From contig QWQH01000143.1 of the NCBI GenBank assembly GCA_003670915.1, forward strand, positions 1-35,835: 35,835 nucleotides of DNA, given 5' to 3'. The stretch comes from Planctomycetota bacterium. GTDB lineage: Bacteria; Planctomycetota; Planctomycetia; Pirellulales; UBA1268. The notes beneath the pieces were generated by a model, which worked only from the letters and a program-made list of their open reading frames with translations, ran no database searches and had not been told where the DNA came from. Both the position numbers and the translations under genes were made by a program. Positions 1-35,835 of the stretch are shown one piece after another (the stretch's first letter is position 1; each line of letters begins with the position of its first letter).

Positions 1-1
1 A

Positions 2-76
2 GAACTTGCACGCAACCCCCGCAGCCGTTCGGCAAAGCTGCGGGCTGCCCAACTCGCCTTTCATCCGGTGGATTGA
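2..76 (+). CDS. rsmH: C-terminal end of 16S rRNA m4C1402 methyltransferase RsmH (truncated by window start)
   Basis: Manual translation of frame 2: ELARNPRSRSAKLRAAQLAFHPVD*; the NPRxRSAKLRxAx motif is the conserved RsmH/MraW C-terminus. Not in the supplied ORF track. Confidence 0.7.
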   Translation, partial: ELARNPRSRSAKLRAAQLAFHPVD

Positions 77-175
77 TGCTCTGGCGGCCGCCCGACCGGT
101 CTGGCGGCGGAAGGCACAAATCAGAATAATCCCGGGCGTTGGGAGCTCTTTTGAACCCACGGTCAGGGATCGTTC

Positions 176-871
176 ATGGGTCGCGAGAAAAAAATGCTGC
201 TGGCACTGCTCAGCGTGCTCGCCTGCGCATTTGTCGGCGTGCTTTTGACCAAACTACTTGTGCCCAGGCCACCTACCGGTGCCGGGCCTGACGTGCATGC
301 CGAGGATTCAGCCGCCCAGTCGCACGATCTGGTAGAGCCACCGGCGTTCTCGTCTGGTGGAGGCAGCGAGTCGACCTCTTCGTTCGTGGAGAGTCGCTCG
401 AGACGAACGACCAGCGACTTTGGAGGCGGTTCACGATTTTCGAATTCCGCCCGCGAGGCATCAGCGCAGGCTGCGTCGCGGCAGTCCGAGTTGATGAAGC
501 AAGAACTGACGAAGCAAGAGTTGACGAAGCAAGATCCGTTCGTCAGGCCAGCGGCACTCGAGCAACCGCTGCCTGCAGCGACGCTGGATGCGGTGCCCGT
601 CATACCAGCCGGGCCTTCGGGCCCACCATCGCGATCAACGGGAGTGGCAGCGGGGAGTTGGTATGTTGCCGCAGTAGGCGATTCGTGGTGGTCGCTGGCG
701 GAGCGGGCCTACGGAGACGGCCGACTCTATCGGGCGCTCTTCGCGTGGAATCGCGTGCTGGATCCGCGAGTGTCACTCGCTCCGGGCACGCGGCTGGAAA
801 TCCCGCCACAGTCAAGGCTTGAATCGGCATGGCCCAAGCTCGTGTCTTTTGGAGCACCCGACGGTGGTTGA
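176..871 (+). CDS. Membrane-anchored LysM domain protein
   Basis: N-terminal TM segment MLLALLSVLACAFVGVLLTKLLV; C-terminal LysM-like WYVAAVGDSWWSLAERAYGDGRLYRALFAWNRVLDPRVSLAPGTRLEIP. Confidence 0.75.
   Translation: MGREKKMLLALLSVLACAFVGVLLTKLLVPRPPTGAGPDVHAEDSAAQSHDLVEPPAFSSGGGSESTSSFVESRSRRTTSDFGGGSRFSNSAREASAQAASRQSELMKQELTKQELTKQDPFVRPAALEQPLPAATLDAVPVIPAGPSGPPSRSTGVAAGSWYVAAVGDSWWSLAERAYGDGRLYRALFAWNRVLDPRVSLAPGTRLEIPPQSRLESAWPKLVSFGAPDGG
488..532 (+). repeat. 15-bp in-frame tandem repeat x3 (ELMKQ-ELTKQ-ELTKQ)
   Basis: gagttgatgaagcaa / gaactgacgaagcaa / gagttgacgaagcaa read directly in the LysM protein linker. Confidence 0.9.
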
Positions 872-983
872 TCGGAATCGTACCGCTAGAAACCGTGTTG
901 TTGTCGTCTGCTGAGCGGCCAGAATGGCGAGCCAAAGGGCAAGCGGATCGCGACACTTGAGGCCTCACGGTACGATAGCGGGC

Positions 984-2051
984 ATGGGCGACGCCGATCT
1001 CTATGACTACGATCTTCCTCGCGAGTTGATTGCACAGCATGCATTGGAGGACCGGGTTGCTGCGAGGCTCTTGGTTGTGCGTCGCAGTGACGGTGCGATT
1101 GAACACAGCCACATCCGGGATCTACCCCAGTTGCTTCAGGCAGGAGATTTGGTCGTGTGGAACGACACCCGCGTCGTGCCTGCTCGGCTCGTTGGCCGCA
1201 GGCTCAAGACGGGCGGCCGTTGGGAAGGGCTCTTTCTTCAGGTTGATTCATCAACGGGTGTCTGGCAGTTGCTGGCCAAGTCGCGTGGACGCGCAGCCAT
1301 TGGCGAGCGAGTGGTGCTGGTTGGACGCGACGGAGCCGATGCCCTATCGCTTGAACTCCGCGGCCGTGGGCATGGTGGCACGTGGCTGGTTGTGCCGGAC
1401 TCACAAGAGCCAGCGGAAAAAATTCTTGCGGCCGTGGGCCGCGTGCCCCTGCCAGGCTATATCCGCGGCGGCCATGAAGAGCAGGGCGACAGCGAGCGGT
1501 ATCAGACTGTGTTTGCCCGCACCGCCGGTGCCGCAGCGGCGCCCACGGCCGGACTTCATTTTACTAAACCGCTCCTCGATTCGCTGGCAGCCCGTGGCGT
1601 TGGCCACGCCAGCGTCACGCTGCACGTCGGCCTCGATACGTTCCGACCAATTGCAGTCGACACTCTCGACGATCACCCAATGCACTCGGAGTGGTGCCAT
1701 TGTCCGGCGGAAACGGTGGCGGCGATTTGCCAGACCCGGGGTCGAGGCGGTCGGGTTGTGGCGATCGGCACGACGACCGTGCGTACGATCGAAACAGCCG
1801 CTCTCAAAGCGAATGCGTCTGAGTTGGGGCAGGGTGGGGCTTTCAGTGGGCCCACAAATCTTTTCATCCGGCCAGGGTTTTGCTTCGCGGCTACCGACTG
1901 CCTGTTGACGAATTTCCATCTGCCGAGGACAACGCTCATGGTGTTAGTGAGCGCATTTGCTTCTCGTGAGTTGATTGGAATGGCGTATCGCGAAGCCATA
2001 AGCCACCGCTACCGCATGCTGAGTTATGGCGATGCGATGTTGATTCTGTAG
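984..2051 (+). CDS. queA: S-adenosylmethionine:tRNA ribosyltransferase-isomerase
   Basis: YDYDLPRELIAQHALEDRVAARLLVV, GDLVVWNDTRVVPARL, GAAAAPTAGLHFT, NLFIRPGFCFAATDCLLTNFHLPRTTLMVLVSAFA; start set at ATG 984 rather than 924. Confidence 0.95.
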   Translation: MGDADLYDYDLPRELIAQHALEDRVAARLLVVRRSDGAIEHSHIRDLPQLLQAGDLVVWNDTRVVPARLVGRRLKTGGRWEGLFLQVDSSTGVWQLLAKSRGRAAIGERVVLVGRDGADALSLELRGRGHGGTWLVVPDSQEPAEKILAAVGRVPLPGYIRGGHEEQGDSERYQTVFARTAGAAAAPTAGLHFTKPLLDSLAARGVGHASVTLHVGLDTFRPIAVDTLDDHPMHSEWCHCPAETVAAICQTRGRGGRVVAIGTTTVRTIETAALKANASELGQGGAFSGPTNLFIRPGFCFAATDCLLTNFHLPRTTLMVLVSAFASRELIGMAYREAISHRYRMLSYGDAMLIL

Positions 2052-2099
2052 TGCCAGCATAGGATAGAGAGTCAGAGCTGCTCTTTGAAAGGACTGCCG

Positions 2100-2729
2100 A
2101 TGGGAAATATACCCCAAGAAGACGTGTTGGTCGTGCCACGTTCGCTCTTTGAACGAGCGGGAGTGTTTCAAGGATTTTGCGCTGACACAGCGGCCTATCT
2201 GCCGCTCCTATTAGATCGGCAGCATACGAGTTGGCGGCCACGGGCGAGCGTGGAAGAGGACCCATCGTTCAAACAACTGATTCCCTATTGTGTGCTTACG
2301 TGGAGCAACGCCGATGGGCCCCCTCTCTTTTTTGCCTATACGCGCGGCGGAGGTCAGAGCGAGGCACGCCTCCGCGCAAAGCGATCGGTCGGCATTGGTG
2401 GTCATATTGCAAGCACCGACGGCGAGCACGGCGACGATGCGTCTTACGAATCGGGAATGCTTCGAGAACTCGCAGAGGAAGTCGCGATTGACGGCAGCTA
2501 CGCCGCCAGATGCGTTGGTCTTATCAATGACGACTCGACTCCAGTGGGAAGCGTTCATTTGGGGATCGTGCACGTCCTCGAGTTGGAGCGACCGTTGGTG
2601 GCTTCCCGCGAAAGCGAGCTCGTGGAGTGTGGCTTTGAGTCGCTGGAATCGCTCCTAGCGGCTCGGGACCGTTTTGAAACATGGTCGCAGATCACACTCG
2701 ATGCGCTGGCCTCAGGATTACTGGTATAA
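2100..2729 (+). CDS. NUDIX-family predicted phosphoesterase
   Basis: Nudix-like box GGHI...SYESGMLRELAEEVAI and full-length MutT-like predicted phosphoesterase architecture. Confidence 0.7.
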   Translation: MGNIPQEDVLVVPRSLFERAGVFQGFCADTAAYLPLLLDRQHTSWRPRASVEEDPSFKQLIPYCVLTWSNADGPPLFFAYTRGGGQSEARLRAKRSVGIGGHIASTDGEHGDDASYESGMLRELAEEVAIDGSYAARCVGLINDDSTPVGSVHLGIVHVLELERPLVASRESELVECGFESLESLLAARDRFETWSQITLDALASGLLV

Positions 2730-3989
2730 GTGCCAGCCGATATTCGACGGCCGATTGGAGAATGCGGTGCCGTGGCGATCTATCTCGACAATCACTCCAC
2801 AACGCGGCTGGATCCCCGCGTGCTTGACGCGATGCTGCCGTGGCTGACCGACCACTACGGCAATGCTGGGAGCGTCACGCACGAGATGGGCCGCGAGGCT
2901 CGCGAGGCTGTTGAGCATGCCCGCGAGTTGATGGCCGCTGCGATTGGCGCAAGCCCACGCGAGATTGTGTTTACCAGCGGTGCGACAGAAAGCGCCAATC
3001 TGGCAATTCTGGGCAGCGCATCCAGAGCATGCGCGACAGGAGTCACTGGTGGCTTCGGGCAACCAACGCAGATGCAGGGGCACGTGATCACGGTGGCAAC
3101 AGAACACCACGCCGTCCTGGATCCAATCGAGCATCTCGAACGGCTGGGCCATGCGGTGACGCGGCTGCCTGTGGTGTTACAGGCTGACGCGGCTGGTGTG
3201 GTCGGCAGAATTCGTGTCCCAGATCTGGAAGCCTGCTTCCGTTGCGATACCTTTTTGGTTGCGATCATGCTGGCCAATAATGAGATCGGCGTGGTGCAGG
3301 ACATCCCAGCCATTGCCGCTTGTGTGCATGCCAGAGGCGGGCTCTTGCACGTTGACTGCGCGCAGGCCATCGGCAGGATGCCAGTGTCTGTCAATGACCT
3401 ATCGGCTGACCTAGCCAGCTTTTCATCGCACAAGTTTCATGGACCTCAAGGTGTGGGAGCGCTTTATGTGCGACGTCAAAAGCGTGCAGTACGCATCGAT
3501 CCGATCGTTTTTGGCGGCGGCCAGGAACGTGGCTTACGCAGCGGCACGCTGAACGTCTCTGGGATTGTCGGCATGGGTGAGGCAGCCCGTTTGGCCTCAG
3601 AGAATCTTCAGCACGAGATAGTGCAGGTGCGAGCCATGCGAGACGATCTTTGGCGTTTGCTCAGGGAACGCATTGATACCATCAGCCTCAACGGGCCGGC
3701 GTTGGACGACCTTGGCGTGCGGCTCCCCAATAATCTGAACGTGCAAGTCGCAGGCGTGGACGGCCACTCCCTGCTGGCAACGTTCGCCGGCGCAGGTTTG
3801 GCAGTGAGTTCGGGGAGCGCGTGTTCATCGGAGAACCCGCGGCCCAGCCACGTGCTTCGCGCGATTGGGCTCAACGACGATGAGGCACGGGCAAGCCTTC
3901 GTTTTGGTCTCTCTCGGTTTACCACTCGCGAAGAAATAGTGGAGGCTGTCGCAGTCATCGCCGCCGGTGTGGCCCGCCTGCGGGGCTAA
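2730..3989 (+). CDS. Cysteine desulfurase, NifS/IscS family (PLP-dependent)
   Basis: AIYLDNHSTTRLDPRVLDAMLPW, TSGATESANLAILG, ATEHHAVLDP, SSHKFHGPQGVGALYVR, SSGSACSSENPRPSHVLRAIGL. The start could be GTG 2730 or GTG 2772. Confidence 0.95.
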   Translation: MPADIRRPIGECGAVAIYLDNHSTTRLDPRVLDAMLPWLTDHYGNAGSVTHEMGREAREAVEHARELMAAAIGASPREIVFTSGATESANLAILGSASRACATGVTGGFGQPTQMQGHVITVATEHHAVLDPIEHLERLGHAVTRLPVVLQADAAGVVGRIRVPDLEACFRCDTFLVAIMLANNEIGVVQDIPAIAACVHARGGLLHVDCAQAIGRMPVSVNDLSADLASFSSHKFHGPQGVGALYVRRQKRAVRIDPIVFGGGQERGLRSGTLNVSGIVGMGEAARLASENLQHEIVQVRAMRDDLWRLLRERIDTISLNGPALDDLGVRLPNNLNVQVAGVDGHSLLATFAGAGLAVSSGSACSSENPRPSHVLRAIGLNDDEARASLRFGLSRFTTREEIVEAVAVIAAGVARLRG

Positions 3990-4122
3990 AAAAGCCTCTC
4001 TTGCCAATGTGGAGCGACTCTTTTTTCCTAGGCTTTGCCTTCTGGGCTCCTGACGATAAACTTTTCTATAGAAGGCCTGCTGTCGGCCACGCTCATACCC
4101 ATGCAACAGGAGATCGGAACCC

Positions 4123-4455
4123 ATGTCGGTTTTGCTCACAGAAAAAGCTGCCAGCGAAGTTATCAAGATCATTTCGGACCAGAAGATGGATCCAGCCACG
4201 GTGCTGCGTGTCGGCGTTGCCGGAGGTGGTTGCAGTGGATTTTCCTACTCGCTCGGCTTTGACACCGCGTGGGATCCCAAGAGCGACTCTCGCAGCCAGC
4301 AACATGGCGTGGCGGTTGTTGTCGATAAGAAGAGTGATCTTTTTCTGGACGGTACCACGCTCGATTTCCACGAAGGGATCGAAAAGCGCGGATTCACATT
4401 CAACAACCCCAACGCCAAAAAGAGCTGTGGTTGCGGCAGTTCATTCCAAGCCTGA
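4123..4455 (+). CDS. A-type iron-sulfur cluster assembly/carrier protein (IscA/ErpA/HesB family)
   Basis: LTEKAASEVIKII...LRVGVAGGGCSGFSYSLGFD...FNNPNAKKSCGCGSSF; three conserved Cys. Confidence 0.93.
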   Translation: MSVLLTEKAASEVIKIISDQKMDPATVLRVGVAGGGCSGFSYSLGFDTAWDPKSDSRSQQHGVAVVVDKKSDLFLDGTTLDFHEGIEKRGFTFNNPNAKKSCGCGSSFQA

Positions 4456-4505
4456 TCCCAGTGCTGAGCAAACCGGTGCTTGTGCACCGAGTACAGGGAG
4501 AGACG

Positions 4506-5744
4506 GTGGCTGAGGAAAAAGTCTATATCGTTGGTGTCGGAGATGACGGCGTTGAAGGGATGACCGCGCAGGCCCGGCGGCTCTTGGAAGCGGCTGATTT
4601 ACTGCTTGGCCCCGAGGCGTGCGCGCCTCTCTTGCCGGCGTCGATGGTGTCTCGTCTGCGCGCGTGTACGAATCTCGAAGAACTCGTTGAGCGGATTGAG
4701 TCGGCTGGATCGCAGCGGCTCGTCGTGCTGGCCTCTGGCGATCCTTTATTTTACGGGACGGCCCGGTATGTCTGTTCGAAGCTGGGCAAGGATCGGTTTG
4801 AAGTTGTGCCGCACGTCAGCAGCATGCAACTGGCGTTTGCAAGAGTGAAGGAGAGTTGGGAGGAAGCATTCCTAGCGAATCTTTCTGGGCAGTCGATTGA
4901 GCGAGTGGTCGATCGGATTCGCTCCAGCGAGACAGTGGGACTCTTCACAAGCGAGCAATGGCCCCCGTCGGCCGTGGCCCGCACGCTGTTAGAAGAGGGG
5001 ATCGATTCCTTTCAGGCGTATGTCTGCGAAAATCTCGGCTCGCCCGACGAGTGCGTGACGCAGGGCAGCTTGGCAGACATTGCTAAGGAATCCTTCGGCC
5101 CGCTGAACGTCATGATCCTTGTGCGGAAGGCACGCGCGATCGATAAGCCTGGGCATGTTGGCACGCGGCTTTTTGGGAACCCAGACGAGTCGTTTTTACA
5201 GTCGCGTCCCAAGCGAGGCCTCTTGACACCTGCGGAGGTTCGGTCGCTGGCGCTGGCCGAACTGGGACTCCAGACAACGAGCATAGTGTGGGATGTGGGT
5301 GCGGGGAGTGGTTCAGTGGGGCTGGAGGCCGCTCAGATAGCCCGCCATGGCGCCGTCTACGCCATCGAGATGGATCCCGACGACCATCGCCTCATACTGG
5401 CCAACGCCGAGCGTTTCGGCGTGACGAATCTGCATGCGGTCTTGGGCCAGGCGCCAGACGCATGGCACGATTTACCCGATCCGGATGCGATTTACGTCGG
5501 AGGAAGCGGTCGCGATGTGGCCAGGCTCGTGGAGGAGGCATGGAAGAGGCTGAAGGCCGGTGGGCGGCTTGTGTCGGCCTGCAACAGTATCGAGAATCTG
5601 GCGGCGGTGCACGTGTTCTTGAGGGCCCAATCAAGCGATGCCGCCTACTGGCTGGTGACCATTGCTCGTGGCATCGAACAACTCGACCGCATTCGCTTCG
5701 AATCCCTCAACCCGACGTTTCTGATCGCCGCAACAAAGGCGTAA
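4506..5744 (+). CDS. cbiET: Bifunctional precorrin-6Y C5,15-methyltransferase (decarboxylating), CbiE-CbiT/CobL-like
   Basis: N-terminal tetrapyrrole methylase (VYIVGVGDDGVEGMTAQARRLLEAADLLLG, LASGDPLFYG); C-terminal CbiT-like methyltransferase (RSLALAELGLQTTSIVWDVGAGSGSVGLEAAQI...AIEMDP...PDAIYVGGSGRDV). Confidence 0.88.
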   Translation: MAEEKVYIVGVGDDGVEGMTAQARRLLEAADLLLGPEACAPLLPASMVSRLRACTNLEELVERIESAGSQRLVVLASGDPLFYGTARYVCSKLGKDRFEVVPHVSSMQLAFARVKESWEEAFLANLSGQSIERVVDRIRSSETVGLFTSEQWPPSAVARTLLEEGIDSFQAYVCENLGSPDECVTQGSLADIAKESFGPLNVMILVRKARAIDKPGHVGTRLFGNPDESFLQSRPKRGLLTPAEVRSLALAELGLQTTSIVWDVGAGSGSVGLEAAQIARHGAVYAIEMDPDDHRLILANAERFGVTNLHAVLGQAPDAWHDLPDPDAIYVGGSGRDVARLVEEAWKRLKAGGRLVSACNSIENLAAVHVFLRAQSSDAAYWLVTIARGIEQLDRIRFESLNPTFLIAATKA

Positions 5745-5798
5745 CGCTTTTCGTAGCTGCCTATCTTTGTTCAGTGTCGCCGTTCCAGCGGATGAATT

Positions 5799-6542
5799 AT
5801 GCGTACTGATCCAGAAGCCCTCGACGTGATTGCTGTGGGTGCCCATCCGGATGATGTTGAGATCGGATGTGGCGGCACGCTGGCGATCCTTGCCGGGCAA
5901 GGGTTTCGCGTCGGTATCGTGGATCTGACGGATGGTGAGCCAACGCCCCGTTCAAGCGGCCCAGCGGAGCGTTTGGCGGAGGCTGCCGCAGCGGCGAAGG
6001 TGCTCGGCGTTGTGCATCGTGAACAACTCGGGTTTGAAAATCGTCGGTTGTTCGATTGCTTCGAGGTGCGCGTCGCATTGGCGAAAGTGTTTCGCCGTCA
6101 TCGCCCCCGTCTGGTGCTTGGCATGGGCGACAAAACACCGCTGGCTTCGCCCGACCATGCGCAGGCCGTCGCCATTACCGAAGCCGCCGTATTTTACTCG
6201 CGGCTGACGAAGTGGGACGATCTATTCGAAGGGCTTCCGGTGCACACTGTGCCGGTGTTGATGAACTATTTTCTTTCCGCTACGGTGCCCAGCATGCCCG
6301 TCGGCCATTGGCCGTTGGTGGTTGATATTGCGGGTGCACTCGATACAAAAATCGAGGCCATAGCCTGCTATGCTTCGCAGTTTCCCCCCGAAAAATCCCA
6401 TGTGTTTACGCGCGTGCGATCCTCCGCCGATATGATCGGAACGATGAGCGGGTGCTCGGCAGGCGAACTGCTCGCGGGCGCGAGGATGCCCTGCACGACA
6501 AATCTCCTATCGTTGCTTTTTCCGTTTGATTCGATCCTCTAG
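5799..6542 (+). CDS. LmbE/PIG-L family deacetylase, BshB1-like
   Basis: VIAVGAHPDDVEIGCGGTLAILA, IVDLTDGEPTPRSSGPAERLAEAAAAAKVLGV, SPDHAQAV zinc-site motif. Confidence 0.85.
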   Translation: MRTDPEALDVIAVGAHPDDVEIGCGGTLAILAGQGFRVGIVDLTDGEPTPRSSGPAERLAEAAAAAKVLGVVHREQLGFENRRLFDCFEVRVALAKVFRRHRPRLVLGMGDKTPLASPDHAQAVAITEAAVFYSRLTKWDDLFEGLPVHTVPVLMNYFLSATVPSMPVGHWPLVVDIAGALDTKIEAIACYASQFPPEKSHVFTRVRSSADMIGTMSGCSAGELLAGARMPCTTNLLSLLFPFDSIL

Positions 6543-6583
6543 CAGGCGTGGCGGCCAATCGTGCGACGTCTCAAAGATCTGCC

Positions 6584-7690
6584 ATGAGCCCTGCCGCCGA
6601 CGTGATCATTGTGGGCGCCGGAATCGCCGGTCTCTCCGCAGCCGAGGTGCTGACAGGTGCTGGCCATTCGGTGATCGTGCTCGAAAAAGCGACCGGTGTA
6701 GGCGGGCGCATGGCCACGCGGCGAGTGGGCGATGCCGTATGCGATCACGGCGCACAATTCTTTACGGTGCGTGGCCGAGCGTTTGGAAAGAGAGTAACCG
6801 CTGCCCATGCCGCTGGCGTGGTACGGCCATGGTCAAATGGTTTTCTACGAGCGGCGTCGAATGGATCTGAAGTCCTCCCTGCCGTGGACGGCCATACACG
6901 ATGGTGTGGATCGCTCGGCATGCGCGATTTCCCGAAACACATCGCCGCGGGTCTGCCTGCCGATCGCTGTACGATCATGTGTGGCACGCGAGCGGCTGCC
7001 ATTGGGATCGATGGCGGCCGCGTTCGCACCACGATCGAAGGCGCATCGCATCGTTTTGCCAGTCAGCCACTGTTGTGCTCGCTCGAAAGCATTGAGACTG
7101 CCGCTGCGATCGTGACGTGCCCGGTGCCACAGTCGCTTGCCTGCATGGCCGCGGGCGGGCTTTTGGACCGAGGCGGGGGCATCGACGACACGGCCATGCG
7201 ATTGCTGGCCGGTGTCTCCTATGATCCGTGCTTTGCGTTGATCGTTGTGCTGGACAAGCCCAGCCGCGTGCCGGCCCCAGGTGCGATTGTGTTTGATTCG
7301 GGTCCGATTGCGTGGATTGGCGACAATCAGCAAAAAGGGATTTCGCCCGTGCCGGCCCTTACAGTCCATGCCTCCGCAGCCTGGAGCCGTGAGCACTTCG
7401 ACGTCCCGCAGGATGAGGTGGCCCGACTCCTGCTGGGCGCGGCCAGTGCGTGGATTGACGGCCCGCTTGAGACATCAGTGATTGAGCGATCGATGCAACG
7501 CTGGAAATATTCGCAACCCGCGACGATCATCCCTGCGCCCATGGTCGCGGCGACAACACAGCCCCCGATCGTCTGCTGCGGCGATGCCTTCGGCGGCCCG
7601 AGGGTGGAAGGTGCCGCTTCCAGTGGCGTGGCGGCGGCCACATGGATGCTGCGAGTGCTCAAAGGCCAACTGTCAGACCGGCAGAGATGA
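6584..7690 (+). CDS. Renalase-like FAD/NAD(P)-dependent oxidoreductase
   Basis: DVIIVGAGIAGLSAAEVLTGAGHSVIVLEKATGVGGRMATRR...DHGAQFFTVRGRAF; C-terminal FAD motif CCGDAFGGPRVEGAASSGVAAA. Confidence 0.82.
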   Translation: MSPAADVIIVGAGIAGLSAAEVLTGAGHSVIVLEKATGVGGRMATRRVGDAVCDHGAQFFTVRGRAFGKRVTAAHAAGVVRPWSNGFLRAASNGSEVLPAVDGHTRWCGSLGMRDFPKHIAAGLPADRCTIMCGTRAAAIGIDGGRVRTTIEGASHRFASQPLLCSLESIETAAAIVTCPVPQSLACMAAGGLLDRGGGIDDTAMRLLAGVSYDPCFALIVVLDKPSRVPAPGAIVFDSGPIAWIGDNQQKGISPVPALTVHASAAWSREHFDVPQDEVARLLLGAASAWIDGPLETSVIERSMQRWKYSQPATIIPAPMVAATTQPPIVCCGDAFGGPRVEGAASSGVAAATWMLRVLKGQLSDRQR

Positions 7691-7709
7691 AATAGGGAGT
7701 GTGGCGGAG

Positions 7710-8999
7710 ATGAGCCAAGCAGTTGACTGCATCGTGGTGGGCGCTGGACTGGCAGGGTTGGCGTGCGCGCATGCGCTTGAGCGAGTGGGGAAGCGTGTGT
7801 TGGTGGTTGAGGCGGCAGATCGCGTGGGCGGCCGCGTAGCGACCGACTCGGTCGAAGGATTTCGCGTGGATCGGGGATTTCAAGTCTATCTCGACGCCTA
7901 CCCAGAAGGCCGTCGGCAGTTGGATTTGCCCAGATTGCAACTCGGGTGTTTTGAGGCTGGGGCATTGGTGGCCGTCAACGGTCGATTGCGACGCGTGAGT
8001 GATCCCTGGCGGAGGCCGCTGGCAGCGATGGGCTCGCTGATAAACGGCAGTGTAGGGTTAGCCGATGCGGTGCGCACCGCACGCTTGCGGAGCGATGTCA
8101 TAGCCGCTTTTCGCAGCGGCCATGCGGATCCCAACGGTGCCGTCGGCGCACAAGGCGAACAATCTACCCTTGAAATGTTGGCTGCACGAGGGTTTTCTAC
8201 GAGGTTCGTTCGGGAGTTTCTCTCACCATTTTTTGGCGGCGTGTTTTTGGAACGCCAATTAAAGACATCTGCCAGAGTCTTTGACTTCACGTTTGCGATG
8301 TTTGCTCTGGGGCGGGCCTGTTTGCCACGCGGTGGAATGGATGCAATCCCCAACCAGATGGCCGCTCCACTGGCCGCCGGCACAGTGAGGCTCAAGTGTG
8401 CCGTGTCGCAGGTGGCACCCGGCCGTGTGGGGTTGGCCGATGGCCGTTGGCTGACAGCAAACGATGTCGTTGTGGCGACGGAGGCATCCGCCGCTGCTCG
8501 GCTCGTGCCGGAGTCACTCCGCGGCCAGTGGTCTTTGCGAAAAAACAAGTCGACCCGACTGGTCGCATTTGCAGCAGAAAGATCGCCGCTGCACAACCCG
8601 ATCCTGCTGGTCAACGCTGATGAGTCCGGCCCGATCGACAATGTGTCGGTGCCATCCGACGTGGTCGACGGCTATGCGCCACCCGGAGCCTCGCTGGTGA
8701 CCGTATCGGTAAGGCAGGAGTTTTCTAGCACCGACGCCGATCTGCCGGCCGCCATTGCGCAGCAGGCCAGCGCGTGGTTTGGGCCGGAAGCGTTCCGATG
8801 GAAGCACCTCTCGACGGTACGCGTTGAGCAGGCTCTCCCAGAGGAGTCTCCAGCGGCACGCAGGTTGCGGGCGAGTGGACCGCAACTGGCTCCCGGTTTG
8901 TTTCTCTGTGGCGACCACTGCACGAGCGCCTCCATCAATGGATCTCTGGTCAGCGGTCGGCTTTGCGCTGAGGCAGTGCTCGAGCAAGACGCCTCATAG
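7710..8999 (+). CDS. FAD-dependent amine oxidase/protoporphyrinogen-oxidase-like protein
   Basis: DCIVVGAGLAGLACAHALERVGKRVLVVEAADRVGGRVATDSVEGFRVDRGFQVYLDAYPE; C-terminal LFLCGDHCTSASINGSLVSGRLCAEAVL. Start at ATG 7710, not the longer ORF start at 7482. Confidence 0.82.
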   Translation: MSQAVDCIVVGAGLAGLACAHALERVGKRVLVVEAADRVGGRVATDSVEGFRVDRGFQVYLDAYPEGRRQLDLPRLQLGCFEAGALVAVNGRLRRVSDPWRRPLAAMGSLINGSVGLADAVRTARLRSDVIAAFRSGHADPNGAVGAQGEQSTLEMLAARGFSTRFVREFLSPFFGGVFLERQLKTSARVFDFTFAMFALGRACLPRGGMDAIPNQMAAPLAAGTVRLKCAVSQVAPGRVGLADGRWLTANDVVVATEASAAARLVPESLRGQWSLRKNKSTRLVAFAAERSPLHNPILLVNADESGPIDNVSVPSDVVDGYAPPGASLVTVSVRQEFSSTDADLPAAIAQQASAWFGPEAFRWKHLSTVRVEQALPEESPAARRLRASGPQLAPGLFLCGDHCTSASINGSLVSGRLCAEAVLEQDAS

Positions 9000-9028
9000 C
9001 AGAGGTTACCGCCCCGGCTTCGGCGAAT

Positions 9029-10126
9029 TTATTTAGCCGTGTTGAATAGGAAGTGGCAGATGTCGCCATCCTGCATCACGTAGGCCTTGCCTTCCACGCG
9101 GAGTTTGCCGGCTGCGCGGATGTCTTTCTCGGTTTTATAGGTTTCGAGATCATCGAGCGAGTAGATTTCAGCACGGATAAAACCCTTCTCAAAGTCGGTG
9201 TGGATCACGCCGGCAGCTTGCGGTGCGGTGGCTCCCACGGGAACCGTCCACGCCCGCACCTCGGTTTCACCGGCTGTAAAATAGCTTTGAAGCCCCAGCG
9301 AGCGGTAGGATGCGCGTGCTAACAAAGAGAGCGCCGGTTCGCTCAGCCCGGCACCGGCCAGCATGTCGGCTCGGTCGGCTGGGTCGAGTTCGGCAATCTC
9401 AGCCTCCAGCTTGGCACACACCGGTACCACCGACGCACCAGCCTTGGCGGCTTCCGCACGCACCTGCTGGACAAGCGGTCCTTTACCGTCGAGATCTGCT
9501 TCGTCGACGTTGGCGACGTACAAAATTGGCTTCGCAGTGAGTAGGCCATACTCCTTGACCGCGTCGCGTTCGGCTTCGTCCATCGAGAGCGTGCGCAGCG
9601 GTTGCTGTGCATTGAGGTGGGTCATGCACTTGCGAATCACTTCGACGCGTTGTTTTGCATCCTTGTCGCCGCTCTTGGCCGTGCGTTCCGCCTTGGAGAG
9701 CGTGTTTTCAAGCAGTTGGATATCAGCCAACATGAGTTCCAGTTCAATCGTTTCCATATCTGCAACGGGATCGACTTTGCCCGCGACGTGGATCACGTCG
9801 GGATCTTCAAAGCATCGCACGACTTGCAGGATCGCGTCGACCTCACGGATGTGCGTTAAGAACTTGTTGCCGAGCCCCTGGCCTTCGCTGGCCCCCTTCA
9901 CAATGCCCGCGATGTCGACCAGTCGAAGGGCTGCAGGCACGATTTTCTTGGGCACGATGTAGTGGGTGATCCGGGCCAGTCGCTCGTCGGGCACGCTTAC
10001 AACACCCTCGTTCGGCTCGATCGTACAAAAAGGATAATTCGCGCTCTGTGCCGCCTTGGACATCGTCAACGCGTTGAAAAGGGTACTCTTGCCGACGTTG
10101 GGTAATCCGACGATGCCAGCTTCCAT
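9029..10126 (-). CDS. ychF: Redox-regulated ATPase YchF (Obg-family P-loop protein)
   Basis: [73 protein letters not shown]-terminal TGS GWTV/ARAWT...EKGFIRAEI...[17 protein letters not shown]. Confidence 0.96.
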
Positions 10127-10345
10127 GGGTGCCGTAAGCTTTCTGCGATGAAAATAGTTTCTAGACGCCGCGACCGGCGATGGCGACAATCATGCCCGAT
10201 ACGATTGAATCGTTCTAGAGCGCATTCGACTTTGGTGTAGCACCGGGTCGGGGCGGCACAAGTCTCCTCGCGTGGGCCGCGGCGGCCCCATGCTTGTCGA
10301 GCGTTCGCCGACCCCATCGCCTCTCTTTTGGCTGTGTGCCGAGTT

Positions 10346-10489
10346 GCCGATACGGTGGCCCGCGAATTGCTCGGCAAGTGGCCCGTGGTTGGCTCTGCGG
10401 ACGGCCAACCCGTCCGGCATCTGGTCGGGGAAACCGAAGCCTATGATAGAGTGTGCGGCGATTGCGGGAGTTGTTTCAGTACGCAGTGA
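10346..10489 (+). pseudogene. N-terminal remnant of a 3-methyladenine DNA glycosylase (MPG/AAG family)
   Basis: Manual translation: ADTVARELLGKWPVVGSADGQPVRHLVGETEAYDRVCGDCGSCFSTQ*; xxARELLGKxxV...xxxETEAYD matches the family N-terminus, then the frame stops. The supplied ORF track shows only a different frame here. Confidence 0.6.
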
Positions 10490-10540
10490 GTGCCGTAAAA
10501 AGTCTTTGAAGAGAAGGTTGTCGTTGAGGGAGGACGTAAA

Positions 10541-11152
10541 ATGAATATACGTATGGTGTGTTGGTCTCTTATAGGAGCAATCGCGATGTCGAACGGATAT
10601 GCTGCTCAGAACCCAAGCAAGAATTTTTCACAAGCAACATTCGCTGGCGGCTGCTTCTGGTGCACCGAGGCTGTCTACGCGCAACTCAAGGGCGTGCACT
10701 CGATCACCAGTGGCTACATCGGCGGTACGGTGGCGAAACCAACGTACGAGCAGGTGTGCTCGGGGCTTACGGGCCACGCTGAGGCGATCCAGATCGAGTA
10801 TGATCCGCATGAGGTGTCATACGAAAAGCTCCTCGAAGTGTTTTTCAGCACACACGATCCAACAACGCTCAACCGGCAGGGTGCCGATCAGGGCACACAG
10901 TATCGCTCCGGAGTTTTCTTTCACGACAAACAGCAGCAGGAAACGGCCAAGGCTGTCATTGCAAAGCTCGATGAATCGGGCGCGTTTGCGCGACCAATCG
11001 TGACGGAAGTCACTGCCGCGACCATTTTTTATCCGGCCGAGAAATACCATCAGGACTACTTTGCCAACAATCCACGCCAGCCCTACTGCCAAGCTATCGT
11101 CTCGCCAAAGGTCGACAAGGTACGTGCAGCATTCAAGGATTTGCTGAAATAA
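10541..11152 (+). CDS. msrA: Peptide-methionine (S)-S-oxide reductase, probably exported
   Basis: FAGGCFWCTEAVYAQLKGVHSITSGYIGG, YEQVCSGLTGHAEAIQIEYDP, QGTQYRSGVF, F(Y)PAEKYHQDYF; N-terminal signal-like MNIRMVCWSLIGAIAMSNGYAAQ. Confidence 0.95.
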   Translation: MNIRMVCWSLIGAIAMSNGYAAQNPSKNFSQATFAGGCFWCTEAVYAQLKGVHSITSGYIGGTVAKPTYEQVCSGLTGHAEAIQIEYDPHEVSYEKLLEVFFSTHDPTTLNRQGADQGTQYRSGVFFHDKQQQETAKAVIAKLDESGAFARPIVTEVTAATIFYPAEKYHQDYFANNPRQPYCQAIVSPKVDKVRAAFKDLLK

Positions 11153-11154
11153 GC

Positions 11155-11192
11155 CGACGCATTCCCTCGCCCGGGACTCTGCTTATGCGTCG
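11155..11192. terminator. Possible bidirectional transcription terminator between convergent msrA and pyc
   Basis: 8-bp perfect inverted repeat cgacgcat (11155-11162) / atgcgtcg (11185-11192); no strong T-tract. Confidence 0.3.
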
Positions 11193-14100
11193 CTATATCT
11201 CACAACCAGTTCGCCCGCTTCAACGGGCGTGCCTGGTGACACCAGCACCTCGCTGATCTTGGCGTCGCGTTCGGCGTAGACAGTCGTTTCCATTTTCATC
11301 GCCTCAAGGCTCAAAAGTTTTTGGCCTCGGGAGACGGTATCGCCCGGTCGCACGGCCACCGTGACGATCAGTCCTGGCATCGGCGAGCCTACTTCTCGGA
11401 CATCTCCAGCCACGGCCTTGGGCCGACGCTGCACCTGTGCCTCAAGGCTCTTGTCGGCAATCGATACGCTCCGAGGTTGGCCATTGAGTTCGAAGAACAC
11501 CGTTCGCGTGCCATCGGCGTGTGGATCGCCTACAGTCAAGAGCCGAATCACGAGTGTTTTTCCGGGCTCAATGTCGACGGCCAGTTCCTCGCCAGGCTTT
11601 GGCCCCTCCAGAAATGCTGGCGTTGGCAGCACGCTCACATCGCCGTGCTTCGTGCGGTGGGCTGCAAAGTCTTGGAAAACGCGAGGGTAGAGGAGCCACG
11701 AAAGCACCTCCTGCGGCGAGGCGGGGTGTCCCAAAATTTCCGCCACTTTTTTCTCCGCCGCGTCAAAATCCGCCGGGGGCATCGACTCGCCAGGACGGCC
11801 TGTCACGAGGTCTCCCTGCCGCACGATCCGGGCCACCACAGACGGCGGAAACCCGCCAGGCGGTTGTCCCATCCGTCCCGAAAGCAGATCCACCACCGAC
11901 TCAGGGAACGACATGTCGCGAGAGTCCAAAAGCAATTCCGAGGCCTGCATGCCGTTGGTAACAAGCAGGAGTGCTAAATCACCGACTGCCTTACTCGTAG
12001 GGGTTACCTTTACGATATCGCCCAGCAGAGTGTTGACATCAGCATACGCCAGACAGACCTCTTCCCAGCGGTCGGCAAGGCCCAGCGACCTGGCCTGTTC
12101 TAAGAGGTTTGTAAATTGGCCGCCAGGCATTTCGTGCAAGTACAGATCCGCGTCGGGTGCCTTCATGCCACATTCAAACGCCGTGTAGTGATCTCGCACC
12201 GCTGCCCAATAGTGGGCCAGGTGCCGCAGTGGCTCGGGATCCAGCCCCGTGTCCAGAGGCGTGTTGCGGGTCGCTTCGACAATGGCATTGAGGTTGGGCT
12301 GGCTTGTGAGCCCAGAGAGCGGCGCACAGGCTGCATCCACAACGCTCGCCCCAGCCTGCGCTGCTTCGAGGGCGCTTGCCAGTGACGCGCCGGATGTATC
12401 ATGCGTGTGAAAATGGATCGGAATATTCACCGATTCACACAATGCTTTCACCAGCTTTGCGGCCGCAAATGGCTTGCAGAGTCCGGCCATATCCTTCACG
12501 GCCAGCATGTGGGCGCCGAGTTTCTCCAGTTGTTGTGCCAGATCCACGTAGTAGGAGAGCGAATATTTCCGGCGACTCGGGTCCAGCACGTCGCCTGTGT
12601 AGCAGATAGATGCCTCGCAAATAGCGCCGCTCTCCAGCACGGCATCAATCGCAACCCTCATGTTTGGCACCCAGTTCAGCGGGTCGAACACCCGGAAGAC
12701 ATCGATGCCGCTCTGGGCAGACTGTTTCACGAAGGCCTGCACCACGTTGTCTGGGTAGTTGGTGTAGCCGACGGCGTTACTGGCGCGCAGGAGCATCTGA
12801 AAGAGGATGTTTGGAATTCGCTCTCGCAGTTGACAGAGGCGATCCCATGGGCACTCCTTCAAAAAGCGCATCGAGGTGTCGAACGTGGCCCCTCCCCACA
12901 TCTCAAGCGAAAAAAGACCCGGTGCGAGTCTGGCGTAGGCATCGGCAATAGCCAGCATGTCGAAGCTGCGCATGCGGGTCGCCAAGAGCGACTGATGCGC
13001 ATCTCGCATCGTTGTGTCGGTGAGGAATAGTCGCTTTTGTTGCCGCACCCACTGCGAGAATTTCTGGGGTCCAAGCTCAAGAAGCTTTGTGCGATTGCCC
13101 GACGGAGGGGCAGCAACGGAGTCAAACGTCGGGAGTGGGGCAGCAGATCGCCGCGCGGCCTGCGGTCGGCCTTTTGCAAGGGGATTGCCGTTGACGATCA
13201 CATCGGCCAAATACTCGAGCAAGCGTGTGGCCCGATCTCGCCTCACGGGGAAGTCGAAGAGCGCAGGCGTTTCGTCGATAAATCGGGTGGTGCACTTGCC
13301 GGCCAGAAACTCTGGATGGGTCACAAGGTTAATCAGAAACGGAATGTTCGTTTTGACGCCGCGCACGCGGAATTCCTGCAGACAGCGTTCAATGTGGCCG
13401 GCGGCTTCGTCCAGATTCAGGCCACGAGCCGTCACTTTCACAAGCAACGAATCGAAGTAAGGGGTTACCACAGCGCCAGAAAAAGCCGTGCCAGCGTCGA
13501 GCCGGATTCCCATGCCGCTGGCAGAGCGGTAGGCGGTGATCCGGCCGTAGTCGGGTAGAAAACGATTCTCAGGATCCTCGGTTGTCACGCGGCACTGCAG
13601 GGCCGTGCCCATCGACTGGATCGCCGACTGCTCGCCAAGGCCGATCTCCGGGTCGGAAAGCTTGTAGCCCTCGGCCACTCGTAGCTGCCGCCGCACAATG
13701 TCGACGCCGGTGATTTCCTCGGTGACAGTGTGCTCGACCTGAATGCGTGGATTGACTTCGATAAAATAAAAACGGTTGGTGTCGGCGTCGACGAGAAACT
13801 CGACTGTGCCAGCATTTTCGTACCGAGCTGTGCGGCCAATAGCGATTGCCGCATCGCAGATCGCCTGACGCATGGTTGGGGCGAGATTCGGCGCTGGGGC
13901 AACCTCTACCACCTTCTGGTGGCGGCGTTGAACGGAGCAGTCGCGTTCAAACAAGTGCACGAGATTGCCGTGCATATCACCGAGTAGCTGCACCTCAATG
14001 TGCCTCGCTCGCTGAATAAATTTCTCAACGAATACAGCAGCGCTGCCAAAAGCAGTTTTGCTTTCACGCTGCGCACTTTCGAGCGCAACAGCCAATTCAT

Positions 14101-14632
14101 CTTCCCCGTGGACGACTCGCATGCCACGCCCGCCGCCGCCGTGGGCGGCCTTGAGAATCACAGGCCAGCCGAGTTCCTTGGCAATCTTGAGGCTGTCTTG
14201 CACACTGGTGACTGGCCTCGAACTGCCGGCCAAAATTGGCACGCCTGCCTGTTTTGCCAGTTCGCGAGCCGCTGTTTTATCACCGAGTGTTTTGAGGAGT
14301 TCAACCCGCGGCCCCACGAATGTGATGCCGGCCTGCTGGCAGGCGGCGGCAAAGTCTGGGTTTTCGGAGAGGAAGCCGTAGCCCGGATGGATTGCGTCCA
14401 CGCCGTGCGCCTTGGCCAGTGTCACGATTCCTTCAATATCCAGATACGATCGGATCGGTTCGCCTGGTCGACCGACGAGATAGGCCTCGTCAGCTTTGAA
14501 TCGGTGCAACGCAAACCGATCTTCGTGGGCGTAGATAGCCACCGTCCGGATGCCCAGTTCGTGTGCGGATCGAAACACACGGATGGCGATTTCACTGCGG
14601 TTGGCCACCAGCAGTTTGTGGATGTGCGGCAT
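11183..14632 (-). CDS. pyc: Pyruvate carboxylase (BC-CT-BCCP)
   Basis: Biotin carboxylase MPHIHKLLVANRSEIAIRVFRSAHELGI, GGGGRGMRVV, FIEVNPRIQVEHTVTEEITGVDIV; carboxyltransferase LTDTTMRDAHQSLLATRMR; biotin motif LLSLEAMKMETTV. Confidence 0.97.
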   Translation of the reverse strand: MPHIHKLLVANRSEIAIRVFRSAHELGIRTVAIYAHEDRFALHRFKADEAYLVGRPGEPIRSYLDIEGIVTLAKAHGVDAIHPGYGFLSENPDFAAACQQAGITFVGPRVELLKTLGDKTAARELAKQAGVPILAGSSRPVTSVQDSLKIAKELGWPVILKAAHGGGGRGMRVVHGEDELAVALESAQRESKTAFGSAAVFVEKFIQRARHIEVQLLGDMHGNLVHLFERDCSVQRRHQKVVEVAPAPNLAPTMRQAICDAAIAIGRTARYENAGTVEFLVDADTNRFYFIEVNPRIQVEHTVTEEITGVDIVRRQLRVAEGYKLSDPEIGLGEQSAIQSMGTALQCRVTTEDPENRFLPDYGRITAYRSASGMGIRLDAGTAFSGAVVTPYFDSLLVKVTARGLNLDEAAGHIERCLQEFRVRGVKTNIPFLINLVTHPEFLAGKCTTRFIDETPALFDFPVRRDRATRLLEYLADVIVNGNPLAKGRPQAARRSAAPLPTFDSVAAPPSGNRTKLLELGPQKFSQWVRQQKRLFLTDTTMRDAHQSLLATRMRSFDMLAIADAYARLAPGLFSLEMWGGATFDTSMRFLKECPWDRLCQLRERIPNILFQMLLRASNAVGYTNYPDNVVQAFVKQSAQSGIDVFRVFDPLNWVPNMRVAIDAVLESGAICEASICYTGDVLDPSRRKYSLSYYVDLAQQLEKLGAHMLAVKDMAGLCKPFAAAKLVKALCESVNIPIHFHTHDTSGASLASALEAAQAGASVVDAACAPLSGLTSQPNLNAIVEATRNTPLDTGLDPEPLRHLAHYWAAVRDHYTAFECGMKAPDADLYLHEMPGGQFTNLLEQARSLGLADRWEEVCLAYADVNTLLGDIVKVTPTSKAVGDLALLLVTNGMQASELLLDSRDMSFPESVVDLLSGRMGQPPGGFPPSVVARIVRQGDLVTGRPGESMPPADFDAAEKKVAEILGHPASPQEVLSWLLYPRVFQDFAAHRTKHGDVSVLPTPAFLEGPKPGEELAVDIEPGKTLVIRLLTVGDPHADGTRTVFFELNGQPRSVSIADKSLEAQVQRRPKAVAGDVREVGSPMPGLIVTVAVRPGDTVSRGQKLLSLEAMKMETTVYAERDAKISEVLVSPGTPVEAGELVVRYSDA

Positions 14633-14681
14633 GCAATCACAAGTCCTTTCCAAGCTCTTTTCGGAGCCCTGTCACTCAGCA

Positions 14682-14717
14682 CAATCGTTGACATGCTGCC
14701 AACGATTGCGGCAATCG
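14682..14717. promoter_or_regulatory. Candidate operator: clustered inverted repeats of an AATCGT(T)/(A)ACGATT motif upstream of pyc
   Basis: aatcgttg (14682-14689) N9 caacgatt (14699-14706), overlapping acgattgc (14701-14708) N1 gcaatcgt (14710-14717). Confidence 0.35.
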
Positions 14718-14755
14718 TACTGCCTTACGAGGGGCAGAATAGAGGCTTGCCGCTC

Positions 14756-15505
14756 CTACGGGGAAGAGCGGCTGTTGTTTTCGTGGGCGTATGTAGGGCG
14801 GAGATAGTTTGGTGCGAGCGCATGCGGGTTATGTGCCTCGCCGGCAGCTGCGAGGAGAATCGCGACGGCCCCCACTTCGGCGGCTGTCGGGAGCCAGGCC
14901 TGCCGAGGGGCTATCGAGAGACCCAGCCGTATGGCGAGTGGATCGACCGCGAGCCGATCGCCCAGAGCGTTCAGGGCGGGACCTGCTATGTGGCTGCCGT
15001 GCGAAAGCGTGGCAAGCCAGCCCTCGACCGTGCAGAGCGATTCTGGTCCGACGTGCCAGCCTGTGGCAGATTCGGCAGGCACGGCCTTGGCCGCGAAGAG
15101 TTCGCCGCGGCCGGCATCGTAGACAATGGAGATCGGATACACCGGCACGCTCGGGCTTGCAACGCGTGGCTCTGAAGCGTTTGGGTTGGCCAACGTGAAG
15201 CACTGTCGAGCGATCACCTCAAATCCAGACACCCCAATGAGTGTCGCACCGGTTGTCCATGCCAGTGCTTTGGCTGTGGCGATGCCAATGCGCAGTCCCG
15301 TGAACGATCCGGGCCCCCGCACCACGCCAATGAGTTCAGCCTCACCAGGCGTCCACCCCAGGCTCGCGGCCACTTCCGTCAGTGCTGGGGCGATTCGGCG
15401 GGCGTGGGCGTTGACTCCTGGGAGGAATTGCTGGGCCACCCGGCCCTCCGAGAGGGCGGCCACGGAACCGGCAGGAAGGCTTGAGTCGATGGCAAGTGTT
15501 TTCAT
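14756..15505 (-). CDS. tsaB: tRNA threonylcarbamoyladenosine biosynthesis protein TsaB
   Basis: MKTLAIDSSLPAGSVAAL...NAHARRIAPALTEVAASLGW...VVRGPGSFTGLRIGIATAKALAW. Confidence 0.9.
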   Translation of the reverse strand: MKTLAIDSSLPAGSVAALSEGRVAQQFLPGVNAHARRIAPALTEVAASLGWTPGEAELIGVVRGPGSFTGLRIGIATAKALAWTTGATLIGVSGFEVIARQCFTLANPNASEPRVASPSVPVYPISIVYDAGRGELFAAKAVPAESATGWHVGPESLCTVEGWLATLSHGSHIAGPALNALGDRLAVDPLAIRLGLSIAPRQAWLPTAAEVGAVAILLAAAGEAHNPHALAPNYLRPTYAHENNSRSSP

Positions 15506-15678
15506 GGGCAGCGGGCGACTGGGGCAATGCTTGACCGACGTTTCAACCGTTCGTAGGCTCACAGGGTGTTCAGACAGATTGAAGTGTCATTTCCACAGCC
15601 TGCCAGCCGCGCGACCGTCCGCGACGAGCCCAGCTTAGACCAACGATTCGGGCCAGACGAGAATAGGGTTTGATACGA

Positions 15679-16449
15679 GTGAAGCGGGCTATCATCAGCG
15701 ACATCCACGGCAATCTTGAAGCGATGCAGGCGGTGCTCGATGATATCGACAGGCAGAAGGTGGATGCCATCTACTGCCTTGGCGACATCGTCGGCTATGG
15801 ACCCAACCCGTGCGAGTGCGTCAGGTTGGTTCAGGACCGCTGTAGCATGGTGCTTCTGGGGAACCACGATCAAGGGGCATTGTTCGATCCGGACGGTTTT
15901 AACGTGGGAGCAGAGAAGGCGATCCGCTGGACCCGTAGCCAGTTGGAGCAGCACGACCGAATGCCTAAACATTCCGCGGATCGGCTGAGCGATTTTTTGG
16001 GAGAACTGCCCCGCACACATACCGACGGCGAATTACTCTTTGTGCACGGCTCAGCTCGGCGTCCGCTGGACGAGTATGTTTTTCCAGAAGATATTTATAA
16101 CCCGCTCAAACTGGAGCATATTTTTGAACTTATTGGCCGCTATTGTTTTCAGGGGCATACGCACATACCGGGCGTGTTTACGATGTCGCCCGAATTTCTA
16201 GCTCCGACCATTGTGCAGGGGAATAATGAATGCCGACTCCCGCTGCCGGGCCCAAAGGCGATGGTGAATGTCGGATCGGTTGGACAGCCTCGGGACGGAG
16301 ACCGTCGGGCATGCTACGCGATTCTGGAGGACGCAGAGTCTGTGCTCTACCGCCGCGTGGAGTATCCTTTTGATGTGACGTGCCGGAAGATTCACGCCAT
16401 TGCGGACCTCGATAATTTTCTCGGCGACCGGCTCACGCAGGGCCGCTAG
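15679..16449 (+). CDS. YfcE/MJ0936-like metallophosphoesterase
   Basis: [80 protein letters not shown]. Confidence 0.9.
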
Positions 16450-16677
16450 TGCCTTGCGGCAGTTGGATTGGATGGGGCAGGAATCGGGGGTATCCGTTGG
16501 GATTTTGTATCCCACGCCTGCAAAACTGCTGCGCGCGGAGTCGCAAAACGGATTGGTTCGTTATACTCCGAAGTCCTGACGCGAGTCATCGCGACGTTGC
16601 GCAGGCTGCCGGCTAGAGGTGTTGTGTCGCCTATCCTCTGCGGGCCGCTCACACTCACGGCACTGGAATCATCTGCA

Positions 16678-19032
16678 GTGGAACGTCGCTACATTCTTTT
16701 TGCCATCATTTCGTTCACGATTCTGCTCGGTAGCCAAGCTTTGCAGGTCTATCTTTTTCCTCGGCCTCCAGCCGTTCAAGAGGCGGCTGGGCTACAAGAC
16801 TTGGCACAGGAATCGGATGCACTGCCCTCCAACGGGAAGAAAGCAGCCGATGCATCCAACGAAGCCAGCGCCACAGAGGCAGCCGTCGCAGCGTTGCCTT
16901 TGGAGTCGGTGGATGACGTGCCGCGGGTGCGGCATGTGCTTGGATCACTCGACCCAGATTCGCCTGCACAGATGCTCGTCACGTTCACCAGTCGTGGTGC
17001 TGCAGTGGAGCGGATTGAATTAGCCGGAGGCCGCTTCCACGACCAAGACACCAGAACGGGCCATCTCGGACATCTCGCATGCGAGCAGGTGCCAGAAGGC
17101 TGCCGGATCGGACTTGTCGGCAGTGGCACACCGGCCGATCGAGCTGGCTTGAAGCAAGGCGACATCATTGCCCAATGCAACGGCGTGGCAACACCCAGCC
17201 CGACTGCATTGAGCGCAGTACTGGCTGCAACGAAGCCCGGACAGCGGATTGAGGTGGAGGTGATGCGCGACGGCCTCACGACTCGCCGCGAGGCAACGCT
17301 CGGCTGGAGGCCCCTTGAGGTGGTGCGGCCCGAATTTCGGACCGAGCCCTTGGATGATGGTGAGATCGGACTCGACGGGCATCCGTGCGATCCGCTGTCG
17401 TTTCAGCTTTCGCTGGAATCGTGCAACGGCAAAAAACGCAGCTCGCCTTCTGCTGAAATTCCAGGACATGAGCTCAATAATCGCAACTGGGTGGTGGAGC
17501 GTGCTGACGAGAAAGGCGTGCGGTTCACCGTGCAGTTACCAGGTGGGCTTTCGCTGGCCAAGGAATACAGGCTTGTTGCCGGTGTGCAGCCGGACGGCCC
17601 TGCCAAGAAGGCTGGCCTCGGCAGCGAAGGCGACCGAGCCGGTGCAGCCGGGGATCGTGCGCAGGGCAATCGGCTTGAACTCACAGTAGAATTACGATCC
17701 GCGGACAAAGAGTCGTCTGTGGTGTACTCGCTCGACGGTCCAACTGGATTGCCTACCGAGGGTTGGTGGTATACGGCTAGGGTGGCACGCGACTGGGGGT
17801 CGCTGGCGGTCCGAGACATGGCGATGCGATTTGTTGGCGAACAGAGCACGCTTGTGAGCAGCTTAAAAATAACAGATGGGGCCATTGATTATCCCGCGAC
17901 TGCAGTGCGAGCAGGCAAGCCCCTCTCATTTGCCGGCGTCGATGCCCTCTACTTTGCAGCGGCCCTCATCCCTGTGATCGAAGGGCCCAACGCACCCGCG
18001 CTCTCTGAGGTGCGTCCGCTGATTGTCGGAGATATTCCGGAGGCTGCCAAACGCAAGCTTGTGAACGTGACGTGCCGCTTGGTCTCCAAGGATCTCACGC
18101 TCAATCGCGGAGAGCCGATCTCGCACCGTTACGAGATTTTTGCGGGGCCAAAGAAGCCCGAGCTGTTGTCGCAATTCGGTGCCAAGGGTTCCACGATGGA
18201 CGACCTTGTCTATTACGGGTGGTTTGGCTGGGTGGCTAGGCCAATGATTGCCATCCTGCATGCGATCCACTTGGTCGTTGGCAATTATGGGCTGGCGATT
18301 TTGCTGCTCACAATCGCAGTGCGCGGCGCGATGTTTCCAGTGAGCCGGAAACAGGCACTCTCTTCGCAGAAAATGCAGGTGTTGCAGCCCGAGATGAAGG
18401 CCATTGCGGATAAATATAAAAACGAGCCCGAGAAACGCACCAAGGCTACGCAAGAACTCTGGAGCAAGCACAGTTACAACCCAATGGGTGGGTGCCTGCT
18501 CGTTTTTATCCAGGTGCCAATCTTCATGGGGTTATACCGCTCGTTGGCCACCGATGTGGAGTTGCGTCAGGCCCCGCTCTTTAGTTCGGCAATCCGCTGG
18601 TGCTCCAATCTGGCGGCGCCCGACATGCTCTACGATTGGTCGAAGGTGCTGCCGCCCTTTCTAACGGCCCCGGACGGCTGGCTGGGGCCGTATCTCAATC
18701 TGTTTCCGTTGGCCACGATCGGGCTCTTTCTCTGGCAGCAGAAACTCTTCATGCCGCCAGCCGTCGACGAGCAGTCAAAGATGCAGCAGCAGGTGATGAA
18801 GTACATGATGTTTTTCATGGCCCTGATGTTTTTTAAGGTACCGTGCGGGCTGTGCCTGTATTTCATCGCATCCAGCCTCTGGGGCATTGCCGAACGCCTC
18901 CTCTTGCCGACGTCACTACCGGCAGGCGCTGGGGGGAGCCCCCTTGCTGCTGCACTGCCAGCCGGGAGCAGGAATGGGGAGAAGGTCGCCGATGCGGTGC
19001 GGCAGAAGCGACTGGCACGAAAGAAGCGTTAA
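16678..19032 (+). CDS. yidC: Membrane protein insertase YidC with an embedded PDZ-like domain in the periplasmic region
   Basis: GTG start VERRYILFAIISFTILLGSQALQVYLF; C-terminal 60KD_IMP core NYGLAILLLTIAVRGAMFPVSRKQALSSQKMQVLQPEMKAIADKYKN...NPMGGCLLVFIQVPIFMGLYRSL; periplasmic DGPTGLPTEGWWYT. Confidence 0.93.
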   Translation: MERRYILFAIISFTILLGSQALQVYLFPRPPAVQEAAGLQDLAQESDALPSNGKKAADASNEASATEAAVAALPLESVDDVPRVRHVLGSLDPDSPAQMLVTFTSRGAAVERIELAGGRFHDQDTRTGHLGHLACEQVPEGCRIGLVGSGTPADRAGLKQGDIIAQCNGVATPSPTALSAVLAATKPGQRIEVEVMRDGLTTRREATLGWRPLEVVRPEFRTEPLDDGEIGLDGHPCDPLSFQLSLESCNGKKRSSPSAEIPGHELNNRNWVVERADEKGVRFTVQLPGGLSLAKEYRLVAGVQPDGPAKKAGLGSEGDRAGAAGDRAQGNRLELTVELRSADKESSVVYSLDGPTGLPTEGWWYTARVARDWGSLAVRDMAMRFVGEQSTLVSSLKITDGAIDYPATAVRAGKPLSFAGVDALYFAAALIPVIEGPNAPALSEVRPLIVGDIPEAAKRKLVNVTCRLVSKDLTLNRGEPISHRYEIFAGPKKPELLSQFGAKGSTMDDLVYYGWFGWVARPMIAILHAIHLVVGNYGLAILLLTIAVRGAMFPVSRKQALSSQKMQVLQPEMKAIADKYKNEPEKRTKATQELWSKHSYNPMGGCLLVFIQVPIFMGLYRSLATDVELRQAPLFSSAIRWCSNLAAPDMLYDWSKVLPPFLTAPDGWLGPYLNLFPLATIGLFLWQQKLFMPPAVDEQSKMQQQVMKYMMFFMALMFFKVPCGLCLYFIASSLWGIAERLLLPTSLPAGAGGSPLAAALPAGSRNGEKVADAVRQKRLARKKR

Positions 19033-19087
19033 AGAGGTTAGAGCAGACCGATTGCTTGAGCGGGTTTGAAGAGAGGTCCGTTATCTT

Positions 19088-20587
19088 TTGAGGCCTGCAG
19101 CCGTGTGGTCCACTCACGAATTGATTGTTGCCCCGGCGACGGTTCGGGGATTTGGTGCGAGGTCGGTTGTGCGATTGGCCGGCGATGGACTTGAGGCCCT
19201 GCTGGCGACCCTGTTTCGACCTCGCGGCGCTGGCTTCACAACAGTTGGGCAGGGGCCACGGTTGGTGGCCGCATGGATTGCAGATGAGCCGCTTGGATTG
19301 GAGTGGGGAAGTTTGGAGGTGGAGGTTCTCTACTGGCCGGGGCCAGCCGGGCCGATGGGCGGTCCACTGGCTGAAGTGCAGTTGCCATGTTCGCCGCTGC
19401 TGAGTGATGCAATCGTAGCAGAGGCCTGTCGGCACGGGGCGAGGCTGGCACGTGGCGGTGAATTCTCGCTCCGCGCATTTTTGGCAGGGCGGCTCGATCT
19501 TTTGCAGGCAGAAGCAGTTGTCTCGATTGTGGATGCCCGTACGCCATCTGAATTGACCGAGGCTCTGGACCGCATGGCCGGCGGAGTAGGGCAGCAGTTG
19601 CATGCCATTCGGGATCGGCTCCTCAATTTGGTTGCCGATATCGAAGCTGCCATCGACTTTGGCGACGAGCGGATTCGAGATGAGGCGTCCACGGCTCAGA
19701 CAGCGTTCTGGGCTCAGGTCCATGCTGAAGTGTCGGCAGCTACTGAGGCGTTGGCCGAGTGCAGCAAGCGACTGGCGGCGAGGGATGCTGCCGCGACCGG
19801 GCAACTGCCGCGGGTGGTGCTTGTCGGCCGACCCAACATCGGCAAGAGCAGTCTCTTCAATGCCCTCGTAGGACACCCTGCTGCGATCGTTGCTGACGAA
19901 TCGGGAACCACTCGCGACTGGATCTCCGCCAGACTGGAAGACTCCGCGGCTGGCGTTTTCAGAGGCACACAAACGGCCTGCATGCTGGTGGATATCGCCG
20001 GCGTGGGTAGCGGCCATGACGGCCATGATGGCCATGATGGGGATGGCCCGGCGGCCATTCAAAGGGCAGCAGTCGCCAGCGCCATCGGGGAGGTGTCGAG
20101 GGCCGATGTGGTGGTCGTGTGTCGCGATGCAAGCGATGGATCAACGGATGCATCGAGCGATCAGTTCATGGATCTACTCCACAGAATGGATCGAACCGCA
20201 GGCTCGGTTGTGCAGCGACTGGCTGTGGCGACTCGCTGCGATCGGGAAGCGACCGGGCCCATTGCCGTTGGGGCACTCGCTACCAGCAGCGTCACCACCC
20301 TCGGTATCGATGCCTTGCGGCAAGCCATTTTTCAGGCTATCTCTACACTGCCCGGGTATTTTTCCGCCGCCACGCTTCGCATGCGCGTGGGTGTTGATGC
20401 CACCGCCACGAAGTTGGCGGAGGCATCCGCAATGGCGGCTCTCACGCAGGCTGGTGGCACTCAGGACGAAGCAATTGTGGCCAGCCTCCTCACCGTCGCG
20501 ATCGATTCTCTCGGAGCAATCACTGGCGCCGAGGTCGGCACGGATATCCTCGATCGCATCTTTTCCAGGCACTGTATCGGCAAGTAG
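19088..20587 (+). CDS. mnmE: Divergent tRNA modification GTPase MnmE (TrmE)
   Basis: [58 protein letters not shown]-terminal FSRHCIGK; start TTG 19088 or a later codon. Confidence 0.88.
20012..20038 (+). repeat. 9-bp in-frame tandem repeat x3 (GHD)3 inside mnmE
   Basis: ggccatgac/ggccatgat/ggccatgat, directly after the G3 motif DIAG. Confidence 0.9.
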
Positions 20588-20618
20588 CGAGCACGGGACA
20601 AAGTGCGCCGCATAGCGT

Positions 20619-22763
20619 TTAATGTGTTTTGCGAACTGCTTTTTTCCTGCCGCGAGGGCGAGCAGGCACCGGCTGTTCCCGCTGAGGAGCCTCGTCCGAG
20701 AATTTGTCTGCCTGCCCCGTGAGTTCGTAGAGGAAACGGCTTGGTCGACTGGGCCGACTCTTGCCCCATTTCATCCGTGTGAGACAGAGCGAGAGCGTGA
20801 GGCGTTTTTTTGCACGCGTCACGCCCACATAGCAAAGCCTGCGTTCCTCGTCGATTGCTTGCAGTCCGTCGTTGAGCGAACGGTGGTGCGGCAAGAGCCC
20901 TTCCTCCATGCCAACCATCCAAACGCAATCAAACTCAAGACCCTTGGCCGCATGAAGGGTCATTAACCGCAAGACATTCCCCTTTGGCTTGTCGTCTCGA
21001 AAGCGTTCGGTCTCGGTGACATCCAGCACAAGCGCATCCAGAAAGTCGCGGATAACCTGCGAAAACTCTCGTCGCCCTCGGTGCGCACAGTCGTGTGCAG
21101 CCAATGCGTTGACAAGTTCCTCAACAGAGCCCCATCGCGCATCTTGTTCGGCCGGATCGGCGTACTCCTTGGTCAGGAACCGCCGATAGCCGACACTCTC
21201 AAGCAGTGAACCGAGGGTTTCGGCTGCCGGCTTGTGCGAAGCGGTGGCCCGTATGGACACAAGCCGCTCGAGGGAGTCGATGCCTGCCCGCGCGTTTGGA
21301 GAGAGTTTGCCCTCTTGGCGGCACGCCAGGAGTTCGCTCCAGAGGCTATGCCCCGTGATCGTTGCCGCAGTCCTCGCCGCAGCGATTGTCTGTGCCGAGA
21401 GACCTCGCGGTGGCACGTTGGCAATGCGTAGCAGGGCCATGTCGTCGTCGGGTTCGATGAGGAAACGTAGAAAAGACATCACATCTTTCACCTCACGGCG
21501 GTCGAAGAACGAACGACTGCCAACGAGTTCGTACGGGATGTTGCGGCGTCGCAGTTCCTGTTCAAAGACGCGAGTTTGCTCGCCGGTGCGCACTAGAATC
21601 ACCGCCTCATGGGGCAGAACCTCTTTGAGCCGCAAGCGGTCTTCTACTTCAGCGGCCACGCGACTGGCCTCGTCAAGCTCGTCTTGGGCTTGAATGATCA
21701 CCGGCGATAAGCCCGATGGCGCGGTAGAGATGAGCTTTTTACCGTGACGACGTGTATTGCAACTGATGAGTTGATTGGCAGCCAAAATGATCTCGGGAGT
21801 TGAGCGGTAGTTTTCCTCAAGCCGCACGGTGACTGTCTTTGGCCAGCGGTTCGGGAATTCGAGGATGTGCGAGATTTGGGCTCCTCGCCAACCGTAAATC
21901 GACTGATCGTCGTCTCCCACGACGCACAGACTTTTGTGGTCGCGCGCCAACGCCGTGATGATTCGCTCTTGTGTGCCGCTGGTGTCTTGATATTCGTCTA
22001 CCAAAATGTGATCAAAGCGTGCTGCCTCGTTGCGTCGCACCTGTTCGTGCAAGACGAATAGTTCGTCCACGACCAGCAGCAGATCATCAAAATCGACAGC
22101 GCCTGCCTGCCGCAAGGTCTGCTGGTAGCGTCGGTAGCCCGCTGCCGCAAGAGTCCATGAGTCGGCGGCATCATCGGCGAGCGTGTCGAGTGCCGCATCG
22201 GGGCGAACGGCCGCACTTTTCCAGCGGCTAATGCGGTCGATCAAATCTCCAGGCCTGAGGATCGCATCGGCCACTTTGAGCTCCTTCAGCACCTTGCGGG
22301 CGATTGATTCCTGCTCGCCGCGGTCGACGATGGCAAACCGCTCGGGGTAGCCCAGCGTTCCCGCATGGCGTCGCAACACCCGCACGCACAAGGAATGAAT
22401 CGTGGAGATCTCTGGCTTTTCGTGCGTCTTGGATTCCAGCAAAGTGCCGGCTCGAGCCAGCATTTCCTTGGCTGCCTTGTTGGTGAACGTCACGGCCAGA
22501 ATCCTAGACGGGCGAGCGCCAGTGCGCACCAAGTGTGCCATGCGAGCGATGACCACTCGCGTTTTTCCTGTGCCAGCCCCAGCCAGTACGAGCAGTGGGC
22601 CAATCGGGGCATGCACAGCTTGGGTTTGCCCCGCATTGAGAGCCATGGTCGTGGTCTTACGACCACGCTGACGGGAATCCTTGTGTCCGCCAGCGACGGC
22701 ATGGCCGGTCGGTGCTGTGCCGCCGGCAGAGGCGTGCCGGGTGGAGTTCGTTGTCACAGGCAT
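20619..22763 (-). CDS. UvrD/PcrA/Rep-type superfamily 1 ATP-dependent DNA helicase
   Basis: LNAGQTQAVHAPIGPLLVLAGAGTGKT, LAVTFTNKAAKEM, VDEYQDTSGTQ, VVGDDDQSIYGWRGA, NYRSTPEII, LMTLHAAKGLEFD, ERRLCYVGVTRAKKRL. The likely functional start may be ATG 22646. Confidence 0.94.
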   Translation of the reverse strand: MPVTTNSTRHASAGGTAPTGHAVAGGHKDSRQRGRKTTTMALNAGQTQAVHAPIGPLLVLAGAGTGKTRVVIARMAHLVRTGARPSRILAVTFTNKAAKEMLARAGTLLESKTHEKPEISTIHSLCVRVLRRHAGTLGYPERFAIVDRGEQESIARKVLKELKVADAILRPGDLIDRISRWKSAAVRPDAALDTLADDAADSWTLAAAGYRRYQQTLRQAGAVDFDDLLLVVDELFVLHEQVRRNEAARFDHILVDEYQDTSGTQERIITALARDHKSLCVVGDDDQSIYGWRGAQISHILEFPNRWPKTVTVRLEENYRSTPEIILAANQLISCNTRRHGKKLISTAPSGLSPVIIQAQDELDEASRVAAEVEDRLRLKEVLPHEAVILVRTGEQTRVFEQELRRRNIPYELVGSRSFFDRREVKDVMSFLRFLIEPDDDMALLRIANVPPRGLSAQTIAAARTAATITGHSLWSELLACRQEGKLSPNARAGIDSLERLVSIRATASHKPAAETLGSLLESVGYRRFLTKEYADPAEQDARWGSVEELVNALAAHDCAHRGRREFSQVIRDFLDALVLDVTETERFRDDKPKGNVLRLMTLHAAKGLEFDCVWMVGMEEGLLPHHRSLNDGLQAIDEERRLCYVGVTRAKKRLTLSLCLTRMKWGKSRPSRPSRFLYELTGQADKFSDEAPQREQPVPARPRGRKKAVRKTH

Positions 22764-22957
22764 CTCGCTGGCTCAAAAAAAGCACGAAAATCATTCCAGA
22801 ACTGTTCCTCCAACTGTACCAGATCAATACCGAGAGATCGCCTTGACGCAGTGGACGTGGAAGTTTCTATTGGGTTGCCGTGGCAGCGGATGCCGGTCGT
22901 GCCCATTCCTGGAAGCACGGGATTGACGTGGTCACGACTCGAGGAGGCTAGTAGGCG

Positions 22958-23794
22958 ATGCAGAGCGAACGACGACACACTCAGCGACGGCCTGACGAGC
23001 AAGAGCGACGATCGCTTCAGACCCCTTTGGCCAATGTCGACTTGGGCGAACTCGAGAACAACGCGCTCGCTGAAAAAACGATTGAGCTCATCGATCGTGT
23101 GCGACCCTATTTGAATACGATTCTCATTGCGGCCGCTGGGGTCATGCTCGCGGCAGTTGGCTTTAGTCTTGTAGCGTCTCAGTCGGCGGCCAACCGTTCG
23201 CAGAGTTGGGATGCGTGTCTTTCCGCGCTCTCAGGGGGCGATATTGAGGCTTTCAACGAAGTGGTAAGACGCTACCCTGGAACACCGGCCGCGGAGTGGG
23301 CCAAGCTCGTACTTGCTGATGTTTCCTTGAGCGATGGTGCCGAGTTGCTTTTTGTGGATAAGGATCGCAGCACGCCTCGCCTGCAGGCGGCGGTCGAACT
23401 CTACACTTCAGTCATCGCCGAACGTCCGCAAGGGATGCTCCTGGAGCGGGCCATTTTCGGCCTTGCAAAAGCGCGTGAAAGTCTTGGGCAGGTGGGTGAA
23501 GCACAGTCGGGATACGAGGCTATTGCTGCTGAATTTCCTTCAGGTGCTCTGGCTCAGCTTGCCGCTGGGCGGGCTGCAACGCTCAAGCGGGAATCCTCAC
23601 GACAGTGGTACGACTGGTTTGCGGCGCAAAAGATTTCCCCGCCGGCTGCATCCCCAGCAGTCCCGGCCGCTGGAACTCCAGGGACCATAGTTGAAGCCAC
23701 TGGAACTGCGCTGCCAGCGACTGTCGTGCCGCCTGCTGCAGGTGATGCACCTGGGCCAAAGGCAGATGATGATGCCTTTCTGAACCAGGAGTGA
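22958..23794 (+). CDS. Single-pass membrane TPR/YfgM-like protein
   Basis: TM segment YLNTILIAAAGVMLAAVGFSLVA followed by TPR-like repeats and a Pro/Ala-rich tail. Confidence 0.6.
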   Translation: MQSERRHTQRRPDEQERRSLQTPLANVDLGELENNALAEKTIELIDRVRPYLNTILIAAAGVMLAAVGFSLVASQSAANRSQSWDACLSALSGGDIEAFNEVVRRYPGTPAAEWAKLVLADVSLSDGAELLFVDKDRSTPRLQAAVELYTSVIAERPQGMLLERAIFGLAKARESLGQVGEAQSGYEAIAAEFPSGALAQLAAGRAATLKRESSRQWYDWFAAQKISPPAASPAVPAAGTPGTIVEATGTALPATVVPPAAGDAPGPKADDDAFLNQE

Positions 23795-23807
23795 TCGACT
23801 GGACGCA

Positions 23808-24884
23808 TTGCCTCCGCAGCCACAGCCGCAGTCATTTCTTCCAGGAGACGTTCTGTCGCTCACGGTGGCTCAGGATTCGGTCGGATCTCGCCTAGACGTT
23901 TTTCTGACGCGTCAAGTGAGTCATCAGAGCCGTTCTTATCTGGCCAGGGCAATCGAGAAGGGAGCGGCGAGAGTGGATGGAATTGTGGCCCGTGCGTCGC
24001 TCAAGTTGCGTGCGGGGTCGCTCGTCTCTTTCATCGTGCCACAGCCCCCACGAGCCGGCCCGGCTGCCGAAGAGATCGACTTGGACTTTCTTTACTGCGA
24101 CGACGCTATGGCCGCCGTGAATAAGCCCCCAGGGATGGTTGTGCATCCCGCAAAGGGCAATTGGCAGGGTACGCTTGCCGGTGCGCTCATGTGGCATTTA
24201 GAGCGACGCAATGAGCGAAAAGATGACGCCGACAGCGCTGAAGCGGATGCCGCACAACCCGTTGGAGGCCTTTCGAGCGTCGGTGGCCCGACACGACCCG
24301 GGATCGTTCACCGCCTCGATCGCGATACCAGCGGGGTGATTGTCGTGGCACGCTCTGAAGAAGCTCACCACAAACTAGCCAAGCAATTTGAAAATCGCAC
24401 TGTGGAAAAAACATACCTAGCGATCACGCAGGGGCAGCCGCAATTTGATCGCGATGAAATCAATCTGCCAATTGGCATCCACCCCTACCAGCGGGAAAAA
24501 ATGACTGTACGCCGCGACCATTCCACGAGTCGGGATGCCGTCACTCGCTACGAGGTGATCGAGCGATTTCGCGGAGCAGCACTGGTGCAACTCTCACCCA
24601 AGACCGGCCGGACCCACCAGATTCGAGTGCATCTGGCAGCCATTGGCTGTCCCGTTCTCTGTGACGCGCTCTATAGCGGTCGGTCGGTGATTGAACCGTC
24701 ATTCTTTGATATCAAGGAAGTTGCAGGTGCGGCAGTGGATCCAGATGCTCCATTGATTCGGCGCCAGGCCTTGCACGCAGCCAGTCTGGCTCTTCTCCAT
24801 CCCATAACCAACGAACGAATGGTCTTTGCCGCGCCGATACCCAGCGATATCGAGCGAGTGTTGGCCGTGCTTAGGAATGCTTAA
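23808..24884 (+). CDS. RluD/RluA-family 23S rRNA pseudouridine synthase
   Basis: S4-like GSRLDVFLTRQVSHQSRSYLARAIEKGAARVDG; catalytic PGIVHRLDRDTSGVIVVAR; PKTGRTHQIRVHLAAIGCPVLCDALY. Confidence 0.93.
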   Translation: MPPQPQPQSFLPGDVLSLTVAQDSVGSRLDVFLTRQVSHQSRSYLARAIEKGAARVDGIVARASLKLRAGSLVSFIVPQPPRAGPAAEEIDLDFLYCDDAMAAVNKPPGMVVHPAKGNWQGTLAGALMWHLERRNERKDDADSAEADAAQPVGGLSSVGGPTRPGIVHRLDRDTSGVIVVARSEEAHHKLAKQFENRTVEKTYLAITQGQPQFDRDEINLPIGIHPYQREKMTVRRDHSTSRDAVTRYEVIERFRGAALVQLSPKTGRTHQIRVHLAAIGCPVLCDALYSGRSVIEPSFFDIKEVAGAAVDPDAPLIRRQALHAASLALLHPITNERMVFAAPIPSDIERVLAVLRNA

Positions 24885-25665
24885 TCGGTGTCGCGATGCC
24901 GTCATCCCCGCAGGCAGGTTCGCCCAAGAGCAGCATGGCGCGAGGAAGCGTTGAGTCGATCACCCGTGACAGGGCCACAATAAAGCCAGCCGCTCCATCC
25001 CGAAAGCCCCCCTGCAGAAAATAGCTTTTCGAAAAAATGGCACACGCGCGCAGGGGGAGCATCCACGTGTGAACCCGCTGCTTTTTACGACGCATGATCT
25101 CAGACTTTAATCGGGCGTACTGAATCGAGCGGGCAATCACATCGCTACAGGTGTCGTAGCTCCTGTGCATCATGGACCCTGGCAGAAGGGTGGGGAGGCG
25201 GTATCCACGAACCCGTTCGTGGACGATGTGCGATGTAAAGCCAGCCGTCCTGCGGTGAAAGAGCCTCACGACTCGGTCGGCTCTCCATGTGCCGTGCCGC
25301 AGTTCGCGAGAACCGATAAACGTGCGTCGGCGGATCGACCAGCAGGCCGTGGGGTTAGAAAGATCCAGCGTCCGAATTGCATTGATGGCCTCACTGTCGA
25401 GCACTTCGTCGTCGTCGAGCGAGAGAATCCAGTCGTGTGAGGCGCTCTCCACTGCACGTTGTTTTTGCGGGCCGTAACCGAGAAATGCTTGGTGTTCCAC
25501 GCGGGCCCCGGCAGCACGCGCGATTTCGATGGTGGCGTCGGTGGAGCCCGAATCACACACCAGTCGCTCGTCGCAGAAATCAACGCATGCCAGCGTGTCT
25601 GCGAGGTGCTTGGCGCCGTTGAGCGTGATAATAACAGCCGAGATTGGGAGCAGGACAGGCATCAT
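24871..25665 (-). CDS. Glycosyltransferase family 2, LPS-core (WaaE/KdtX-like)
   Basis: ISAVIITLNGAKHLADTLACVDFCDERLVCDSGSTDATIEIARAAGARVEHQAFLGYGPQKQRAVESASHDWILSLDDDEVL. Confidence 0.88.
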   Translation of the reverse strand: MMPVLLPISAVIITLNGAKHLADTLACVDFCDERLVCDSGSTDATIEIARAAGARVEHQAFLGYGPQKQRAVESASHDWILSLDDDEVLDSEAINAIRTLDLSNPTACWSIRRRTFIGSRELRHGTWRADRVVRLFHRRTAGFTSHIVHERVRGYRLPTLLPGSMMHRSYDTCSDVIARSIQYARLKSEIMRRKKQRVHTWMLPLRACAIFSKSYFLQGGFRDGAAGFIVALSRVIDSTLPRAMLLLGEPACGDDGIATPIKHS

Positions 25666-27473
25666 GGCCCCAGGCCGTTGGGCACTCTGGAATCGAGCAT
25701 CGTGGCATTTGACAGATCATCTGTATGCTTCTCTGGCATGCTGATGGGTTGAGCGTCACCGGCCACGGTGAGCGGAAACTCCAGTACAAATGTGCTTCCT
25801 TGGCCGGGCTGGCTCGTGACCCGGATGTCACCGCCGTGTTCACGCAGAATCTTGCGGCTTACTGTTAGCCCAAGGCCTGTGCCTCGCGATCCCTTCGTCG
25901 ACACAAAGAGATTGAAAATATCGTTCAGCATTTCGGGGCTCATCCCCTCGCCGTTATCGCTCACGATGATCCGCACCCACCCAGCAGCGTGGTCGCATTC
26001 GAGGAGAATCTGGACGTCTGCTTTGGGCTTGTTTTCGACGGCGTCTATCGCATTCGTCACAACGTTGAGCACGGCCCGCGAGAGGGCTTCTGGATCGAAC
26101 ACGAGCCGCGGAAGATCGGTGGGAGGTTTCCAGCGAATCGTGGTATGCATTTCGGTGGCGCGCTGCTGCACGGTTTCGACGATATCGGTAACCAGTGCAA
26201 CTAAATCAGAAGGCACGGGATCGGGCTCACGTTCTTTGCTAAACGAGAGCATGTCCATCACCAGCGATGATATTTTATTTTGGTTGCGAGCCACGATGTC
26301 CCAGCCCTTGCGCAACACAGCCGCGTCGTCGTTGTCGAGCCCCATCTCGACTAAATAGCTGCCACCACGAATGCCCTGCAATATGTTTTTTATGTGGTGC
26401 GAAAGGGTGGCAATCGTCTGGCCGACAGCCGCCAGCCGCTCCGACTGCACCATCGCCGAATAGTAGGTGGTGTCTTCTACCGCCAACGCCGCCTGATGGC
26501 CGATCGCAATCATCAGTTTGAGATGTTCGTCGGTAAATCGTCTCTGTCCCGATTCGATGACCTCCGAGAGCGGCACGTTTGTGTCGACGTAGAGCACGCC
26601 CACCGTGTCGTAGCGTCCCTGAAGCGGCACGCAGATCGCTTCGCGTACGCCCGTCCGCAAGACGCTGTTGCCGGCACTGAAGCGATCGTCGTCTTGGGCA
26701 TCGCTTGTGAGCACTCCTTCGCGTCGGTCGAGCACATAGTCGAGGATCGTGCGGCTGATTGCCAAGGAAGTGGCGCCTCCCGGTTGGCGGTCGCGTCGGG
26801 CCTTAATCTGAAGTTGCCGCGTCTCCGGATTGAGCAGCATGATGCATCCGCGATCGGCCTCGATCCATTCAAAAACGAGTTGCAGAACGCGGCCGAGTAA
26901 CTCGTCGATATCGAGGGTGTGGCTCACGGCCAGCGATGTGCGATACATAACCTGCAGGTTGCTACGAGCTCTTGCGAGCCAACGGTTTTGCGTGTCGTCC
27001 GGCAGCATCTCGCCCATCTCGGCATCGTCATCGCGTAAGGTACGCACAATTCGAGAGCCATCGGCGCTGCTGGAGGGTGGTACGATGTCAACCATGCTGA
27101 TCGAGGGTTCATCTGCGCGGTCTTTGGAATAGACGAACACAGTGCGTCCGACCTGGATTTGGTCGCCGGTGGTGAGTTCGGCGCGTTCCACCTTGCGATT
27201 GTTGAGGAATGTTCCATTGCTGCTTTTGAGGTCGCCCACAACAAAGGTGTCGCCGACTCGACGGATTTCTGCATGCCGGCGGGAAACCTCGTTATCTTCC
27301 ACCTGCACGAAGTTGCCCGGTTCGCGGCCAATGCTCATGGCCGCGGTGCTGGCAGTGAGGTCGTAGCGGACCCCTTTTTTTTGACCTTGAATAACAAACA
27401 GAGACGGCACGAGGGAAACACTCCTGTGGGCAGCCGAAGACCTATGCAAATCGACCAGTCCAAATTCTGTCAT
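25662..27473 (-). CDS. Cytosolic sensor histidine kinase with FHA and GAF domains
   Basis: FHA: MSIGREPGNFVQVEDNEVSRRHAEIRR...DLKSSNGTFLNNRKVE; GAF-like mid-region; H-box ATLSHHIKNILQGI; ATPase NAIDAV, DNGEGMSPE, GTGLGLTVSRKILREHGGDI. The start could lie further upstream (ORF to 27677). Confidence 0.9.
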   Translation of the reverse strand: MTEFGLVDLHRSSAAHRSVSLVPSLFVIQGQKKGVRYDLTASTAAMSIGREPGNFVQVEDNEVSRRHAEIRRVGDTFVVGDLKSSNGTFLNNRKVERAELTTGDQIQVGRTVFVYSKDRADEPSISMVDIVPPSSSADGSRIVRTLRDDDAEMGEMLPDDTQNRWLARARSNLQVMYRTSLAVSHTLDIDELLGRVLQLVFEWIEADRGCIMLLNPETRQLQIKARRDRQPGGATSLAISRTILDYVLDRREGVLTSDAQDDDRFSAGNSVLRTGVREAICVPLQGRYDTVGVLYVDTNVPLSEVIESGQRRFTDEHLKLMIAIGHQAALAVEDTTYYSAMVQSERLAAVGQTIATLSHHIKNILQGIRGGSYLVEMGLDNDDAAVLRKGWDIVARNQNKISSLVMDMLSFSKEREPDPVPSDLVALVTDIVETVQQRATEMHTTIRWKPPTDLPRLVFDPEALSRAVLNVVTNAIDAVENKPKADVQILLECDHAAGWVRIIVSDNGEGMSPEMLNDIFNLFVSTKGSRGTGLGLTVSRKILREHGGDIRVTSQPGQGSTFVLEFPLTVAGDAQPISMPEKHTDDLSNATMLDSRVPNGLGP

Positions 27474-27607
27474 AGACACCGCTGATCGGGAAGCGGCAAC
27501 TGGGATAGAATACGCCTGATGGCCGAAAGAGCGATCAGTCGAGCGTCTTTTGGCCTCCTGAGCTCCGCGTGGAGCAGGTGTTGGTTGATTGGACCATCGA
27601 GGATTGT

Positions 27608-29614
27608 ATGACTCAACGAGTTGTGTTGGAGGCGACGAGGACTTCTCTCTGGGCGGCCGTTGATCGCCTTTTGCCATGCGGGCTCCACCGATGGTTGGTG
27701 CTCAGCCCGGCAGTCCTCTTGTGTGCGCTGACGATCTGTCAGGTGTTTGTAACGCGAGCCCGAGCTGAAGGTCCCGTGCCGCCGAGTGATCAGGATGGCT
27801 TGCGTGACCGTCTGCGAGAGGAAGTTGAGTGGTTGGCTTCGCCTGATCGCGAAGGGCGAGGCCCAGGTACACGCGGAATGAATCAGGCAGCCGATTGGAT
27901 TGCCGAACAGCTTTCAAAGGCGGGGCTCATCACAGAGTTCGATGGCAAAGGGCCATTCCAGAATTTTTCCATGACGCTTGAGGCCAAGCCAGGGCCCGCC
28001 ACAAGCAACATCGCCGAAATCATCGGGCCACCCAACGCGGATGGATCTGCTCGTGTCCAGTCGCTTCAGCTCGGTAAGGATTTCACGCCGTTGGCCGCCG
28101 GCGGCTCGGGGGAGTTTGATCTTCCGCTGGTGTTTGCCGGCTATGGGATCACTGCACCGGCTGAACAATACGACGACTACGCGCCGCTCACCAGCAAGGC
28201 GGCCAACAAAGGGGCGGCAGCGATTCTACTTCGACAGGAGCCTCAAAAAGACAATCCGCACAGTGTGTTCGATGGCAATCAGGCATCCCAATACGCTGCG
28301 CTTTCCAGAAAGGTAGCGAACGCATCGGAGCATGAGATGGGCGGAATCGTGTTTTGTAATGATGCCTCCGATTCAGAAAACGCACTCATGCCATTCAGCC
28401 GTGCTGGCGATGGTTCTGACCGACGCGCACTGCCGATTCTTCAAATCAGTCGCGAGTTAGTCAGCGTCCTCATGACTGAAAGTCTGGGCAAAAATCTTGC
28501 CACAATTGAAAAGGCGATCGACGAGACGTTTGAGCCGCAGAGCGCCCCATTGAATGGGTGGCGGCTTCGAGGCCGCGTGGCCATTGATCGCGTGGAGTCG
28601 GAAACAAAAAATGTTTTGGGAATGCTGCGGGGCACGGGCCAAGGGTTCCGCACCGCAGACGGCGAGGCCCCGGATTCGGGCAAGGGAGCCCCCTCTGGGG
28701 GCGAGGCCGAAGTTGTTGTACTCGGCGCGCATTACGATCACCTTGGCTACGGTGGAGTCAATTCGGCAGCTCCCGGCGAGAAAACGGTGCACCATGGCGC
28801 CGACGATAACGCGAGTGGTGTGGCCATGCTTGTGGAAGTGGCACGGCTGTTATCGCACGAGGGACCGTTTCCTCGCAGTGTGCTTTTTGTGGCATTTTCT
28901 GGTGAGGAGCGTGGGTTGCTAGGCAGTGCGCATTACACAGCCAATGCCGCAGTGCCGCTGGCTAACACCGTTGCGATGGTGAATCTTGACATGGTTGGTC
29001 GCCTCGACGGCAACAAGATTGTCATCCACGGCACCGGTACGGGCAGCGGACTCGATGCGATGGTCGATCGACTTGTTGGCACCCATGCCTTCGACGTGGC
29101 CAAGGAGCCAGGCGGCTTTGGCCCAAGCGACCATTCGAGCTTTTATGCGAAGCGAATCCCTGTCTTACACATCTTCACAGGGTCGCACTCCGACTACCAT
29201 CGTCCCACAGACACCCCCGATAAGATCAGCTACGAAGGAATGGCCCGCATCACGCGTCTTGTGGCTGATGCCGTGCGTGAGCTGGCGACGTCTCCCGCAA
29301 GGCCTCAATACATTGAGGTGGCATCCAAGATGTTTGCTGGGGGCGGTGACCGCCCCTACTTTGGCAGCATCCCCGACTTTGGAAAACCTGGGAACGGCTA
29401 TGCCATTACAGGGGTAACCAAAGACTCGCCCGCAGCACGTGGCGGGCTTCTAGGCGGTGATAGAATTGTGCGAATCGGGGCAAGCGCTGTCACGGGTCTG
29501 GAGGATTTCGACAGCGCGCTGCGGAAGCACAAGGGGGGCGAAACGGTGCCCGTTATCGTCCTGAGGGACGGTGTGCAGGTTTCGCTGGACGTCGTTTTGG
29601 ATCCGCCTCGATGA
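27608..29614 (+). CDS. Exported M28-family zinc aminopeptidase with PA-like and C-terminal PDZ domains
   Basis: VVLGAHYDHLGYGG, HHGADDNASGVAMLVEVARLL, FSGEERGLLGSAHY, MVNLDMVGRL, GPSDHSSFYAKRIPVLHIFTGSHSDYHRPTDT; PDZ GYAITGVTKDSPAARGGLLGGDRIVRIGASAVTGLEDF. Confidence 0.9.
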   Translation: MTQRVVLEATRTSLWAAVDRLLPCGLHRWLVLSPAVLLCALTICQVFVTRARAEGPVPPSDQDGLRDRLREEVEWLASPDREGRGPGTRGMNQAADWIAEQLSKAGLITEFDGKGPFQNFSMTLEAKPGPATSNIAEIIGPPNADGSARVQSLQLGKDFTPLAAGGSGEFDLPLVFAGYGITAPAEQYDDYAPLTSKAANKGAAAILLRQEPQKDNPHSVFDGNQASQYAALSRKVANASEHEMGGIVFCNDASDSENALMPFSRAGDGSDRRALPILQISRELVSVLMTESLGKNLATIEKAIDETFEPQSAPLNGWRLRGRVAIDRVESETKNVLGMLRGTGQGFRTADGEAPDSGKGAPSGGEAEVVVLGAHYDHLGYGGVNSAAPGEKTVHHGADDNASGVAMLVEVARLLSHEGPFPRSVLFVAFSGEERGLLGSAHYTANAAVPLANTVAMVNLDMVGRLDGNKIVIHGTGTGSGLDAMVDRLVGTHAFDVAKEPGGFGPSDHSSFYAKRIPVLHIFTGSHSDYHRPTDTPDKISYEGMARITRLVADAVRELATSPARPQYIEVASKMFAGGGDRPYFGSIPDFGKPGNGYAITGVTKDSPAARGGLLGGDRIVRIGASAVTGLEDFDSALRKHKGGETVPVIVLRDGVQVSLDVVLDPPR

Positions 29615-29823
29615 GGCCGATTAGAGCACCGCACGCGCGTGCCCCTTCACGCCGTTTACTGCCCACGAGCCGAGTTTTCGTGCTTATTTTTGGTCTTGAG
29701 TCGCTCGCCACCGCCTGACATGATCCCGCCCGCTTCGGATTCCCGTCGTGGCCACGGATGGCTGCCCTCGGTGTTTTTAGGCCCGAATGGCTCAGGGCAA
29801 GTCAAATAAGCAAGGAGTGCATT

Positions 29824-30480
29824 GTGAAGTTGCAAAATGTGCAGTGGCAGCAGGTGAGTGTTCTGTGCGTGGCGGTGGTTGCCATGCTGGAAATCGGTGA
29901 ACTCTCGGCGGTTGCTCAGGCGCCAGCGACGCCCACTTCGCAGTCAGGGCCTGCAAACCATGTAGCCGTCATCGATGTTGGCTACGTCTTTAAGAATCAC
30001 GCCCGCTTCAAAGTGGCGATGGACAAGATGAAGGATGAGGTCATGGCGGCGGAGAATGGCCTCAAGTCCGAGCGGGACCGCATCAACAGCGTGATGGAAC
30101 AAATCAAGGGTTTCAACGTCGGCACGCCAGAATACAAGAAGCTTGAGTCCGAGATAGCCAAGGCGCAGGGCGACTTCAATGTCAACGCCCAGTTGCAGAA
30201 GAAGGATTTTATGGAGCGTGAGGCAAAGGTTTATCTTCAGGTCTACACAGAGATTGAAAAAGCAGTGGAGCAGTTCGCCCGAGAGCATCGCATTGCTATC
30301 GTGCACCGTTTTGATGGAGAGCCAGTCGAGACTGGTGATCGCAATCAAATTTTGCGAGGGATCACGAAGCCGATTGTCTATCTGGAGCCGGGCATCGACA
30401 TCACTCCGGATATCCTCAAAATGCTCAACGGATCGGCCGTTGCCGCTGGAGCCGCTGGTTCACCTCCCCGCACTCGATAG
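29824..30480 (+). CDS. OmpH/Skp family periplasmic chaperone
   Basis: Signal-like N-terminus VKLQNVQWQQVSVLCVAVVAML; VAVIDVGYVFKNHARFKVAMDKMKDEVMAAENGLKSERDRINSVMEQIKGF...coiled coil, upstream of lpxC. Confidence 0.82.
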   Translation: MKLQNVQWQQVSVLCVAVVAMLEIGELSAVAQAPATPTSQSGPANHVAVIDVGYVFKNHARFKVAMDKMKDEVMAAENGLKSERDRINSVMEQIKGFNVGTPEYKKLESEIAKAQGDFNVNAQLQKKDFMEREAKVYLQVYTEIEKAVEQFAREHRIAIVHRFDGEPVETGDRNQILRGITKPIVYLEPGIDITPDILKMLNGSAVAAGAAGSPPRTR

Positions 30481-30514
30481 TTGTTTTGCGACCGTCCCGT
30501 GAGCGGCCGCCGCT

Positions 30515-31408
30515 GTGGCCTTTATAGATATGCCCCACACCCAATGCTTCCGGTCGCAGCGGACGCTCCGTCGACCAGCGGTTGTCTCCGGCTTCGGCTA
30601 TTGGACCGGCAAGAGAATCCGGGTGGAACTGGAGCCTGCGTCTGCCGGTACCGGTGTGGTGTTCGTGCGGGCCGATATAGATCCGCCAGTGAGAATCGCA
30701 GCGACGGTCGAGAATCGGATTGAAGCATCCAGCCGCACCAATCTCGCTGTGGCTGGAGGTCGCGTACAAATGGTGGAGCATCTCTTGAGCGCATTGGCAG
30801 GCATTGGGATCGACTGCTGCGTGGTGCGGGTCAATGGCGAAGAGTTGCCAGGTATGGATGGTTCGTCGCAGGCGTTTGTAGAAGCGATTGACGCTGCCGG
30901 CGTGGAGGATTTGGGTGCACCCTTGGAACCGCTTGTCGTCACGCAACCCGTGCGGATTGGCGATAGCGAATCGTGGATCGAGGCAATGCCTCCCTCCTTT
31001 CCAGGGCTGTCGATCGAGTATGTGCTGGATTACGGCCCTGGGCCAATCGGCCGGCAGGAGTTGTCGCTGCGAGTGACGCCCCAGACATATCGCGACGAGC
31101 TGTCCCAAGCCAGAACATTTATCTCCGTCGAAGACGCCGAGCGGATGCGAGCCGACGGGCGCGGGCTGTCTGTATCGCCTCGAGATCTGCTTGTATTTGG
31201 GCCAGATGGGCCTGTTGGCAACCGGCTGCGGTGGTCCGATGAGTGCGTGCGGCACAAAGTATTGGATGCCGTTGGCGATCTGGCGTTGGCTGGCCGTCCA
31301 CTGCACGCGCATGTGCGTGCCTGTCGCAGCGGCCATAGGCTCAATGCCAAGTTGGTGGGTCGGTTGATGGCGATGTGGTCCGAGCGTCGCGTGCGTGTGA
31401 CAGCCTAA
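30515..31408 (+). CDS. lpxC: UDP-3-O-acyl-N-acetylglucosamine deacetylase
   Basis: MVEHLLSALAGIGID, ELPGMDGSSQAFVEAI, CVRHKVLDAVGDLALAG, SGHRLNAKLVG; zinc ligands conserved. Confidence 0.93.
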   Translation: MAFIDMPHTQCFRSQRTLRRPAVVSGFGYWTGKRIRVELEPASAGTGVVFVRADIDPPVRIAATVENRIEASSRTNLAVAGGRVQMVEHLLSALAGIGIDCCVVRVNGEELPGMDGSSQAFVEAIDAAGVEDLGAPLEPLVVTQPVRIGDSESWIEAMPPSFPGLSIEYVLDYGPGPIGRQELSLRVTPQTYRDELSQARTFISVEDAERMRADGRGLSVSPRDLLVFGPDGPVGNRLRWSDECVRHKVLDAVGDLALAGRPLHAHVRACRSGHRLNAKLVGRLMAMWSERRVRVTA

Positions 31409-31433
31409 CCTTGGGTCAGCAGAAAACGCTTTT

Positions 31434-32315
31434 GTGATGATGGCTGGAGTCTGTGGTATGCCAGGAATGCACGACAATTCATCGCGACAAGTTCACCCAT
31501 TTCGGGGTGCAGATGCCGTCATTGCCCCATCGGCCATCGTAGAGTCGGGTGCGCGGATCGCAGAAGATGTGAGGATTGGTCCTTTCTGCGTGATCTCCAG
31601 CCAAGCAGTGATTGGTCGGGGCACGGTGCTCGAAAATAATGTTACGGTGATGGGAGACGTGGTTCTCGGCGAACGCAATCGTATTTTCCCCAATTGTGTG
31701 ATCGGAGCCGAACCACAGGACATCAGCTATGAAGGCACGCGCACTCGGGTTGTGATTGGGAATGACAATATTATTCGCGAGGGAGTCACGATCAACCGCG
31801 CCTCCGAAAAGGAAGACGGCCAGACCACTGTCGGCAGTTCAAATTTCCTGATGGCCTGCTGTCACGTGGCGCACGACTGCCAGGTGGGCGACCGGGTCGT
31901 TCTAGCCAATGGCACACTTCTCGGCGGGCACGTTCGCGTGCATTCGCACGCCTCGCTCTCCGGGGGCGTTGCCGTGCACCACTGGGCAACGATTGGCGGA
32001 TGGTCATTTGTTGCTGGGCTTTCTCGGGTGCTGCACGATGTGCCGCCGTTCATGCTCTGCGAGGGTCTTCCAGCTCGTCCGCGATGCATTAATGTCGTGG
32101 CGCTCAAACGCAGCGGATTTTCACAGGAATCGATCGAGGCGATTGCCGAGGCGCACCGCTTGCTCTACCGCGCGAAGGTTGGGCAGGAGCAAGCAAGAGA
32201 AGTTTTACGGTCGCAGGGGATGCTTTTGCCGCACGTCAACGAGTTGCTCACATTTCTTTCCCATCAGCAGGAAGGGCGACACGGTCGCGCCCGCGAACGC
32301 CGGAGGGCCGCATGA
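31434..32315 (+). CDS. lpxA: Acyl-ACP--UDP-N-acetylglucosamine O-acyltransferase
   Basis: Hexapeptide repeats; SNFLMACCHVAHDCQVGDRVVLANGTLLGGHV (catalytic His region); INVVALKRSGFSQESIEAI C-terminal signature. Confidence 0.94.
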   Translation: MMMAGVCGMPGMHDNSSRQVHPFRGADAVIAPSAIVESGARIAEDVRIGPFCVISSQAVIGRGTVLENNVTVMGDVVLGERNRIFPNCVIGAEPQDISYEGTRTRVVIGNDNIIREGVTINRASEKEDGQTTVGSSNFLMACCHVAHDCQVGDRVVLANGTLLGGHVRVHSHASLSGGVAVHHWATIGGWSFVAGLSRVLHDVPPFMLCEGLPARPRCINVVALKRSGFSQESIEAIAEAHRLLYRAKVGQEQAREVLRSQGMLLPHVNELLTFLSHQQEGRHGRARERRRAA

Positions 32316-33412
32316 CCCAAACGAGATGCCAAACTATGAATCGAACCAAAGTGGCTGTGATTGGATGTGGACACCTCGGCACAATTCATGCGAGGCTCCT
32401 CGCTGCGAGGGAGGATGTCGAACTCGTGGCCGTCGTCGATCCATCCGCCGCGTCGCGAGATCGGGTGGCCCAGTCGCACGGATGTAGGGCGATCGGTGAC
32501 CCGTACGAGTTGGTTGGTCTCGTGGCAGCGGCCATCGTGGCTGCGCCAACAGGACTCCATGCCGCAGTGTCGCTGCCATTGCTTGAGGCGGGACTCGATC
32601 TGCTTATCGAAAAGCCGATCGCCGCGAGCGTCGAAGATGCCCGTGCGATTGTTACGATGGCCAGACGCCACGCTCGTGTGGTTGCGGTTGGGCACGTCGA
32701 GCGGTTCAACCCGGCCTGGCAAATGGCCGTAACGCGGGCCGGCCGCGTTGTGTCGCTCGAATCGGCGAGGATGGCGCCCTTTTCATTTCGCTCAATGGAT
32801 GTTGGGGTCGTCCACGATCTGCTGATTCACGACATTGATCTGGTGCTCTCGCTCAATCCAGGACGATTAGACCGAGTGGATGCCCATGGTCTTATTGCCA
32901 CCGGCGGCCACGAAGACGCTGTGCGAGCGAGGCTCGTCTTTTCATCAGGGCTTGTGGCAGATCTTTCGGCATCCCGGATCCATCCAGCGATGGAGCGGAG
33001 AGTGACACTATGGTCGAGCGATGCGATCATTACAGTCGACTTCAACGCGAAGTCAGTCGAAGTGGTTACACCATCCGATGCGGTTCGTAGCGGGCGGTTT
33101 GTCGCCGCCGATGTGCCGATGGATCAGCGTGCAGGACTCAAGGAAAAATTCTTCGAGTCGATCCTGCACCGTCAGACGCTGGCGGTGCCAGAAGCCAATG
33201 CGATCGTGTGCGAGCACGACGATTTTCTGTCGGCTATCCGAACGGGCCGTGCGCCCACGGTGCCAGCGTCGGCTGGTGCCGCTGCGTTGGAAATCGCCAA
33301 CCGGGTGATCGACGGGCTGGTGTGCACCCGCTTGGGAGCGGAGGCCGGTTGCTCCACGGTGTCGATTGCCGCCTGCGGGGTACCTGGGTTTCCGTACCGT
33401 AAAACCGGTTGA
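32312..33412 (+). CDS. Gfo/Idh/MocA family NAD(P)-dependent oxidoreductase (GnnA-like context)
   Basis: TKVAVIGCGHLGTIHARLLAAREDVELVAVVDPS, APTGLHAAVSLPLLEAGLDLLIEKPIA, GHVERFNPAW; ATGA overlap with lpxA. Confidence 0.88.
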   Translation: MTQTRCQTMNRTKVAVIGCGHLGTIHARLLAAREDVELVAVVDPSAASRDRVAQSHGCRAIGDPYELVGLVAAAIVAAPTGLHAAVSLPLLEAGLDLLIEKPIAASVEDARAIVTMARRHARVVAVGHVERFNPAWQMAVTRAGRVVSLESARMAPFSFRSMDVGVVHDLLIHDIDLVLSLNPGRLDRVDAHGLIATGGHEDAVRARLVFSSGLVADLSASRIHPAMERRVTLWSSDAIITVDFNAKSVEVVTPSDAVRSGRFVAADVPMDQRAGLKEKFFESILHRQTLAVPEANAIVCEHDDFLSAIRTGRAPTVPASAGAAALEIANRVIDGLVCTRLGAEAGCSTVSIAACGVPGFPYRKTG

Positions 33413-33433
33413 GTTTGCCCCGACCACGCTGCG

Positions 33434-34924
33434 CTACGCCAAGTCGCGGTCTTGAAAAAGGATCAGCGCTACCAAGAGTGCCACCGTGGAATAAAGTGCG
33501 GCATAGAGCGCAGCCCAGCCCAAATAGCTCCACGGCACAGGCACTCCCCCCACAACGGCCGCCTCGATCGTGAAATGTTCGAGTACTGGCAGGATCGTGG
33601 CAAAGAGTTGCCCTACAAACCGCACAATCGCAAACTTTCCCACACTGGACTGCACAATGAGTGGCACAAGATGCCCAAGCGCATAGACGGTGAAGCAGAC
33701 GATCAGGTTGGGTACCATTCCCAGTCGCGTGGAGACGGCGAGGCTCACTGCCGCTAAGAGAATCGTTTCCAAGAGCGACAGCACAAGACCCGGTACAACC
33801 GTGATCATCTCATCGGCGCAATCGCGCCAGAGCGGATCAACCTTCGCCCCCTCCCGGGCGTCGTACACGACCTTGAGGCTCGTTGTCATCAGTAGAACGC
33901 TGCCGAGAATGAGAAACACGAGGAGCGCCACAAGCACAAGCCCGGCAAACTTCCCCAGAATGAACTGCCGACGAGTGAGGGGCTTCGAGAGCACCGTAAG
34001 GGCTGTGCGGCCCTCGATTTCATCGGCCACAGAGACGCTGGCCGTCCAGACGACGACCAACAGCGCCAGCACTTTCACAAGCGTGAGGCCGCTGTCCTTG
34101 AGCATTTTTACGTCTTCGCCAAACGTGTTGTAGGGGATGACGATAAATGCCATGAGCAACACGGCACCGACAATGATTGCGACTGCGAAAATTGGCTGGC
34201 CGATCGCTTCCTTCGTTGTGGCAGACGCCACCGCCGCGATGCGCCGCGGCACCAGACGAAACAGCAAGTAGAAGCCGGCGATGGTGAGCAGCGTGACAGC
34301 GGTCCAAGGCAGAATGGCTGTCTGCGAAAACTCCGGCACCAGCCTCGAGCGGATTGTGAGCCGCACTGATTTATCCGAGGAGTTTGTGGCCTCCAGCTTG
34401 GCTCGTTGGCCCAGGAAGGGATTCATCCTGCCCTCACTTCGCTTCCATTGCCACGGTGTAGCAGCGGAAAGCTCAACGTCAGGTACCTTCACCAACGCAA
34501 AGCCCTCGATCGGCTGTTGCGTGCGTACGGTGAGTGGGGCATCGCTCTGCAGTTCAAAGGATTCAAGCTCCTGAGGCCTCAGGTCGATCGGAATTTCCTG
34601 AAGCACGGCGCGGGGGGCAATATCGATGGATTGCTGAGCACCTTGAGCGGCGAGCAATCGAGCGAGCGAACGTCCGATGGCATCCAGCGGCACCAGTGGC
34701 GTCAGTGCGACCGCCAGCGCAGAAAGAGTCAGGAGCAGCCATGCCATGGGGCCAGCAAACCCATCGCGGAGACTTAGCTTGGCCTCGGCTGCGGCCCGAG
34801 GCGATAGCAGCAGCAAAGTGCCCCATGCGAGGAGGATGACGGCGATGGCAACGATCGCGCCCATACCGAGCAGCCAGATGGGCGGTAGGGCGATGAGCCA
34901 TCGATTGGCAAGAAGTGGCGTCAT
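33434..34924 (-). CDS. ABC-2 type transporter permease
   Basis: Multiple TM segments; DEIEGRTALTVLSKPLTRRQFILGKFAGLVLVALLVFLILGSVLLM signature of ABC-2 permeases. Confidence 0.75.
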   Translation of the reverse strand: MTPLLANRWLIALPPIWLLGMGAIVAIAVILLAWGTLLLLSPRAAAEAKLSLRDGFAGPMAWLLLTLSALAVALTPLVPLDAIGRSLARLLAAQGAQQSIDIAPRAVLQEIPIDLRPQELESFELQSDAPLTVRTQQPIEGFALVKVPDVELSAATPWQWKRSEGRMNPFLGQRAKLEATNSSDKSVRLTIRSRLVPEFSQTAILPWTAVTLLTIAGFYLLFRLVPRRIAAVASATTKEAIGQPIFAVAIIVGAVLLMAFIVIPYNTFGEDVKMLKDSGLTLVKVLALLVVVWTASVSVADEIEGRTALTVLSKPLTRRQFILGKFAGLVLVALLVFLILGSVLLMTTSLKVVYDAREGAKVDPLWRDCADEMITVVPGLVLSLLETILLAAVSLAVSTRLGMVPNLIVCFTVYALGHLVPLIVQSSVGKFAIVRFVGQLFATILPVLEHFTIEAAVVGGVPVPWSYLGWAALYAALYSTVALLVALILFQDRDLA

Positions 34925-34952
34925 GGCGTCATGGTGTCATGGTGTCATGGTT
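34921..34952 (-). repeat. 8-bp tandem repeat x4 spanning the permease start codon; encodes three overlapping MTP* mini-ORFs
   Basis: + strand: tcatggcg tcatggtg tcatggtg tcatggtt; - strand: aaccATGACACCATGACACCATGACGCCATGACGCCACTT. Confidence 0.85.
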
Positions 34953-34984
34953 ATCAAAAAGGGACTGCGGTGACCGACCGAACC

Positions 34985-35835
34985 TTATTCTGCACTGGCG
35001 GCCGATTCGATGGAAGTTGCTGCTGCATATGGGCCTGCTAGAACGGTGGTACTGGGACCGTCGAGAGGCCAGCAGTCGAGCACGCGACGGATATCCTCGA
35101 GTTTGATGCTTTCCACAATCTGAAGGTCGTCGGAGACAGACCGGTAGGTGCCCTTGTGGGCCCATTCGACTCCGATACTAAATAGCCGACGCTGCGGTCG
35201 CTCGCCCCCGAGCACAACGCGTCCAGCCAGCTTGTTGCGAGCCTGTTCCAACTCCGCTGCGCTGATGCCAGCACCCGCTCCATCACGGTCTTGTGCTGTC
35301 CGCCCCGCTGCATCCCGATAGATGTCTTGGATGCGGGCCAGCAGTTCTACAACGTCTTGGGCATCGCAGGAAAGCTGCGTTCCAAACAGACCGGCGTCCA
35401 GAAAATCAAAGTGGTGGCAGGAAGCATTCTCGGCCTCACCTGAATCGACCAGTGACCAGTAGAGTCGGCTGCCGGAGTCGTCTCCCAGGATGGTCGCCAG
35501 TAGTTTTGAAGCAAAGCGATCTGCGTGATCTCCCGCCGGACCCGAGGACAGTCGCACGGCATATTCCAGCGACGCAGTCGGACGCGTTATGTATTCGAGG
35601 CTGGAACGACTCGCTAGCGTTCGACCCTCGAAGGGCACACGTCGTGGCGGCGATTCCATGGGCTCCCATTCGCCGCAGAAACGTCGCGCCGACTCTACGA
35701 GTTCGCCGAAGTTGACAGCACCGCTGGCCGCCAGCACGATCGTGCCTGGGGCGTAGCGGCGGCGGTGGTAGTCTCGCATGGCCTCGATGCTCAACGCCTC
35801 GATCGACTCAACGGTTCCCAGCACGCTTCTGGCCA
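34985..35835 (-). CDS. M16-family zinc peptidase, C-terminal part (5' end beyond the window)
   Basis: MRDYHRRRYAPGTIVLAASGAVNFGELVESARRFCGEW, LEYAVRLSSGPAGDHADRFASKLLATILGDDSGSRLYWSLVDSGEAENASCHHFDFLDAGLF; ORF open to the window edge. Confidence 0.88.
   Translation of the reverse strand, partial: ARSVLGTVESIEALSIEAMRDYHRRRYAPGTIVLAASGAVNFGELVESARRFCGEWEPMESPPRRVPFEGRTLASRSSLEYITRPTASLEYAVRLSSGPAGDHADRFASKLLATILGDDSGSRLYWSLVDSGEAENASCHHFDFLDAGLFGTQLSCDAQDVVELLARIQDIYRDAAGRTAQDRDGAGAGISAAELEQARNKLAGRVVLGGERPQRRLFSIGVEWAHKGTYRSVSDDLQIVESIKLEDIRRVLDCWPLDGPSTTVLAGPYAAATSIESAASAE

Follow-up and report, generated by a model that had tools for sequence, protein, structure and literature searches.

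An HtrA-type PDZ domain within the periplasmic domain of YidC in the planctomycete order Pirellulales

The YidC encoded in the stretch of DNA analyzed here (35,835 nucleotides from a planctomycete of the order Pirellulales, referred to as the window) carries a PDZ domain of the HtrA/DegP type inside its periplasmic domain (P1). The domain entered YidC in a single event, in the common ancestor of the Pirellulales, and has been kept since; that it most likely captures the C-terminal tails of emerging clients is a reading to which we give about an even chance. YidC, an essential protein that inserts others into the inner membrane, is nearly universal, and the role of its periplasmic domain is unsettled. 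Here, that domain has been extended throughout an order by a peptide-binding module that is well understood, and every genome examined has kept it. As the ligands of a PDZ domain can be found by standard peptide screens, this offers a direct handle on the periplasmic contacts of YidC, be they clients, the holo-translocon or quality-control partners. The architecture is real and conserved and has apparently not been described. It is also a candidate order-level marker, as every sampled member of the Pirellulales has it and none of the other planctomycetes examined does.

Results

The host protein is a bona fide YidC, with a P1 and an insertase core that are otherwise ordinary. Its gene lies in an open reading frame spanning positions 16468-19032 of the forward strand, in which we chose the GTG start by aligning VERRYILF with the MERR or MDRR starts of the relatives (Table 1). 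The 60KD_IMP match exceeds the curated Pfam cut-off, the YidC_periplas match (E 9e-09) covers only the C-terminal part of that profile, and the YidC models of NCBIfam match the protein as well. R549, which aligns with the arginine of the E. coli hydrophilic groove (FIVRG), is invariant in 52 relatives. Membrane insertion activity is predicted from membership in the YidC family. Besides this protein, no second 60KD_IMP protein was found in the window's genome, an assembly that is 75.6% complete and consists of 157 contigs.

Table 1 Features of the yidC gene and its product, with positions in the window.
Feature	Position	Strand	Basis
yidC, membrane protein insertase, 784 aa	16678..19032	+	60KD_IMP 1e-43; GTG start (VERRYILF...)
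N-terminal transmembrane helix, residues 2-26	16681..16755	+	AlphaFold helix 2-26; hydrophobic sequence
First beta-hairpin of P1, residues 99-115 (LVTFTSRGAAVERIEL), directly before the insertion	16972..17022	+	AlphaFold strands 99-104 and 109-115
Inserted PDZ domain, residues 122-216	17041..17325	+	Pfam, PDB profile search, AlphaFold, Foldseek, full-length profile match
Carboxylate-binding loop G-H-L-G, residues 128-131 (consensus G-Y-L-G)	17059..17070	+	Conservation in 52 relatives
PDZ core motif GTPADRAGLKQGD, residues 150-162	17125..17163	+	G150, P152, A153 and D162 invariant in 52 relatives
Helix expected to line the peptide groove, residues 175-183	17200..17226	+	AlphaFold helix; role at the groove assigned by analogy to other PDZ domains
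Remaining P1 beta-supersandwich, residues 217-491, with DGPTGLPTEGWWYT at 353-366	17326..18150	+	YidC_periplas match; match to E. coli P1 structures
Insertase core (60KD_IMP), residues 537-742	18286..18903	+	Profile match

The presence of a PDZ domain within the periplasmic region had been proposed from a peptide that does lie in frame in the yidC reading frame, and is borne out by three Pfam families: PDZ_2 (E 3.8e-12; 46.8 bits vs. a cut-off of 27), PDZ_6 (E 5.8e-09) and PDZ (E 3.8e-08), all far beyond chance. In NCBIfam, this region is also matched by TIGR02037, the profile of DegP/HtrA (E 4.6e-12), and HtrA PDZ domains were the top matches of a profile search against PDB sequences. The Pfam matches place the domain between the N-terminal helix and the remaining periplasmic domain. 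No trypsin-like protease domain was found in the protein with Pfam, and the HtrA models match over the PDZ part only. About ten other open reading frames of the window's genome match the profile of the YidC PDZ, none of them closely (best 48 vs. 135 bits). The original prediction had put the domain at 17077-17320; position 17077 is indeed the first base of residue 134, but the real domain is longer (17041-17325), and the earlier start misses the carboxylate-binding loop, which lies upstream of it.

Structure prediction also returned a true PDZ fold, as had been anticipated. The AlphaFold model of the full protein, built with an alignment of 52 Pirellulales sequences, has a mean pLDDT of 79.4, with values of 83-96, mostly above 91, for ten-residue blocks over the PDZ domain; modelled alone, the domain reaches 86.6. 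With Foldseek, the full model finds crystal structures of E. coli YidC and its P1 on the one hand and PDZ domains of HtrA proteins on the other. The PDZ-only model matches AlgW, DegP, DegQ and DegS (E 4e-07, TM 0.86, best rmsd 1.2-2.3 Å), with 1.2 Å to peptide-bound DegS. The fold matches of the domain are mostly of the HtrA type, several of them solved with a bound peptide.

E. coli YidC (PDB 6al2 and 3wvf; P1 in 3blc and 3bs6) shares the insertase core, the N-terminal anchor and the P1 beta-supersandwich, but is devoid of a PDZ domain, whereas Pirellulales YidC has about 95 residues inserted right after the first P1 hairpin. In the AlphaFold model, the next strands past the PDZ domain are 214-216 and 244-249. 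The first hairpin is conserved in the alignment also in planctomycete YidC proteins without a PDZ. The HtrA proteases DegS, DegP, DegQ and AlgW hold the closest relatives of the domain in fold and sequence, with the same type of carboxylate loop and the same periplasmic location; they carry a protease domain, however, while the YidC has none and its PDZ is nested in an insertase.

To survey the distribution of the insertion, as the original prediction had suggested, we gathered YidC genes at three levels: close relatives, class and phylum (Planctomycetota). A profile built from Pirellulales YidC detected the PDZ domain in 52 of 52 YidC proteins of the order, which represent 20 families, and in none of the 138 YidC proteins from elsewhere in the phylum at E < 0.01. 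Nor was a degenerate copy found among these 138, the best score being 8.8 bits (E 0.018). As the profile was trained on 27 of the 52 proteins, Pfam served as an independent check: PDZ_2 was found in all 21 Pirellulales YidC, and no PDZ family of Pfam in 61 YidC of other planctomycetes. These proteins of other orders belong to the same family and have similar length and similar P1 motifs; they differ in the missing PDZ. In a scan of genome contigs, 79 of 80 named yidC loci contained the domain, the remaining one being cut by the contig end; these loci include Bythopirellula polymerisocia, Rhodopirellula sp., Thermoguttaceae and Pirellulales MAGs.

When the tree is built from only the insertase core, all 52 proteins with the PDZ group together on one branch (SH-aLRT 96). 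The trait requires one change on this tree, as opposed to 45.9 on average when shuffled. It is therefore enough to assume that the domain was gained once, at the base of the Pirellulales, with no loss in the sample. The survey also bears on whether the architecture might be an artefact of assembly or annotation, with two genes joined or a chimeric contig. The completeness and contig number of the window's genome would allow for this; however, the same architecture stands at the same place in all 52 proteins of the order, including those of four single-contig genomes (G040, G041, G051 and G058), and in a named isolate, Bythopirellula polymerisocia Pla144 (L245). The artefact is thus refuted by the order-wide survey, and its probability can be considered negligible.

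The alignment of Pirellulales YidC also indicates which parts of the domain are constrained. In the carboxylate-binding loop, G128 is kept in 51 of 52 proteins, Y129 in 46 (H in the window), L130 in 43 and G131 in all 52; in the helix expected to line the groove, L178 and L182 are kept in 43 and 47 of 52, respectively. The GTPA..AG..GD core is kept too; elsewhere in the PDZ, residues change freely (2.5-3.5 bits). As the mean entropy of the PDZ (1.67 bits) is the same as that of the rest of P1 (1.68-1.71 bits), the domain evolves at the rate of its surroundings and behaves as a normal part of P1. As the loop is conserved while other surfaces of the domain vary, the groove is probably functional, and peptide binding is likely, although part of the loop conservation could be structural. 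In the PDZ domains of HtrA proteins, the carboxylate of the peptide is held by a loop of the GYLG type. Since the window has GHLG instead, and position 132, usually V or I in HtrA PDZ domains, is mostly H among the relatives, the binding specificity may be particular to PDZ-bearing YidC.

As for previous descriptions, a 2019 survey classified 7,852 microbial PDZ proteins into 12 families and noted multiple PDZ proteins per planctomycete genome (PMC6411480). It lists no YidC-linked family, and insertase, Oxa1 and 60kD protein are not mentioned in its text; architectures from fewer than 20 species were left unclassified. Our search of the mainly open-access literature found no such protein described, in agreement with the original prediction. 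The insertion is general within the Pirellulales, yet we found no sign of its being documented; database entries annotated automatically may well show this architecture.

Discussion

The original prediction had suggested that the domain could recruit C-terminal peptides of substrates or proteases. HtrA PDZ domains often recognize the C-terminal tails of exported or membrane proteins, and DegS reads the C-termini of outer-membrane proteins. In the mechanism that we propose, the HtrA/DegP-type PDZ that entered P1 of the sole YidC once, in the ancestor of the Pirellulales, and has been retained since, places an intact peptide groove beside P1, near the exit of the polypeptide from SecYEG/YidC. 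In the simplest view, the PDZ adds affinity for free C-termini at this site. It most likely binds the free C-terminal tails of emerging exported or C-out membrane proteins, and the insertase would thereby keep hold of its clients until they fold or pass to the quality control of the periplasm. A more far-reaching version, which we offer tentatively and think rather unlikely, is that of a client-sensing insertase, whose PDZ would read the C-terminal tails of envelope proteins as these emerge, in the manner of DegS with outer-membrane proteins, so that a single polypeptide would couple insertion with folding or degradation in the periplasm. In E. coli, P1 contacts SecDF and probably emerging chains, and its cleft was proposed to bind unfolded polypeptide (PMC7618853). 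However, E. coli P1 tolerates a large deletion and is largely dispensable (PMC7618853), so that the added PDZ could be of minor effect.

A serious rival, possible though clearly short of an even chance, is that the PDZ serves as a docking site for a single constant partner whose C-terminus is periplasmic, such as a chaperone, an HtrA or Ctp protease or a translocon subunit, and so builds a translocon or quality-control complex specific to the Pirellulales. The order-wide presence and the conserved loop suit a constant ligand, and E. coli YidC works with SecDF and FtsH-HflKC (PMC7618853). The partners that we considered fared poorly, however. The C-terminal tail of SecG was rejected as a conserved ligand, as the tails of Pirellulales SecG are of low complexity and variable length and end differently in each genome, with no common C-terminal motif. 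HflK/HflC were rejected as a universal ligand, as in some genomes with a PDZ-bearing YidC (G051 and G099) just one protein matches Band_7, and weakly. The C-terminus of YidC itself was discarded because that end is cytoplasmic, according to the established topology. We thus favor client capture over a fixed partner because of the binding habit of HtrA PDZ domains and the lack of support for SecG and HflK/HflC, although these reasons are weak, and that the ligands are client tails should be taken with less confidence than peptide binding itself. Alternatively, the domain might no longer bind peptides and serve a structural purpose, as a spacer or as an intramolecular brace of P1. Its evolution at the rate of the rest of P1 would fit, and other planctomycetes enlarge the same region of YidC without a PDZ. 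Nonetheless, the carboxylate-binding loop is among the best-conserved parts of the domain, while the surfaces away from it vary, and we consider this explanation improbable.

Additional observations

The genes around yidC are conserved as well. Across Pirellulales loci, a block of a tsaB-like gene (on the reverse strand), a calcineurin-like phosphoesterase, yidC and mnmE is found, corresponding to 14756-20587 in the window. The phosphoesterase is near yidC in 73 of 80 loci and the tsaB-like gene in 65 of 80, and mnmE lies at most 1 kb downstream in 50 of the 56 loci with enough sequence. The C-terminal tails of Pirellulales SecG (L286-L315), of low complexity and very variable length, are long and rich in Ala, Pro and Glu.

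Genome G063, from a different family within the class, encodes a YidC (L105:50-2524, reverse strand) that has no PDZ and whose periplasmic domain contains two apparent EF-hand calcium-binding loops (DGNRDGTIERSEW and DLNGDNKLSPSEA). Among the 61 non-Pirellulales YidC scanned with Pfam, one matches EF-hand_5 (6.7e-06), probably this same protein. Judging from their sequence, the loops look like a second, different elaboration of planctomycete YidC.

Elsewhere in the window, the forward strand encodes, at 27569-29614, a peptidase of family M28 whose C-terminal domain is a PDZ (PDZ_2 3e-11); peptidase M28 with PDZ is among the microbial PDZ families (PMC6411480). Two overlapping forward-strand reading frames, 6548-7690 and 7482-8999, each match the flavin amine oxidase family from its start, the former covering only the first 48 positions of the profile and the latter the whole profile; they are possibly a duplicated or broken gene.
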